A stretch of 64,000 nucleotides of DNA from Limosilactobacillus caccae (GTDB lineage Bacteria; Bacillota; Bacilli; Lactobacillales; Lactobacillaceae), in the NCBI RefSeq assembly GCF_900156885.1, contig NZ_FTOY01000011.1, positions 248,001 to 312,000 on the forward strand. Direction: 5' to 3'. Below the pieces are notes generated by a model. It was not told the origin of the DNA. It made no database searches and saw only the letters and a program-made list of their open reading frames with translations. The position numbers were made by a program, and so were the translations under genes. Shown one piece after another: positions 1-64,000 of the stretch. Each line of letters begins with the position of its first letter. Position 1 is the stretch's first letter.

Positions 1-349
1 CAACCAGACGGATGACATCCGGGTAGTATCTGGCGGAACCGATAACCACTTGCTAGTCCTTGATATAACCAAGACCGGTTTAACCGGTAAAGAAGCCCAA
101 AACCTCCTCGACGAGGTTCATATTACGACAAATAAGGAGTCAATCCCCAATGATCCGCGAAGCCCGTTTGTAACAAGTGGGCTACGGTTGGGAACCCCAG
201 CGGTGACGAGTCGTGGCTTCAAGGAAGATGACGTGAAAAAGGTTGCGGAAATTATCACGATGGTCTTGACCAATGCCACGGATGAAGAGAAGCGCCAAGC
301 AGCCAGTGCAGCCGTCCATGAATTAACGACCAAGTACCCAATCGACTAG
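1..349 (+). CDS. glyA: Serine hydroxymethyltransferase, C-terminal part (5' end outside the window)
   Basis: The reading frame is open from base 2 and gives the last 115 or so residues of a PLP-dependent serine hydroxymethyltransferase, which interconverts serine and glycine while charging tetrahydrofolate with a one-carbon unit. The SGGTDNHL stretch and the TSGLRLGTPAVTSRG stretch (bases about 170-215) are hallmarks of the C-terminal domain; the Arg in GLRLGTP is the substrate-carboxylate ligand in the family. The stop is TAG at 347-349. A downstream internal TTG at 50 is not a start. No terminator is visible between this gene and upp; the upp promoter follows within 40 bases. Family assignment is secure although the catalytic Lys lies outside the window. 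Confidence 0.95.
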   Translation, partial: NQTDDIRVVSGGTDNHLLVLDITKTGLTGKEAQNLLDEVHITTNKESIPNDPRSPFVTSGLRLGTPAVTSRGFKEDDVKKVAEIITMVLTNATDEEKRQAASAAVHELTTKYPID

Positions 350-386
350 TTATTTTAGTAATATATGAAAAAGTTCTTAAGATTTT

Positions 387-415
387 TTGTCAGGCCTTGC
401 GTTTTCTGGTAGAAT
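387..415 (+). promoter_or_regulatory. Promoter of upp
   Basis: TTGTCA at 387-392, a 17-base spacer and TAGAAT at 410-415 form a good sigma-A promoter 31 bases before the upp start codon. Confidence 0.7.
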
Positions 416-446
416 AGTGAAGAAATTCAAAGGAGTGTATTTTAGC

Positions 447-1082
447 ATGGGTAAATTTGAAGTTATTGATCATCCGTTGATTCAACATAAGTTAACAATG
501 ATTCGGGATAAGAATGTGGGGACAAAGTTTTTCCGTGAAACGGTAAAGGAAATCTCAACATTAATGGCATACGAAGTCGCTCGTGACATGCCAGTAAAGG
601 ACGTTGAGATTGAGACCCCAATTGCTAAGACGACTCAAAAAGAACTAGCTGGGAAGAAAGTGGCAATTATTCCAATTCTTCGGGCTGGTTTGGGAATGGT
701 TGATGGGATGACCAACTTAATTCCCGCTGCTAAGATCGGCTTTATCGGGATGTACCGTGACGAAGAGACGTTAAAGCCACATGAATACTTTGTTAAGCTG
801 CCTAACGACATCACTGAACGACAATTATTTATTGTTGACCCAATGCTTGCAACTGGTGGTTCAGCCATGATGGCAATTGATGCATTGAAGAAGCGTGGCT
901 GCAAAGAAGAAAACATGAAGTTTGCTTGCTTAGTTGCTGCTCCTGAAGGGGTCAAGGCTGTTCGGGAAGCTTACCCTGGCGTTGACCTTTATACGGCCGG
1001 CCTTGATGACCACTTAAACAAGGATGGTTACATCGTTCCTGGATTAGGGGATGCCGGTGACCGCTTGTTTGGGACCAAGTAA
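447..1082 (+). CDS. upp: Uracil phosphoribosyltransferase
   Basis: This 211-residue cytosolic enzyme makes UMP from uracil and PRPP (pyrimidine salvage). The start is ATG 447, preceded by AAAGGAGTG; the frame is open further upstream but that region is promoter. Visible hallmarks are [12 protein letters not shown] (uracil/PRPP site), the PRPP-binding loop [14 protein letters not shown], and the C-terminal [22 protein letters not shown] uracil-binding segment. Length matches the family (about 209). It lies directly after glyA, as in many Firmicutes, and ends in a strong terminator, so it is probably transcribed alone from the promoter at 387-415. No PyrR-type attenuator is seen in its short leader. 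Confidence 0.97.
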
Positions 1083-1094
1083 GCATGAAAGTTG

Positions 1095-1140
1095 TCCGCT
1101 GCTTGTTAGATAAAGAGCTAACAAGCAGCGGATTTTTTTA
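1095..1140 (+). terminator. Rho-independent terminator after upp
   Basis: A perfect 15-bp stem, TCCGCTGCTTGTTAG at 1095-1109 with its complement at 1118-1132, has an 8-base loop and is followed by seven T. Confidence 0.95.
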
Positions 1141-1152
1141 TTATAAAGTGTT

Positions 1153-1180
1153 TTGCGCTGAAAAGGTTTTCACTTATAAT
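1153..1180 (+). promoter_or_regulatory. Promoter of ptsI
   Basis: A consensus -10 TATAAT lies at 1175-1180; a weak -35 (TTGCGC, 1153-1158) is 16 bases upstream. It is isolated between the upp terminator and ptsI. Confidence 0.55.
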
Positions 1181-1210
1181 AAGATTGGATTAGAAAAGAG
1201 GGATTGAGTT

Positions 1211-2938
1211 ATGGTAACCCGAATTAACGGTATTGCAGCAAGTGATGGTGTCGGCATAGCGCCAGTCTACCTGCTGACGAAGCCAAACCTAAGTTTTGAA
1301 AAATACCATATTAGTGATGCACCGGCGGAAAAGGCCCGCCTGCACCATGCTTTTGATGAGATTGTTAGTGAATTAGCAAAGTTAAAGGACCGCCTGACGG
1401 GGAAACTCAGTGATGATGACTTGGCGATCTTTGATACTCATATTGCAATCTTAAATGACCCTGAAATGATCAAACAGGTAGAAAACCGGATCACTAACCA
1501 GCGACTAAATGCCGAGTCGGCGTTTGCAGAAGTCATTTCAAAGATGGTTAAGACCTTGCAGGCGATGACGGGAAATGAATACATGCAAGAACGGGCCACG
1601 GACTTTCAAAACATCCAAGACCAGGTCCTCGCCAAGCTTGAAGGAAAGGAACTACCTAACCTCCGTTCGCTTGACCATCCGGTGGTGGTGGTTGCCCACT
1701 CGATTGGGCCGTCAGATACTTCCCAGATGGATGCCCGCTTTGTCAAGGGGATTGTAACAGACCTTGGGGGGCGGACAAGTCACGCGGCAATTATGGCCCG
1801 GTCGCTCCAAATTCCCGCCATTGTCGGCTGTAGTAATATTACCGAACGCGTTGATAATGGCGACCAGCTGATTGTCGATGGCTTCGCCGGGACAGCCATC
1901 ATTGCGCCGACACCGGATGAGGTTAAGAAGTACCAACGGGTTGCCCAGCGCTTTGCGAAAACTCGTCAGCAGTGGCAGCAAATGATTGACCAACCATCAG
2001 TGACGGCGGATGGTCACCGGTATAAGATTGCGGCCAATATTGGTTCATCTGCCGATATTCCGGCGGTTAACGAAAATGGCGCCGATGGGGTCGGCCTTTT
2101 TCGTACCGAGTTCCTTTACATGAAGAGTGACCATCTGCCAACCGAAGAAGAGCAGTTTGTGGCTTACCGGCACGCTGTTGAGCAATTAGCCGGCAAACGA
2201 TTGGTTGTGCGGACCCTTGACATTGGTGGTGACAAGCCGTTGAAGTTCATGCCCCTGCCAAAGGAGATGAATCCCTTCTTAGGCTACCGGGCAATCCGGA
2301 TTGCGCTTGATCGGCCAGCGATGTTTCGGACCCAGATACGGGCGCTGATTCGTGCGTCAGCATATGGTGATATTAGCATTATGTTTCCGATGATTACGAC
2401 CCTTGAGGAACTATTGGCGGCAAAGAAGATTTACTTTGAAGAGCAGCGGAAACTAGCTGCTGACCATCCCCACATCGGTGAGAATATCCGCTTGGGCATG
2501 ATGATTGAAGTCCCGCTAGCGGCGCTAAATGCTGACCGGCTTGCGGCAGAAGTTGACTTCTTTAGCATTGGGACTAATGACCTTATCCAGTACTGTTTTG
2601 CGGCCGACCGGGGCAATGATTCCGTTTCATACCTCTACCAGCCGCTTAACCCGACATTTTTGCAACTGATTAAGCATATCATCGATGCTGGCCATGCTCA
2701 TGAGACCACGGTTGCGATGTGCGGGGAGATGGCTGGTGACCGCTATGCCTTGCCACTATTAATTGGGATGGGCCTTGACGTTTACTCGATGAGCGCCAGT
2801 TCGATTTTACGGACGCGGTCAATGATGAAGGAGTTAGATCGCCACAAGTGTGAACAGTTATACCAGACGGCAATTAGCGCTTGCGACACAATGCCGGAAG
2901 TAAAAGAACTGGTTAAACAGTGGCTTCTTGAAGGCTAG
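1211..2938 (+). CDS. ptsI: PTS enzyme I (phosphoenolpyruvate-protein phosphotransferase)
   Basis: This 575-residue cytosolic enzyme takes phosphate from PEP onto an active-site His and passes it to HPr, the first step of the sugar phosphotransferase system. The swivelling His domain carries GGRTSHAAIMARS with the catalytic His at residue 191; the C-terminal PEP barrel shows GVGLFRTEFLYM, the IMFPMI segment, the EVP motif and CGEMAGD with its Cys. All key residues are present, so it looks active. Start ATG 1211 follows GAGGGATTGAG. Unusually there is no ptsH upstream: the gene has its own promoter and is followed at once by a terminator, so HPr must be encoded elsewhere. Confidence 0.97.
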   Translation: MVTRINGIAASDGVGIAPVYLLTKPNLSFEKYHISDAPAEKARLHHAFDEIVSELAKLKDRLTGKLSDDDLAIFDTHIAILNDPEMIKQVENRITNQRLNAESAFAEVISKMVKTLQAMTGNEYMQERATDFQNIQDQVLAKLEGKELPNLRSLDHPVVVVAHSIGPSDTSQMDARFVKGIVTDLGGRTSHAAIMARSLQIPAIVGCSNITERVDNGDQLIVDGFAGTAIIAPTPDEVKKYQRVAQRFAKTRQQWQQMIDQPSVTADGHRYKIAANIGSSADIPAVNENGADGVGLFRTEFLYMKSDHLPTEEEQFVAYRHAVEQLAGKRLVVRTLDIGGDKPLKFMPLPKEMNPFLGYRAIRIALDRPAMFRTQIRALIRASAYGDISIMFPMITTLEELLAAKKIYFEEQRKLAADHPHIGENIRLGMMIEVPLAALNADRLAAEVDFFSIGTNDLIQYCFAADRGNDSVSYLYQPLNPTFLQLIKHIIDAGHAHETTVAMCGEMAGDRYALPLLIGMGLDVYSMSASSILRTRSMMKELDRHKCEQLYQTAISACDTMPEVKELVKQWLLEG

Positions 2939-2940
2939 GC

Positions 2941-2987
2941 AAAAGGATTTAGGGAAAAGTTAAGTTTTTCCTTAAATCCTTTTTTTA
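2941..2987 (+). terminator. Terminator after ptsI
   Basis: AAAGGATTTAGGGAAAA pairs with TTTTTCCTTAAATCCTTT (with small mismatches) and runs into seven T. Confidence 0.85.
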
Positions 2988-3060
2988 GAGCTGCTTTAGA
3001 GTAGAATGGAAAACCGAAACAAAAGCTAAGCAAGCTTTAATGATGAGGAGATGGCAGGCA

Positions 3061-4176
3061 GTGGTTAAGCAATCGTGGACTAGGCAAAAGACATGGCTGC
3101 TAATTATCTTAGTAGTTGCCGGCATCGGCGCGATGCTTTTTACTAGTCACAATGAACAGCTATACCAGCGACCAATTGCGAAGGTAACTAGTGAACAAAC
3201 TGTTGCCCGGCGGCAGACAAAGGATCAATTTCAAAATGTCGACCACCAAACGGACCAGCGATTAACGGTGACACTGATGAATGGAAAGTACCGCGGCCAG
3301 AAACTGACGGTCCAGAATACGTATAGCGACTCGCAGCCGATGGACCAGCGGTTTAGCGTGGGTGATAAGCTCTTCTTGAGCCAATTGCACCGGCAAAATG
3401 GCAAGTTAGTGGCGAATGTCAATGGTTATAAGCGGGATACGGTAATCGTCTTTCTTAGCTGGCTAGTCATATTGTTGTTACTGTTAACGATGGGCAAGGC
3501 AGGGTTGCTCGCCCTTGTCAGCGTTGTAATTAACGCCTTACTGTTCCTTCTTGCGATTAATATTGACCTGCAGCAAAATGGGCAGCACATAATCTTGCTG
3601 TTTAGTATTTTAGCGATTGTCTTCACCTTTATTAGCCTACTGCTTGTGCTCGGCTTTAGTAAACGAATGCTCGCGACGTTTACCGCCACGGTAATTGGAA
3701 CCTTTGCGGCGATGGGAATTAGCCTGGTAGTCTTTAATTTGACCCACGAACGCGGGGTCTTTTATGAGTCGATGGAGTACGTCACCCAGGTACCACGGCC
3801 GTTGTTTTTAGCAGAAACTTTGCTCGGGTCACTGGGGGCGGTGATGGATGAGTCGAGTGATATTATTGCCACCCTCTTTGAACTAAAACGTCTTAATCCC
3901 CAGGTCACGAGGAAGCAGCTCTTTATGTCTGGGCGGACTGTCGGCAAGTCAATTATGGGGCCGTTAGTCAATGTGTTATTCCTCATTTTTATGGTCGACA
4001 CGTTTACCGGAAGCCTGCTGTACATTAAAAATGGTAATTCCTGGGGTTATACGTATGCGATGAACATGAGCTTAGGGACAGTGCAGAGCCTAATTAGCGG
4101 TATCGGGATTGTTTTGGCGATCCCCCTGGTCAGTCTTTTGGGAGCATTATTATTAGGAAGGAGAGGGCAAGTATGA
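3061..4176 (+). CDS. YibE/F family membrane protein, first subunit
   Basis: A predicted integral membrane protein of the YibE/F-like family, function unknown. It has an N-terminal membrane helix (WLLIILVVAGIGAMLF), a polar extracytoplasmic domain of about 90 residues rich in Gln and Thr, then a set of hydrophobic helices. The TLLGSLGAVMDESSDIIATLFEL segment and GRTVGKSIMGPLVNVLFLIFM are typical of the family. I favour the GTG at 3061 (371 residues) because GAGGAG at 3045-3050 sits 10 bases before it; an ATG at 3040 would overlap that ribosome site. It overlaps the next gene by four bases (ATGA), implying one operon and possibly one membrane complex. The substrate cannot be read from the sequence. 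Confidence 0.85.
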   Translation: MVKQSWTRQKTWLLIILVVAGIGAMLFTSHNEQLYQRPIAKVTSEQTVARRQTKDQFQNVDHQTDQRLTVTLMNGKYRGQKLTVQNTYSDSQPMDQRFSVGDKLFLSQLHRQNGKLVANVNGYKRDTVIVFLSWLVILLLLLTMGKAGLLALVSVVINALLFLLAINIDLQQNGQHIILLFSILAIVFTFISLLLVLGFSKRMLATFTATVIGTFAAMGISLVVFNLTHERGVFYESMEYVTQVPRPLFLAETLLGSLGAVMDESSDIIATLFELKRLNPQVTRKQLFMSGRTVGKSIMGPLVNVLFLIFMVDTFTGSLLYIKNGNSWGYTYAMNMSLGTVQSLISGIGIVLAIPLVSLLGALLLGRRGQV

Positions 4177-4946
4177 CAACGATTACGGGTCTCGGCCTGG
4201 TATTAATGATTTTGATGATTCTGGTCGGTGGTAAGCAGGGGTGGACGGCCTTTTTAAGTCTCTTGCTTAATTTTGGCTTTTTGTATTTTGCAATCGTCCT
4301 CGTTGCCTTTCATGTGCCACCGTTGTTTGTGACGGTGACAGTTGGTGTGATTATCCTCGCCGTTACCATTTTCATGGGAGAAGACGATCTACGGACGACC
4401 GTCACGGCATTCTATGCTTCACTAATCGTGATGGCCTTTTTGCTGGGCTTAATCTTTTTTGTCGAGCACTGGGCAATGGTGCAAGGCTTTGGGACAGAAG
4501 ATAGTGATGAACTAGAAGGGATGTCGATTTTAATTGGCATTAGTTACTTGAAAGTATCGGTAACCGTCACGATTCTCAGTACCCTGGGGGCAATTGCGGA
4601 AGCAGCGATGGCAATTGCTTCGGGGCTAACGGAAGTCCTTGAAAACCATCCGCACAGCAGCGACCAGCAATTGATAAGCAGTGGGATGTCAATTGGGCGC
4701 CAAATTATTGGGACCACATTTAATACCCTCTTCTTTGGCTTCTTTGGGGGCTTTTTAGCTCTATTTATTTGGTTTATCGGCCTCCACTATTCCTTTGGCA
4801 CCATCATGAACAACAAGATCTTTGTGGCGGAGATGATTGAAATTTTAATTTCATTTATCGGGGTGCTAATTACTGTGCCAATGACAGCATGGGTGATGAC
4901 TAAGCGGCGAAAAAACATTATTGATAACCCAACGAAAATTAAGTAG
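4173..4946 (+). CDS. YibE/F family membrane protein, second subunit
   Basis: 257 residues, almost wholly hydrophobic, with about seven predicted membrane helices. It belongs to the same YibE/F-like family as the upstream gene and repeats its signature: LGAIAEAAMAIASGLTEVLENHP and GMSIGRQIIGTTFNTLFFGFFGG parallel the MDESSDI and GRTVGKSIMGP segments of its partner. The ATGA overlap at 4173-4176 indicates translational coupling. The paired arrangement is common in Firmicutes, but no biochemical role is established that I can name. A strong terminator follows immediately. Confidence 0.85.
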   Translation: MTTITGLGLVLMILMILVGGKQGWTAFLSLLLNFGFLYFAIVLVAFHVPPLFVTVTVGVIILAVTIFMGEDDLRTTVTAFYASLIVMAFLLGLIFFVEHWAMVQGFGTEDSDELEGMSILIGISYLKVSVTVTILSTLGAIAEAAMAIASGLTEVLENHPHSSDQQLISSGMSIGRQIIGTTFNTLFFGFFGGFLALFIWFIGLHYSFGTIMNNKIFVAEMIEILISFIGVLITVPMTAWVMTKRRKNIIDNPTKIK

Positions 4947-4960
4947 GATGCAGATAAAAA

Positions 4961-4997
4961 GTGGCCGTGGAGCGAGTGGCTCCATGGCCGCTTTTTT
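4961..4997 (+). terminator. Terminator after the YibE/F pair
   Basis: A 13-bp stem (4961-4973 with 4979-4991, G-U pairs allowed) with a 5-base loop is followed by TTTTTT. Confidence 0.9.
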
Positions 4998-5353
4998 GAT
5001 GATCATTGTAAAGAAGGGGAGCGTCTTTTGACTAGTAACGGTGAAGGATGCGCAAGTTAACCGGCGAAATTTGGTAGATGTTTAGCAGGACGAATTTCTC
5101 TTTTTGGTATAACTATTCACAGATGTTTTGTTGAAAAACAATTAGCAATAAAAAGTTCATCGGCATCACTGACAGCGCTTTCTTTTGGCCTTTATCAACC
5201 GATTAGCAGCGCTCGGCTTATCAATTATTTTTTTGAATTTTGTGTGAAATAATGATATATTAACATTCGTAACTTGGGCTAGTTCGTTATTTTTGCAACG
5301 TTCATCCAACTTACAAGCCAAATTATTGTTATAAGGAAAGAGGTGGAATATGA
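4998..5353 (+). promoter_or_regulatory. Intergenic region holding the ATP synthase promoter and leader
   Basis: No credible gene is present. TTGAAT at 5233-5238, a 17-base spacer and TATATT at 5256-5261 form a near-consensus promoter. This implies an 85-base leader before atpB. The AT-rich stretch 5000-5230 shows no clear repeat or hairpin; it may simply be spacer or upstream activating DNA for a highly expressed operon. Confidence 0.7.
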
Positions 5354-6061
5354 ATGGGCGGTGATGCTTTAACTTTTAAGCTTTTCGGACTTACATTCAA
5401 TACAACGAATATCGTGTCTGGACTGATTATCTACGCAATCGTGTTCTTCACTCTTTACGGGATGTCACGAAAGATTCAAATGAAGCCGACTGGCGCACAA
5501 AACGTTTTTGAATGGCTAGTTGATTTCACCAACGGAATTGTTCGAAGTCAGATGCCGGCATCTGAACAAGGTCATTATAGTTTCTTAGCCTTTGTTTTAT
5601 TTGTCTTTATCTTCTTCGCTAACCAATTTGGGTTGATTTTCCAATTCCATTGGAATGACGCGGAAGTGCTTAGAAGTCCAACGGCAGATCCAGTTGTTAC
5701 ATTAACGTTCTCGTTGATGGTAATGGTATTAGCACACGCTGCTGGGGTTGCCCACAATGGTCTTGGTGGCTACCTGAAAGGGTACACGAAGCCATTTACG
5801 TTGATGCTTCCTGTTAACATCATTGAAGACTTTGCTAACTTCTTAACGTTGGGTCTCCGTATCTTTGGTAACATTTTTGCCGGTGAACTGTTGATGAGTT
5901 TAATTGCCAACATGGCATTCTCACATGGTGCCTTGACGATTATTCCGGGATTACTCCTGGAACTTGCATGGCAAGGATTCTCAGTCTTTATCGGTTCAAT
6001 TCAGGCATATGTCTTTGTAACATTAACGACGGTTTATATTTCTCGGAAGATTTCCGAATAA
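5354..6061 (+). CDS. atpB: ATP synthase subunit a
   Basis: 235-residue membrane subunit of the Fo proton channel. The essential Arg of the penultimate helix lies in [15 protein letters not shown] (Arg169), and the last helix has [17 protein letters not shown] with the conserved Gln. In lactobacilli the complex mainly works as an ATP-driven proton pump for pH control. I use the ATG at 5354 after AAAGAGGTGG; an earlier ATG at 5350 is out of frame. First gene of the eight-gene operon atpBEFHAGDC; no atpI is visible upstream. Confidence 0.97.
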
Positions 6062-6064
6062 TAA

Positions 6065-6304
<240 letters not shown>

Positions 6305-6347
6305 TTATAAATTGAGTTTTTAATTTTAGATAAGGAGGTGTCAATAG

Positions 6348-6866
6348 ATGTTTGTAAACAGTGTGTTAGCTGAATCAAACAGTTTATACATTGGTGACTT
6401 AGTATTCTACATCGTTACATTCATCATCTTGATGTTATTGGTTAAGCACTTTGCGTGGAAGCCAATCACAGACATGATGCAAAAGCGTGCTGATAAGATC
6501 GCTAGTGACATTGATAATGCTGCTAAATCACGGGAGAGCGCGGAAAAGATGGCTGCCAAGCGGCAAGCTGAATTAAACAACTCTCGCCAGGAAGCTGCTG
6601 ACATTGTAAGCAATGCCAAGAAGTCTGGTGAGACCCAACGTGCACAAATCGTTGAAGCAGCACAAAATGACGCGCAAGCTCTTAAGCAACAAGCACAAAA
6701 AGATGCTGAGCAAGCACGGCGTGACGCATTAAATGGTGCTAAGGATGACGTTGCAAACTTATCTATTGAGATCGCTACTAAACTCATTCAAAAAGAATTA
6801 AAGGCAGACGATCAAAAAGAATTGATCGATTCCTATATCGAAGGGTTGGTAAAACATGAGTCTTGA
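6348..6866 (+). CDS. atpF: ATP synthase subunit b
   Basis: 172 residues: an N-terminal membrane anchor (about residues 14-32) and a long Ala/Gln/Lys-rich helical stalk of heptad character. It dimerises to form the peripheral stator linking Fo to the delta subunit on F1. Length is normal. ATG 6348 follows AAGGAGGTG. Its last codons overlap the start of atpH by 11 bases, so the two stator subunits are translationally coupled. Confidence 0.95.
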
Positions 6867-7398
6867 TAAGAAGACAGTCGCTGAGCGCTACGCAAAGGCA
6901 CTGTTTGAATTGGTCGATGAAGATAACGAACTCGATCAAACTTATCAAGAATTGATTGCTTTACGCCAAGTCTTTGAGGACAACGAGGGATTGGACGCCG
7001 CACTTGCTGGTGTTCAACTGTCACTTGATGAAAAGAAATCATTGATTGAGGATTTAAAGCAGGGTGCTTCAAAGTACGTTGCCAACTTGATCCAAATGGT
7101 TTTTGATTACGGCCGCATTGACTGCATGGTCGCAATTATTGATGAGTTTGAACGGCGGTATGACCGGAAGAATAAACGGATGCATGCTGACGTTATCACA
7201 GCGATCCAACTCGATAAACAACAACAAGATCAACTAAAGGCCAACTTGGCCAAGCGCTTTGATGCTAATGAAGTAGTGTTAAACGAACAAGTTGATCCAG
7301 AAATTTTAGGTGGGGTTATTATCCATGCTGATAACAAGACATTGGATGGTAGTCTCAGCTCAAAGATTAAGCAAATTCGTCGTTTACTAGTTAGATAA
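6856..7398 (+). CDS. atpH: ATP synthase subunit delta
   Basis: 180-residue stator subunit (OSCP-like) that fixes the top of the F1 alpha/beta ring to the b stalk. The sequence has the expected N-terminal helical domain beginning [15 protein letters not shown] and the C-terminal [30 protein letters not shown], the most conserved stretch of the family. It starts inside the end of atpF. Confidence 0.95.
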
Positions 7399-7403
7399 AA
7401 TAG

Positions 7404-8966
<1,563 letters not shown>

Positions 8967-9002
8967 TTAAATGATGATTAGTCGAAAGGACGGTGAGATT
9001 TA

Positions 9003-11400
<2,398 letters not shown>

Positions 11401-11411
11401 GAGGGATAATC

Positions 11412-11843
11412 ATGGCTGATAGTCAATTTAAGGTCACCATTATTACTCCTGATGGCACCGTTTATGATAATGATGCGGTCACGATGCTCGTGATGAACAC
11501 TTCTGGTGGTCAGATGGGGATCATGGCTAATCACGTGCCATTAATCGCTGCTCTTGAAATCAGTACAGTCCGGATTAAACATTCCGAAGGCACTGATGAA
11601 GTTGCCGCAGTTAATGGTGGGATCATCCAGTTTGATGGTCACGATGCCTTAATCGCAGCTGATAGTGCCGAAATGCCTGAAGCAATTGACGTTGAACGGG
11701 CAAAGAAAGCGAAGGAACGTTCCGAAGCTGCCATTGCCAAAGCAAAGAAGAATAATCAGCAAGGGGACTTGGCTCGTGCCGAAGTTCACCTCAAGCGGGC
11801 AATTAACCGTTTGAATGCTGCTTCAAAACAACGTGGTATTTAG
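11412..11843 (+). CDS. atpC: ATP synthase subunit epsilon
   Basis: 143-residue rotor subunit with an N-terminal beta sandwich (KVTIITPDGTVYDNDAVTMLV ... GGQMGIMANHVPLIAAL) and a C-terminal helical hairpin (AIDVERAKKAKERSEAAIAKAKK ...) that can inhibit ATP hydrolysis. Last gene of the operon, 11 bases after atpD. Confidence 0.96.
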   Translation: MADSQFKVTIITPDGTVYDNDAVTMLVMNTSGGQMGIMANHVPLIAALEISTVRIKHSEGTDEVAAVNGGIIQFDGHDALIAADSAEMPEAIDVERAKKAKERSEAAIAKAKKNNQQGDLARAEVHLKRAINRLNAASKQRGI

Positions 11844-11862
11844 GCAAAATAACTTCAAAGAT

Positions 11863-11905
11863 AAAGAGGCTAAGGGAAAAATTCACCCTAGCCTCTTTTA
11901 TTTTG
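11863..11905 (+). terminator. Terminator of the ATP synthase operon
   Basis: AAAGAGGCTAAGGG pairs with CCCTAGCCTCTTT (one bulged A), followed by a T-rich run. Confidence 0.9.
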
Positions 11906-11951
11906 CTTAACATAACGTTAAGCTTTTTCGATAACGGCCACCAAAATCCTA

Positions 11952-11960
11952 TGTTATGAT
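11952..11960 (+). promoter_or_regulatory. Extended -10 promoter for the DUF1146-murA pair
   Basis: TGTTATGAT is a TGn-extended -10 element (hexamer TATGAT, 11955-11960); no convincing -35 is present. Confidence 0.5.
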
Positions 11961-11995
11961 AAGATTAAAATTAGTTTTTAAAAGAGGGTGATCGT

Positions 11996-12226
11996 TTGCA
12001 AATAATGGGCATTAAGGCGTTGATTGAAATTATTGTTCAATTTGCCTTTGTATGGCTATCGTTTGCTGCTATTCAGGGGATGCACTTTGAACGGTTCTTT
12101 AACCGACCACCACGGACGCTGCCGTTGCTGATCGTTTTGCTGGCGACGGGATTGGGCTACCTCTGTGCGACCTTTTTCCTGAGTATTCTTAGTGCAATTG
12201 GCAATTTAACCTACTTAATTCGATAG
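11996..12226 (+). CDS. DUF1146 (YwzB-type) small membrane protein
   Basis: 76 residues with two predicted membrane helices (about 4-26 and 40-62) separated by a basic segment, FERFFNRPPRT. It matches the DUF1146/YwzB family, usually found between the atp operon and murA in Bacilli; function unknown. I chose the TTG at 11996 because AGAGGGTG is 7 bases upstream; an in-frame ATG at 12005 would be poorly spaced. It is followed at 18 bases by the MurA-like gene and probably shares its transcript. Confidence 0.8.
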   Translation: MQIMGIKALIEIIVQFAFVWLSFAAIQGMHFERFFNRPPRTLPLLIVLLATGLGYLCATFFLSILSAIGNLTYLIR

Positions 12227-12244
12227 TTGATAGTGGAGGAACTT

Positions 12245-13525
12245 ATGGAAAAAATAATTATTAGGGGCGGTCACCGGTTAGCTGGTCGGGTAAAAGTTGA
12301 AGGAGCGAAGAATGCGGTGCTGCCAATTCAGGCGGCCGCCATCCTGGCTTCTAGTGGAAATATCGTCCTAAGCAACGTACCACTCTTAGCTGATGTTGCG
12401 ACGATGAACCAGTTATTGCGCTTTTTAAACTTAACAGTTGACTTTACCACCGAAAAGCATCAACTGGTAATTGACGCAACAGCCCCCGTGTCATCGGAGG
12501 TTTCCCTGGAATACGTTAACCGACTGCACGCATCAATGGTGGTGCTTGGTCCACTACTGGCCCGGACAGGGCATGCTAAAATTGCTTTGCCAGCTGGTGG
12601 CGTCGATGGCTCGCGACCAGTTAGTCTCCAAATAAAGGGACTGCGCCAGTTAGGAGCAGTTATTGAGCAGCAAGATGGTTTTATTGAAGCACATGCGGAC
12701 CACCTGGTGGGTCAACGGATCTGCCTCGATTTCCCAAGTGTGGGAGCGACAGAGAGCATCATGATGGCGGCGACCCTCGCAAGTGGGATTACGACAATTG
12801 AAAACGCGGCTCGTGAACCAGAAATTGTTGATTTAGCTGCAGTTCTCAATAAGATGGGGGCCCGTGTCCATGGGGCAGGAACCGACGTTATCCGGATTCA
12901 GGGAGTTAACTTCTTGCATGGCTGTGAACATGTTGTTATTCCTGACCGGATTGAAGCGGGAACGTACATGATTGCCGCGGCGGTTACTAACGGTGACGTT
13001 GTTGTCGAAGGGGCAATCCCCGAGCATAATGCTGCCTTGATTGCGAAACTCGAAGAGATGGGGGTAACGGTGATAAGGCAAGATGATGGTATCCGGGTAT
13101 TCGGGACTGCTGTCTTGATCCCTGCCGCCATTCAGACGCTGCCATACCCGGGCTTTCCTACTGACCTCCAGCCCCCAATGGCGGTCCTTCAGCTGTTGGC
13201 AAACGGGACTAGTAGCTTAGCGGAGACAATCTTTAAGCATCGCTTTGTCCACCTAAAAGAGTTACGGCGGATGAATGCGCACTTTCAGCTTAATGGGGAC
13301 ACGGCCGTTTTTAGCGGACCAACCCACTTTCGCGGTGCAGAAGTGGCGGCCACTGACCTCCGAACAGGCGCTGCATTAGTGCTTGCTGGTTTAGTAGCTG
13401 ATGGACTTACCCAGGTGCAAAATCTCCAGTATATTGACCGGGGATACTACCATTTCGACCAAAAACTACGGCAGCTCGGTGCGGAGATTGACCGGGTTGA
13501 TCGCGATGACAAAAATAGCCAATAA
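12245..13525 (+). CDS. murA: MurA-family enolpyruvyl transferase lacking the catalytic Cys
   Basis: 426 residues of the EPSP synthase/MurA fold. MurA moves enolpyruvate from PEP to UDP-GlcNAc, the first committed step of peptidoglycan synthesis. Conserved: the [11 protein letters not shown] site (Lys/Asn), [14 protein letters not shown] (catalytic Asp), [14 protein letters not shown] and YIDRGYYHF. Divergent: the mobile loop reads [12 protein letters not shown], so the position of the usual Cys (E. coli Cys115) is Gly119, with Asp121 two residues on; and the Arg of the usual MRAS motif (E. coli Arg91) is His95. ATG 12245 follows TGGAGGAAC. Firmicutes often have two MurA genes, and this copy has the position of the atp-linked one. 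It may be a fosfomycin-insensitive or altered-function paralogue, or still be active by another residue; that is inference. See findings. Confidence 0.85.
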
Positions 13526-13533
13526 AATGAATG

Positions 13534-13569
13534 CGCCCAGTCAAGACTAAGCGCGAGATTGGGCTGATT
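13534..13569 (+). terminator. Weak hairpin after murA
   Basis: GCCCAGTC at 13534-13541 can pair (one G-U) with GATTGGGC at 13557-13564, followed by TGATTTT. The T run is poor, so termination may be partial. Confidence 0.4.
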
Positions 13570-13572
13570 TTG

Positions 13573-13581
13573 TGGTATAAT
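13573..13581 (+). promoter_or_regulatory. Extended -10 promoter of mbl
   Basis: TGGTATAAT (TATAAT at 13576-13581) is a full TGn-extended -10 about 58 bases before the mbl start; no good -35 is visible. Confidence 0.55.
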
Positions 13582-13638
13582 TACGAACGATTAACGAGTT
13601 AAGTTGCAATACTTGACTAGCTAGAAGGAGAAGAAATA

Positions 13639-14631
13639 ATGGCAAAGGATATTGGAATTGATTTAGGGACGGCCAATGTTTTGATTTACGTTCAAGGCAA
13701 GGGCGTTGTCCTAAATGAACCGTCAGTTGTTGCGGTTGATACAAAGACCAATAAAGTATTGGCTGTTGGGTCGGAAGCTTACCGGATGGTTGGCCGGACG
13801 CCAAGTAACATTCGTGCTATTCGCCCATTAAAAGATGGGGTAATCTCTGATTTCGATGTTACCCAAGAGATGCTTTCCTACTTTATCGGTAAGTTGAGTG
13901 TGAAGGGCTTTATGTCCAAGCCAAATATCATGATTTGCGCACCAACGAACATTACCGACATTGAACGCAAAGCAATCATCCAGGCTGCTGAACAATCCGG
14001 CGGCGGAAAGGTTTACCTCGAATACGAGCCGAAAGTTGCCGCGATTGGTGCGGGCCTAGATATCTTTAAACCACGGGGAAACATGGTTATTGATATGGGT
14101 GGTGGTACCAGTGATATCGCCATTCTTTCACTAGGGGATATCGTCTCAAGCCAGTCAATTCGGATGGCCGGTGACAAGATGAATGCCGATATTGCTAACT
14201 ACATTAAGAACAAGCATGGCCTGGTAATCGGTGAGCATACGGCGGAAAAGATTAAGATGGATCTTGGGACCGCCTTGCGGGTAGATGACCCGGCAACGAT
14301 GGATGTTCGTGGACGGGACGTTGCTAGTGGGATGCCAAAGCAAATCACGGTGAACGAAAACGAGATTGAAGAGGCGCTACACGATACGCTGGAACAAATT
14401 GTTGCAGCCGCTATTCATGTCCTCGAGACGATTCCACCAGAGCTTGCGAGTGACATTATCGATCGTGGGATCATGCTCACTGGTGGGACGTCGCTATTAA
14501 AGGGAATCGACCAGCTATTTAGTGCACGGTTAAAGGTGCCAGTTGTTGTTTCACAAGACCCACTAGACAATGTTGCTAGGGGTGCTGGTGAGATGCTTGA
14601 ACGGATGCAAAAGACAGAACGAAAGAAGTAA
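13639..14631 (+). CDS. mbl: MreB-family actin, Mbl type
   Basis: 330 residues of bacterial actin. Phosphate-1 loop [18 protein letters not shown], phosphate-2 loop VIDMGGGTSDIAILS, and the adenosine motif IMLTGGTSLLKG are intact, so it should bind ATP and polymerise under the membrane to guide side-wall synthesis. It is one of two MreB paralogues here (the other at 56278 heads mreBCD). Position after murA and before yidD/rodA matches mbl of other Bacilli, hence the name; the sequence alone does not separate the paralogues sharply. ATG 13639 follows AGAAGGAGAAG. Confidence 0.88.
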   Translation: MAKDIGIDLGTANVLIYVQGKGVVLNEPSVVAVDTKTNKVLAVGSEAYRMVGRTPSNIRAIRPLKDGVISDFDVTQEMLSYFIGKLSVKGFMSKPNIMICAPTNITDIERKAIIQAAEQSGGGKVYLEYEPKVAAIGAGLDIFKPRGNMVIDMGGGTSDIAILSLGDIVSSQSIRMAGDKMNADIANYIKNKHGLVIGEHTAEKIKMDLGTALRVDDPATMDVRGRDVASGMPKQITVNENEIEEALHDTLEQIVAAAIHVLETIPPELASDIIDRGIMLTGGTSLLKGIDQLFSARLKVPVVVSQDPLDNVARGAGEMLERMQKTERKK

Positions 14632-14637
14632 TGCTGA

Positions 14638-14877
14638 ATGGTCAGGGGACTATGTAGATTGATCCGGTGGTACCAGCAGGGCATTTCTGCTAGGCGACCG
14701 CTAAGGGTTTGCCGTTATTACCCGAGTTGTTCGCAGTACATGATTGAGGCCTTACAACGCTTCGGTATGAAGGGCCTCCTATTGGGGATGGCGCGGATTT
14801 TGCGTTGCCAGCCATTTGTTCGTGGCGGCTATGACCCTGTACCAGTTCGCTTTACCTTTCGGCGTCAACGATATTAA
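14638..14877 (+). CDS. yidD: Membrane protein insertion efficiency factor YidD
   Basis: 79 residues with the YidD core: [45 protein letters not shown]. The family is a small amphipathic, membrane-associated protein that helps YidC insert proteins. Cys-rich YYPSCSQY and the GGYDPVP end are the diagnostic parts. ATG 14638 lies six bases after the mbl stop with no strong ribosome site, suggesting coupling to mbl translation. Its TAA shares the A of a downstream ATG (14877). Confidence 0.92.
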
Positions 14878-14897
14878 TGATTATTAAGGGTGAAAAA

Positions 14898-15122
14898 GTG
14901 TCAAAGAAAGATAAAAAAATTGAAGTCAGCGTTAAAGACATTGAACGGCGTAACCAGCCAGTCCAGCAAATCTTTATTGGTGAAAAGCTGATTGGTGAAG
15001 TTGTTACCGATAATGAACGATTCAAGGCTATGCTGATGGGCGATCAGAGCGAATTTTATGTTCGTTCACAAGAAGAGGGATTAGAAATGGTCCTTCAACA
15101 ATATCATCTTCACCAACACTAG
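14898..15122 (+). CDS. DUF2969 family small protein
   Basis: 74 residues, charged, no membrane helix or signal. Beginning SKKDKKIEVSVKDIERRNQPVQQIFIGEKLIGEV, it resembles the lactobacillus DUF2969 family found between mbl and rodA; role unknown. I prefer GTG 14898, with AAGGG at 14886-14890 eight bases upstream; an in-frame ATG at 14877 would overlap the yidD stop and add seven residues. Its neighbours link it to the cell-elongation cluster by context only. Confidence 0.75.
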   Translation: MSKKDKKIEVSVKDIERRNQPVQQIFIGEKLIGEVVTDNERFKAMLMGDQSEFYVRSQEEGLEMVLQQYHLHQH

Positions 15123-15170
15123 ATTGGTGGACCATCCTCTTTGATTAATAATTCGTAAAGGAGTTTGGTA

Positions 15171-16364
15171 ATGCAACGTTCACAAAATGAAGTAGAGAGT
15201 CGGATTGACTGGGGGATTATCTTTTGTGTCCTCTTGTTAGCCTTGATTGGGCTCGGCTCGATTTATGTGGCGGCAGTTCACGACCAACAACCAACTAGTG
15301 TTGCAAGACAAGTAATTACCCAGTTAGTGTGGTATGCCGTTGGGACGATTTTAGTGGTCGTGATCATGCAGTTTGACTCAGAGCAGCTGTGGAAATTAGC
15401 ACCGATTGTTTATTGGCTGGGTGTTTTTCTCATGTTTGCTATCCTCGTGTTTTATAGTCGGGCGTACTACGCCAGCACAGGGGCAAAGAGCTGGTTTGCG
15501 ATTGGGCCATTTACTTTTCAGCCGTCCGAAATAATGAAGCCTGCCTATATCCTGATGATGGGGCGGGTAATTACCACTCATAATAACCGCTATAGTGTCC
15601 ATACGGTGGACTCTGATTGGCGATTAATTGGGACAATGTTTTTATGGCTGTTGCCAATTCTCGTTTCGCTTAAATTTCAAAATGATTTTGGGACGGGATT
15701 AGTTTTCTTCGCAATCTTTTGTGGAATGGTCCTTGTCTCCGGGGTTACTTGGCGAATTATTGTTCCTGCCGCAACGGCATTAGCGGTTATCGGTGGTTCG
15801 GCCTTGGCAATGGTGACGAGTACGTTTGGCCGGCGGATCCTTGAAAATATTGGCTTTCAGGCGTACCAGTTTGACCGGGTCGACACCTGGTTGCATCCGG
15901 AACAAGATACGACTAACCAGGGTTACCAGCTTTGGCAGAGTATCAAAGCAGTTGGTTCTGGGGGGATTACCGGGACCGGTTTTAATAACTCAAAGGTTTA
16001 CGTCCCAGTCCGGGAATCAGACATGATTTTCTCCGTCATTGGGGAAAATTTTGGCTTTATCGGCGGGGTATTGTTAATCTTGATATACCTGTTGCTAATC
16101 TACTTGATGGTCCGGGTGACGTTTGATACGAAAAATGAATTTTATGCCTATATTTCAACCGGGGTTATTATGATGATCTTATTCCACGTCTTTGAAAACA
16201 TTGGGATGAATATCGGACTCTTACCGTTGACGGGGATCCCGCTTCCTTTCATCAGTGCGGGGGGATCGTCGTTAATTGGTAACCTGATTGGGATTGGGTT
16301 GATAATGTCAATGCGTTATCACCACCATTCCTACATGTTTAGTAGTAACCGAGAATTTAGATAG
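15171..16364 (+). CDS. rodA: Rod-shape SEDS glycosyltransferase RodA (FtsW/RodA/SpoVE family)
   Basis: 397-residue polytopic membrane protein (about ten helices) of the SEDS family, which polymerises lipid II into glycan strands together with a class B penicillin-binding protein. Family motifs seen are STGAKSWFAIGPFTFQPSEIMKPAYILMMGR, the GSGGITGTGFNNSKVYVPVRESDMIFSVIGENFGFIGG stretch, and the end LPLTGIPLPFISAGGSSLIGNLIGIGL. ATG 15171 has AAGGAG seven bases upstream; a GTG at 15165 would overlap it. Context with mbl favours RodA (elongation) over FtsW (division), an inference. Confidence 0.9.
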   Translation: MQRSQNEVESRIDWGIIFCVLLLALIGLGSIYVAAVHDQQPTSVARQVITQLVWYAVGTILVVVIMQFDSEQLWKLAPIVYWLGVFLMFAILVFYSRAYYASTGAKSWFAIGPFTFQPSEIMKPAYILMMGRVITTHNNRYSVHTVDSDWRLIGTMFLWLLPILVSLKFQNDFGTGLVFFAIFCGMVLVSGVTWRIIVPAATALAVIGGSALAMVTSTFGRRILENIGFQAYQFDRVDTWLHPEQDTTNQGYQLWQSIKAVGSGGITGTGFNNSKVYVPVRESDMIFSVIGENFGFIGGVLLILIYLLLIYLMVRVTFDTKNEFYAYISTGVIMMILFHVFENIGMNIGLLPLTGIPLPFISAGGSSLIGNLIGIGLIMSMRYHHHSYMFSSNREFR

Positions 16365-16378
16365 GGAGGCCAAACAAG

Positions 16379-16672
16379 ATGGCAAAAAACTACTTTTGGG
16401 TAAAAGAACAAGCTGATGGTAGCAAGTTAGTTGGCTTAAATGATCAGGGTCGTGATGACCTCGGAGCAATTAGCTTCATCGATGTTCCAGCAGCAGGGGC
16501 AAGCTTAGCAAAGAACGGCAAGTTTATTGCGGTTGAAGCTGAAAAGGCCGTTACCGATATTGATAGTCCGGTTGATGGGACAATCACTAAGGTAAATGAG
16601 GCCATCATTGATGATCCGGCAGGCCTTAATTCAACTGACGAAACACAAAACTGGATTGTCGAAGTTAAATAA
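16379..16672 (+). CDS. gcvH: GcvH-like lipoyl-carrier protein, stand-alone
   Basis: 97 residues of the biotin/lipoyl-attachment fold. VEAEKAVTDIDSPVDGTI fits the GcvH lipoylation loop, with Lys56 as the likely lipoyl acceptor. It is shorter than E. coli GcvH (129) and lacks neighbours encoding glycine decarboxylase (gcvP) or gcvT. In organisms without a complete glycine cleavage system, such GcvH-like proteins can act as a lipoyl relay or as a modified-carrier target; which applies here cannot be told. ATG 16379 follows TAGGGAGGC, 15 bases after rodA, and a terminator follows. Confidence 0.85.
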   Translation: MAKNYFWVKEQADGSKLVGLNDQGRDDLGAISFIDVPAAGASLAKNGKFIAVEAEKAVTDIDSPVDGTITKVNEAIIDDPAGLNSTDETQNWIVEVK

Positions 16673-16680
16673 ATTACGCG

Positions 16681-16707
16681 GGGGTTGGTTAGCCAACCTC
16701 TTTTTTT
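16681..16707 (+). terminator. Terminator after gcvH
   Basis: GGGGTTGG/CCAACCTC stem with TTAG loop, then seven T. Confidence 0.9.
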
Positions 16708-16720
16708 GTGGCGCGGTTCA

Positions 16721-16729
16721 TGTTATACT
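16721..16729 (+). promoter_or_regulatory. Extended -10 promoter of ddl
   Basis: TGTTATACT is a TGn-extended -10 (TATACT 16724-16729) about 50 bases before the ddl start. Confidence 0.5.
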
Positions 16730-16779
16730 TAAGGTTCTAGGAAATCGGATAAAATAAAAAATTTAAGGTGGTATTTCAC

Positions 16780-17910
16780 ATGACCAAAAAATTACATATC
16801 GCATTATTGTTTGGCGGGAACTCCTCTGAACACGATGTTTCAAAGCGGTCAGCACACAATATCTATGACGCCCTTGATAAGGATAAGTACGATGTAAGTA
16901 TTTTTATGTTTACCAAGGACGGGATCCTATTAAATAACGAAGAATCACAACGAATCTTCGACGGTGAACCAGAAGATAAGGTCGTTGAAGAGGCATATGC
17001 CAAGATGGATTTGACTAAGCCACTGGCCCCAATCATGGCATTGAATGAACTGCAAGATATTGACTTCTTCTACCCGGTCATCCACGGTAACCTGGGTGAA
17101 GATGGGACGATCCAGGGGCTCTTTAAGCTCCTTAATAAGCCATACATTGGCTCAAATATTGCAGCAAGTGCGATTTCCTTTGACAAGGACTTGACCAAGA
17201 AGATCCTTAGCGAAGCAGGAATCCGGAATACACCATACGTATTGGTTACGCCAGAGACGCGCGACCAATACCCTTGGACGCAGGTTGAAGAAAAGCTCGG
17301 TAACTTAACGTTTGTTAAGCCGGCTAAGCAAGGGTCATCAGTGGGAATTCACAAGGTTACCAATGCTGATGAGTACGAAGCAGCATTAGATGATGCCTTT
17401 AAGTATGACTACAAGGTATTAGTTGAGCAGGGGATTGACCACCCACAAGAAATTGAGATTTCAATCCTGGGGAATGAACACCCAATCGCTTCTAAATTGG
17501 GGGCTGTCCGGGTGCCAAAGGGTGATGCTTTCTATGACTATGACAATAAGTTTGTCGACGCTAGTGGGGTTATCTTTGAGTTACCAGTTAAGCTTCCCCA
17601 GTATTTAGTTGACGAAATTACTGATATGGCATTGAAAGCATACCGGGCGCTAGGAATGAAGGGGTTAGCCCGGATTGACTTCTTGGTTGATGCAAATAAT
17701 GTGCCATACCTTGGTGAACCAAACACGTTGCCTGGTTTTACCAACATCAGCCTCTATCCACAAATGTGGGAAGTTTCCGGAATTTCATACTCGGAATTAA
17801 TTGATCGGTTGATTCAGTTAGGCTTAGACGAATTTAAACGAAACAGCAAGATTCGTTATGACTTCCAAGAACTAGGGACAGAAAAAGTCGGTCAAAAGAA
17901 ATATAACTAA
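16780..17910 (+). CDS. ddl: D-alanine--D-alanine/D-lactate ligase
   Basis: 376-residue ATP-grasp enzyme that joins D-Ala to a second D-Ala or D-lactate for the end of the peptidoglycan stem. Motifs in order: LFGGNSSEHDVSKRSA, HGNLGEDGTIQG, FVKPAKQGSSVGI, the omega-loop FYDYDNKFVD, and EPNTLPGFTNISLYP. In the loop the residue after Lys is Phe258; D-Ala-D-Ala ligases have Tyr here (E. coli DdlB Tyr216) while the D-Ala-D-Lac ligases of Leuconostoc and lactobacilli have Phe. This predicts D-lactate-ended precursors and intrinsic vancomycin resistance. ATG 16780 follows AAGGTGGT. Confidence 0.95.
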   Translation: MTKKLHIALLFGGNSSEHDVSKRSAHNIYDALDKDKYDVSIFMFTKDGILLNNEESQRIFDGEPEDKVVEEAYAKMDLTKPLAPIMALNELQDIDFFYPVIHGNLGEDGTIQGLFKLLNKPYIGSNIAASAISFDKDLTKKILSEAGIRNTPYVLVTPETRDQYPWTQVEEKLGNLTFVKPAKQGSSVGIHKVTNADEYEAALDDAFKYDYKVLVEQGIDHPQEIEISILGNEHPIASKLGAVRVPKGDAFYDYDNKFVDASGVIFELPVKLPQYLVDEITDMALKAYRALGMKGLARIDFLVDANNVPYLGEPNTLPGFTNISLYPQMWEVSGISYSELIDRLIQLGLDEFKRNSKIRYDFQELGTEKVGQKKYN

Positions 17911-17921
17911 GATTAGTAAAC

Positions 17922-17947
17922 GGGGGCCAGTTGTGGCTCCCTTTTTC
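17922..17947 (+). terminator. Terminator after ddl
   Basis: GGGGGCCA/TGGCTCCC (one G-U pair), 4-base loop, then TTTTTC. Confidence 0.75.
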
Positions 17948-17980
17948 TATTAAAAAATTTTATAAATCCAATATATTAGT

Positions 17981-18009
17981 TTTACGGCGGTAGCTTTATA
18001 TAATATAAT
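17981..18009 (+). promoter_or_regulatory. Candidate promoter for a structured upstream transcript
   Basis: TTTACG at 17981-17986, 17-base spacer, TATAAT at 18004-18009. It would transcribe the hairpin-rich region before the XRE-TPR regulator. Confidence 0.45.
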
Positions 18010-18049
18010 GTTATATACAATGGCTTTTATAAAGCGGTACCAAGCTAAT

Positions 18050-18210
18050 GGATATTAATTAACTTTCTTAACGCAATTGGCTAGTGGCAGGACCACTAGG
18101 GGGAAGCCACGCAACGAGTAAATGATTAATTCTATTAGTAAGATAATAGCTGTCACCACTGCTTTGATGGTATAATAGCAATCGGCAATGGTGCTGTCTA
18201 TTAATATTTG
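18050..18210 (+). other. Unassigned structured region before the regulator gene
   Basis: Not a known riboswitch class that I recognise. It holds a perfect hairpin (CTAGTGG 18081-18087, loop CAGGA, CCACTAG 18093-18099) followed by GGGGGAAGCCACGCAACGAG. Next come three copies of a six-base arm: CTATTA 18132-18137, TAATAG 18144-18149, CTATTA 18198-18203, so the middle arm can pair either upstream or downstream. An extended -10 (TGGTATAAT, 18168-18176) lies inside the downstream dyad, so part of this may be an operator rather than RNA structure. Confidence 0.4.
18168..18176 (+). promoter_or_regulatory. Extended -10 promoter of the XRE-TPR regulator
   Basis: TGGTATAAT with TATAAT at 18171-18176, about 80 bases before the start codon and embedded in an imperfect dyad (18144-18203). 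Confidence 0.55.
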
Positions 18211-18256
18211 AATTATTTTGAACTATTCACTATATAAGAATAAGGAAGGGAAAAAG

Positions 18257-19105
18257 ATGAAACTCCGAGGAGACGTATTGAAACAAATTCGTCGAAAGCG
18301 CGGATTGTCTCAGACCGCCTTAGCTGAGGGAATTTGCACCCAAGCGACAATTAGCTTAATGGAAAAACAGAATCGTTTACCTAAGATGGATATTTTAACG
18401 GCAATTTGTGAGCGCTTAAACATCTCTTCTGATCGCATTGTCGAAAATGAAGTCAGTGGGATAAATGAAACCTTTAATCAAATTGTTGATAACTTAATTT
18501 CTCGTGATTTTGATACGGCATCAGCACTGTTAAAGAAGATTCACGTAAAGAATCTGGAGAGTGATTTTGATAAGCAGCGCTACTACTACCTATTGGGGAT
18601 GGTTCAAGTAGAAAGCGACCAGCTTGATGAAGCAATTTTTAATTTCGAACTTGTCCTGACCCAGTTCGCCACCACGAGTGCTAATATCTACTTGGCAATG
18701 ACGACTGCCGGGATGGCGCTAGCGTACTTAAAGCGGGGCGACCGTGAACGGGCTGCTCGGCTGACCACCCGGTCGGTTCGACTGATTGACAATAAAAAAC
18801 TGATTGGGAGCCTCCACCAGTGGGCCTCAATTGATTGTCAGATTGCCGAATTATACCTCGCGCTCGACGACCCCGATAATGCAATTCACGTTGCTAACCA
18901 GGGGGTTGAACTTTGTCGGGAGCATGACTCATTGTTCCTGCTCGATGAACTATACTTAAACATCGGCCGTGCATACCTGGCAAAGGATGATAAGCAAAAC
19001 GCCAAGGAAGCCCTTGAGGTGGCAAAGAGTTTAAGTATTGCCCGCAACGGCGAGGTAACAGAGCAGGGAATTTTAACAGCACTTGCCAGCATTGAGAATA
19101 ACTAA
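18257..19105 (+). CDS. XRE-family regulator with C-terminal TPR-like repeats
   Basis: 282 residues: an N-terminal helix-turn-helix (about 6-58, QIRRKRGLSQTALAEGICTQATISLMEKQNRLPKMDIL) and then all-helical tetratricopeptide-like repeats (YYLLGMVQVESDQLDEAIFNFELVL, IAELYLALDDPDNAIHVANQGVEL, LNIGRAYLAKDDKQNAKEALEVAKSL). This layout is shared by the Rgg/PlcR/PrgX group, whose repeats often bind short signal peptides, but I see no convincing peptide gene next to it. ATG 18257 has AAGGAAGGG upstream; the frame extends to 18218 without a ribosome site. It is monocistronic with its own terminator. Targets unknown. Confidence 0.85.
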   Translation: MKLRGDVLKQIRRKRGLSQTALAEGICTQATISLMEKQNRLPKMDILTAICERLNISSDRIVENEVSGINETFNQIVDNLISRDFDTASALLKKIHVKNLESDFDKQRYYYLLGMVQVESDQLDEAIFNFELVLTQFATTSANIYLAMTTAGMALAYLKRGDRERAARLTTRSVRLIDNKKLIGSLHQWASIDCQIAELYLALDDPDNAIHVANQGVELCREHDSLFLLDELYLNIGRAYLAKDDKQNAKEALEVAKSLSIARNGEVTEQGILTALASIENN

Positions 19106-19116
19106 TAATCGGAATG

Positions 19117-19149
19117 GAGCGATTGCCAGTTTGGCGTCGCTCTTTTTTT
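19117..19149 (+). terminator. Terminator after the XRE-TPR gene
   Basis: GAGCGA...TCGCTC outer stem with an inner GCCA/TGGC stem, followed by seven T. Confidence 0.85.
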
Positions 19150-19400
19150 ATTTGCTAAAATTCATCCGAACAAATATGGGAGATAAATAACAAATATTGG
19201 CTCGCAATAAGCATTCCAGCACTTGTTTTGCAGATCAATAACCGTTTTGACCAGCTATCCGCACAAATATCAGCTAAAATTAATTTGGAATTCTTTTCAC
19301 AAGCTTTTCGGACAACAATATAGTGCCACACCAGCAATCATCAAATAACTTTCCTACGTATTTCACAATTGATAAGTACTTATTTTTAAAATATGTATTG

Positions 19401-19416
19401 ATTTGTACGTACAAAT
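19401..19416 (+). promoter_or_regulatory. AraR operator
   Basis: ATTTGTACGTACAAAT is a perfect 16-base palindrome and matches the known AraR box of Bacillus and lactobacilli. It lies about 80 bases before the symporter gene; araR itself is at 27905-28987. Confidence 0.92.
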
Positions 19417-19439
19417 ATACTATCATAATAATTGTTAAA

Positions 19440-19453
19440 TGAAAGCGCGTTCA
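19440..19453 (+). promoter_or_regulatory. cre site (CcpA binding)
   Basis: TGAAAGCGCGTTCA fits the cre consensus TGWAANCGNTNWCA at 13 of 14 positions, so the operon should be repressed by preferred sugars. Confidence 0.85.
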
Positions 19454-19495
19454 TGTTAATGAAACATATTCTTGAATTTTAGGAGGATGAATGTC

Positions 19496-20890
19496 ATGGC
19501 AAAAGCCGAAAAGAAAATCTCAAGTGCATTTATCTACTTCTTCGGATCATTTGGGGGAATCCTATTTGGTTACGATATTGGTGTTATGACCGGGGCCTTG
19601 CCCTTCTTACAGGCCGACTGGCACCTAGAAAATGCAGCAACCCTTGTTGGGTGGATCACTTCCGCTGTTATGTTTGGGGCAATCTTCGGGGGTGCCCTTG
19701 CTGGTCAGCTTTCTGATAAGTTTGGTCGGCGGAAGATGATTTTAATGTCTGCAATCGTCTTTATGGTCTTCTCCGTATTATCTGGGGTATCTCCAGACAT
19801 GGGCGAAGCAAGTGCTTACTACTTAATTATTGTCCGGGCCCTCTTAGGGTTAGCCGTTGGGGCTGCTTCCGCCCTGGTACCGGCGTACATGTCAGAAATG
19901 GCGCCTGCTAATGCGCGGGGCCGGTTATCCGGGTTAAACCAGACGATGATCGTTTCGGGGATGTTACTTTCCTACATCGTCGACTTCTTACTCAAGGACC
20001 TTCCTGGTGAATGGGCATGGCGGTTAATGTTAGGGTTAGCTGCGGTTCCTGCCTTAATCTTGTTCCTCGGGGTTTTACGGTTACCAGAATCACCACGGTT
20101 CTTAATTAACCACGGTGATGAAGCTGGTGCACGTCAAGTCTTAACTTACATTCGGAAGGACACTTCTGAAATTGACCAAGAATTAAAGAGTATTAAAGAA
20201 ACGGCTGCACAAGAAAGCCAAGCGAACAAGAAGGCTTCATGGTCAACCTTGTTCAATGGTAAGTACCGTTACCTCGTGATTGCCGGGGTGGGGGTTGCTG
20301 CTTTCCAACAATTCCAAGGTGCTAACGCGATCTTCTACTACATTCCATTGATTGTCGAAAAGGCGACTGGTCAAGCTGCTGCATCTAACTTAATGTGGCC
20401 AATTATCCAGGGGATCATCCTGGTTGCTGGTTCATTAGTCTACATGTGGATTGCTGAAAAGTTCAACCGGCGGACATTATTAATGCTCGGTGGGACGGTC
20501 ATGGGGCTCTCATTCATCTTGCCAGCGATCCTCAACTGGATCATGCCAAACATGAACCCAATGACAATCGTTGTCTTCTTATGTATCTACGTTGCCTTCT
20601 ACTCATTTACCTGGGCACCACTTACATGGGTATTAGTTGGTGAAATCTTCCCATTAGCTATCCGGGGCCGGGCATCAGGTTTAGCATCATCATTCAACTG
20701 GATCGGTTCATGGTTAGTTGGGTTAGTCTTCCCAATCATGACTGCAAGTATGTCACAAGAAGCAGTTTTCGCCATCTTCGGTGTAATTTGTATCCTCGGT
20801 GTTCTCTTCATCAAGACCCGTGTTCCAGAAACACGTGGTCACACCCTTGAAGAAATTGAAGCACAAGGGACGAAGCACGCAAGTAAGTAA
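19496..20890 (+). CDS. araE: Sugar:proton symporter, probable L-arabinose permease
   Basis: 464-residue major facilitator of the sugar porter family with 12 predicted membrane helices. Signatures: GYDIGVMTGALPF, DKFGRRKMI between helices 2 and 3, PESPRFLINHG at the end of the first half, QQFQGANAIFYY in helix 7, and PETRGHTLEEIE at the C terminus. As first gene of the ara operon, right behind the AraR operator, it very probably imports L-arabinose. I use ATG 19496, nine bases after AGGAGG; in-frame ATG 19487 is too close to that site. Confidence 0.88.
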   Translation: MAKAEKKISSAFIYFFGSFGGILFGYDIGVMTGALPFLQADWHLENAATLVGWITSAVMFGAIFGGALAGQLSDKFGRRKMILMSAIVFMVFSVLSGVSPDMGEASAYYLIIVRALLGLAVGAASALVPAYMSEMAPANARGRLSGLNQTMIVSGMLLSYIVDFLLKDLPGEWAWRLMLGLAAVPALILFLGVLRLPESPRFLINHGDEAGARQVLTYIRKDTSEIDQELKSIKETAAQESQANKKASWSTLFNGKYRYLVIAGVGVAAFQQFQGANAIFYYIPLIVEKATGQAAASNLMWPIIQGIILVAGSLVYMWIAEKFNRRTLLMLGGTVMGLSFILPAILNWIMPNMNPMTIVVFLCIYVAFYSFTWAPLTWVLVGEIFPLAIRGRASGLASSFNWIGSWLVGLVFPIMTASMSQEAVFAIFGVICILGVLFIKTRVPETRGHTLEEIEAQGTKHASK

Positions 20891-20914
20891 TCCTAGACTT
20901 AGGAGGAATATTTA

Positions 20915-22525
20915 ATGAATTTACGTGAAACAGCTACGCAAATTGAAAACGGCCAAGCATCGTTAGGGATTGAATTAGGTTCAACCCGGATCAAAGCTGT
21001 TTTGATCAACACGGATTATGAAACGATTTCCTCTGGTAGTTATACCTGGGAAAATCAATTTAAGGATGGAATCTGGACGTACCCATTAGATCAGGTATGG
21101 GAAGGAATCCAAGCAGCATATTCCAAGATTAAGGCAGACGTGCAAAGCAAGTACCACGTTAGCTTAACTAAGATTAGTTCAATTGGTGTCAGTGCGATGA
21201 TGCACGGTTACCTCCCATTTGATAAGAATGATCAGTTACTGGTGCCATTTAGGACATGGCGGAACAATATTACTGAAGAGTCGGCGGACAAGTTAACGGC
21301 ATTGTTTGACTTCAACATTCCACAGCGGTGGAGCATTGCCCACCTTTACCAGGCAATCTTAAACGACGAACCGCATGTTAAGGATGTTGACTTCATCACC
21401 ACCCTTGCCGGTTACGTACACTGGAAACTATCTGGTGAAAAGGTACTTGGTGTTGGGGATGCCTCCGGGGTATTTCCAATTGATGACCAGACCCTTTCTT
21501 ACCGCCAAGACTTCCTCGATAAGTTCAGTGCATTACCAGAAGTCGCAAAGTTCCCGTGGAAGATTGATGAAATCTTGCCAACGGCGATCATTGCTGGGCA
21601 CGGCGCTGGTAAGTTAACTGATGAGGGGGCCAAGCTACTTGACCCGAGCGGGACGCTTAGTGCTGGTAGTCTAATGGCTCCTCCTGAAGGGGATGCTGGT
21701 ACCGGGATGGTCGGGACCAACAGTGTGCGAAAGCGGACCGGGAATATCTCCGTCGGCACTTCTGCCTTCTCCATGAACGTTCTCGATAAGCCACTGAAGA
21801 AACTCCACCGCGATATCGATATCGTGACGACTCCAACCGGGGAACCGGTAGCAATGGTCCACGTTAATAACTGCTCATCAGACATTAACGCCTGGGTCGG
21901 CTTATTCCGTGACTTTGCGGATGCCATCGGTGCCAAGATCGATACAAATACGCTGTATGAAACATTATTTGACTCAACGGTTCACTCTGACCCAGACGCC
22001 GGGGGCTTAATCAATTACAGTTACCTCTCTGGTGAAAACATTACCAAGATCCAAAACGGCCGGCCACTCTTTGTGCGGACGTCAAACAGTAAGATGAACC
22101 TGGCTAACTTCTTCTTGACGCAACTGTACGCTGCCTTTGCGCCATTAAAGATTGGGATGGACATTCTCCTTAATGAAGAACACGTCCAAACTGATGTGAT
22201 GATTGCCCAGGGTGGTTTGTTCGGCACCCCTGTGATTGGTCAGCAAATCCTCTCCAACGCCCTGAACATTCCAATCACCATTATGAACACTGCTAGTGAG
22301 GGTGGTCCATGGGGAATGGCGGTCCTTGCTAAGTACGCTGAGACCGGTGCGAAGGAATCATTAGCGGACTTCTTAGATGAAGAGGTCTTCAACGATCCAG
22401 AAAGCATGACCTTAATGCCGGAACCGGCCGGAGTAAAGGGCTACGAAAGCTTTATCAAACGTTACCAAACTGGTTTACCAGTTGAAGCCCTTGCCGGTAA
22501 GGACATTAGCGAACGCGACGAGTAG
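20915..22525 (+). CDS. araB: L-ribulokinase (FGGY family)
   Basis: 536-residue sugar kinase that phosphorylates L-ribulose to L-ribulose-5-phosphate. N-terminal ASLGIELGSTRIKAVLI is the phosphate-1 loop of the FGGY/actin-like fold; WRNN, GDASGVFPID and the later GTNSVRKRTGNISVGTSAFSMN and NTASEGGPWGMAVLAKYA segments mark the two FGGY domains. It resembles the lactobacillus AraB group more than the E. coli enzyme. It sits between the symporter and araD with short gaps; ATG 20915 follows TAGGAGG. Confidence 0.92.
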   Translation: MNLRETATQIENGQASLGIELGSTRIKAVLINTDYETISSGSYTWENQFKDGIWTYPLDQVWEGIQAAYSKIKADVQSKYHVSLTKISSIGVSAMMHGYLPFDKNDQLLVPFRTWRNNITEESADKLTALFDFNIPQRWSIAHLYQAILNDEPHVKDVDFITTLAGYVHWKLSGEKVLGVGDASGVFPIDDQTLSYRQDFLDKFSALPEVAKFPWKIDEILPTAIIAGHGAGKLTDEGAKLLDPSGTLSAGSLMAPPEGDAGTGMVGTNSVRKRTGNISVGTSAFSMNVLDKPLKKLHRDIDIVTTPTGEPVAMVHVNNCSSDINAWVGLFRDFADAIGAKIDTNTLYETLFDSTVHSDPDAGGLINYSYLSGENITKIQNGRPLFVRTSNSKMNLANFFLTQLYAAFAPLKIGMDILLNEEHVQTDVMIAQGGLFGTPVIGQQILSNALNIPITIMNTASEGGPWGMAVLAKYAETGAKESLADFLDEEVFNDPESMTLMPEPAGVKGYESFIKRYQTGLPVEALAGKDISERDE

Positions 22526-22543
22526 AAAGGATGGATGCACGAA

Positions 22544-23272
22544 ATGCTAGAAAAGTTAAAACAAGAAGTTTATGAAGCCAACATGAAGCTTCCTAAGTTA
22601 GGCCTTGTTACCTTTACTTGGGGGAATGTTTCCGGGATCGACCGGGAAAAGGGGCTTTATGTAATTAAGCCATCTGGTGTGCCATATGAAGAATTAACGC
22701 CAGATGACATGGTAGTTGTTAACTTGGATGGTAAGGTTGTTGAAGGGGACTTGAACCCATCAAGTGATACCCCGACGCATACCTACCTTTACAACCACTT
22801 CCCGAAGATTGGTGGGATTGTTCATACCCACTCACCATGGGCCGTTTCATTTGCTGCTGCGCACATGGATGTACCGGCAATGAACACTACGCACGCTGAT
22901 ACTTTCTACACGGATGTGCCGGCAGCAGATGCCCTTACTAAGGAAGAAATTGAAGAGGACTACGAAGGAAACACGGGGAAGGTCATCGTCCGTTCATTTA
23001 AGGAACGGGGCCTTGATTACGAAGCAACTCCCGCTGCCTTGGTAATGCAACACGGGCCATTTGCCTGGGGACCAACCCCGGACAAGGCGGTTTACAATGC
23101 GAAGGTGTTGGAAGTCGTTGCCGAGGAAGATTACCATACTCTTCAATTGAGTCGGGCAGACAATCACCTGCCACAGTACTTGCTTGACAAGCACTACTAC
23201 AGAAAGCATGGGGCCAATGCTTACTATGGGCAAAACAATGCTCATTCTAAGGACCATGCGTCACACGCATAA
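22544..23272 (+). CDS. araD: L-ribulose-5-phosphate 4-epimerase
   Basis: 242-residue class II aldolase-fold enzyme converting L-ribulose-5-phosphate to D-xylulose-5-phosphate, which feeds the phosphoketolase pathway. GNVSGIDREKGLYVIKPSGVPYEELTPDDMVVV and the zinc-binding HTHSPWAVSFAAAHMDVPAMNTTHAD segment are diagnostic. I chose ATG 22544 because the resulting N terminus (MLEKLKQEVYEANMKLPKLGLVTF) lines up with E. coli AraD; an in-frame ATG at 22535 adds three residues and cannot be excluded. Confidence 0.93.
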   Translation: MLEKLKQEVYEANMKLPKLGLVTFTWGNVSGIDREKGLYVIKPSGVPYEELTPDDMVVVNLDGKVVEGDLNPSSDTPTHTYLYNHFPKIGGIVHTHSPWAVSFAAAHMDVPAMNTTHADTFYTDVPAADALTKEEIEEDYEGNTGKVIVRSFKERGLDYEATPAALVMQHGPFAWGPTPDKAVYNAKVLEVVAEEDYHTLQLSRADNHLPQYLLDKHYYRKHGANAYYGQNNAHSKDHASHA

Positions 23273-23332
23273 TTAATTTTGGTAGCTACATTTAAAAACT
23301 TATCACTAGAGCACAATAAGGAGTGTTATCTC

Positions 23333-24757
23333 ATGAATATGAATACAGATTACGAATTTTGGTTTGTTACTGGTAGTCAATTCCTTTACGGGGAAGAACA
23401 ATTAAAGTCCGTTGCAACTGATGCTGAAGACATCGTTAACAAGTTAAACGAGAGTGGCAAGTTACCATACAAGGTTGTTTTCAAGGGTGTTATGACCACT
23501 GCTGAAGGCATCACTGACTTCATGAAGGAAGCTAACTACAACGATAAGGTAGCCGGGATTATGACTTGGATGCACACCTTCTCACCAGCTAAGAACTGGA
23601 TTCGTGGTACTAAGTTACTTCAAAAGCCACTACTTCACTTGGCAACGCAATACTTAAACGAAATCCCATACGACACAATCGACTTCGATTACATGAACTT
23701 GAACCAATCTGCTCACGGTGACCGCGAATATGCTTACATCAACTCCCGTTTGCAAAAGCACAACAAGATTGTTTACGGCTTCTGGGGCGATGAAGACGTT
23801 CAAGAAGAAATCGCTGACTGGCAAAACGTTGCGGTTGCTTACAACGAAAGCTTCAAGATCAAGATTGTTCGTTTTGGGGACACGATGCGGAACGTTGCTG
23901 TTACTGAAGGGGACAAGGTTGAAGCCCAAATGTTCCTTGGCTGGACCGTTGACTACTGGCCAGTAAGTGAATTGGTTGAATATGTAAATGCAGTTAGTGA
24001 AGACGAAATCGACAAGGCATACGCTGACTTAGCTGACAAGTACGAATTAGTTCAAGGTGACAACACGAAGGAACACTATGAACACTCAGTTCGTTACCAA
24101 CTCCGTGAATACATCGCCTTGAAGAAGTTCATGGATGAAAAGGGCTACACTGGTTTCACTACCAACTTCGAAGACTTACACGGTCTTGAAGAATTACCTG
24201 GTTTAGCTGCCCAATTATTGATGCGTGACGGTTACGGCTTCGGTGCTGAAGGTGACTGGAAGTCTGCCGGAATGGACCGTTTGCTTAAGATTGCTGCTAA
24301 CAACGTTGCTACTGCCTTCATGGAAGACTACACCCTTGACCTCCGCCATGGTCACGAAGCAATTCTTGGTTCACACATGCTTGAAGTTGACCCAACCATT
24401 GCTTCTGATAAGCCACGGGTTGAAGTTCACCCATTAGACATTGGTGGCAAGGATGACCCTGCACGGCTTGTCTTCACCGGTCGTGAAGGTAAGGCTGTCG
24501 ACGTTACCCTTTCATACTTCAATGATGGCTACAAGGTAATTGGTTACTCTGTCGATGCCAACAAGCCAGAAGGCGAAACGCCACACTTGCCAGTTGCCAA
24601 GCAATTATGGACACCAACTGCTGGCTTGAAGCAAGGGGCTGAATTCTGGATGCACGCTGGTGGTGGTCACCACACCATCTTAAGCTTCAGCTTGAAGCCA
24701 CAACAAATTAAGGACCTCTTTGAAATGCTCGAAGTTAAGGTTGACTTCTTAGACTAA
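23333..24757 (+). CDS. araA: L-arabinose isomerase
   Basis: 474-residue metal-dependent enzyme converting L-arabinose to L-ribulose. Family blocks: [16 protein letters not shown] at the N terminus, GVMTTAEGI and [68 protein letters not shown], and [11 protein letters not shown] near the end; the metal-binding Glu and His positions are intact. ATG 23333 follows AAGGAG; the frame extends to 23279 without a ribosome site. Gene order here is E-B-D-A. Codon use is strongly biased, as expected for high induced expression. Confidence 0.97.
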
Positions 24758-24777
24758 TATATTTCATTAACATGACC

Positions 24778-24824
24778 AAAAGGATTGCACTCGCCGAACC
24801 TCGAGACGGGTACAATCCTTTTTT
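24778..24824 (+). terminator. Terminator between araA and the acetyltransferase gene
   Basis: AAAGGATTG (24778-24786) pairs with CAATCCTTT (24813-24821) and ends in six T; the AGGAGG ribosome site of the next gene begins at the very next base. It probably lowers, rather than abolishes, expression of the downstream gene. Confidence 0.85.
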
Positions 24825-24840
24825 AGGAGGAAAAATTAGC

Positions 24841-25410
24841 ATGAAGACGGAAAAAGAAAAAATGCTGGCAGGGGAAGTATTCCAGGTCTACGATCCGCAA
24901 TTAGTGGCAGAACGGGCACACGCACGGGAGATAGTGGAAGAGTTTAACGCCCTTGGCGAGACTGATCCGCAGCAAAGTGAGCAGTTAATCCGGCAACTCT
25001 TTGGTCACGTTGGCAAGGACTGTGAAGTTCACGCCCAGTTTAAGTGTGACTATGGTTATAACATCTATGTTGACGATGACTTCTTTGCCAATTACGATTG
25101 TGTCATGCTTGATGTCAGCCCAATTCGCATTGGCAAGCACTGCCTGCTGGGCCCCCGGGTGCAGTTATATACGGTTAACCACCCCCTTGACCCGCAGTTG
25201 CGGCGAAATGGTGCCTACGGACAGAGTTTTGATATTCGCCTAGGTGATGACGTCTGGGTCGGCGGTGGTGCCATTATTTGTCCGGGGGTAAGTCTGGGAA
25301 ACAACGTAATCGTCGGCGCCGGCAGTGTTGTCACTAATTCCTTTGGCGATAACGTGATCATTGCTGGTAACCCCGCCCGTGTCATTAGGGAGAACCCGGT
25401 GAAGGAGTAA
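24841..25410 (+). CDS. maa: Sugar O-acetyltransferase, maltose/galactoside type (left-handed beta helix)
   Basis: 189 residues of the LacA/Maa family, which moves acetyl from acetyl-CoA to sugar hydroxyls. An N-terminal helical cap (KTEKEKMLAGEVFQVYDPQLVAERAHAREIVEEFN) precedes hexapeptide repeats: LDVSPIRIGKHCLLGPRVQLYTVNHPLD with the catalytic His in VNHP, then DVWVGGGAIICPGVSLGNNVIVGAGSVVTNSFGDNVIIAGNPARVI. ATG 24841 lies 10 bases after AGGAGG; an ATG at 24772 would be translated through the terminator and is rejected. In this operon it may detoxify non-metabolised sugars, an inference. Confidence 0.92.
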   Translation: MKTEKEKMLAGEVFQVYDPQLVAERAHAREIVEEFNALGETDPQQSEQLIRQLFGHVGKDCEVHAQFKCDYGYNIYVDDDFFANYDCVMLDVSPIRIGKHCLLGPRVQLYTVNHPLDPQLRRNGAYGQSFDIRLGDDVWVGGGAIICPGVSLGNNVIVGAGSVVTNSFGDNVIIAGNPARVIRENPVKE

Positions 25411-25490
25411 GAGCCTGAAAAGGGGACGACTGACTACGCGGTCTAGATTGCGACGAGTAATTGTCCTTATGAATAAGAAAAGCGCGGTTA

Positions 25491-25493
25491 GGA
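25491..25493. repeat. Target-site duplication GGA, left copy
   Basis: GGA at 25491-25493 is repeated at 27017-27019 on the other side of the element; 3 bp is a usual duplication length for IS3-family elements. Confidence 0.8.
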
Positions 25494-25550
25494 TGAAGTG
25501 CCCTACAATTGTTAGACAAAAGTCTAATGATTGTGGAGGCACTTTTTTGT

Positions 25551-26084
25551 ATGACCAAATATAAAGCGGAACTGAAAGCCCAAATCGTCCATGAATACCT
25601 TTCAACCTCTCAAAGTACTTATGATTTAAGTAAAAAATATAAAATTAGTGAACGACGTATCGCTGAATGGGTACAAAGATACCAGCTGAGCGGTGTCGAC
25701 GCACTTAAAAAACGTCAACACAAACGAACATTCACCACTGATTTTAAATTAAATGTGATAGACTACTACCAAACTCATGAGGAATCAATGGCTGAAGTAG
25801 CGTCTCGATTTGATATTTTAGTAGCTCAAATCTCTACTTGGCGCTCACAATTTGCGCGAGACGGCATTACAGCCTTGAAGCCTCACCCGAAAGGTAGGCC
25901 GTCTAAAGTGAAACATACTAAGAAGCAGGTTCGTCAACTCGCCAATAAAAGTGAGTTAGAACGATTGAAGGAAGAATTAGCGAAGAAAAATCAAGAACTT
26001 TACGATACCAAGTTGGAGCGGGATATCTTAAAAAAATCGCTGTCCCTGTTCGGACCCTCAAAGCCAGAAAGAAAACCCAAATAG
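25551..26084 (+). CDS. IS3-family transposase OrfA (helix-turn-helix part)
   Basis: 177 residues. Two helix-turn-helix repeats (YDLSKKYKISERRIAEWVQRYQLSGVDALKKR and MAEVASRFDILVAQISTWRSQFARDGITALKP) bind the element ends; a Leu-rich coiled coil (SELERLKEELAKKNQELYDTKLERDILKKSL) near the C terminus allows pairing with OrfAB. ATG 25551 follows GTGGAGGC. The stop (26082-26084) shares a base with the OrfB GTG. Alone, OrfA usually represses or regulates transposition in this family. Confidence 0.92.
   Translation: MTKYKAELKAQIVHEYLSTSQSTYDLSKKYKISERRIAEWVQRYQLSGVDALKKRQHKRTFTTDFKLNVIDYYQTHEESMAEVASRFDILVAQISTWRSQFARDGITALKPHPKGRPSKVKHTKKQVRQLANKSELERLKEELAKKNQELYDTKLERDILKKSLSLFGPSKPERKPK
26030..26036 (+). 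promoter_or_regulatory. Programmed -1 frameshift site
   Basis: In orfA the codons TTA AAA AAA TCG can slip back one base on the A7 run; the new frame reads KKIAVPVRTLKARKKTQIVDQIRD and is open straight into orfB, giving the OrfAB transposase. Confidence 0.85.
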
Positions 26085-26980
26085 TGGATCAGATCAGGGA
26101 CGATCAATCGCAACGCCCAAAGAAACAACGTTATAAGGTTGGCGATATTCTCAAAGCTATCGAACTGCCCAAGGCAACCTATCATGATGAACGTAACCGA
26201 ATCGCTAATCATCATGATAAATATACTGAAGTAAAGAAAGTGATTCTTCAAATCGCGCAGCGATTTCAGTTTCGCGGGCGTTGGATCGCGGGCTATCGTC
26301 GTATTCAAATGGAACTAGATAAATTAGGAATACACTTGTCTGGTGATACGATTCGCAAGTTAATGCACGAATTAAACATTCAAGTAAGTTTATATAATCG
26401 CCATCGTAATGGTAAATATTCATCTTATCAGGGTACGATTGGTAAAATTGCGGATAATAAATTGAAACAAAAATTCAATGAGAAACGACCTTACCGTGTT
26501 ATCCATACTGATGTAACACAGGTTCGCTTAGCAGATCGTCAATGGGCTTACATCTCAGTAATGATTGATGAAGCTAGTCAAGAAATTCTGGCCCTTCAGA
26601 TTAGCAATAGCCCGAATAAGGATCTAATTACACGAACACTAAAAGAATTAATTAACAATTTACCTGATGCCGCTCACCCAATCATTCATTCAGATCAAGG
26701 GTGGCACTATCAGTTAGGTTACTATACCCAAAAATTAGCCGAGCATCAGTTTATTCAAAGCATGTCGCGCAAAGGAAACTGCTTAGATAACGCACCAGTT
26801 GAAAGTTTCTTTCACTTATTCAAGACTGAATTACTGGCTGGTTTCCCACCATGTAAAGACATCGCGGAATTAACCGAGCTTGCGCAAAAATATGTAGAGT
26901 ATTTTAACAATGTCAGAATAACCTTAAAAACAAAAGGCATGACTCCAGTTGAATACCGGAATCACACCTTAGTAGCTTAA
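26084..26980 (+). CDS. IS3-family transposase OrfB (DDE integrase domain)
   Basis: 298 residues from GTG 26084, but most likely made as the C-terminal part of an OrfAB fusion through the frameshift at 26030-26036. The rve integrase core has all three catalytic acids: Asp in VIHTDVTQV, Asp in IIHSDQGWHYQ, Glu in DNAPVESFFHLFKTELL. An HTH_21-type segment (RIQMELDKLGIHLSGDTIRKLMHELNIQ) precedes it. No stops or frameshifts interrupt the domain, so the element appears functional. Confidence 0.93.
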   Translation: MDQIRDDQSQRPKKQRYKVGDILKAIELPKATYHDERNRIANHHDKYTEVKKVILQIAQRFQFRGRWIAGYRRIQMELDKLGIHLSGDTIRKLMHELNIQVSLYNRHRNGKYSSYQGTIGKIADNKLKQKFNEKRPYRVIHTDVTQVRLADRQWAYISVMIDEASQEILALQISNSPNKDLITRTLKELINNLPDAAHPIIHSDQGWHYQLGYYTQKLAEHQFIQSMSRKGNCLDNAPVESFFHLFKTELLAGFPPCKDIAELTELAQKYVEYFNNVRITLKTKGMTPVEYRNHTLVA

Positions 26981-27016
26981 TAATTTAATTTTGTCTAACT
27001 TTTGTCTTGCACTTCA

Positions 27017-27019
27017 GGA
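27017..27019. repeat. Target-site duplication GGA, right copy
   Basis: Matches 25491-25493. Confidence 0.8.
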
Positions 27020-27060
27020 TTTGCTCCTAACCGCGCTTTTGCTGTATTTAGAATTGATAA

Positions 27061-27903
27061 TTAGTATTTAAGGTTGTATTCGTAGACAAGGGCAGGTTCC
27101 TTACCAACCCGGGTAAAGTCGTGAAGGGAGTTGATCTTCGCCATTTCCTGGTCGCTCAAGCTGAAATCATAAATATCGATGTTTTGTTTAATCCGTGCCT
27201 CGTGAACCGACTTCGGAATAAAGGCAACGCCGCTTTGTAAGTGCCAGCGCAAGACGACCTGGGCAGTCGACTTGTTGTGCGCGGCCGCAATTTCTTCGAG
27301 CAGGGGGTTGTTGAGGATTGTTCCCCGCCCGAGCGGACTCCAGGCCTGGGTAACAATGTTGTGGGCCTTATCGTAGTCGAGCAGGGGCTGTTGACTAAGG
27401 CGGGGATGGCGTTCAATCTGGTTTACTACCGGCATCTCGTGGGCCTGGGTTGCCAGGTATTGCAGGTGGATCATTTGGTAGTTGCTAACCCCGATTGAAC
27501 GGGTAAGCCCTTCTTTTTTCAACTCCTCCAGGGCCGCCCATGTATCAAAGAATGCCCGTTCGATTGGCCAGTGGATGAGCAATAAGTTGACGTCATCGAG
27601 CTGCAGTTTATGCAGGGAGTCCTTAACCGACGCAATCGTTTGTTTGAAGCCCTGGTTTGGTTCGGCGACCTTAGTAGTGATAAAGAGTTCTTCTCTTGGC
27701 AGGGCGAGCTCTTTAAGGGCGGTGCCGACTTCTGCCTCGTTTTTGTAGAGCTGGGCAGTGTCAAAGAGACGGTAGCCAGCGTCATACGCGTACTTCATTG
27801 CTGAGGTAATCGTTGCCTGGTCCGTAATCTTATACATGCCAAAGCCTTCTTGTGGCATTTTTTGTCCATCTGCTAGGGTTAGTAAGTTTACTTGCTTGTT
27901 CAT
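27061..27903 (-). CDS. Aldo/keto reductase
   Basis: 280-residue NADPH-dependent reductase of the AKR5-like group. The barrel begins VNLLTLADGQKMPQEGFGMYKI; the catalytic tetrad appears as Asp in LFDTAQLYKNEAEVG (Tyr and Asp) with Lys in LFITTKV and His in LLIHWPIE. The cofactor end is AFIPKSVHEARIKQNIDIYDFSLS. The real start is the ATG at 27903, after AAAGGAG on this strand; the frame continues upstream only inside araR. One base separates it from the araR stop, so it is co-transcribed with the arabinose regulator and may act on pentoses or related aldehydes (inference). Confidence 0.93.
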   Translation of the reverse strand: MNKQVNLLTLADGQKMPQEGFGMYKITDQATITSAMKYAYDAGYRLFDTAQLYKNEAEVGTALKELALPREELFITTKVAEPNQGFKQTIASVKDSLHKLQLDDVNLLLIHWPIERAFFDTWAALEELKKEGLTRSIGVSNYQMIHLQYLATQAHEMPVVNQIERHPRLSQQPLLDYDKAHNIVTQAWSPLGRGTILNNPLLEEIAAAHNKSTAQVVLRWHLQSGVAFIPKSVHEARIKQNIDIYDFSLSDQEMAKINSLHDFTRVGKEPALVYEYNLKY

Positions 27904-27904
27904 G

Positions 27905-28987
27905 TTATTTCTCCTTTGGGTGACTGGTTGATTCGCCGGTGACGATTGTTGGCTCATAGGTCTTTGATTCAACTTCATCCCCGTTGATCATGTGAAGGAT
28001 CATCTTACCCGCATCTTCACCAAGCTGCCGCTTTGGGTGGTTTGCCGTTGTCAGGCTTGGCGAGATAATTTGGGCCATTTCATAGTTATCAAAACCGACA
28101 ACTGAAATATCATCTGGAACAATCAGCCCCCGGTGCTCAAGGTGGCTGATGATATAAGTGGCAAGCTGGTCGTTGTAACAGGTGATGGCGGTAATGGCGG
28201 GGTTACCATTAAGGGTCATGTCGACCTTGTTAATGACACTATCGAATGAGTCGCTGGACTGGTACATAATGACGTTTGAGTCCGTCGTCGGGACCCCCGC
28301 TTCTTGGTAGGCTTGGATCATCCCGTTCATCCGGTCAACCCCTTGCTGGTCGTTGATTTGGAAAACCCCAATAATATTCCGGTGGCCAAGCTCAAAGAGG
28401 TACTTGGTCAATTCCTTTTCTGCGCCAAGGTCGTTGGTGAGAAGGGTGGGGAAACTAAAGCCCGGATAAGTTGAGTGGAAGAGGATCGTGGGGATCTGAT
28501 ACTCCTGGATCTGCCGGTAAAGGTCAAGGTTGGGATTAGGCATCGCACTTTCACTGGGTTCGATAATCAAGCCAGCAATCTGCAGGTCGAGCATGTTTAA
28601 TAGTGACTGCCGTTCGCGGGCATGGTTATTAAGGGTGTTGCCGACAATCAGTGAGTATCCTTTTTCATTAACGACACTGTCAATTCCCGAAATGATTGAC
28701 GGGAAGATATAGTCGGCCATGTGGGTACTGATGACGCCGATAATTTTATTTTTTTCATCCTTTGCCCAGTCGCGTTGCCAGTCCTGGACAAACATCCCCC
28801 CACCCTGGATGCGGTAAATATAGTGCTCATTTTCCAGGTCGCCAACAGCTCGGCGGATGGTGTAGCGGGAAACGTTGAACCGCTTCATTAAGTCGCTTTC
28901 GGTGGGCAGTTTTTCGTTGATCTTGTATTTGCCATCAATGATTTCGTTACGCAGTGTTTGCTTTACTGCTTCGTATTTAACTTCCAC
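27905..28987 (-). CDS. araR: Arabinose repressor AraR (GntR-type HTH plus LacI-type sensor)
   Basis: 360 residues. N-terminal winged helix of the GntR family (LRNEIIDGKYKINEKLPTESDLMKRFNVSRYTIRRAVGDLENEHYIYRIQGGGMFV) is joined to a periplasmic-binding-protein-like sensor (IIGVISTHMADYIFPSIISGIDSVVNEKGYSLIVGNT to the end). This chimera is the hallmark of AraR, which releases DNA when L-arabinose binds. Its target box is at 19401-19416. Start GTG 28987 has AGGAG about 11 bases upstream. No copy of the box is seen before araR itself, so autoregulation is not evident. Confidence 0.93.
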   Translation of the reverse strand: MEVKYEAVKQTLRNEIIDGKYKINEKLPTESDLMKRFNVSRYTIRRAVGDLENEHYIYRIQGGGMFVQDWQRDWAKDEKNKIIGVISTHMADYIFPSIISGIDSVVNEKGYSLIVGNTLNNHARERQSLLNMLDLQIAGLIIEPSESAMPNPNLDLYRQIQEYQIPTILFHSTYPGFSFPTLLTNDLGAEKELTKYLFELGHRNIIGVFQINDQQGVDRMNGMIQAYQEAGVPTTDSNVIMYQSSDSFDSVINKVDMTLNGNPAITAITCYNDQLATYIISHLEHRGLIVPDDISVVGFDNYEMAQIISPSLTTANHPKRQLGEDAGKMILHMINGDEVESKTYEPTIVTGESTSHPKEK

Positions 28988-29031
28988 GGTGACTAGTGCT
29001 CCTATCTTTAAAGAATAAATAAATTAATGCA

Positions 29032-29085
29032 CAAGCGCTAAAAAATGCCTCATACGATAGCGTTGTGCTAAAATATGAAGCATTT
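29032..29085 (-). terminator. Terminator of the usp gene, interlocked with a second dyad
   Basis: Read on the minus strand, AATGCTTCATA pairs with TATGAGGCATT (one mismatch) and ends in TTTTTA. A second inverted repeat (GCACAAGCGCTA near 29032 with TAGCGTTGTGC near 29060) overlaps it, so the two stems exclude each other. Confidence 0.7.
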
Positions 29086-29106
29086 AACTAATTAGTGGTC
29101 TTAAAT

Positions 29107-29595
29107 TTAGAACCGGCGCTTCTTTGGGTTTTCGATTGGCTTGTTATCGAGATCTGTCCGCACAACTAAGACATCACAAATGGCTGTCCGTGTAACAAAT
29201 TCAGTAACTGAACCAATTAAGATCCGTTCAACGGCGTTTAACCCGGTGGCACCAATCATGATAAGGTCAGCACCCATTTCTTTTGGCACATCACGAGCGA
29301 TAATAGTCTTTGGCGCACCGTATTCAATTGCGTAGTTTGCATTTTCTACGCCATTTTCCTTTGCGTAGTCAATGTACTTATCAAGTGTCTTCTTGGCAGT
29401 TTCAGTGACTTGCTCAACCATTGAAGTGTCAAAACTGGAGATGTTTTGGAATGCGCGAGTGTCAACAACGTGAAGTAAACGTAATTCGGTATCCTTACCA
29501 TTCCGCTTTGCAACTGCAACGGCCTTCTTAAAAGCAAGTTCAGCTTCCTTTGAACCGTCTACTGGAACTAAAATGTGTTTGTATTCTTGTGCCAT
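29107..29595 (-). CDS. UspA-family universal stress protein
   Basis: 162 residues. The alpha/beta fold starts KHILVPVDGSKEAELAFKKAVAVAKRNG; the ATP-binding GATGLNAVERILIGSVTEFVTRTAICDVLVVR tail shows the G-2x-G-9x-G(S/T) pattern, so it belongs to the nucleotide-binding type. ATG 29595 has GGAGGG nine bases upstream. It is transcribed alone from a TATAAT promoter (-10 near 29624) and ends in its own hairpin. Role in stress survival is known for the family; details here are unknown. Confidence 0.93.
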   Translation of the reverse strand: MAQEYKHILVPVDGSKEAELAFKKAVAVAKRNGKDTELRLLHVVDTRAFQNISSFDTSMVEQVTETAKKTLDKYIDYAKENGVENANYAIEYGAPKTIIARDVPKEMGADLIMIGATGLNAVERILIGSVTEFVTRTAICDVLVVRTDLDNKPIENPKKRRF

Positions 29596-29618
29596 ATTTT
29601 AGTGCCCTCCTTAAGCTT

Positions 29619-29648
29619 TATTTACCATTATTATACACTTTTAAGCGC
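29619..29648 (-). promoter_or_regulatory. Promoter of usp
   Basis: On the minus strand TATAAT lies about 30 bases before the start codon, with TTTACG 18 bases further up; an AAGCGCTT palindrome sits between them. Confidence 0.55.
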
Positions 29649-29676
29649 TTCAGCGTAAAGCCGCATCAGTAAAACT

Positions 29677-29970
29677 TTAGCGTTTATTTATCTTCAAATC
29701 AGCTGCGATTGCAAAGGCCATCATTGTCTCTGCAATGCAGCCAATAACAACCATGCTGACGATAAAGGCGATGCTGTTGGTCCAGGCGGCAATGACACAT
29801 AAAATACCGACAATTGTCATTACGATTCCCCACCCCTTCATTTGGCCGGGGAGGTAGTTGCTCTTTGTTGGGTCAAAGACTAAAAATGCCTTGTGGAGGT
29901 GGGTGAGGAGAAAAAGCCCTTCGAATAAGGCGACGAGGCCAAAGACAGTCATTAAAATTGATAGTAGCAT
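29677..29970 (-). CDS. Small membrane protein of unknown function
   Basis: 97 residues with three hydrophobic helices (about 2-24, 48-66 and 68-88) linked by a polar segment, HLHKAFLVFDPTKSNYLPGQMKGWG. I do not recognise the family. The ribosome site is weak (GGAACGA). It lies between the usp gene and the predicted 6S RNA, on the same strand as both, but the 6S terminator separates it from upstream transcription. Coding is supported by length, codon pattern like its neighbours and the absence of a competing frame. Confidence 0.6.
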   Translation of the reverse strand: MLLSILMTVFGLVALFEGLFLLTHLHKAFLVFDPTKSNYLPGQMKGWGIVMTIVGILCVIAAWTNSIAFIVSMVVIGCIAETMMAFAIAADLKINKR

Positions 29971-29996
29971 AAGATCGTTCCAATCGTAGTTAGATA

Positions 29997-30028
29997 GTAA
30001 AAGAGGCTGGGCAGTTACCCAGCCTCTT
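29997..30028 (-). terminator. Terminator of the predicted 6S RNA
   Basis: A perfect 11-bp stem (AAGAGGCTGGG/CCCAGCCTCTT, 30001-30028) with a 6-base loop; on the minus strand it is followed by TTT. Confidence 0.75.
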
Positions 30029-30228
30029 GATATGTACGAAAACTCCGTCGGTGCCGTTAATTGTCATTCAGTGTTGACCTGTGTTTAAGACAGGTGGGGC
30101 ACGGTCGTCTAATCTTCAACTACCAAGTGTAAAGGCATGCTGTCCAAAAGACTGAACACTAGCCCCAAAGTTATAAGACTGTAAGGCAAACCTGCGTTTA
30201 GACAACGCGTACACTACAGAATTTTCAC
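30029..30228 (-). ncRNA. ssrS: Predicted 6S RNA
   Basis: A region of about 200 bases, without a reading frame, directly downstream of rarA. It has its own promoter on the minus strand (TTGCTT 30262-30257, 17 bases, TATTAT 30239-30234) and a terminator. The predicted ends pair: GAAAATTC at the 5' end with GAGTTTTC at 30045-30038, an eight-pair closing stem; small internal hairpins include GCGTT/AACGC and CCTGT/ACAGG around a large unpaired middle, as in 6S RNA. In Firmicutes 6S RNA genes often lie beside rarA. Assignment rests on position, promoter and shape, since 6S sequences diverge widely; 6S RNA mimics open promoters and binds RNA polymerase. Confidence 0.7.
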
Positions 30229-30233
30229 CTATA

Positions 30234-30262
30234 ATAATAGCATCTTTGTTTCCGATAAGCAA
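30234..30262 (-). promoter_or_regulatory. Promoter of the predicted 6S RNA
   Basis: TTGCTT and TATTAT with exact 17-base spacing on the minus strand; the -35 touches the end of rarA. Confidence 0.65.
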
Positions 30263-31567
30263 TTATTTGCTTGGGTGGTGGTGACCATGCAAGGCCTGGT
30301 GCTGTGCCCGCCGTAGTTGCCAGTATTGTTGTCCTAAGGCGGTCTCAAAGCGGCCGTTTTGCTTTGGTTGGAAGTACTGGGCATCCTTAATCCGGTCAGG
30401 CAGGTATTGCTGGGCGACCCAGTCCTGGGGGTGGTCGTGAGGATAGTCGTAATCATTACCGTGCCCCAGTTTTTCCGCCCCCTGATAGTGGGCATCTTTT
30501 AAGTGGTCGGGGACATCGCCATAGCCCCCCTGTCGTACCTGGGCAATCGCTTCGTCAATTGCGCTGATCCCGGAATTGGACTTGGGGGAAAGGCAAAGTT
30601 CAATTACTGCGTCAGCAAGAGGGATCCGTGCTTCGGGGAAGCCAAGTCGCTCGGCTGCTTGAACGGCCGTGACCGCGCGCTGGGCAGCTGGCATGTTTGC
30701 CAGACCAATGTCTTCATATGCGATGACCATTAGCCGGCGGGCGATGATTGGCAAGTCACCGGCTTCGACTAACCGTGCGAGGTAGTGGAGGGCAGCGTCG
30801 GTGTCAGATCCCCGGATTGACTTTTGAAAGGCGGAGATGACATCATAGTGGGCATCCCCATCTTTGTCAGCCGTTAAGGCCTTTTTCTGGACGCTCTCCT
30901 CAATAATCGGCAGGGTTAGGTGGATTTTACCATCCTCGCTGGCGTCGGTTGACTTAGCCGCCAGTTCGAGGCCGTTAAGGGCACTCCGTAAGTCACCATT
31001 TGTGGCGGTTACTAGCTGGTCTTCGGCGTTTTCCGCCAGGTCAATTGGCATTGTTCCCAGGCCGCGTTCCTTATCTGCCAGCGCCCGGCGAACTGCAATC
31101 TTCATATCATCAACTGTCAGGGGATGGACAGGAAAAATCTGTGTCCGGCTACGGATTGCGGGGTTGATACTAATATACGGGTTTTCTGTCGTGGCCCCGA
31201 TTAGGACGATCCGGCCGTTTTCAAGGTGGGGGAGGAGAAAGTCCTGCTTTGTCTTGTCAAGCCGGTGGATTTCGTCGAGCAAGAGGATAACGGTCCCACT
31301 CATCTTCGCTTCTTCAGCGACAATTTGCAGGTCCTTTTTGGTATCGGTTGCGGCGTTTAACTTGCGGAAGGCGTACTTGGTTGAGCCAGCGATGGCGCTC
31401 GCAATACTGGTTTTACCGGTACCAGGGGGGCCGTAGAGGATCATCGACGAGAGCATCTTTGCCTTTACCATCCGTGAGATAATCTTACCGGGACCGACCA
31501 GGTGCTGTTGGCCGACAACTTCGTCTAAGTTGCGGGGTCGCATCCGGTAAGCAAGTGGTTGTTGCAT
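30263..31567 (-). CDS. rarA: Replication-associated recombination protein A (AAA+ ATPase)
   Basis: 434-residue member of the RarA/MgsA/WRNIP1 family, which acts at stalled replication forks. N-terminal AAA+ domain: Walker A YGPPGTGKTS (about residues 44-53), Walker B LLLDEIHRLDK, sensor-1 GATTENPY, sensor-2 region RSALNGLELA. The C-terminal tetramerisation domain shows KSIRGSDTDAALHYLARLVEAGD, MVIAYEDIGLANMPA and YPHDHPQDWVAQQYLPD. All catalytic residues are present. Transcribed with the yueI-like gene three bases upstream. Confidence 0.95.
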   Translation of the reverse strand: MQQPLAYRMRPRNLDEVVGQQHLVGPGKIISRMVKAKMLSSMILYGPPGTGKTSIASAIAGSTKYAFRKLNAATDTKKDLQIVAEEAKMSGTVILLLDEIHRLDKTKQDFLLPHLENGRIVLIGATTENPYISINPAIRSRTQIFPVHPLTVDDMKIAVRRALADKERGLGTMPIDLAENAEDQLVTATNGDLRSALNGLELAAKSTDASEDGKIHLTLPIIEESVQKKALTADKDGDAHYDVISAFQKSIRGSDTDAALHYLARLVEAGDLPIIARRLMVIAYEDIGLANMPAAQRAVTAVQAAERLGFPEARIPLADAVIELCLSPKSNSGISAIDEAIAQVRQGGYGDVPDHLKDAHYQGAEKLGHGNDYDYPHDHPQDWVAQQYLPDRIKDAQYFQPKQNGRFETALGQQYWQLRRAQHQALHGHHHPSK

Positions 31568-31570
31568 TTG

Positions 31571-32053
31571 TTAATCACGATCCTTTCTGTGAAAGAGATC
31601 ATATAAAAAGCCGTGTTGCTGGTCTTTGTCGGCGGATGCTTCTTCACTTTGCGCAGCTTGTGGGTAGCGCTTGGCGACATCAACGGGGGACTGGTAGACT
31701 GCCTCTTTAGCGGCCACCACCACTGCTAAGGAGTCGTCATTTGTTTTGAATTGCGGATCAGTCTTCATTGTGAACTGTCCACCGGCCTGGGCAGCCGCCC
31801 GGACATAGGGGTGGATCTCGTCGTCAGGGAGGTTGCCGTTAATAAAGACGAGTTTACCGATCCCCCGGGCAAGTTCCTTTTGGACAGCGTCTGTCCAGTT
31901 ATGCTGGCGGAGTTGGCTGACGCTAATGGTTAAACATACTCTTTCCCGAAAGGTGCCAAGATACTTGCGCTGTTCGTCTGGTTTGATTTTGGGGGTGCCG
32001 TACACCGCATTATCAATTCGTTGCTGGGCAGCGGACTTATCTTGTTCTGGCAT
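31571..32053 (-). CDS. YueI-like (DUF1694) protein
   Basis: 160 residues, cytosolic, of the DUF1694/YueI family; function unknown. A compact core (EQRKYLGTFRERVCLTISVSQL ... GIGKLVFINGNLPDDEIHPYVRAAAQAGGQFTMKTD) resembles the family, followed by a polar, probably flexible tail. ATG 32053 follows AAAGGAGAC on the minus strand. It is three bases upstream of rarA and forms an operon with it, an arrangement common in lactobacilli. Confidence 0.85.
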   Translation of the reverse strand: MPEQDKSAAQQRIDNAVYGTPKIKPDEQRKYLGTFRERVCLTISVSQLRQHNWTDAVQKELARGIGKLVFINGNLPDDEIHPYVRAAAQAGGQFTMKTDPQFKTNDDSLAVVVAAKEAVYQSPVDVAKRYPQAAQSEEASADKDQQHGFLYDLFHRKDRD

Positions 32054-32141
32054 AATATCGTCTCCTTTAACTTAGTTATGCTTACCATTCTACCATGAAT
32101 AAGAAAAAGAAGCGGGGAGACTGTTTAGTAGGATAGGTAAC

Positions 32142-32174
32142 AAAAAAGGACTGGGGAATGATTCTCCAGCCCAA
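32142..32174 (-). terminator. Terminator of the YczE-VOC operon
   Basis: GGGCTGGAGA pairs with TCCCCAGTCC (wobble and one mismatch) on the minus strand, ending in TTTTTTG. Confidence 0.75.
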
Positions 32175-32190
32175 TTATGAGGTTAAGTCA

Positions 32191-32598
32191 TTACTTAACG
32201 ATTTCACAGAATTCAATTGTTTCACTGTTAGGTCCTTCGATGTTGAAGAACTTAATTCCCTTGTCCCAGAAGTCGAGGTGTTGGACTTCGCTATCCTTCA
32301 GGGTAAAGCCTTCTTCCTTGGCCGCCTTGAATGCTGCATCTGCATCACTGGTGTTAAGGGAGATGTGGTTGATTGCTCCGGTCTTGTGGACGGCACCGTC
32401 ACCAGTCCAGATTTCTAAAGTTAAGTGGGCGTAGTGCATGAATACTACTTCGTTTCCTTGGTCGTCGGTGTCGAATTCACCGAGCTTTTTAAAGCCAAGC
32501 TTTTCCCAAAAGGCGATGGTCTTTGGCATGTCGTCTGTTGGAATTCCGATGTGTTGTACGTCGTCAAAGTAACCTGCTAAACTCTTGTTAAATGCCAT
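32191..32598 (-). CDS. VOC (glyoxalase/dioxygenase fold) protein
   Basis: 135 residues with the two beta-alpha-beta-beta-beta modules of the vicinal-oxygen-chelate fold. Likely metal ligands are His in VQHIGIPTDDM, Glu in HLTLEIWTGDG, His in AINHISLNTSD and Glu near SETIEFCEI, spaced as in glyoxalase I-like enzymes. The substrate is unknown; methylglyoxal glutathione chemistry is only one option. It is second in an operon, 23 bases after the YczE-like gene, with AGGAG upstream of ATG 32598. Confidence 0.88.
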   Translation of the reverse strand: MAFNKSLAGYFDDVQHIGIPTDDMPKTIAFWEKLGFKKLGEFDTDDQGNEVVFMHYAHLTLEIWTGDGAVHKTGAINHISLNTSDADAAFKAAKEEGFTLKDSEVQHLDFWDKGIKFFNIEGPNSETIEFCEIVK

Positions 32599-32621
32599 GA
32601 TAAAATCACTCCTATAAAATA

Positions 32622-33365
32622 TTAATTACCAATATCAAGTGCCTGGTGCTTTAACTTCGGGAAGATGTAACGGTCTGCCCAACCGGTGATTGCCCCTTGG
32701 AAGGCGAGCGCAAATAATGTTCCCAACCCAAAGTTATAAATTCCACCTTGCATAAATGCGGCGATAATTGCCATGATTGTCGGTGGGATGTATGACATCC
32801 ACATCGCGATGGTGGCATTACCGTGGCAGTAACGGAAACGGATGATCTGGAAAAGGTCATCGGCGGGGTGCAAGACGAGGTTAACCCGCTGGTAAATTGA
32901 AATCGCGGTCCCGATAAATGCGACCCCTAAGAAGTTAATGAACACATATAAGATGACCATTGGCAGCGTGGTGGCGTCAGGCATAATCCGGTTGAAAATG
33001 TCGGAGAACCACTGGATAAAAATGGAAAATGGTAACATGAAAATAAAATTACCACCGATCCGTTTCCAGTCCCACTTGCGCATTAAGATTGCGTTAAGGA
33101 CGGAGGTTAACATCCCTAAGACCATGAATGCCCAGAAGAGGGTCATTGAGTTGTTACCGAGGACAGCGATCCCTAAGTTGTTTTCGGCAGCTGTCCAGTA
33201 AGCAGAACCCAAGAACTGCGGATGAACGTGTGAACTAGTAACAAGGGTTAACACGTTCCCCATTGAATTAATAACGATTGACAATGCAAAGAATGCCCAA
33301 CTAGCGGATAATGAAATTGTCCGTTCGGCAACTTTACCTTGTACAGGAACTTTTTCTTGTTCCAT
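32622..33365 (-). CDS. YczE/YitT-type integral membrane protein
   Basis: 247 residues with five or six membrane helices. The pattern (SLSASWAFFALSIVINSMGNVL ... FINFLGVAFIGTAISIYQRVNLVLHPADDLFQIIRFRYCHGN) matches the YczE/YyaS/YitT group of uncharacterised membrane proteins. ATG 33365 follows GAAGGGAGAG. Upstream, the -35 of its promoter lies in a 20-base palindrome, so it is probably under a specific repressor. Transport function is possible but unproven. Confidence 0.75.
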   Translation of the reverse strand: MEQEKVPVQGKVAERTISLSASWAFFALSIVINSMGNVLTLVTSSHVHPQFLGSAYWTAAENNLGIAVLGNNSMTLFWAFMVLGMLTSVLNAILMRKWDWKRIGGNFIFMLPFSIFIQWFSDIFNRIMPDATTLPMVILYVFINFLGVAFIGTAISIYQRVNLVLHPADDLFQIIRFRYCHGNATIAMWMSYIPPTIMAIIAAFMQGGIYNFGLGTLFALAFQGAITGWADRYIFPKLKHQALDIGN

Positions 33366-33431
33366 TGTACTCTCCCTTCCAACTTGACCAATTAACTGGT
33401 GAAGTTATTCACTTTCTCTCTACGATGAACT

Positions 33432-33472
33432 AATTTACAACCTGAAAAAACGCTTGTCAAGCGCTTCACAAG
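33432..33472 (-). promoter_or_regulatory. Promoter with overlapping palindromic operator (YczE-VOC operon)
   Basis: On the minus strand TTGACA (33460-33455), 17 bases, TAAATT (33437-33432). The -35 is inside the near-perfect palindrome CTTGTCAAGCGCTTCACAAG (33453-33472), with an AAGCGCTT centre as in LacI/CcpA-type operators. Confidence 0.75.
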
Positions 33473-33615
33473 GCCGATTGGCGCGTTTTTCACTATACCA
33501 AAAATATTGAAACGATTTACTGAAAACGCTAACATTTAATGGCGGAAAGAAATCGAAATCTAATTAGACCAATTTGCTGAAAAAGCTTACAAAAAATTTT
33601 GAAAGGGTGGTTTGA

Positions 33616-34365
33616 ATGAAGATTATTATTGCACCGGCACGGACGATGAAGGTCGATTCGGATTCGCTCCCTTACCAGGGGATGCCCCAGTTCATTGACC
33701 AGACGCGGGAAATTCTTTCCTGGATGCGGAGCTTGTCTTATGATGAATTACACAAGTTATGGGAGAATTGTAGTACGACTTTGGCGATGAAAAATTATCG
33801 GTGGCTACAAGAAATGGACTTAAATCGTAACCTGACCCCGGCAATTATTGCCTTTACGGGATTGCAGTACCAGTATATGGCGCCAGATGTTTTTTCAGAA
33901 GACGGCCTGCGCTATGTCCAGGAAAATCTCCGGATCCTCTCCGGATTTTATGGCTTGTTGGGCCCGTTTGATGGGATCGTTCCCTACCGGCTGGGGATGG
34001 GGGATAAAACGAGCCTCGATGGCGGGAAGAGTCTTTATCAGTTTTGGGGGTCGCAATTATATGATGAACTGTACCGCGATAACCGGTTGGTAATTGACCT
34101 TGCCTCGGTGGAATATGAGCGGGCGGTGACGCCGTTTTTACAAGCGGGGGACCAGTTTGTCAAGTGTGTGTTTGGTGAGATGATTGATGGCAAGATCAAG
34201 CAAAAAGCGACCCTTGCGAAGATGGCCCGGGGAAACATGGTTCGTTACTTGGCGGAAAACCAAATTCAGACCCTTGCGGGGGTAAAGGAGTTTGCAGTGG
34301 CGGGCTACCGTTACCGCGAAAATTTATCGACTCCTAGTAGGTTGGTCTTTGAGTTGCAAAAATAA
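33616..34365 (+). CDS. yaaA: YaaA-family (DUF328) peroxide-stress protein
   Basis: 249 residues of the YaaA family, which in E. coli limits free iron and DNA damage under hydrogen peroxide. Diagnostic parts are MKIIIAPARTM at the start, PAIIAFTGLQYQYM, RILSGFYGLLGPFDGIVPYRLGMG, FWGSQLYDEL and IDLASVEYERAV. ATG 33616 follows AAAGGGTGG. Transcribed alone, convergent with rpsD through a shared terminator. Confidence 0.93.
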   Translation: MKIIIAPARTMKVDSDSLPYQGMPQFIDQTREILSWMRSLSYDELHKLWENCSTTLAMKNYRWLQEMDLNRNLTPAIIAFTGLQYQYMAPDVFSEDGLRYVQENLRILSGFYGLLGPFDGIVPYRLGMGDKTSLDGGKSLYQFWGSQLYDELYRDNRLVIDLASVEYERAVTPFLQAGDQFVKCVFGEMIDGKIKQKATLAKMARGNMVRYLAENQIQTLAGVKEFAVAGYRYRENLSTPSRLVFELQK

Positions 34366-34376
34366 TTTAGGAAACA

Positions 34377-34414
34377 AAAAAACACCCGTAACCAAACGAT
34401 TACGGGTGTTTTTA
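34377..34414. terminator. Bidirectional terminator between yaaA and rpsD
   Basis: AAACACCCGTAA (34380-34391) pairs with TTACGGGTGTTT (34400-34411); A and T runs on both sides allow termination in both directions. Confidence 0.93.
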
Positions 34415-34427
34415 GTTGGCAACAAGA

Positions 34428-35036
34428 TTAGATCTTGTTGTAGAATTCAACGATAAGAGCTTCATCAATATCAGCGTTCATATCTTCACGTGCTGGAATC
34501 CGGTTAAGCTTACCTTCAAGCTTGTCAGCATCGAAGTCCACGTATGAAGGACGTGAAACAACGGCTTCAACCGCGTTCTTGATGATGTCCAAGTTCTTGG
34601 ACTTTTCGCGAACGGCGATAACTTGACCAACCTTAACTTCGTATGATGGAATATCAACGCGCTTGCCATCAACAGTGATGTGACCGTGGTTAACTAATTG
34701 ACGTGCTTGACGACGAGTAGTAGCTAAACCAAGACGGTAAACCATGTTATCAAGACGACGTTCAAGCAATGCCATGAAGTTGGCACCGTGAGTACCTTCC
34801 TTGATCTTGCCGGCGCGAACGAAGAGGTTTGAGAATTGACGTTCAGTCATACCGTACATGAAACGAAGCTTTTGCTTTTCACGTAATTGTGTACCGTATT
34901 CTGAAAGCTTACCGCGACGATCACGACCGTGGTCACCAGGAGCGTAAGCCCGACGTGCTAATTCCTTACCAGTACCTGAAAGTGATACGCCAAGACGACG
35001 TGAAAGACGCCAACTTGGACCAGTGTAACGAGACAT
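34428..35036 (-). CDS. rpsD: 30S ribosomal protein S4
   Basis: 202-residue primary 16S rRNA-binding protein that nucleates the small subunit body. N-terminal [36 protein letters not shown], no zinc-binding Cys (C- form), and the S4 RNA-binding domain [40 protein letters not shown] are clear. Monocistronic, as in other Bacilli, behind a structured leader consistent with autoregulation by S4. ATG 35036 follows GGAGG. Confidence 0.98.
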
Positions 35037-35204
35037 AAATAAATTCCTCCAATAATTTTAGTTGGAGTAAAATAATCCGATTGTGAGCTTGGCATTCGTG
35101 CAGGCTGATTTGAATTTTTCACCCTTGCAGCTGGGTTACTAAAAACACCTATCGGCACCAGTCTGTTGACGAGCTTGCCCCTCACTGCTGCATTATTTTA
35201 CACA
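35037..35204 (-). promoter_or_regulatory. Structured rpsD leader, probable S4 autoregulatory element
   Basis: A leader of about 165 bases closed by a perfect 10-bp stem on the minus strand (GTAAAATAAT at 35201-35192 with ATTATTTTAC at 35076-35067). Just downstream TCCAA (35066-35062) pairs with TTGGA (35052-35048), masking the GGAGG ribosome site. B. subtilis rpsD is controlled by S4 binding its leader, so the same is inferred here. Confidence 0.65.
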
Positions 35205-35210
35205 AGGACT

Positions 35211-35240
35211 ATCATACAATGGTTAGTGGCTACTAGTCAA
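35211..35240 (-). promoter_or_regulatory. Promoter of rpsD
   Basis: TTGACT (35240-35235), 18-base spacer, TATGAT (35216-35211) on the minus strand; the -35 overlaps the stop codon region of the upstream gene. Confidence 0.65.
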
Positions 35241-35691
35241 TTGTTTTAATTAATTCCTGACAAAATGTTTCTAGTTCGTCAACAATTGCCGGATCCGCAA
35301 ACCGGCCCAAAACGGGAGCGTCGAGGTCGAACACCCCTTTTACCTGGCCGTTTTTAATTAGGGGAATAACTAATTCTGATTGGGCATCACTATCACAGGC
35401 AATATAACCGTTAAACTGGTGGACATCATCGACGACAACAGTTTCTTTCGTTGCTGCTGCAGTGCCGCAAACACCGGCACCCATTGCGATATGCATGCAC
35501 GCCACCTTTCCCTGAAATGGTCCCAGCACCAATTCATTAGTTTGGGAATCATATAGGTAGAAACCGGCCCAGTTTAACTGGGGGATGGTCTGCATAATGA
35601 GGGCACTAGCATTGGCAAGATTAGCGGTTTGGTTATGTTCGCCAGCTAGGAGACTGCTTAGTTGGGCAGTTAATAATGATTTTTTGGCCAT
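35233..35691 (-). CDS. msrC: Free methionine-(R)-sulfoxide reductase (GAF domain)
   Basis: 152-residue single GAF-domain enzyme that reduces free Met-R-sulfoxide. The three family Cys positions are visible: CMHIAMGAGVCGTAAATKETVVVDDVHQFNGYIACDSDAQSELVIPL (first, resolving and catalytic Cys), with the acidic DVH and DS residues of the substrate pocket. ATG 35691 has AAGGAT upstream on this strand; the frame extends to 35721 without a ribosome site. Confidence 0.93.
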   Translation of the reverse strand: MAKKSLLTAQLSSLLAGEHNQTANLANASALIMQTIPQLNWAGFYLYDSQTNELVLGPFQGKVACMHIAMGAGVCGTAAATKETVVVDDVHQFNGYIACDSDAQSELVIPLIKNGQVKGVFDLDAPVLGRFADPAIVDELETFCQELIKTID

Positions 35692-35738
35692 AAAATATCC
35701 TTCTTTCTTAATTCGCGTCAAGCATTACAGCTATGGTA

Positions 35739-35747
35739 TGCTATAAT
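35739..35747 (+). promoter_or_regulatory. Extended -10 promoter of ezrA
   Basis: TGCTATAAT (TATAAT 35742-35747), about 75 bases before the start codon. Confidence 0.55.
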
Positions 35748-35820
35748 TTTGATAGGATTATACGGTGATTTATTAGTAAAAATCAATCATAAAACAATAA
35801 ATTTATAGTAGGTGGAAAAA

Positions 35821-37524
35821 GTGGTTTTTCAAATCTTGATTGGTATTTTAGTCATTATTGTCGTTGCGCTGGTCGCTTTATATGTTTTTCAGCGGCAAGC
35901 GGTAACTAAGATTAACGACTTAATGGTAAGTGAAAAGAAACTGGCCGACTTAAAGATTGACCAGCAAATAAAGAAGGCGAATACCCTGACCTTGGTTGGC
36001 GATTCCAAGAAGCAACTGGAAGCAATTAACAGCCGGTTCACTAAGCAGGTAAAGCCGGCGATTGAAGAGTTTAATAAGAAAACACCATTATTAATGGCGG
36101 AGACGCGGACAAGCAAGCTGTTGACGATCAACGGGGAGATCCGGGAGTTGCAGGCCGATCTTGCGACAATCACGGCCAACCTCCAGCGCTTGCAAAAGGA
36201 ACTCCAGCACTTACAGCAGCAAGAGCACAGCCATAAGCAGGCACTTGACCAGATTAAGCAGCGTTACCGTAGTTTCCACCAACAATTAAACGAGAAGAGT
36301 TTTGAATACGGGGGGAGCGAGAAGAAGCTTAACGCAGAGTTAGATGACTTAGAAGAGCAGTTTGCTAAGTTTACGGACTTAACAAACAGGGGAGATTTAG
36401 AAGCCTCCCAGGAGATCTTGACAACCCTGCAGAGTAAAAACGAGCAATTTGCGGAAAAGCTGAAAAAGATCCCGAAGCTCTATAAGCCACTGGCAACCGA
36501 ATTTCCTGGCCAGCTGGAAGAACTAAAGCAGGGGCATGAAACCCTGGTAAAGCAGGATTACCACTTTACGGAAAAGGACATTGCCAAGCAGATTGACCAA
36601 CTCAAGGCCAAGCTGGACCAAACGATTGAGCAATTAAATGACCTTCAGTTAGACATTGTTGAACAGTCAAATAAGGACCTTAGCGAACAAATCGACCATC
36701 TGTATGCGGTAATGCAAAAAGAATTAGACGCCAAGGACGAGGCCCTTCACTTGATGGATGTGATGAAGGACTTTACCCGCCATGCTCAACGGCAAAATGA
36801 TGAGTTGAGTGTCGAGCTTGACCGCCTAAGCCTTAATTACACCCTGACCAATAACGAACAGGAGACGGTGCGGGAATTAAATGAACAGATCCGCGCCATC
36901 TTCAAGCAGTACCGGGACGATGCGGAGGCAATTGCCAAAAAGCAGGCAATTTTTAGCCAGGTTCTTGACCGTGAAAAGAGCAACCAGACCAACCTGACAG
37001 AGATTGAAAAGAGTCAGGAAAAACTTAACGATGAGGTCGCCAAGCTCCAGACAGATGAACAACGGGCCCGGCAGATGCTGCAAAAGTATTCGGTTCAGAT
37101 CCGGACAATCCACCGCCAGGTCGAACAACTAAACTTGCCAGGGCTGCCAAAGGATTACATGGATTACTTCTTCGGGGTTAGTGACGAGATTAAGAAGCTT
37201 GCTGACGAATTGAACGAATATAAGATCAATATGGATGAAGTAACGAAGCAGTTAATCATTGTGGAATCAGACCTCGACAACCTAAATGACAAGACTGACA
37301 TCCTTCGGGACAGTGCGGAGTTGACCGAGCGCTTCTTACAGTACGCCAACCGCTTTAGTGACAATGATAAGATTACTGTTGCGGCTAAGAAGTCCCAAGA
37401 GTTATTCGACCGGTATGAATATACGGCTAGTCTGGAGTCGATTGCGACGGTGCTGGAAGAAGTCGAGCCGGGGAGCTATAAGCGAATTGAAGATAGCTAC
37501 TACCGTGAAGTTGGCCGTGACTAG
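35821..37524 (+). CDS. ezrA: Septation ring formation regulator EzrA
   Basis: 567 residues: one N-terminal membrane helix (FQILIGILVIIVVALVALYVF) and a long cytoplasmic spectrin-like coiled coil rich in Glu, Gln, Lys and Leu. EzrA restrains FtsZ assembly away from mid-cell and links it to wall synthesis in Firmicutes. I prefer GTG 35821, five bases after AGGTGG; a GTG at 35812 would place that site inside the gene. Its terminator has been split by transposons (see the element at 37575-40858). Length fits the family (about 560-570). Confidence 0.92.
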   Translation: MVFQILIGILVIIVVALVALYVFQRQAVTKINDLMVSEKKLADLKIDQQIKKANTLTLVGDSKKQLEAINSRFTKQVKPAIEEFNKKTPLLMAETRTSKLLTINGEIRELQADLATITANLQRLQKELQHLQQQEHSHKQALDQIKQRYRSFHQQLNEKSFEYGGSEKKLNAELDDLEEQFAKFTDLTNRGDLEASQEILTTLQSKNEQFAEKLKKIPKLYKPLATEFPGQLEELKQGHETLVKQDYHFTEKDIAKQIDQLKAKLDQTIEQLNDLQLDIVEQSNKDLSEQIDHLYAVMQKELDAKDEALHLMDVMKDFTRHAQRQNDELSVELDRLSLNYTLTNNEQETVRELNEQIRAIFKQYRDDAEAIAKKQAIFSQVLDREKSNQTNLTEIEKSQEKLNDEVAKLQTDEQRARQMLQKYSVQIRTIHRQVEQLNLPGLPKDYMDYFFGVSDEIKKLADELNEYKINMDEVTKQLIIVESDLDNLNDKTDILRDSAELTERFLQYANRFSDNDKITVAAKKSQELFDRYEYTASLESIATVLEEVEPGSYKRIEDSYYREVGRD

Positions 37525-37584
37525 GCTGCAACCGACTAAATTTGTGAAGATAGAGGCTGGGAAAAAAGTCCTAGTCTAAAACTA

Positions 37585-37627
37585 AAAGCCGGACGATGAG
37601 CCATTTTTTGGTTCATCGTCCGGCTTT
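37585..37627. terminator. 18-bp hairpin at the IS1182 left end
   Basis: 37585-37602 pairs with 37610-37627 (one G-U) around a 7-base T-rich loop. On the minus strand it would end ISL3 transposase transcripts; on the plus strand it could shield the element from ezrA read-through. Confidence 0.65.
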
Positions 37628-37630
37628 GTG

Positions 37631-37638
37631 TATACACA
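37631..37638. repeat. 8-bp target duplication of ISL3, left copy
   Basis: TATACACA, identical to 39134-39141; 8 bp is the usual ISL3-family duplication length. Confidence 0.92.
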
Positions 37639-39133
37639 GGCTCTTCGTCAAGAAGTACTGATAGAAAAAATTAAATAACTTTTCAAGCAGCTCGTGCCAG
37701 ACTTTTGGTATGGGCTGTTCTTTTGTTTTTCCAATTGATGGCAATGTATGAATTTGGTAAAGCGAGGAGAATACGTGCCCGAAAGTTGAAGAAGTTCCGG
37801 AAACCATAAGCAGTCCGCTTAATTACTTTGATTTTGTTGTTAGTTCCTTCAACTGGCCCGTTAGTATAGTTGTCATATTTGAAGCTAGTGATGATCTCTG
37901 CTTTGTGTATGCGCAAGGTCCGTTGAACTTTTTGAAGTGGTTGTGGCAGAAGGGTCCATTTAATAGCGAGAAGATGGTTGAGTTCTTTCTGATCGCGGTG
38001 GTTGATTGCGAGAATCAGGTCTTGGTAATAGCGATACGCCTGTCTTAGATCATCGTCGTAGGAAAGCAAGCGATGGACTACTTCAACGTCGGTTAATTGC
38101 GCATAGTGAAAGTTACGGCGCGACCAGTAATTATCGTATTTAAGGGAAGCTGATGGCGTTAAGATCAGTTTCCAGAAACGTTTTAAGGCCCGCCATTGAT
38201 GAGTTCCTTTACCAGCACGATTCATTGCCTTGATTCTGATTTTGTTTAAGGCCCGGTATGCTTGTGCGACCACGTGAAAGTGGTCGGCGATAATTAACGC
38301 ATGAGGGAAAAGCTCATGAATTAAATGACGATAGGGAGTATATAAATCAACAGTAACCGTTTGTACGGCCAAACGAGCGGAGCGATCATAGCGGAGAAAG
38401 TAGTTATATAAGTAACGGCTGCGTCGTGACAAAATAATGTCTAAGGTGCGTTTATTTTCAATATTCATTAAGATCATACTCATGTCACTGGGCGCAAATC
38501 GGCCAGATTTGAAGTCATCAAAGGCGATGTGGCGTGGTAACCAATGATAATTAGGCTTAAAGACTTGATCGAGGTTAGAAATGATGCGTCTGACAGTCCA
38601 ATCAGAGACACCAAAAGATTTGGCAATATCAGTTTGCGATTCATTAGTTGATAATTGCATCATAATACGCTGTTTGACGGCTAAGGCGATGTGATGACGA
38701 TATTTAAGATCAGTAACCTTGGCGAAATCAGTAACGGTCTTAGGACAATTTTCTGAAGGCTTACAGATATACTTCTGCTTGCGAATTGACCAAATGGTTG
38801 GCTTGTAGTGCAGCGATGGCCCTAAACTCCGCACAGTTTTAAAGCCATTCTTGCTCATTAATTGTCCGCAAAGAGGACAATGATGGGGATAACTTTGCGT
38901 AAGATGGACAACGATCAAGTTACCTTGATCCTCAATCGGGTTTTTGAAATGTTTGATATCAAGTTCAAGGTGGCGATCTTTAATTCCTAAAGCAATTTTG
39001 GTAGAATAATTCATGAAAGATGGTCCTTTCTTAAACGAAGACGGGGTCCAACCATCTTTCGTTTTTTTATTTTAAATTTTAAAACAAAATAAGCACCGAT
39101 GTTAAATCCATCAGTACTTAAAATTGTAGACCC
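37639..39133 (-). mobile_element. ISL3-family insertion sequence nested in the IS1182 element
   Basis: A 1495-bp element with 24-base imperfect terminal repeats (GGCTCTTC...AAGTACTGAT and GGGTCTAC...AAGTACTGAT, 16 of 24 identical) and flanking TATACACA duplications. It landed in the non-coding 5' end of the IS1182 element, upstream of that transposase. Confidence 0.93.
37683..39014 (-). CDS. ISL3-family transposase
   Basis: 443 residues. An N-terminal zinc-finger-like segment (HCPLCGQLM ... YICKPSENCPKTVTDF), a helix-turn-helix (ESQTDIAKSFGVSDWTVRRIISNLDQVF) and the DDE transposase core (HIAFDDFKSGRF with the first Asp, LIIADHFHVVAQAYRALNKIR with the second, and the C-terminal NGPVEGTNNKIKVIKRTAYGFRNF with the Glu) are complete. 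No internal stops; the element appears functional. Transcribed towards ezrA. Confidence 0.95.
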   Translation of the reverse strand: MNYSTKIALGIKDRHLELDIKHFKNPIEDQGNLIVVHLTQSYPHHCPLCGQLMSKNGFKTVRSLGPSLHYKPTIWSIRKQKYICKPSENCPKTVTDFAKVTDLKYRHHIALAVKQRIMMQLSTNESQTDIAKSFGVSDWTVRRIISNLDQVFKPNYHWLPRHIAFDDFKSGRFAPSDMSMILMNIENKRTLDIILSRRSRYLYNYFLRYDRSARLAVQTVTVDLYTPYRHLIHELFPHALIIADHFHVVAQAYRALNKIRIKAMNRAGKGTHQWRALKRFWKLILTPSASLKYDNYWSRRNFHYAQLTDVEVVHRLLSYDDDLRQAYRYYQDLILAINHRDQKELNHLLAIKWTLLPQPLQKVQRTLRIHKAEIITSFKYDNYTNGPVEGTNNKIKVIKRTAYGFRNFFNFRARILLALPNSYIAINWKNKRTAHTKSLARAA

Positions 39134-39141
39134 TATACACA
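39134..39141. repeat. 8-bp target duplication of ISL3, right copy
   Basis: TATACACA, matching 37631-37638. Confidence 0.92.
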
Positions 39142-39199
39142 GAAAATCGTTCCTGATATTATGTAATTACCACAAAACAAAAATAAAGGAATGATTTTC

Positions 39200-40897
39200 A
39201 TGTATCAAAATTATATCACAGGACAAACTGAATTCGTATTAAACTTTGATTTTAACGTCCCTAAAACGCATTTAGTTCGGTTGATCGATGCCTTTGTCGA
39301 CTCGATCCCGGCGGAAGTTTTATTATCAGAAAAAGTGGCGACTACCGGTCGCCCACTTTCACATCCGGCAATTATGCTGAAAATTTTATTATTTGCCTAT
39401 GCTCGTCAAACATATTCGGGACGCAAGATTGAAACTATGCTGGTCGAAAACTTACCAATGCGGTGGTTAGCTCGCGATCATACCTATAGTTACCATACCA
39501 TCAATAACTTCAGAAGTAGTCAACACGCTGCTAACTTGATCAAGCGTGCGTTTGTTTACTTCACGATGTCCCTAACTGATCATGGCTTGGTCAAAAAAGA
39601 TGCTTTGTTTATTGATGGAACTAAGGTTCAAGCAGACGCTAATAAGTATTCCTTTACTTGGCGGAAATCAGTTGAGAAATATCATGCTAAGTTAAAGCAA
39701 GACATAAACGCAATGTATGATGAATTGATCGAGAAAAAGGTTATTCAGGCAATGAAACCAGAACTCATTGAATCATCAGAAGGCTTGGAAACGATGACTG
39801 ATCAATTAGAAAAACAGATTGGGCAGCTCAACGAAGAAATAAAAAAAGAACTGAAAGTGATCAAGGGTGGTTCAGTTAAGAAACAACGACGTCGTTTCTT
39901 AAAAAAACTACATCGAAAACTTAAGCAAGATATGGTCCCGCGGGCAAAAAAATATGAGGAAGCTGAGACAGTCTTTCAGGGCCGTAATAGTTTCTCTAAA
40001 ACTGATCACGATGCGACTTTCATGTGTATGAAAGAAGATTCAATGAAAAACCGCGAACTAAAGCCCGGCTATAACCTTCAGATTGCCACTCATAATCAAT
40101 TTGTCCTTGATTATGCCTTGTTTAGTAATCCAACCGATACAAGGACATTAGTTCCCTTCCTCAAGCAATTCCATTGTTTAAATTTCTTTGAACACATTGT
40201 AGCTGACGCTGGCTACGGAAGTGAGTACAATTACACGACGATTATTGATCAATTTGAAAAACAACCAATTATTCCTTATACAACTTACCAGAAAGAACAG
40301 AAGCGCAAGTTCAAAAATGATTCAACTAAGCCACAAAATTGGCAGTACAACGCTAAAGATGACTATTATATAGACCATTTAGGCGTGCGTTTTGGTTTTG
40401 CTCGTTACAGTCAACGAACCGATCGGTACGGTTTTACGCGTGATCTTAAACTTTACCGTGCTGATAAACATCAATTATCGGCAGAGTTAGATCAACTAGC
40501 GAAGACTCCTAGTGGTCGTTTGCGTTACATCCAGGTCAATCCTACTTGGAACTATTTTAAAGCACAAGTCAAAGAAACCCTCTCTAGTGACGAAGGACAA
40601 GCAATTTATCGTCGACGCAAGTTCGACGTTGAACCTGTTTTTGGTCGCATGAAGAGGGATTTTGGCGTACGCCGAACCCACCTTCGCGGCCAACAGACAG
40701 TGGAAAACGATATTGGATTGGTCTTAATGGCCATGAATTTAACCAAGTTAGGCAAAATGATTACCAATTATCCGGCAATTTTAAAGAAACAAGTAAAAAT
40801 CCGAACCACAATTTTTGTCAAAACAAAAATCATGGTTCGGATTTTCATATTTAGAGGCTTGAGGAATTTAGTTTTTTCCCGGCCTCTTGTTTTTTAA
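39200..40897 (+). CDS. IS1182-family transposase with a C-terminal tail read from flanking DNA
   Basis: 565 residues. N-terminal DUF772-type domain (HPAIMLKILLFAYARQTYSGRKIETMLVENLPMRWLA), then the DDE domain: Asp in ALFIDGTKVQADAN, Asp in HIVADAGYGSEYNY, and Glu in the FDVEPVFGRMKRDFG segment. ATG 39200 is nine bases after AAAGGA; ATG 39191 abuts that site. The frame has no stop inside the element: it runs through the terminal hairpin and ends at TAA 40895-40897 inside the 3' half of the ezrA terminator, adding roughly 13 foreign residues. The native promoter region was displaced by the ISL3 insertion. Confidence 0.9.
   Translation: MYQNYITGQTEFVLNFDFNVPKTHLVRLIDAFVDSIPAEVLLSEKVATTGRPLSHPAIMLKILLFAYARQTYSGRKIETMLVENLPMRWLARDHTYSYHTINNFRSSQHAANLIKRAFVYFTMSLTDHGLVKKDALFIDGTKVQADANKYSFTWRKSVEKYHAKLKQDINAMYDELIEKKVIQAMKPELIESSEGLETMTDQLEKQIGQLNEEIKKELKVIKGGSVKKQRRRFLKKLHRKLKQDMVPRAKKYEEAETVFQGRNSFSKTDHDATFMCMKEDSMKNRELKPGYNLQIATHNQFVLDYALFSNPTDTRTLVPFLKQFHCLNFFEHIVADAGYGSEYNYTTIIDQFEKQPIIPYTTYQKEQKRKFKNDSTKPQNWQYNAKDDYYIDHLGVRFGFARYSQRTDRYGFTRDLKLYRADKHQLSAELDQLAKTPSGRLRYIQVNPTWNYFKAQVKETLSSDEGQAIYRRRKFDVEPVFGRMKRDFGVRRTHLRGQQTVENDIGLVLMAMNLTKLGKMITNYPAILKKQVKIRTTIFVKTKIMVRIFIFRGLRNLVFSRPLVF
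40796..40845 (+). terminator. Hairpin at the IS1182 right end
   Basis: A 13-bp outer stem (40796-40808 with 40833-40845) and an 8-bp inner stem (40811-40818 with 40823-40830) separated by a symmetric 2x2 loop. It overlaps the end of the transposase frame. Confidence 0.7.
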
Positions 40898-40956
40898 ACT
40901 ATAAAAAGGGGCTTTCCGTCAGCAGGGGGATTATTAATGCCGACCAGCCGATTTTC

Positions 40957-40965
40957 TGCTATAAT
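40957..40965 (+). promoter_or_regulatory. Extended -10 promoter of nifS-thiI
   Basis: TGCTATAAT with TATAAT at 40960-40965. The leader (about 115 bases) contains CAACAGT/ACTGTTG (40997-41023) followed by ATTTTT, a possible attenuator, and a second hairpin, GCAGGA/TCCTGC. Confidence 0.55.
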
Positions 40966-41087
40966 ATACAATCGTTTTAAGAAGAGTCGAATTCTTCAAC
41001 AGTAACTCTGCCAAAGACTGTTGATTTTTGCAGGAGAGGTCGCTCATTTGCAACTTTCCTGCGGATTATTTAGGAAGGAAATCGGTA

Positions 41088-42236
41088 ATGATCTATTTTG
41101 ATAACAGTGCGACAACTAAAGTGTCACCAGAAGTACTTGATACTTATGATGCCGTTAGTCAAAAGATATGGGGGAACCCTAGTAGCCTCCACAACTTTGG
41201 TGAAAATGCCTGGAACTTGTTGGAGCAAGCCCGTCAGCAGATTGCCAAATTAGTAGGCGTCAAGCCTAGTGAAATTATTTTCACGAGTGGCGGTTCTGAA
41301 GGTGATAACTGGGTGATTAAGGGGACAGCCATGGCAAAGCACCGGTTTGGCAAGCACATTATTACCACAAGTGTTGAGCACGCTGCCGTTAAGAACCCGC
41401 TGGAGCAGCTTAAAGAACTGGGCTTTGACATCACCTACCTCCCCGTTGACAAGGAAGGACGGATTGACCCGGAAGATGTTAAGAAGGCGATCCGCCCAGA
41501 CACGATTTTAGTGTCAATTATGGCGGTCAACAATGAGATCGGTACGATTCAGCCAATTAAAGAAGTCGGGGAGATCTTAAAGGATTACCCGAACATTCAC
41601 TTTATGGTTGATGCGGTCCAGGCGATCGGTAAGGGGCTTGATTCACAAGTCTTTAGTGACCGGGTTGACTTTGCGACCTTTTCTGGTCATAAATTCCACG
41701 CCCCCCGTGGTACCGGCTTTGTCTACGTCAAGAGTGGACGGAAATTAGCACCCCTGATTGCCGGTGGTGGGCAAGAACGGAACCTCCGGAGTGGGACAGA
41801 AAATACGCCCGGGGATGTTGCCCTCGCCCGGGCGGTCCGCCTTGTAAAAGAGAACGAAAAGGCAGCGGTTAAGCAAGAACATGCAGTTAAGGAACGGATC
41901 TACGACCACTTAGCCAGCTTTGACCATGTCAAGTTAATCTCTGGCCGGGATAAGGGCTTTGCGTCCCATGTTCTCTGCTTTTCAATTGTCGGTGTCCGTG
42001 GGGAGACCATTGTCCATGCGTTTGAGGATAAGGGAATCTATATTTCGACGACTAGCGCTTGCTCCTCAAAGAAGCATGCGGAAGCCGGGACACTGGCAGC
42101 GATGAAGGTGCCAGAAAACATTGCAACCAGTGCGGTGCGGATCAGTCTCGGCGACCAGAACACTTTAGCAGAGGCTGACCAGTTTAACCGGACCTTTGAC
42201 GAACTATACGCTGGTTTTAAGAAGATTATTGATTAG
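41088..42236 (+). CDS. nifS: Cysteine desulfurase (NifS/IscS type)
   Basis: 382-residue PLP enzyme that takes sulfur from cysteine as a protein persulfide. [16 protein letters not shown] start, [14 protein letters not shown], the PLP Lys202 in [25 protein letters not shown], and the active Cys in [13 protein letters not shown]. Immediately followed by thiI, so its job is most likely to feed sulfur for tRNA 4-thiouridine, as shown for the B. subtilis NifZ-ThiI pair. ATG 41088 follows AGGAAGG; the longer frame from 41028 lacks a ribosome site. Confidence 0.94.
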
Positions 42237-42255
42237 GGTGAAAGGAGGAAGCAAT

Positions 42256-43476
42256 TTGCAATATACAGAAATTATGGTCCGCTATGGTGAACTATCAACC
42301 AAGGGCCACAATAAAAAGTCGTTCATCGACCGGCTGGGGGATAACGTCCGCCACGCCCTGCATAGCTTTGACCAGGTGAAGGTTCATGCCCAGCGTGACC
42401 GCCTGCACGTTGAATTAAACGGGGCAGACTATGACCAAGTTATGAACCGCTTAAAGCTTGTCTTTGGGATTCAAAACTTTTCTCCGTCGGTGAAGGTCGA
42501 CAAGACTTTTGCGGCAACCGCCAAGGCTGCAGAGCAGATGATCGCAGAACAGGTCGACCAGCCGATCACGTTTAAGGTGGAGACCCGGCGTTCTGACCAC
42601 CACTTTGAACTTGATACCTTTGAGATGAACAAGCAATTAGGGGGCTACCTGCTAGAAAAGTTCCCTGGCAAGCTAAAAGTTGACGTTCATCACCCCGACT
42701 TAACCTTGCGGGTTGAAATTCGCTTGAACGGGATCTACCTCTCAAGTGAAACAATCAAGGGTGCTGGTGGCCTGCCGGTAGGAACTGCTGGTAAGGGAAT
42801 GATGATGATGTCCGGGGGAATTGACTCCCCAGTTGCTGCTTACCTCGCAATGAAGCGGGGCGTTTCGCTGGAAATGGTCCACTTCTACAGTCCGCCATAC
42901 ACTAGTCCCCAAGCCCTTGCCAAGGCCAAGCAGTTAACGGAAAAGCTAGCCAAATACAGTGGTAACATCAAGTTTATCCAGGTGCCATTTGCGGAAATCC
43001 AAGAAACGGTTAAGGAAAAGGTACCAGAAGGCTACTTGATGACGATCCAACGGCGGATGATGTTGCGGCTGGCGGCAGCGCTGATGGAGAAACGGCACGG
43101 CTTAGCAATTTTTAACGGCGAATCGCTTGGCCAGGTTGCCTCACAAACGATGGAAAGTATGGTTGCCATCAATGATGTGACGGCATACCCAGTATTGCGG
43201 CCGGTGCTTTCATATGATAAGACGGAGATTATCAAGATTGCTGAAGAAATTGGTACTTATGACCTGTCGATTTTGCCATACGAAGACTGTTGTACCGTCT
43301 TTACCCCGCCATCGCCGAAGACGCGGCCAAATGTTGAGCGGGCACGGGAATACGAGAAACGGCTTGACATCGAAGGCTTGATGAAGCGGTCATTAGCTGG
43401 AATCGAGATTACAGATATCCACCCTGGTGAAGACTTCTTGAACCAAAACGAAGACGTCTTTGCGGAATTGCTTTAA
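42256..43476 (+). CDS. thiI: tRNA 4-thiouridine synthase ThiI
   Basis: 406 residues. N-terminal ferredoxin-like part and THUMP domain (about 60-165) bind tRNA; the PP-loop ATP site is [19 protein letters not shown]. It adenylates U8 of tRNAs for thiolation. As in other Firmicutes, the C-terminal rhodanese domain of the E. coli protein is absent, so sulfur must come straight from the adjacent NifS. Start TTG 42256 has AAAGGAGG eight bases upstream and gives the usual [17 protein letters not shown]; 19 bases after nifS. Confidence 0.95.
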
Positions 43477-43482
43477 AATTAC

Positions 43483-43511
43483 TTGACGACGCTAAATTAT
43501 TTAGCTATGAT
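43483..43511 (+). promoter_or_regulatory. Promoter of valS
   Basis: TTGACG (43483-43488), 17 bases, TATGAT (43506-43511), just after thiI. Confidence 0.8.
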
Positions 43512-43517
43512 ACAAAT

Positions 43518-43756
43518 TAATAAGCATTGACCGAAAGAGTAGTGAAGCGGTGCCGATCAGCGAGGCCCTGGTAGTGGGAGAGGGCTAGGTAAATACTTTA
43601 TGAACGTAGCTCGGGAGCTGACATGCTGAACTAATAGTAGGGGTGTCCGGTTCATTTACCGTTATTAAATGATTAAAGTGGGGTGTCGGTTGACACTCAA
43701 ATTAGGTGGTACCGCGTTAACTCGTCCTATCGTAGTGATAGGGCGAGTTTTTTTGG
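43518..43756 (+). promoter_or_regulatory. T-box riboswitch, valine-specific
   Basis: Stem I has the AGTA loop-E motif (43548-43551) facing GAAC-GTA-G; the specifier codon GTA (43606-43608) is valine. The T-box AGGTGGTACCGCG is at 43704-43716 and can pair with the uncharged tRNA acceptor end. The competing terminator is a 13-bp stem (43719-43731 with 43737-43749) and seven T. Confidence 0.95.
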
Positions 43757-43799
43757 TTAATGCATAAAAATATGCTGCTGTTTGAAAGGAGTTTCTACT

Positions 43800-46454
43800 A
43801 TGACAGAAAAAGAAATGTCTACCAAGTACGATCCTTCTGCCGTTGAAGAAGGACGTTACCAATGGTGGATCGATCAAGGCTTTTTTAAGCCAAGTGGTGA
43901 TAAGAAGGCGCACCCATATTCCATTGTTATTCCACCGCCAAATGTTACTGGTAAACTACATTTAGGCCATGCCTGGGACACGACCTTACAGGATATGATC
44001 ATCCGGCAAAAGCGGATGCAGGGCTATGATGTCTTATGGCTCCCCGGGATGGACCACGCCGGGATTGCCACCCAGGCAAAAGTTGAAGCGCGGTTGCGGA
44101 AGCAAGGGATTTCCCGCTATGACCTTGGCCGGGAAAAGTTTGTCCAACAGGTCTGGGACTGGAAGGATGAATATGCCGACATTATCCATAAGCAATGGGC
44201 TAAGATGGGGATTTCTGTTGACTATGATCGGGAACGCTTTACCCTTGACGAAGGGCTAAACAAGGCTGTCCGGAAAGTCTTTGTTGAACTATACAAGAAG
44301 GGCTTGATCTACCGGGGAACTTACATCATCAACTGGGATCCGCAAGCACGGACTGCCCTTTCTGACATCGAAGTGATCCACAAGGACGATAAGGGTGCCT
44401 TTTACCATGTTAAGTACCCATTTACTGACGGGACGACTTTTAACGGTAAGGACTACATTGAAATTGCGACAACCCGTCCAGAAACGATGTTCGGGGATGA
44501 AGCGGTTGCCGTTAACCCCCATGATGAACGGTACAAGGACTTAGTTGGGAAGCACATCCGTGTTCCACTGGTTGACCGGGAGATCGAAATTATCGCTGAT
44601 GACTACGTAACCCCTGACTTCGGAACCGGGATGGTAAAGATTACCCCTGCCCATGACCCGAACGACTTTAAGGTTGGTAAGCGTCACAACTTGCCAGAAC
44701 TCAATACAATGAACGAAGATGCTTCGATGAACGAAAATGCCGGTAAGTACGAAGGCATGGACCGGTTTGAAGCCCGGGAAGCAATCGTTAAGGACCTTCA
44801 AGACCAGGGCTACATGTTAAAGATTGACCCAATTGTTCACTCGGTTGGGCACTCTGAACGGACCGGGGTACAAGTGGAAGCGCGGCTTTCAACCCAGTGG
44901 TTTGTTAAGATGAAGCCACTTGCCGAAGCAGCCTTAAAGAACCAGGAGACTGATGACCGGGTTAACTTTGTTCCGGGACGGTTTGAACACACCTTTACCC
45001 AGTGGATGGAAAACATTCATGACTGGGTGATCTCCCGTCAATTATGGTGGGGCCACCGGATCCCAGCTTGGTATAACAAGAAGACTGGGGAAGTCTATGT
45101 CGGAATGGAAGCGCCACAGGATGCGGAAAACTGGGAACAAGATAAGGATGTCTTGGATACTTGGTTCTCTAGTGCATTGTGGCCATTTTCCACGATGGGG
45201 TGGCCAGACACTGATTCAGCCGATTTCAAGCGCTACTTCCCAACCAACACCCTGGTTACCGGTTATGACATTATCTTCTTCTGGGTATCACGGATGATCT
45301 TCCAATCCCTTGAATTTACCGGGAAGGCACCATTTAAGAATGTCTTGCTCCACGGGTTGATTCGTGACGAACAGGGCCGGAAGATGAGTAAGTCCCTTGG
45401 TAACGGGATTGATCCAATGGACGTGATCAAGAAGTATGGGGTTGACGCCTTGCGGTGGTTCTTGATTACTGGCTCAACGCCGGGGCAAGATATTCGCTTC
45501 TCATACACGAAGATGGACGCGGCCTGGAACTTTATCAACAAGATCTGGAATGCCAGCCGGTACGTAATCATGAACCTCGGCGACATGCCAGCGCCAACTC
45601 TGCCGGACAAGAGCAAGTGGGACCTCGCTGACCGCTGGATCTTAAGCCGGTTGAACGCCACCATTACTCAGGTTAACGACCAATTTGAAAAGTTTGAGTT
45701 TGGTGAAGCGGGCCGGGCACTATACAACTTTATCTGGAACGACTTCTGTGACTGGTACATCGAAATGACCAAGGAGAAGCTGAACAACGGGACTGACGAA
45801 GAAAAGGCGAATACCAAGAACATCCTTGGCTATGTCCTTGACCAAACCTTGAAGATGATGCACCCAATTATGCCATTTGTTACTGAAAAGTTATGGCAGT
45901 CAATGCCGCATGACGGTAAGTCAATCATGGTTGCTAAGTACCCAGTAGCTAATGCGGACCTTAATGATGATGATGCTACTGAACAGATGGGCAGCCTGAT
46001 TGAAATGATCAAGGCGGTACGGAACATCCGGAGCCAGGCTAATGCGCCAATGTCGAAGCCGGTTGACATCCTCGTTAAGGTTGATAATGACCACCTCGGC
46101 AAGATGCTGACTGATAACCGGGATTACATCGACCGCTTCTGTCACCCAGAAAACTTAACGATTAGTAAGGATGTTCAGGCACCTAAACTAGCGATGAGCG
46201 GTATTTTAGCCGGTGCAGAAGTATATATTCCAATGGCAGAATTAGTTGACCTCGAAGAAGAAAAGGCGAAGATGAACGACGAAATTGCTAAGCTTGAAAA
46301 GGAAGTTCAACGGTCTGAAAAGAAGCTCGGCAATAAGAAGTTTGTTGATAATGCGCCAGAAAAGGTTGTTGAAGCTGAGCGGCAAAAGGCTGTGGAATGG
46401 CAGCAAAAGCTTGCTGCTGCTAAGGAACGGCTTGCGTCATTAGCCAACGCCTAG
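43800..46454 (+). CDS. valS: Valyl-tRNA synthetase
   Basis: 884-residue class I synthetase. HIGH-type motif in [17 protein letters not shown], editing domain ([19 protein letters not shown] ... [18 protein letters not shown]), KMSKS motif [15 protein letters not shown] with the first Lys at residue 528, and a C-terminal coiled coil ([25 protein letters not shown]) that contacts tRNA. Controlled by the valine T-box. ATG 43800 follows GAAAGGAG; the frame extends back to 43782 without need. Confidence 0.98.
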
Positions 46455-46542
46455 GTTAACTATTAAAGTGATAAGATTATAGACAATTAATGGCGATTTT
46501 ATCTAGGAACTATTTAGTGCTAGACAAGTGAATAGAGTTGAA

Positions 46543-46572
46543 AGAAGCTGGTGTGACCAGCTTCTTTTGCTT
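46543..46572 (+). terminator. Terminator after valS
   Basis: AGAAGCTGGT/ACCAGCTTCT 10-bp perfect stem with GTG loop, then TTTTGCTTTT. Confidence 0.9.
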
Positions 46573-46789
46573 TTATATGAAAATAAATTCATATATTGGT
46601 GATAAACAGTTATCGGACGATAAGAAAAGTATTCCCCGGTAATAGGGCATTTCTTTCGAAAATTGTTAATTTTTTCTTATATTTAGTCATTGTAAATGTT
46701 TATCACAAGTATTATGATTATAGGTGTAGAAACAGGAAACGGTTTCAACTACTATTATTTTCGATGTACTTCGGAGGGAGGTATTTATA
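46573..46789 (+). promoter_or_regulatory. cyd operon control region
   Basis: No gene is supported; a 64-codon frame at 46596-46790 has no ribosome site and overlaps the promoter. TTGTAA (46690-46695), 17 bases and TATGAT (46713-46718) make a good promoter. The -35 lies in TTGTAAATGTTTATCACAA, which loosely resembles a Rex (NADH-sensing repressor) box but is one base too long. Confidence 0.65.
46734..46747 (+). promoter_or_regulatory. cre site before cydA
   Basis: AGGAAACGGTTTCA matches the cre consensus at 12 of 14 positions and lies just downstream of the promoter, where CcpA could block transcription. Confidence 0.65.
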
Positions 46790-48220
46790 ATGACTATTCT
46801 TAGTCTGGCACGTTTCCAATTTGCCATGACGACGGTCTATCACTTCTTCTTTGTTCCATTTTCCATTGGGACAGCGTTTATCGTCGCCATTATGGAAAGC
46901 ATGTATGTCAAAACAAAGGATGAGACATACAAGAAGATGGCGAAATTCTGGGGAAATATTTTCCTGCTTAGTTTTGCTGTCGGTGTTGTTACTGGTTTGA
47001 TCCAGGAATTCCAGTTCGGGATGAACTGGTCTGATTACTCACGGTTTATGGGTGATATCTTCGGTGCACCTCTAGCTCTTGAAGCTTTGCTATCATTCTT
47101 TATGGAATCAACATTTATTGGCCTGTGGGTATTTACCTGGAAAAAGGTTAAGCCAGGGGTTCACCTGTTCTTCATCTGGATGACCAGTATCGGTTCTTTG
47201 ACATCCGCATTATGGATTTTAACGGCGAACTCATTCATGCAACACCCAGTTGGTTATGCAGTTAAGAATGGGCGGGCCGAGATGGTTGACTTTGGCGCTT
47301 TGCTAAAGAACCCGCAATTATGGTATGAATACAGCCACGTTATCTTAAATGCGATGATGATGGGTGGTATTATTATCGCCGGCTTGACGGCCTTCCAACT
47401 GCTCAAGAACAAGAAGCTCTCAGAAGCTAACCGGATCTTCTACAAGAAGTCACTGCGGTTAGGACTCTTAGTTTCCTTGATCTTCTCTGTTGGTGGAATC
47501 GTTGCCGGTGACTTGCAGATGCAATACCTTATTAAGGAACAACCAATGAAGTTTGCGGCAACTGAAGACGTCTTCACGACTACTGGTAAGCACGCCCCAT
47601 GGACAATCGTCGGGATTGCTGACATGAAGGAACACAAGGTAAAGGCAAACATTGATGTGCCTTACGCCTTGAGTATTCTTTCATACCACAAGACGACCGG
47701 GGCGGTTACCGGGATGAATGAGATTAATGCTAAGTTGCAAAAGCAATACAAGGACAAGTACGGTGAGGACATTAACTTCTACCCACCAGTAAACACCTTG
47801 TTCTACAGTTTCCGGATTATGTGTGCGGTTGGTGCCTGGATCTTCTTGGTATCACTTGTCGGCTTAATCATGACGCGTGAGAAGGCCAAGAAGGCACTGA
47901 CTGAACGGCGGTGGGCCTTATGGTGCATTGCCATCACAACTTTCTTACCATTCATCGGTAACACTGCTGGTTGGTTTATTACCGAATTTGGTCGTGTCCC
48001 ATGGACGGTTTACGGATTGTTCACCATTGCTGAGAGTGTATCACCAAACGTTTCGGTTGGTTCGTTGTTGACAACTAACATTGTCTTCTTCGTTCTCTTT
48101 ACCAGCTTGGCAATTACATTGATTGGGTTAATCATCCGCGAATTACGGAAGGACCCATCAGAAGCAATTGAACCGAAATTCAAGAAGGTTCTCGATCCAT
48201 TTGATAAGGAGGCGTTCTAA
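46790..48220 (+). CDS. cydA: Cytochrome bd quinol oxidase subunit I
   Basis: 476-residue membrane subunit carrying the hemes b558, b595 and d. Helix-rich, with a conserved His in TTVYHFFFVPFSIGTAF (heme site), the Glu pair in LEALLSFFMESTFIGLW (proton path), and SHVILNAMMMGG with the b558 His; the Q-loop is of the short type typical of Firmicutes. It oxidises quinol and reduces oxygen to water. Lactobacilli generally lack heme synthesis, so activity probably needs external heme. ATG 46790 follows GGAGGGAGG. Confidence 0.97.
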   Translation: MTILSLARFQFAMTTVYHFFFVPFSIGTAFIVAIMESMYVKTKDETYKKMAKFWGNIFLLSFAVGVVTGLIQEFQFGMNWSDYSRFMGDIFGAPLALEALLSFFMESTFIGLWVFTWKKVKPGVHLFFIWMTSIGSLTSALWILTANSFMQHPVGYAVKNGRAEMVDFGALLKNPQLWYEYSHVILNAMMMGGIIIAGLTAFQLLKNKKLSEANRIFYKKSLRLGLLVSLIFSVGGIVAGDLQMQYLIKEQPMKFAATEDVFTTTGKHAPWTIVGIADMKEHKVKANIDVPYALSILSYHKTTGAVTGMNEINAKLQKQYKDKYGEDINFYPPVNTLFYSFRIMCAVGAWIFLVSLVGLIMTREKAKKALTERRWALWCIAITTFLPFIGNTAGWFITEFGRVPWTVYGLFTIAESVSPNVSVGSLLTTNIVFFVLFTSLAITLIGLIIRELRKDPSEAIEPKFKKVLDPFDKEAF

Positions 48221-49237
48221 ATGAGTGCTCTTCAATTATTATGGTTCGTCTTAATTGGTGTCTTGTTCGCCGGTTTCTTCTTCCTCGATGGTTTTGACTA
48301 CGGGGTGGGGATGGCGGTTGAAACACTTGCCCATGATGAAAACGAACGTGATCAATTAGTTGAAACAATTGGACCAGTATGGGATGCCAATGAAGTATGG
48401 CTGATCACTGCTGGTGGTGCCATGTTTGCATCATTCCCATTCTGGTACGCAAGTCTATTTAGTGGTTACTACTTGATTTTAGCCTTTATCCTAGTTGGCT
48501 TAATTATCCGGGGAGTTTCCTTTGAATTCCGGGATAAGAGCCCGATGCCAAAGAAGCGTCGCTGGGATAAGGCATTAGCACTTGGTAGTGCAATGGTGCC
48601 ATTCCTATTAGGGATTATGTTTGTCAGCATGATTCACGGAATGCCAATTGACGCCAAGGGTAACTTCGATGCCGGCTTCTTTGATTACTTTAACTGGATT
48701 TCAATTGTCGGCGGAATTGCCTTACTCTTATTGACCTACCTTCACGGAATTAACTACATTGCCTTGAAGACAACTGGTCCTGTTCAAGAGCGGGCACGTA
48801 ACTACGCGCAATTCTTATACTGGGTCCTCTACGTTGGTGAAGTCGTCTTCGCAATCCTCTTGCTATTCATGACCGACTTCTTAAGCGTTCACCCAATTGG
48901 TACCCTTGTAATGCTTGTATTGATCGTTGCCACTTCAGTTTACGCGCACGCGGCGGTATTTAAGAACCGTAACATGGCAGCCTTCATTTCAAGCGGATTA
49001 ACATTGGTATCACTTGTTGCTTTGATCTTTATCGGCTTGTTCCCACGAGTATTAATTAGTAGCATTAGCCCTAAGTATGACTTGCTTATTCAAAATGCTT
49101 CCTCAACGGAATACACACTAACGGTAATGACCATCGCAACTTGTTGCTTATTACCATTCGTTCTGGCATACACAATCTGGGCTTACTGGATTTTCCGTAA
49201 GCGGATTGCAATGCCAGCTATTCCGGAGGTTAAATAA
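48221..49237 (+). CDS. cydB: Cytochrome bd quinol oxidase subunit II
   Basis: 338-residue membrane partner of CydA with eight or nine helices. LDGFDYGVGMAVETL, PVWDANEVWLITAGGAMFASFPFWYASLFSGYYL and FEFRDKSP are the conserved blocks. It begins directly after the cydA stop (TAA ATG), with AAGGAGG inside the end of cydA, ensuring equal synthesis. Confidence 0.97.
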   Translation: MSALQLLWFVLIGVLFAGFFFLDGFDYGVGMAVETLAHDENERDQLVETIGPVWDANEVWLITAGGAMFASFPFWYASLFSGYYLILAFILVGLIIRGVSFEFRDKSPMPKKRRWDKALALGSAMVPFLLGIMFVSMIHGMPIDAKGNFDAGFFDYFNWISIVGGIALLLLTYLHGINYIALKTTGPVQERARNYAQFLYWVLYVGEVVFAILLLFMTDFLSVHPIGTLVMLVLIVATSVYAHAAVFKNRNMAAFISSGLTLVSLVALIFIGLFPRVLISSISPKYDLLIQNASSTEYTLTVMTIATCCLLPFVLAYTIWAYWIFRKRIAMPAIPEVK

Positions 49238-49243
49238 CAATTT

Positions 49244-50974
49244 ATGATTGATAAACTACTCTTCAAGATAAAGGGGAGCAGGCAGATCATGATTAAGCTT
49301 GTGGGGCTTTATGTCCTGCAAGCTTTTCTTATCCTCGGCCAAGGATTAGGGCTTGCAGCATTGCTGACCGGTCTTTGGCAGGGACATTCCTTGGCTAGTC
49401 AGTTGACCTGGCTGCTAGTTTTTGCTGGTTGTTACCTATTGCGTCATGGCTCAACCGAGCTTGGTAATAGCTGGCTTGATAAGTATGCCCGGATGGCTGC
49501 CCAGGATTTTCGAAAGCAATTGCTAAAAAAAGTTTTTAACTTAGGACCGGCAATTGTGCAACGCGAGGGGACCGGTAACATGGTTACCTTAGCGTTAGAC
49601 GGAATTAGTGAGGTTGAAAACTACATTCACCTGATTTACAGCAAGGTCATTAGTATGATGATTATTCCTGTTATTCTCCTGATCGTTTGTTTCTTCCTCG
49701 ACTGGATATCAGGAATTGTGATGTTGCTTGTTTACCCGCTAATTGTCTTATTTATGATTATTTTAGGTTACGCGGCTAAGGCCAAGGCTGACCGCCAATA
49801 CGCTGCCTTTCAGGTTTTGTCAAACCACTTCATTGATTCCTTGCGGGGAATTGATACCCTCAAGTACCTGGGGTTGAGCAAGCGCTATTCGCGGAGTATC
49901 TACCGGTCGAGTGAACGTTTCCGGAAGTCAACGATGAGCGTGATCAAGGTAGCGATGCTATCGAACTTTGCTCTCGACTTCTTTACGACCCTGGCAATCG
50001 CAGTGTTGGCGGTCTTCTTGGGCTTGCGGTTAATCAATGGGCATTTGCTACTATTTCCCGCATTAGCCATCTTGATCTTAGCGCCAGAATATTTCTTGCC
50101 GATTCGTAATTTTGCCAGTGACTACCACGCCACACTAAACGGGAAGAACTCGTTTCATGCCGTTTTACGGATCATCAACATGGATTTGCCGAAGAGACCA
50201 CAAGTTGAACTTCACCCCTGGACGACGGGGGATGAGCTCCACCTTGAAAATGTTGAATTTGCCTATCCTCATGGGGAAAGCGAATTGCGCGATATCAACT
50301 TAACAGTAAGCGGGCCGCAAAAGGTCGGGATTATCGGGATGAGTGGTGCCGGCAAGACCACCTTGATCAACTTGTTGAGTGGCTTTTTACCACCAAAGAG
50401 CGGAAAAATGACCATTCAAGGCCAGAAAGTTGATACCCTTAACATCAAGAGCTGGCAAAAGCAGATCCTGTACATCCCACAGACACCATATATCTTTGCG
50501 GATACATTACGGAATAACATTGCCTTTTACACCCCAGGGGTGAGTGAAGAGCAGCTCCAAGAGGCCGTTCATGTCGTTGGCTTAGACCAGCTGGTCGCTG
50601 AATTACCAGCGGGGCTTGATACGATGATTGGGAATGGTCACCGGCCATTAAGTGGTGGTCAGGCGCAGCGGATTACCCTTGCCCGGGCATTCCTTGATGC
50701 TTCGCGGAAGGTAATGATCTTTGATGAGCCAACTGCCCACTTAGACATTGAGACCGAACTTGAATTGAAAAAGCGGATGCTTCCCCTGATGGACGGCCGG
50801 CTGGTCTTCTTTGCAACCCACCGTCTTCACTGGATGAAGCAGATGGATTATATCCTAGTCTTAAAAGACGGTCGCCTAGTTGAGCAGGGGACCTACCAGC
50901 AATTATTAGCTGAACAAGGCTACTTTACTGAATTAATGGATCAAACGAAGGGAAGGAGGGGCAACCATGAATAA
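49244..50974 (+). CDS. cydD: ABC exporter for cytochrome bd assembly, first subunit (CydD type)
   Basis: 576 residues: six-helix membrane domain followed by an ATPase domain with Walker A GMSGAGKTTL, signature LSGGQAQRITLARAF and Walker B KVMIFDEPTAHLD. With the next gene it forms the heterodimeric exporter needed for cytochrome bd assembly (thiol/heme handling in E. coli CydDC). In cydABCD naming of Bacilli this gene is often called cydC. ATG 49244 lies six bases after cydB; it overlaps the next gene by eight bases. Confidence 0.9.
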   Translation: MIDKLLFKIKGSRQIMIKLVGLYVLQAFLILGQGLGLAALLTGLWQGHSLASQLTWLLVFAGCYLLRHGSTELGNSWLDKYARMAAQDFRKQLLKKVFNLGPAIVQREGTGNMVTLALDGISEVENYIHLIYSKVISMMIIPVILLIVCFFLDWISGIVMLLVYPLIVLFMIILGYAAKAKADRQYAAFQVLSNHFIDSLRGIDTLKYLGLSKRYSRSIYRSSERFRKSTMSVIKVAMLSNFALDFFTTLAIAVLAVFLGLRLINGHLLLFPALAILILAPEYFLPIRNFASDYHATLNGKNSFHAVLRIINMDLPKRPQVELHPWTTGDELHLENVEFAYPHGESELRDINLTVSGPQKVGIIGMSGAGKTTLINLLSGFLPPKSGKMTIQGQKVDTLNIKSWQKQILYIPQTPYIFADTLRNNIAFYTPGVSEEQLQEAVHVVGLDQLVAELPAGLDTMIGNGHRPLSGGQAQRITLARAFLDASRKVMIFDEPTAHLDIETELELKKRMLPLMDGRLVFFATHRLHWMKQMDYILVLKDGRLVEQGTYQQLLAEQGYFTELMDQTKGRRGNHE

Positions 50975-52712
50975 AATTCCGTTGCTTAAGGCAATGAAGC
51001 ACGACCAGTGGGTAAAGCCCTTCTTAAAGCGGTATAAGTGGACCCTTGTACTGGCGATTTCATTAGGAATTATTACTTTTATTTGTGCCGGCGGGCTGAT
51101 GTTCACGGCTGGTTTTCTAATTAGTAAGTCAGCGACGATGCCGTTTAATATCTTGCTGGTCTACGTTCCAATTGTCTTAACCCGGGCCTTTGGAATTTTT
51201 CGGCCGGTGACAAATTACTTTGAACGGCTCGCCAGTCACAACTGGGTTTTTAAGATGACGTCGGCTTTTCGGAAAAAGCTGTACGATTCATTGGAACAAG
51301 ACGCGGTTTTCTTCAATAGCAAGTACCGGATCGGCGATATCCTCGGGTTATTATCCGAAGACGTTGCCCACATTCAAAACTTGTACCTGCGGACGATTTT
51401 TCCGATGCTAGTTGCCTTTGGCCTTTACGCGATTATTGTGATTGCGATGGGCATCCTCTCCCCGTTGATGGGGTTATTAATGCTCGTCTTGTTTGGGCTG
51501 ATTATCATTGCAATTCCTGTTTGGTCGGTACTGGTCAACGGTGCCCGGCAACAACTGGAAAAGCAGTATACGAATACCTTATACGCGGACTTGACGGATA
51601 ACATCATGGGGATCACCGATTGGGAATTAGCAGGGCGCAGTGATGAGTACTTGACCCACCACCGCCATAGTGAAAAGCACTTATTGGCTTCCCAGCAGGC
51701 AAAGAAGAAGTTCGAACACCTGCGGGACTTTGTGTTGCAGGTAATGATCTTACTCGTGGTAATTAGTCTCGTAATTTGGGGCGCCAGTTATTTTGGTGGT
51801 CACTGGGGCGGTAGTGCCAACTGGATTGCAGCGTTTGTCCTCTGTGTCTTTCCGCTGGATGAAGTGCTCTCTAGCCTACCGACTGCTGCCCAGCAAACCA
51901 ATGTGTACACTGATTCGCTCAACCGGCTGAACAAACTACCCCAGCCCGCAAAAGAAGAGACTAAGCCGGTAGAGTTAGCGGCACCATACACGATTAAGGC
52001 GGAAAACTTACAGTACCGTTATCCAGGAACGGAAAAGCTAATCCTCCGCGGGCTTGACCTAGAGATTAAGCCAGGTGAAAAGTTAGCAATTTTGGGCCGG
52101 AGTGGTGCAGGAAAGAGTACCTTTGCCAGCTTGATCCGTGGTGACCGCCAGCCAACTGCTGGTAAAATAACGTTGAACGGGGTAGCAACTGATGAATTTG
52201 GTGACGGGATTGCCAAGTACATCGGGGTCGTCCACCAGTCACCATACCTCTTTAATACCACCGTCCTTAACAATGTTCGATTGGGAAACGAGGACGCAAC
52301 TGAAGACCAGGTATGGTCCGTGCTCGAACGGGTAGGCCTGGCTGCGATGGTTAAGAGTTTGCCAAAAGGGCTAGATACGATGGTCGGGGAAGCAGGGCTC
52401 CGCTTTTCTGGCGGGGAACGTCACCGGCTATCACTTGCCCGAATTCTCCTAAAGGATGCCCCAATTGTTTTGCTTGATGAGCCGACAGTGGGCCTAGACC
52501 CCATCACGGAACAGCAAGTAATTACCACCTTCATGGACCAATTAAAGGATAAGACCCTGATTTGGATTACCCACCACTTGCAAGGGATCGAAATGATGGA
52601 CCAGGTTGTCTTTATCGAAGATGGGCAAATTGCAATGCAGGGTAGCCCGGCGGAATTGCAAGCAACCAATAAACATTATCGGATGCTAAAACAAGCCGAT
52701 GAAGGGAATTAA
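50967..52712 (+). CDS. cydC: ABC exporter for cytochrome bd assembly, second subunit (CydC type)
   Basis: 581 residues with six membrane helices and an ATPase domain: Walker A GRSGAGKSTFASLI, signature FSGGERHRLSLARILL, Walker B PIVLLDEPTVGLD and switch His in ITHHLQG. It starts within the end of the preceding gene after GGAAGGAGGGGC, so the two halves are made together. Called cydD in some Bacilli. Loss of either subunit prevents bd oxidase assembly in studied bacteria. Confidence 0.9.
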   Translation: MNKIPLLKAMKHDQWVKPFLKRYKWTLVLAISLGIITFICAGGLMFTAGFLISKSATMPFNILLVYVPIVLTRAFGIFRPVTNYFERLASHNWVFKMTSAFRKKLYDSLEQDAVFFNSKYRIGDILGLLSEDVAHIQNLYLRTIFPMLVAFGLYAIIVIAMGILSPLMGLLMLVLFGLIIIAIPVWSVLVNGARQQLEKQYTNTLYADLTDNIMGITDWELAGRSDEYLTHHRHSEKHLLASQQAKKKFEHLRDFVLQVMILLVVISLVIWGASYFGGHWGGSANWIAAFVLCVFPLDEVLSSLPTAAQQTNVYTDSLNRLNKLPQPAKEETKPVELAAPYTIKAENLQYRYPGTEKLILRGLDLEIKPGEKLAILGRSGAGKSTFASLIRGDRQPTAGKITLNGVATDEFGDGIAKYIGVVHQSPYLFNTTVLNNVRLGNEDATEDQVWSVLERVGLAAMVKSLPKGLDTMVGEAGLRFSGGERHRLSLARILLKDAPIVLLDEPTVGLDPITEQQVITTFMDQLKDKTLIWITHHLQGIEMMDQVVFIEDGQIAMQGSPAELQATNKHYRMLKQADEGN

Positions 52713-52731
52713 CGCAAGACTGTTTCTTTAT

Positions 52732-52760
52732 TTCAAAGTATGTTTATAATTAATTATAAT
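52732..52760 (+). promoter_or_regulatory. Promoter of ndh
   Basis: TTCAAA (52732-52737), 17 bases, TATAAT (52755-52760); a second TATAAT is at 52745-52750. Confidence 0.6.
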
Positions 52761-52781
52761 GTGATGAAGGGATGAGAAAAG

Positions 52782-53999
52782 ATGAAGGAAGTTGTAGTAT
52801 TAGGGGCTGGATATGCTGGCCTTAAAACAGTTGTTTTATTGCAAAAAAAGATAAAGGACAATGTTCATATCATTTTAGTTGATCGAAATGATTACCACTT
52901 CGAAGCAACGGACTTACACGAAGTTGCGGCGGGTACACAGACGCCATCACGGATTTCTTATCCAATCAGTGACGTTGTAAAGCCAAACATTACGACCTTT
53001 ATCCAGGATGAAGTGGTTGGTGTTGACACCGCCAATAAGACGGTAAAGCTTGCTAAGCACGCCGAATTACTGCACTACGATTACTGCGTGGTTGGTCTTG
53101 GCTTCGTCTCAGAAAGTTTCGGAATTTCCGGGGTAGACGAAAACGCCTTCCCAATGACGGATGTCGACGAAGCAAAGACAATTTACAACCACATTATTGC
53201 TAAGATGCAAGACTACCAGCAAAGCAAAAACCCAGATGACTTGCACATCATCATCTGTGGTGGGGGCTTTACTGGAATTGAGCTAGCCGGCGCCTTGGTT
53301 GACGCCCGCCCAAGTTACGCAAAGATTGCCGGTGTTGATCCGAGTGAGATTAAGATTACCTTGATCGAAGCTTCAACCCGGCTGTTGCCAATGTTTAGCG
53401 AAAAGCTTGCGGACTACGGGGTAAACCTGGTTAAGAAGCTAGGGGTTCAGTTATTTGATGGCTCACGGATTTCACGGATCGAACCAGGTAAGGTTTACTA
53501 CAAGCATGGTGATGATACTGAAGAACAGACCCAATCAGCTGGGACGATTATCTGGACAACTGGTGTCAGTGGGAACCCACTGATGGCCGAAGCTGGATTT
53601 AAGGAACGGCGGGGCCGGGTAATGGTCACTGACCACTTAAATGATCCGGACCACGACGATGTCTACATCCTAGGGGATGTTGCGGCGGTTATGCCACCTG
53701 ATGGCAAGCGACCATACCCAACGACTGCGCAAATTGCCTTGGCAATGGCTGACTTTACGGCTGAAGACATTGCTAGCCGGATCAAGACTGGCAAGCGCAA
53801 AGCAAAGGCCTTTACCTACAAGTCACTTGGAACGGTCGCATCCGTTGGTAATACCCGCGGCTTTGGTGAGGCAATGGGCCATGAGATTAAGGGCTACACC
53901 GCTTCGGCAATGAAGAAGATTATCGCCGACCGCTCACTAATGGAAACCGGTGGGGTGAAGGAACTGTTGTCCAAGGGACGCTTTGACCTTTACCACTAG
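52782..53999 (+). CDS. ndh: Type II NADH dehydrogenase
   Basis: 405-residue peripheral membrane flavoprotein passing electrons from NADH to quinone without pumping protons. The FAD Rossmann motif VVLGAGYAGLKTV is at the N terminus, the NADH motif IIICGGGFTGIELAG is near residue 160, and the second FAD block DDVYILGDVAAVMP follows. The amphipathic C-terminal part is the usual membrane contact. Next to cydABDC it completes an electron path NADH-menaquinone-oxygen, probably active only when heme and quinone are supplied. Own promoter; terminator follows. Confidence 0.93.
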   Translation: MKEVVVLGAGYAGLKTVVLLQKKIKDNVHIILVDRNDYHFEATDLHEVAAGTQTPSRISYPISDVVKPNITTFIQDEVVGVDTANKTVKLAKHAELLHYDYCVVGLGFVSESFGISGVDENAFPMTDVDEAKTIYNHIIAKMQDYQQSKNPDDLHIIICGGGFTGIELAGALVDARPSYAKIAGVDPSEIKITLIEASTRLLPMFSEKLADYGVNLVKKLGVQLFDGSRISRIEPGKVYYKHGDDTEEQTQSAGTIIWTTGVSGNPLMAEAGFKERRGRVMVTDHLNDPDHDDVYILGDVAAVMPPDGKRPYPTTAQIALAMADFTAEDIASRIKTGKRKAKAFTYKSLGTVASVGNTRGFGEAMGHEIKGYTASAMKKIIADRSLMETGGVKELLSKGRFDLYH

Positions 54000-54065
54000 A
54001 ATTAAGATGGCATTGCGGAGGAAGATATTACTTGCCCCGTGATCGCTGGATAATATTTGAAGCTG

Positions 54066-54108
54066 AAACAGGAGGCTGGGGAAAATGTTTTTTCTGGTCT
54101 CCTGTTTT
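54066..54108 (+). terminator. Terminator between ndh and folC
   Basis: AAACAGGAG (54066-54074) pairs with CTCCTGTTT (54099-54107); the inner GGAAAA/TTTTTT arm lengthens the stem. It ends in TTTT, a few bases before the folC ribosome site. Confidence 0.8.
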
Positions 54109-54127
54109 ATTGAATGAGGAGAAAATG

Positions 54128-55441
54128 ATGATTGATAACTATGATGACGCGCTGGCCTTTATTCATGGCCGCGCAAAGTTTAAAAAGATCCCCACTCTTT
54201 CCCGGATGAAACAATTCTTAGCCGCACTCGGCAACCCCCAGGAGGGACTGAACTATGTCCACGTGACCGGGACCAATGGTAAGGGGTCGGTTGTGGCGAT
54301 GATGCGGTCAGTCCTTTTGGCCAGTGGGCTAACGGTTGGCAGCTTTACCTCACCGTTTATTACTCGCTTTAATGAGCGAATCGAATATAACGGTGAACAG
54401 ATTAGCGATGAGGAGCTGACAAAATTAACCCAGCGCATTGAACCCGTCGTTGCAAGGCTGGACGAGGAGCTGCCAACGGGGGGGCCAACTGAGTTTGAAA
54501 TTGATACGGCGCTGATGTTTTGCTATATGGCAGAAAAGAAGCCGGATGTTGTTTTGCTAGAAGTGGGGATTGGTGGCCTATTTGATTCGACCAACGTCAT
54601 TATTCCCCAAGTCAGTGTCATTACGACCGTGGGCTGGGACCACATGAAATACCTTGGTGATACACTAGCCAAAATTGCCACGCAAAAGGCCGGAATTATT
54701 AAGGACCAGGTGCCGGTGGTGGTTGGCAAGCTGCCATCAGAAGCACGAGAAGTAATTATTGCAGCTGCCCACCGGAAACATGCTCCCCTGTACGAGCTGG
54801 GGGATGCGTTTATGGCGAAGAAAGTCAATGGGCACCAATTTCAAGCGACGATTGACTACCGGGGCCCCGTGATAAAGCGGGGAAGGTTTGCGCTCGGGCT
54901 TGGTGGTGACTACCAGGTAGAAAACGCGGCAGTTGCAATAACGGCGGCACAAGTTTTTATGCAGCAAGTTGGGTTGCCAGTTGATGTTCAGGCCTTTAAG
55001 ATGGGGATCAATGAAACAACCTGGCCGGGCAGGTTAGAAGTAGTAAGTGACGAACCGCTTGTCCTATTAGATGGGGCGCATAATTTACCTGGCATACAGG
55101 CCCTTGTGCAGACGATTCAGGATGATTTTGCCGACCGCGAGGTATACCTCTTAGTGGCGATTTTGGCAGATAAGCAGTACGACTTAATGCTTGGCGAACT
55201 TGCCAGCCTGGGCAACGTCCACTTGTTGGTGACTCAGTTTGCCGGTCCGGGGCCAAAACGACCTAGTGCGGACCTGGCGGCGATCGTAAAAGACATTCCC
55301 ACAAAGTATCCTGTTGAGTACGCATCGGAATGGCAACTCGGCCTTGCTCAGTTAGCTGGTGAGATGAGTGCAGAGGATGTGTTGATCGTTACGGGCTCGC
55401 TTTATTTCATTTCCGATGTTCGACAACTTTTTAAAAATTAA
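54128..55441 (+). CDS. folC: Folylpolyglutamate/dihydrofolate synthase
   Basis: 437 residues of the Mur ligase-like family, adding glutamates to folates. P-loop VHVTGTNGKGSVVAMM, the omega-loop segment SFTSPFITRFNERIEYNG, GGPTEFEIDTALMFCY, LLEVGIGGLFDSTN and TVGWDHMKYLGDTLAKIATQKAGIIK identify it; the C-terminal Rossmann domain contains LLDGAHNLPG. ATG 54128 is seven bases after GAGGAG (54125 is a second choice). The frame runs back to 54032 through the terminator, which I reject. Confidence 0.93.
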   Translation: MIDNYDDALAFIHGRAKFKKIPTLSRMKQFLAALGNPQEGLNYVHVTGTNGKGSVVAMMRSVLLASGLTVGSFTSPFITRFNERIEYNGEQISDEELTKLTQRIEPVVARLDEELPTGGPTEFEIDTALMFCYMAEKKPDVVLLEVGIGGLFDSTNVIIPQVSVITTVGWDHMKYLGDTLAKIATQKAGIIKDQVPVVVGKLPSEAREVIIAAAHRKHAPLYELGDAFMAKKVNGHQFQATIDYRGPVIKRGRFALGLGGDYQVENAAVAITAAQVFMQQVGLPVDVQAFKMGINETTWPGRLEVVSDEPLVLLDGAHNLPGIQALVQTIQDDFADREVYLLVAILADKQYDLMLGELASLGNVHLLVTQFAGPGPKRPSADLAAIVKDIPTKYPVEYASEWQLGLAQLAGEMSAEDVLIVTGSLYFISDVRQLFKN

Positions 55442-55517
55442 AAGAAAAAAAGTGCAAAATCCAAAATTTTACGTATTTAAATAATAGCGAGTAATTTTAA
55501 AGGAGATTGTACTTAAC

Positions 55518-56135
55518 ATGGAAAAAGAAATGCAGAATGATTACGCAGCACTGGTATTGGCAAGCCTTCCCGCTAGTTTGGGTGACCAACGACAACAACT
55601 CTGCCAACAGTTTATCCGGAAGTGTCCGACCCCCTTTGCCCTTAAAAAGGCTAGCCGGGTAGAACGAGAGCAGATGCTTTCCTGGGCACCAGAGATGGCG
55701 ACGGTGTTTGCAGCGATTGAGCTGGGCCAGCAGGTTGCCAAGAGTCACCAAGAAATTATCGGCCACGCCTACTCAAGCGTTGAGCTTGGGCGGGAGATGG
55801 TGGCGCATTTCCAAGGAGAGGAGCAGGAAAGGATCTGCGTCGCCTGCACGGATGTCCACAACGACATCATCGCCTGGAAGACATTATTTGTCGGTGGGCG
55901 GAGTGAGTGTGTCCTTTACCCTGACCGGATTTTTAACTATGCCTTGCGTAACTCAGCGCGCGGAATCATCATGATCCATAACCACCCGTCAGGGGACATT
56001 GAGCCGTCAGACCAGGACTATTCGTTTACCCAGCGGCTTGACCATGGTTGTGACATCATCGGTCTCCAGCTCGTTGACTTCATGATTGTTGGGCGGGACA
56101 AGTATTATAGCTGGCGTGAAGAGCGGTGTATCTAA
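55518..56135 (+). CDS. radC: RadC-family JAMM/MPN-domain protein
   Basis: 205 residues. An N-terminal helical part is followed by the MPN domain with the JAMM metal motif in IIMIHNHPSGDIEPSDQD (two His, Ser and Asp). Once named for DNA repair, the family has no proven role in it; a metal-dependent hydrolase is inferred from the motif. It lies upstream of mreB as in most Firmicutes. The N-terminal helix-hairpin-helix is weak. ATG 55518 has AAGGAG upstream. Confidence 0.9.
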   Translation: MEKEMQNDYAALVLASLPASLGDQRQQLCQQFIRKCPTPFALKKASRVEREQMLSWAPEMATVFAAIELGQQVAKSHQEIIGHAYSSVELGREMVAHFQGEEQERICVACTDVHNDIIAWKTLFVGGRSECVLYPDRIFNYALRNSARGIIMIHNHPSGDIEPSDQDYSFTQRLDHGCDIIGLQLVDFMIVGRDKYYSWREERCI

Positions 56136-56223
56136 AAGGTTAAAAAAGAATTAATTTCCGTGCTAAAAATACTTCCTTTCAGATTATTAATGTATATTAA
56201 TGTTCGTATGTACCGGGTGGCTA

Positions 56224-56232
56224 TGGTATAAT
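56224..56232 (+). promoter_or_regulatory. Extended -10 promoter of mreBCD
   Basis: TGGTATAAT (TATAAT 56227-56232), 45 bases before the mreB start; no good -35. Confidence 0.6.
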
Positions 56233-56277
56233 ATGCACGATATTAATTTGATTTTAAAGACGAAGGGAAGAAGCAGA

Positions 56278-57279
56278 TTGCTAGGAATCGGAACAAAAAA
56301 TCTTGGCATTGACCTTGGAACTGCTAATACGATTGTTTACCTCGAAGGTAAGGGGATCGTATTACGCGAGCCATCAGTTGTTGCCCGTAACACAAAGACC
56401 AACGAGGTGATTTCCGTTGGCACTGATGCGCGGGACATGATTGGGCGGACACCAGAGAGCATTGTTGCCATTCGGCCAATGAAAGATGGGGTTATCGCTG
56501 ATTATGACACGACTGTTGCAATGATGAAGTATTACATTGACAAGACCCTTGGGAATAACGGCAAGCCGTACGTGATGGTTTGTGTACCAAGTGGAATTAC
56601 CGAAGTTGAAAAGCGGGCCGTCATCGATGCTACGCGGGTAGCCGGTGCACGTGATGCTTACGTTATTGAAGAACCATTTGCAGCGGCAATTGGGGCCGGC
56701 CTTCCAGTAATGGACCCAACCGGGAGCATGGTTGTTGATATTGGTGGTGGAACGACCGACGTTGCCACAATTTCGTTAGGTGGGATTGTGTCCAGCCGTT
56801 CTATCCGGATGGCCGGTGACAAGATGAACGATGCGATTGTCCAATATGTCCGGCAACACATGAACCTCTTGATTGGGGACCGGACCGCCGAAAAACTGAA
56901 GTGGGATGTTGGTTCTGCATCAGTAGAAGCTGCTGAAGAGATGGGGACGACCCAGGTTCGCGGACGGGACCTTGTTACTGGTTTACCTAAGACGATGGAA
57001 GTTTCCGCTAAGGACGTTTCGACGGCACTTCAAGACGTTGTTGACAGCATTATTACTGCAATTAAGGGAACCTTGGAAGAGACTTCACCAGAAATCGCAG
57101 CGGATGTTATTGACCACGGAATTGTCCTAACCGGTGGTGGGGCCTTGTTGAAGCACCTCCCAGATGTTATTGCTGATGCAACAAAGGTACCAGTATTCAT
57201 TGCCAATGATCCCCTCGATTGTGTGGCGATCGGTACTGGTGAATCACTAAAGAGTATTGATGTAATGAAGAAGAAGTAA
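56278..57279 (+). CDS. mreB: Rod-shape actin MreB
   Basis: 333 residues. [41 protein letters not shown] and [15 protein letters not shown] are the three nucleotide-binding motifs. Start is TTG 56278, after GAAGGGAAG, giving the common N terminus [14 protein letters not shown]; the longer frame from 56200 includes the promoter. With MreC and MreD it organises the elongasome. It shares much sequence with the Mbl-type protein at 13639. Confidence 0.95.
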
Positions 57280-57430
57280 TCTTTCATTACTTAATTGAGA
57301 ATTGTGAATGCGGTCAGATTGATCGTAAATCATCATTGGGATTAACTAATGATTGGCGGGGCTGGTCACTAAACATAATTGTTTAGCAGGCCCCGTCTTA
57401 ATTACCTTGTGTATGCATTGGAGGAACAAA

Positions 57431-58288
57431 ATGCAGAAATTTTTTTCCAATCGCCGATTAGTTCTTATTGTGATCATTTTAGTTGTCTGTTTTGGACTGA
57501 TGGCCGGCTCGGTTTCGCTGCGTAATCGCCGCAATACCCCGCCTATTATCCAGCAGTTTGGCAATGATATTGTTGGCTTTGTCGACAGTGCCGTTGCCCT
57601 TCCAGTAAACTGGATGCAGACGAGCATCAGTTCCGTTAACGGGTTGATGAATACCTACGCGGAAAACCGGGAACTAAAGCAACAAGTAACTGAGTTAGCG
57701 CAGACCAAGGTTCGTGACCAAACCTTGGCCCATGAAAACAAGCAACTAAAGCAGCAGTTAAAGTTGAATAATTCAATGACCGACTATAACACGGTGACTG
57801 CGGCGGTCCTAATGCGGACGCCTTCTTCTTGGCAACGACAACTGGTCATTAATAAGGGCCAGTCAAGTGGAATTGAGAAGAACATGCCAGTGATGAGTGG
57901 TAGTGGCCTGATCGGTCGGGTGACGGAAGTAAATAAGACAAACAGTAAGGTCGAATTATTAAGTGATACTAGTGAGTCGTCAAACCGCTTTGCCATTACC
58001 TTGAACGGTAGTAATGGCAAGGTGGTCAACGGAATCATCACTGGTTATAATGCCTCCACTAATGAGCTAGAGATGGGGCAAGTGACCGCAAAGGCAAAGA
58101 TTAAAAAGGGGACCAAGGTAGTGACCAGCGGAATGGGTGGTATCACGCCGAAGGGACTCTATGTTGGTCGTGTCTCCCGGGTCGGCAAGGATGATTATGG
58201 CCTGGCTCAACGAATCTATATCACTCCAGCAACGGACTTTAACGATATCAACATCGTGACAGTTGCTGAAGCTGCTTCACAGGAGTGA
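57431..58288 (+). CDS. mreC: Rod-shape protein MreC
   Basis: 285 residues: N-terminal membrane helix (LVLIVIILVVCFGLMAGSV), a coiled coil (ENRELKQQVTELAQTKVRDQTLAHENKQLKQQLKLN) and the extracytoplasmic beta domains (VLMRTPSSWQRQLVINKGQSSGIEKNMPVMSGSGLIGRVTEV ... TSGMGGITPKGLYVGRV). It links MreB and wall synthases. ATG 57431 follows TGGAGGAAC. A 150-base gap separates it from mreB; no terminator with a T run is seen there. Confidence 0.94.
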   Translation: MQKFFSNRRLVLIVIILVVCFGLMAGSVSLRNRRNTPPIIQQFGNDIVGFVDSAVALPVNWMQTSISSVNGLMNTYAENRELKQQVTELAQTKVRDQTLAHENKQLKQQLKLNNSMTDYNTVTAAVLMRTPSSWQRQLVINKGQSSGIEKNMPVMSGSGLIGRVTEVNKTNSKVELLSDTSESSNRFAITLNGSNGKVVNGIITGYNASTNELEMGQVTAKAKIKKGTKVVTSGMGGITPKGLYVGRVSRVGKDDYGLAQRIYITPATDFNDINIVTVAEAASQE

Positions 58289-58295
58289 TTACATT

Positions 58296-58832
58296 ATGTA
58301 TCGATTGTCACGACTAAAATATGTTTTCCCCATTGGCCTGTTTGTCAGCCTATTTCTTGACGGTGCCTTGAGCCATGTCTGGGCGCCACTATTTTTCCGC
58401 TATCCGTACTCGATGGTTAGCCAACTCGTTTTATTGTGGTTGGTCTTGTCATATTTCTTTGAAGATGACATTGAGATCCCCCTCATTCCCTTTGCAATTG
58501 CTGCGGGGGCGGTTTATGACCTTTACTTTTCCGGTATTCTCGGTCTATTTATCTTCTTGTACCCGTTGATTGTCGCGCTAACAAAAGTTTTAGCCCGCTA
58601 CTTTAGTTCGTCGTTCTTATCGATGATCATGATCTTTTTTGTTGACCTGGTTGTCTTTGAGACGCTTAATTACTGGGCATATTACCTTATCGGGATTACC
58701 GACGTTGGCTTTGGTGACTACTTGGTCTTTACCTTAGCACCGACACTAGCGTTAAACTTGATCTATTTTGTCGTTTTATTTTGGCCAATCCGGGCAATGT
58801 ACCGGTGGGGGCTTGATGACGGGCAAGTTTAA
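58296..58832 (+). CDS. mreD: Rod-shape protein MreD
   Basis: 178 residues with five or six membrane helices (VFPIGLFVSLFLDGALSHVW, LVLLWLVLSYFF, FAIAAGAVYDLYFSGILGLFIFLYPLIVAL and so on), the MreD family pattern. ATG 58296 is seven bases after the mreC stop with AGGAGTG upstream; the frame's earlier start at 58263 lies inside mreC. No minCD follows, unlike in many relatives: the next feature is a T-box. Confidence 0.9.
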   Translation: MYRLSRLKYVFPIGLFVSLFLDGALSHVWAPLFFRYPYSMVSQLVLLWLVLSYFFEDDIEIPLIPFAIAAGAVYDLYFSGILGLFIFLYPLIVALTKVLARYFSSSFLSMIMIFFVDLVVFETLNYWAYYLIGITDVGFGDYLVFTLAPTLALNLIYFVVLFWPIRAMYRWGLDDGQV

Positions 58833-58840
58833 AATAGTTC

Positions 58841-58869
58841 TTGACATTATGAGAATTTCATTATAGGAT
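58841..58869 (+). promoter_or_regulatory. Promoter of the T-box/amino-acid transporter operon
   Basis: TTGACA (58841-58846), 17 bases, TAGGAT (58864-58869). Confidence 0.8.
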
Positions 58870-58875
58870 ACTAAC

Positions 58876-59140
58876 AACATCATAAATGACAGTGAACAGA
58901 CTAGTAGAACTTCATGAGCAGCAAAGAGAGTCCCGTTTGGTGGGAGGGGACCTGTTCAAAAGTTTGAATCACATCTGTGAGTTGGTCTTCTGAAGTCCTA
59001 AGTAGGAAGACCCGGGGAAGCCCGTTACAGCACGGAGTTTATTTAATGAACTCACTAAGGTTATTCTTCGTGAGAAGGTAACAAGATGAGGTGGAACCGC
59101 GGAAACGCCCTCGTAGCCAGTTGGCTCGGGGGCGTTTTTC
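58876..59140 (+). promoter_or_regulatory. T-box riboswitch, first (complete) module, probably histidine
   Basis: Stem I contains AGTA (58903-58906) opposite GAAT-CAC-A; read the same way as in the valS leader of this window, the specifier is CAC (58970-58972), histidine. ACA (threonine) is the alternative reading. T-box AGGTGGAACCGCG is at 59089-59101 and the terminator stem (AACGCCC/GGGCGTT) ends in TTTTT near 59139. Confidence 0.85.
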
Positions 59141-59149
59141 TATTCCAGA

Positions 59150-59256
59150 AGATTAGATGAACTTGCCGAGATAGGTACTGTGAGGTGCCTATAAACTGAG
59201 GTGGAACCACGATTTGATCGTCCTCTAGGAAAGTCTTTTCCTAGGGGATTTTTGTT
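59150..59256 (+). promoter_or_regulatory. Second T-box module without stem I
   Basis: Only 50 bases after the first terminator comes a small stem (ATAGGTAC/GGTGCCTAT, 59170-59192), a second T-box AGGTGGAACCACG (59199-59211) and a second terminator (TCCTCTAGGAAA 59221-59232 with TTTCCTAGGGGA 59237-59248, then TTTTT). There is no room for a specifier stem. Confidence 0.85.
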
Positions 59257-59296
59257 TACTGGTATTTGATAATTAATTAACTAAGGAGGCAATACA

Positions 59297-59944
59297 ATGT
59301 CAATGCAATATATAAATGAAATCTTACCTTCATTATTTCAGGGAGCAGGTCTTACCCTCCAAATTTTCTTCTGGACGTTAGTCGGTTCTTTACCGCTCGG
59401 AATTCTTGTCAGCTTAGGGTTAACCTCAAAAATCCACCCCTTAAAGTGGCTCCTTGAAATTTACGTTTGGCTGATGCGGGGGACACCATTGCTATTGCAA
59501 TTAATCTTTGTCTTCTATGGTTTACCAATTGTCGGAATCGTCTTTGAACGTTATGACGCCGCACTAGTTGCCTTCATCCTCAACTACGCCGCCTACTTTG
59601 CGGAAATCTTCCGTGGTGGTTTTCAGTCAGTTGACCAGGGGCAGTTTGAAGCAGCGAAGGTTCTTCGTCTAAGCTACTGGCAAACCCTTCGTAAGATTAT
59701 CATCCCGCAAGTCGTTAAGATTGTTATCCCATCAATTGGGAATGAAGTGATTAACTTAGTTAAGGATTCATCATTAGTTTACGTAATCGGGCTTGGCGAC
59801 TTACTCCGGGCCGGGAACGTCGCAACCGCCCGCGATGTCACCTTAGTACCACTGCTGCTTGTCGGGTTAATTTACTTAATTCTCGTCGGGATTTGTACTT
59901 TGGTCTTACGGCAAGTCGAAAAACGCTACGCATACTTTAAGTAG
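59297..59944 (+). CDS. Amino-acid ABC transporter permease (HisM/GlnP type)
   Basis: 215-residue membrane subunit with five helices. It has the polar-amino-acid permease pattern: LTLQIFFWTLVGSLPLGILV, WLMRGTPLLLQLIFVFYGLP, and the EAA loop EAAKVLRLSYWQTLRKIIIPQVVKIVIPSIGNE that docks the ATPase. A single permease gene implies a homodimer. With the predicted His T-box upstream it is likely part of a histidine importer (the T-box-linked HisXYZ type). ATG 59297 follows AAGGAGG. Confidence 0.9.
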   Translation: MSMQYINEILPSLFQGAGLTLQIFFWTLVGSLPLGILVSLGLTSKIHPLKWLLEIYVWLMRGTPLLLQLIFVFYGLPIVGIVFERYDAALVAFILNYAAYFAEIFRGGFQSVDQGQFEAAKVLRLSYWQTLRKIIIPQVVKIVIPSIGNEVINLVKDSSLVYVIGLGDLLRAGNVATARDVTLVPLLLVGLIYLILVGICTLVLRQVEKRYAYFK

Positions 59945-59958
59945 GGGAGGAGATCACT

Positions 59959-60603
59959 ATGTTAGAAGTTCGCAATCTAAAGAAAAGTTTTGGCGGCCGG
60001 CAAATTTTAAACGGGGTTGACCTCACCGTTGAAGATGGCAAAATCCTTTGTATTGTTGGACCGTCTGGTGCTGGGAAAACAACGCTCTTGCGGTGCATAA
60101 CTGGTCTGGAAAGCCCTGATAGTGGGGAGTTCTCTATTGATGGCCGGTCATTTAACCCCCAAGGGACCGAGGCAAATGACCGGGTGATTGGGGTTGTCTT
60201 TCAGGACTTCAAGCTTTTCCCCAACCTATCAGTGATGGAAAACATTACCCTTGCGCCAACGATGGTTTTAAAAAAGGATAAAACAGCCGCAACGGCAGAA
60301 GCTAAGCGGTTGCTTGATGAACTGGGCTTGGGTGATAAGGAGGACCTTTACCCCTACCAATTGTCAGGGGGACAAAAGCAACGGGTAGCAATCGCCCGGG
60401 CATTAGCGATGAAGCCAAAGATCTTATGCTATGATGAGCCAACCTCGGCCCTTGACCCGAACCTGCGGAAGGATGTTGCTAACATTATCCTGGGCTTGAA
60501 AAAAGACGGGATGACCCAGCTGATTGTTACTCACGATTTGGACTTTGCCGAGGACGTCGCTGATGATATTTTGAAAGTTAAGCCACTTGACCAGCAAAAC
60601 TAA
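59959..60603 (+). CDS. Amino-acid ABC transporter ATP-binding protein
   Basis: 214 residues. Walker A GPSGAGKTT, Q-loop in VVFQDFKLFPNLSV, signature LSGGQKQRVAIARALAMKP, Walker B ILCYDEPTSALDP and switch His in VTHDLDFAED are complete. It is somewhat shorter than the usual 240-residue HisP/GlnQ, ending soon after the switch region. Energises uptake through the adjacent permease; 14 bases after it. Confidence 0.93.
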   Translation: MLEVRNLKKSFGGRQILNGVDLTVEDGKILCIVGPSGAGKTTLLRCITGLESPDSGEFSIDGRSFNPQGTEANDRVIGVVFQDFKLFPNLSVMENITLAPTMVLKKDKTAATAEAKRLLDELGLGDKEDLYPYQLSGGQKQRVAIARALAMKPKILCYDEPTSALDPNLRKDVANIILGLKKDGMTQLIVTHDLDFAEDVADDILKVKPLDQQN

Positions 60604-60615
60604 GGAGGGAGCAAG

Positions 60616-61461
60616 ATGAAAAGATTTAAAGCTGTTTCGCTGATCCTTTTATTAATCGTTCCCCTTTTCCTTCTCGCTGGGTGTGAAAACCTTACTAGTC
60701 GGGCAAACACCCAGGATACGTGGAGCCGGATTCAACAACGCAAGCGGGTAATCGTGGGCCTTGATGATAGCTTTGTCCCGATGGGTTACCGGCAAAAGGA
60801 CGGTAAGTTGGTCGGTTATGACATTGACCTTGCCCGGGCGGTGTTTAAGCAATACGGCATTAAGGTTGATTTTCAACCAATTGATTGGTCGATGAAGGAA
60901 ACGGAGCTGAAAAACGGCACCATTGACCTCTTATGGAATGGTTATTCAATTAACCCTGACCGGGCAAAGAAGGTGGCCTTTAGCCGCCCCTATCTAAGGA
61001 ACCGGCAGATTTTGGTAACCAAGAAGGCAAGTGATATTAAGAACCTGAATGATATGACGGGGAAGTCACTGGGGGTTCAAAGCGGGTCAACCGGGTTGAC
61101 AGTGTTGGATGAAAAGCCCAAGCTCCTAAAAGACAAGATTAAAAACAAGGAGCCGATTCAATACGATACCTTCCCGAACGCCTTTATCGACTTGAACGCT
61201 AACCGTATTCAGGGGATTTTAATGGACGAAGTATACGCTGATTACTACATTAAGCACCAACAGAACAGCCGCGATTACCGGACATATGTAAGTAAGCAGT
61301 TGCCGATGGAATCATTTGCTGTCGGGATGCGCAAGGGCGATAAAACCTTGCAAAAGAAGATTAATGACGGCTTAGGGAAGCTCCAACAGAATGGCGAATT
61401 AAGAAAGATCAATGAGAAATGGTTTGGCCAAGATAGTAACTACCTCGGCCCAGTTAACTAG
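60616..61461 (+). CDS. Amino-acid-binding lipoprotein of the ABC transporter
   Basis: 281 residues. A lipoprotein signal peptide (RFKAVSLILLLIVPLFLLAGC) places the mature protein on the outer face of the membrane through the Cys of LLAGC. The SBP_bac_3 fold follows: RVIVGLDDSFVPMGYRQKDGKLVGYDIDLARAVFKQYGI, NGTIDLLWNGYSINPDRAKKVAFSRPYL and LGVQSGSTG with the Arg and Asp typical of amino-acid pockets. Ligand is predicted to be histidine from the leader, not from the protein itself. 12 bases after the ATPase gene. Confidence 0.92.
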   Translation: MKRFKAVSLILLLIVPLFLLAGCENLTSRANTQDTWSRIQQRKRVIVGLDDSFVPMGYRQKDGKLVGYDIDLARAVFKQYGIKVDFQPIDWSMKETELKNGTIDLLWNGYSINPDRAKKVAFSRPYLRNRQILVTKKASDIKNLNDMTGKSLGVQSGSTGLTVLDEKPKLLKDKIKNKEPIQYDTFPNAFIDLNANRIQGILMDEVYADYYIKHQQNSRDYRTYVSKQLPMESFAVGMRKGDKTLQKKINDGLGKLQQNGELRKINEKWFGQDSNYLGPVN

Positions 61462-61464
61462 ATA

Positions 61465-61503
61465 AACGGGATCGGTGGACTATTTCGCCGGTCCCGTTAT
61501 CTT
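61465..61503 (+). terminator. Terminator of the transporter operon
   Basis: AACGGGATCGG pairs with CCGGTCCCGTT around a loop; followed by ATCTTT, a modest T run. Confidence 0.65.
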
Positions 61504-61561
61504 TACCGTGGTGCCGCCAGGAAATTAATTTGATAAATTGGCGAGAAATATAGTAATCAAT

Positions 61562-61590
61562 TTGTAATTTAGCCGCTTTTAACGTATCAT
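61562..61590 (+). promoter_or_regulatory. Promoter of yfmFH
   Basis: TTGTAA (61562-61567), 17 bases, TATCAT (61585-61590). The leader contains a GTGGCAG/CTGCAC hairpin followed by TTTTTATT (about 61620-61656), a possible attenuator. Confidence 0.6.
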
Positions 61591-61673
61591 TAACCAGTAC
61601 GATAATTCGATTGAAACTGGGTGGCAGCTAGGTAACCCCTTGCTGCACTTTTTATTGAAGGGAGAAAGAGACC

Positions 61674-62921
61674 GTGGATTTTAATCTTGCGCGTGGCGTG
61701 GATCTTCACATCATTCCCACAAAACAATTTAAGATGAATCACGTCTTAATAGACTTTGCGACCCCGCAAACACCAACAAACGCAACTGCGCGAAACCTGT
61801 TGGCTAACCTATTGGAGACTAGTACGCATCGTTATCCAACACAGACCGCCTTGGCACGCCAATTGGCAACCCTCTATGGCGCCTATGTCAACCTATTTGT
61901 CAATCGTCTGGGCACCCTCCATACGGTCCGTCTTCATGCGAGCTTTGTTAATAATAACTTTGTCCATGAAGACCTGTTTGCCCAGGTTGGTGAGCTAATT
62001 AATGAGATTTTATTTCACCCGTTAGTTGATGATGGTGAATTTGATGGACCGACATTCCGCCTGCAAGCGAACAATTTGAAGAGTGCCATCAAGTCGCTTT
62101 ATGATGAAAAACAATTTCTTGCTAACCAGCGGTTGATGGACTTGTACTATCAACAGGATTCCGTAATGCGGATTCCTAGTTTTGGCCGGATCAATGACTT
62201 GGCAGACCTAACCGCTAGTAGCCTGGTTGAGACTTACCGGTCAATGATTGATCGCGATAAGGTTGATATCTTCGTCCTCGGGGATGTTGACCCCCAAGCG
62301 GCACAGCAAGTCTTCGCACGCTTGCCGTTTGCTGACCGTGACGCTGCATTGCCAGCACCGTTTTATCAGCAGCCAGCTTATGAGCTTGTCCAGCACCGGA
62401 CCGATTACCAGCAGGTCAGCCAGGCAAAGTTTAATTTGGCATATCGGCTGCCAGTTTACTATCATGATGCTAATTACTATGCGGGGTTAGTCTTTAATGG
62501 CTTGTTTGGGGGAACTCCTTACTCCAAGTTGTTTACTAATGTCCGTGAGAAGGCCAGTCTTGCTTATTATGCTTCTAGCCGGTTCTTGCCGTTCAATGGG
62601 TTGGTGAGCGTCCAGACCGGGATTAAGGCTAGTGATCGGGACCAGGTTCGTGACTTGGTTCAAGCTCAATTAGCCGCTATCCAGGCAGGTGATTTTAGCA
62701 CCGCAACCCTACAAGAGGTCCAGGATAGCCTGATTAACCAGTATCGGGCAGGGCATGATATTGCCGGCAATGTATTAGAGCAACAACTTGTTACGAGCTT
62801 ATTTGGGCAAGCAAACCAGGACTTTGTAACACAGATCAAGGCCGTAACCAAGGATGACATTATCCGGGTTGCTAAGATGACGAAACTTCAAGCAGTTTAT
62901 TTATTGAGTGGTGAAAAGTAA
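61674..62921 (+). CDS. yfmF: M16-family peptidase-like protein YfmF (no zinc motif)
   Basis: 415 residues of the M16 (insulinase/processing peptidase) fold. Where active members have HxxEH this protein reads LLANLLETSTHRYPT, so it has no zinc site and should be the inactive partner of the next gene, like the paired M16B proteases. In B. subtilis YfmF and YfmH are tied to the 5-aminopentanol modification of elongation factor P. Start GTG 61674 follows GAAGGGAG. Confidence 0.85.
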   Translation: MDFNLARGVDLHIIPTKQFKMNHVLIDFATPQTPTNATARNLLANLLETSTHRYPTQTALARQLATLYGAYVNLFVNRLGTLHTVRLHASFVNNNFVHEDLFAQVGELINEILFHPLVDDGEFDGPTFRLQANNLKSAIKSLYDEKQFLANQRLMDLYYQQDSVMRIPSFGRINDLADLTASSLVETYRSMIDRDKVDIFVLGDVDPQAAQQVFARLPFADRDAALPAPFYQQPAYELVQHRTDYQQVSQAKFNLAYRLPVYYHDANYYAGLVFNGLFGGTPYSKLFTNVREKASLAYYASSRFLPFNGLVSVQTGIKASDRDQVRDLVQAQLAAIQAGDFSTATLQEVQDSLINQYRAGHDIAGNVLEQQLVTSLFGQANQDFVTQIKAVTKDDIIRVAKMTKLQAVYLLSGEK

Positions 62922-62925
62922 ACAG

Positions 62926-64000
62926 ATGGATAAACAAGTTTATCAAGAATTTAACCAGACAATTTATCGCCAACAGCTGGCAAATGGCTTAAAAGTGCAG
63001 CTTTTACCAATGGCCGGCTACCATAAGACTTACGCAATCTTAACAACTGACTTTGGCTCAATCGATAACCACTTTATCCCTTACCAACAAGACGAAGCGA
63101 TTAAGGTGCCTGATGGGGTCGCTCACTTTTTAGAGCACAAGATGTTTGAAAAGGAGGACCACGATGCCTTTGACCTCTTTGGTAAGCTTGGTGCGGATTC
63201 AAATGCCTTTACCAGCTTTACCCAGACTAGTTACCTTTTTTCAACGACGAGTAACTTGCATGCCAATTTGGATGTCTTGCTTGACTTTGTTCAGGACCCG
63301 TATTTTACGGCACAGACGGTGAAAAAAGAGCAAGGGATTATCGGCCAGGAGATCCAGATGTATGATGATGATCCCGGCTGGCGCCTTTACCTTGGAATCC
63401 TTGGTAACCTCTACCCGAAGGACCCGATGAGAATTGATATTGCTGGGACGGTTGACTCGATCAGTCAGATCACTCCGGAGATCTTGATGGCGAGTTACCA
63501 GACATTTTACCAGCCAAGCAATATGAACCTCTTCTTGGTTGGTCAGCTGGATCCGGAAGAGACAATGGCGTGGATTGAGCAAAATCAAGCGCAAAAGACC
63601 TTCCCACCGGCGGAAGTGCCGCGGCGACTCTTTTCCTTAAACGACCCCACTGCCCACGATGTAATTCCATTTCGCTCATTGACGATGGATATCGTACGGC
63701 CGAAGGTGGTCGTTGGCTTGCGGGGAACGAAGCACTTCGATGACGGTCGCCAACGATTACACTATAAGCTGGCAATTGACCTGTTATTAGATGTCTTATT
63801 CGATGATACATCTGATAACTACCTCCGCTTGTACAATAATGAAACGCTGGATGATTCATTTAGCTATAATTTTGAGATGCAACGGGGATTTCACTTTGCT
63901 TACTTTAGTTCTGATACTAACCAGCTGGAACGTTTCGCTGATGAGGTAATCGCAATCTTAGAGAGCGCTGACCAGCAGATTGAAGCAGCCCGGACGCGGT
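62926..64000 (+). CDS. yfmH: M16-family zinc peptidase YfmH (3' end outside the window)
   Basis: The frame opens at ATG 62926, four bases after yfmF, and stays open to the window edge (358 codons). The zinc motif HFLEHKMFE (about residues 68-76, HxxEH type) is intact and followed by the usual NAFTSFTQTSYLFSTT stretch; QEIQMYDDDPGWRLYLGILGNLYPKDPMRIDIAG matches the family. It is the catalytic member of the pair. Its C-terminal quarter cannot be judged from this window. Confidence 0.9.
   Translation, partial: MDKQVYQEFNQTIYRQQLANGLKVQLLPMAGYHKTYAILTTDFGSIDNHFIPYQQDEAIKVPDGVAHFLEHKMFEKEDHDAFDLFGKLGADSNAFTSFTQTSYLFSTTSNLHANLDVLLDFVQDPYFTAQTVKKEQGIIGQEIQMYDDDPGWRLYLGILGNLYPKDPMRIDIAGTVDSISQITPEILMASYQTFYQPSNMNLFLVGQLDPEETMAWIEQNQAQKTFPPAEVPRRLFSLNDPTAHDVIPFRSLTMDIVRPKVVVGLRGTKHFDDGRQRLHYKLAIDLLLDVLFDDTSDNYLRLYNNETLDDSFSYNFEMQRGFHFAYFSSDTNQLERFADEVIAILESADQQIEAARTR

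Follow-up and report, generated by a model that had tools for sequence, protein, structure and literature searches.

The leader at positions 58883–59254 of the window, the whole 64-kb stretch of DNA analysed here, consists of a single decoding domain followed by two complete discriminator modules, and a strand located directly after its F-box is able to pair with the flank of either module. We consider it probable that this histidine-specific T-box works as one decoder with two discriminators that are used in turn on the same tRNA. We also lean, with less assurance, towards the broader view that a strand-exchange relay, in which one bound tRNA is tested twice, has been kept in Lactobacillaceae and Enterococcaceae and has possibly arisen again in Phe T-boxes of other Bacilli. 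The first-pass annotation of this DNA had recognized the two modules behind one specifier stem and missed the strand after the F-box, which we call dock-5′.

Anatomy and specificity of the leader

The decoding domain is made up of stem I with the His specifier CAC, stem II and stem IIA/B, each present once, and each of the two modules comprises a stem III, a T-box and a terminator. The features of the leader and of the operon behind it are as follows.

58841–58869, plus strand: candidate sigma-70 promoter TTGACA-17-TAGGAT, the sole match of a consensus scan in 58700–59320 (one found against 1.3 expected from shuffles, so that the match carries no evidence of function)
58883–58983, plus strand: stem I, the decoder (RF00230 alignment)
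58970–58972, plus strand: specifier CAC (His), in GAA-U-CAC-A (sequence and Rfam register)
58984–59012, plus strand: stem II with S-turn (Rfam alignment)
59013–59027, plus strand: stem IIA/B region, with the F-box end CGTTA at 59023–59027 (Rfam alignment)
59033–59047, plus strand: dock-5′ strand CGGAGUUUAUUUAAU (folds of the window; complementarity and covariation across leaders)
59049–59059, plus strand: module 1 flank AACUCACUAAG, the dock-3′ strand of module 1 plus purines (alignment A2; hairpin of −6.5 kcal/mol)
59060–59082, plus strand: stem III-1 with GUGA loop (covariation in 55 leaders)
59086–59114, plus strand: antiterminator 1, including T-box 1 at 59090–59101 (−8.2 kcal/mol)
59105–59139, plus strand: terminator 1 and U-run (hairpin 59105–59135, U-run ending at 59139; −23.4 kcal/mol, z −5.1)
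59152–59168, plus strand: module 2 flank AUUAGAUGAACUUGCCG, the dock-3′ strand of module 2 (complementarity tests and folds)
59171–59192, plus strand: stem III-2 with GUGA loop (9/9 pairs with two-sided changes in 55 leaders)
59198–59225, plus strand: antiterminator 2, including T-box 2 at 59200–59211 (−4.9 kcal/mol)
59221–59254, plus strand: terminator 2 and U-run (hairpin 59221–59248; −16.7 kcal/mol, z −3.3; found by scan)
59297–59944, plus strand: polar amino-acid ABC transporter permease, HisY-like (PF00528, TIGR01726)
59959–60603, plus strand: ABC transporter ATPase, HisZ-like (PF00005)
60616–61461, plus strand: solute-binding lipoprotein, HisX-like (PF00497)

The Rfam T-box model RF00230 matches 58883–59228 with 118.7 bits, above its gathering cut-off of 93, and its alignment reads stem I and stem II once, uses the second antiterminator and skips module 1 as an insert. 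A covariance model of the module, R1, which was built from 55 second modules including module 2 of this very leader, matches the leader twice, with 57.1 and 76.2 bits. Together, these matches confirm the earlier description of one specifier stem serving two antiterminator/terminator modules. The T-boxes also lie where they had been placed, each with a preceding A that belongs to it in addition to the 12 positions listed above; the distance from terminator 1 to T-box 2, which had been given as 50 bases, is really about 60 nt. In both modules the 3′ half of the antiterminator is overlapped by the module's own terminator, so the two structures are mutually exclusive. Terminator 2 is strong, as had been claimed, yet it is weaker than terminator 1. 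The median energies across the 96 leaders of the comparative set, where the elements were found, are −6.0 and −4.9 kcal/mol for the antiterminators of modules 1 and 2, and −20.4 and −19.0 kcal/mol for the respective terminators, the terminator search having missed one or both terminators in eight of the 96.

Only 12 nt lie between the U-run of terminator 1 and the module 2 flank, so there is no room for a stem I. With this spacer, the window leader does not have the second stem I, F-box and specifier of a fully tandem T-box; its second copy consists of a discriminator and a terminator only, which makes it a partially tandem T-box if the definition is taken from the term itself. Such T-boxes already appear in a 2020 review (PMC7583486, in the part drawn on here), against the statement that tandem T-boxes normally repeat the whole element. 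An exact CGTTA F-box is found before module 1 in all 96 alignable leaders and between the modules in none of them, in agreement with the earlier conclusion that there is no second stem I. A very short or unrecognized second decoder within module 2 might still be imagined, since in two full tandems, from Vagococcus bubulae (L080) and Enterococcus sp. 5H (L082), the second copies match the whole of RF00230, stem I included, just under the gathering score (90.6 and 90.2 bits). Against the short spacer, the missing CGTTA and a module 2 flank that is accounted for by dock pairing (see below), we regard such a decoder as very improbable.

Regarding specificity, the assignment to histidine holds: the genome has tRNA-His genes with a GTG anticodon, which matches the specifier CAC at 58970–58972. 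The motif GAA-N-CAY-R occurs 90–160 nt before T-box 1 in 83 of the 96 leaders, with CAC in 82, and the 12 inspected of the other 13 all have a CAC in that place with A or G as the next base, but lack the GAA spacing. A permease homologue starts 40–260 nt past T-box 2 in 96/96 leaders. For the permease of the window no NCBIfam equivalog model reached its cut-off, and histidine as the substrate of the transporter is itself deduced from the T-box specificity. A further T-box lies in the window at 43518–43732; it has a single module, matches with 116.4 bits and reads by eye as Val (GAA-C-GUA-G), before a gene that by eye is valS-like.

Distribution and covariation of the second module

This leader alone among the 24 T-box matches of the genome has a second T-box motif (at most one mismatch) in the stretch searched. 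The same genome holds a second His T-box (L009, also L179; G000:C7:133424–133662), which has a single module and stands before a paralogous HisX-like binding protein, and thus provides a natural single-module control.

The leader search found 98 leaders, of which L052 (degenerate, at a contig end) and L077 (163 nt) were left out. The remaining 96 distinct leaders represent eleven or more genera in the families Lactobacillaceae and Enterococcaceae, and all of them share the arrangement, with T-boxes 99–143 nt apart and no space for a second stem I. A DNA search with the whole leader covered 56 genomes, 33 of them of the same genus (own included), and returned 30 same-genus loci, the own one and those of 29 of the 32 relatives; L052 is degenerate. 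The search of related Limosilactobacillus genomes that had been suggested as a check therefore gave the two-module leader in 30 of 30 loci, from 30 of 33 genomes. We also classed 80 named permease loci by model R1 and module spacing, where the training modules of R1 come partly from the same 80 loci and those match by construction: 30 carry a pair of modules separated by no more than 143 nt, one has them at 163 nt, two are full tandems, ten have one module and 37 have none. Within the one-module class, the module of L122 lies about 900 nt upstream and that of L108 is weak (22.6 bits). The two-module permease loci belong to Limosilactobacillus, Lactiplantibacillus, Levilactobacillus, Lentilactobacillus, Companilactobacillus, Apilactobacillus, Loigolactobacillus, Lacticaseibacillus, Leuconostoc, Enterococcus, Tetragenococcus and one uncultured organism. 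Leuconostoc and Limosilactobacillus are filed under Lactobacillaceae and Tetragenococcus under Enterococcaceae; the remaining genera we take to be members of one or the other family. Finally, when 325 genomes of the order were scanned with a strict double T-box pattern, 40 of them gave one match each, and 39 of the 40 matches were shown to lie just upstream of the permease (35 by position, four more by carrying the permease). Within the order, the arrangement is tied to the histidine-uptake operon, as far as an exact pattern, which misses variants, can tell.

Covariation was calculated for 55 non-redundant leaders. With structures read off the same alignments and related sequences, which favours and inflates the counts, the 16 pairs of module 2 (stem III and helices A1 and A2) are formed in 96.5% of cells, 215 cells are changed on both sides (shuffles 60) and the covariation score is 0.707 compared with 0.229 for shuffles. 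The corresponding values for module 1 are 96.9% of cells, 228 two-sided changes (shuffles 63) and a score of 0.714 compared with 0.237, and in neither module did any of 500 shuffles reach the observed score. When the partner is slid by 1–3 columns, the score is at most 0.154 in both modules. A coarser count, the number of pairs with a two-sided change, is 12 per module and was reached by three of 500 shuffles for module 2 and by 11 for module 1. Covariation in module 2 is as strong as in module 1. In the consensus of both modules, stem III has a GUGA loop and is preceded by GAG and followed by AA.

When each module is compared with its nearest neighbour from a different genome, the two agree in module type for 51 of 55 first modules and for 47 of 55 second modules. 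This bears on the idea, listed in the first-pass annotation, that module 2 arose by duplication of module 1 and is now decaying. Module 2 has no decoder, and double T-boxes attributed to recent duplication are on record (PMC9413887, in the text used here); nevertheless, its covariation equals that of module 1, it is found across many genera, its neighbours in other genomes are of its own type and its complementarity to the dock strand is maintained. We consider decay extremely unlikely, and the earlier argument for selection stands, with the arrangement shared by every one of the 96 leaders. Between Enterococcaceae and Lactobacillaceae, the orthologous pairing of modules is the better one in 290 of 574 pairs, so that the second module may go back to a single old origin or may have arisen separately in the two families; between Limosilactobacillus and other Lactobacillaceae, the count speaks for module orthology (265 of 378).

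The foot of helix A2 differs between the modules. A U stands on the 3′ side in 27 of 55 leaders in module 1 and in 47 of 55 in module 2, with neither in two; the pair is mostly A–U in module 2 (40 of 55) and a mixture of G–C, A–U and G–U in module 1. A G–U pair at this position is named in a review as a steric sensor of the 3′-aminoacyl group. A division of labour between the modules via the A2 foot pair is suggestive only.

Two predicted alternative helices of the dock strand

The dock-5′ strand can fold back on the module 1 flank into a local hairpin, in which 59035–59042 pairs with 59046–59053 (−6.5 kcal/mol). Alternatively, it can pair with the module 2 flank at 59152–59168, over 15 bp in the window leader. 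Across the leaders, the dock/module 2 helix has a median length of 12 bp and is stronger than the pairing with module 1. In the 55 non-redundant leaders, the leader's own module 2 flank gives a median of −12.8 kcal/mol, compared with −6.6 for swapped and −7.2 for shuffled flanks, and none of 5000 permutations reaches the native pairing sum, either overall or within each of three clades (14, 14 and 27 leaders). The first flank pattern missed seven of the 96 leaders, so the column test uses 51 of the 55; a pattern-free repeat of the dock pairing test took all 96 and 55. In this fixed-register column test, 71.8% of cells are paired, compared with a mean of 55.8% and a maximum of 61.4% in 1000 swaps; there are 120 double changes against at most 90 in swaps, and sliding leaves 38 to 48% paired. 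The position of the best dock complement is less uniform. Only 33 of 55 leaders have it no more than 10 nt from the module 2 flank, the limit set in advance; it is displaced by 1 to 18 nt, a range taken from the results themselves, in 45 of 55, and lies outside the area of the flank in ten. In Leuconostoc L094, the dock/module 2 helix has only 5 bp.

Predicted folds show an exchange between the two helices, within minimum free energy folding that leaves out tRNA, pseudoknots and kinetics. At the early stages the dock is on module 1 in 82 of 96 leaders (before T-box 1) and in 81 (after terminator 1), the early state not being clearly the module 1 hairpin in 14 and 15 leaders, respectively. At the late stages it is on module 2 in 95 of 96 leaders once the flank has been made and in 93 once stem III has been made too. 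With native flanks the dock folds onto module 2 in 54 of 55 leaders, compared with 106 of 550 folds with swapped and 92 of 550 with shuffled flanks. The dock/module 2 helix is a well supported prediction of the models. Among the options raised at first, the evidence as a whole favours the one in which the tRNA bound by stem I may swing to the second T-box.

In the predicted folds, the dock/module 2 helix also frees the module 1 flank. Combined with the strength of terminator 2, this would suit a different role, in which the helix is mainly a reset or brake that undoes module 1 and lets the terminator 1 hairpin form, and module 2 lowers expression by largely constitutive attenuation. We think this improbable. 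A constitutive brake has no need of stem III covariation, a T-box bulge or flanking purines, and module 2 keeps all of these. Purine flanks, stem III and antiterminator are described as necessary and sufficient for sensing aminoacylation (PMC7583486, in the passages considered here), and the retention of the tRNA-binding bulge, stem III and purine flanks in module 2 likewise disfavours the tRNA-independent brake that had been offered as one explanation.

The full tandems L080 and L082 act as a natural negative control for dock pairing, although this control comprises two leaders only. The F-box and the dock hairpin occur twice in each of them, and cross-complementarity is low (−4.6 and −4.4 kcal/mol, or −5.9 and −4.7 with other windows). 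L077 (Lactobacillus sp. ESL0701, 2062–2460) appears to be an intermediate between full and partial tandems: its modules are 163 nt apart, a spacing too short for a stem I, and it has a second F-box and a long dock hairpin (−15.8 kcal/mol), while pairing between its first dock strand and the flank of module 2 amounts to −9.7 kcal/mol in a longer stretch and to −5.7 in shorter windows. The dock region of the single-module His T-box L009 folds with −8.4 kcal/mol.

An apparently independent T-box with one decoder and two modules is present in five genomes, all from a single other family within the class (L211–L215). Its specifier reads by eye as GAA-G-UUC-A (Phe), and aromatic amino-acid genes lie behind the two loci tested, DAHP synthase at L215 and chorismate mutase at L213. 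The strand after the F-box pairs with the module 2 flank in the folds of all five; native pairing in L211–L215 is no better than in swaps, so that dock covariation is not claimed for this type.

Proposed use of the two modules and relation to known T-boxes

From the shared dock strand, we infer a hand-off of the tRNA between the modules. First, tRNA-His would be bound by stem I, and dock-5′, paired to the module 1 flank, would hold discriminator 1 beside the decoder, where it could probe the 3′ end of the tRNA. An uncharged 3′ end would stabilize antiterminator 1, and RNA polymerase would get past terminator 1. Some 110 nt further on, the flank of module 2 would emerge and oust that of module 1 from dock-5′ by forming the longer helix, which extends into the loop of the hairpin between dock-5′ and module 1. 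Module 1 would then be free to collapse into its spent terminator hairpin, letting go of the tRNA 3′ end. Lastly, discriminator 2, docked at the same site, would probe the same tRNA, and terminator 2 would be passed only if this tRNA were still uncharged. The energies of module 2 fit a need for such contact: antiterminator 2 alone (−4.9 kcal/mol) should lose to terminator 2 (−16.7 kcal/mol), so some stabilizer of antiterminator 2 is needed, and with so large a difference expression should depend on help from tRNA at module 2. The tRNA-bound antiterminator 1 may, however, be too stable to release in time, and free tRNA could bind discriminator 2 in place of the same tRNA.

The latter possibility is the main rival to the reading of a single tRNA tested twice. 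Discriminator 2 would use a second tRNA from solution without anticodon selection, and the dock helix would merely position the module; any uncharged tRNA, or a second tRNA-His, would stabilize antiterminator 2, and the leader would sense His starvation plus, loosely, general uncharged tRNA. The discriminator of module 2 is complete, and the 3′-end contact is ranked second in affinity among the three contacts (PMC7583486, in the text at hand), both of which would suit this rival. The UGGN bulge bears on it in two directions. UGG:CCA pairing fits both modules; N is A in each (59092–59095 and 59202–59205), and C73 is present in both tRNA-His genes of the genome (L177 and L178), where it is read as paired with G−1. 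In 97 leaders, the degenerate contig-end leader L052 included, the fourth base of module 2 is variable (A 65, C 16, T 12, G 4), as a second tRNA would allow; that of module 1 (A 82, T 10, C 4, G 1) mostly mismatches C73 as well, and the fourth base of the single-module His T-box L009 likewise does not match it. The discriminator base may not be read by His T-boxes. In addition, the dock strand adjoins the single decoder and is common to both modules, which is sensible if the tRNA bound there must be reached. We judge a second tRNA from solution to be unlikely, though not negligibly so, and prefer the successive testing of one tRNA.

Compared with the RF00230 T-box, the transcriptional form with a long stem I and a stem II, the window leader shares the decoder, F-box, stem III, T-box bulge, the opposition of antiterminator and terminator and an amino-acid transport target; it differs in having two discriminators per decoder and a dock strand common to both. 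Partially tandem T-boxes, with their incomplete second copy, are presumably the same class as this leader, going by the excerpted account in PMC7583486, where their modes of action are stated as unknown. At the his transporter, five Enterococcus species have tandem His T-boxes that share with the window leader the operon and the two decision points; the portion of PMC9413887 used here reports them simply as tandem riboswitches, and some of them may be of the partial form. The full tandems L080 and L082, unlike the window leader, repeat the decoder and show no dock complementarity. Pseudo-cooperative tandem riboswitches, as presented in the part of PMC9481103 that we used, also have two serial terminators and one ligand, but each has its own aptamer, whereas the window leader has one decoder; among the architectures that the legend of Figure 1 of that paper lists, there is none in which a single sensor serves two expression platforms. 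An exchange of the dock strand is not described in the sections of PMC7583486, PMC9413887 or PMC9481103 on which we relied. The dock exchange is the new part, and the leader class itself may be on record already.

With 96 alignable leaders and a mutually exclusive helix pair, the analysis predicts how one tRNA could serve two terminators, and the open question of how partially tandem T-boxes act becomes experimentally addressable. If the relay is true, it would add a one-sensor, two-platform design to the riboswitch architectures described. Two successive tests before the transporter is made would cut leak and filter brief or mistaken signals, and the leader would then perform kinetic proofreading of starvation by one RNA.
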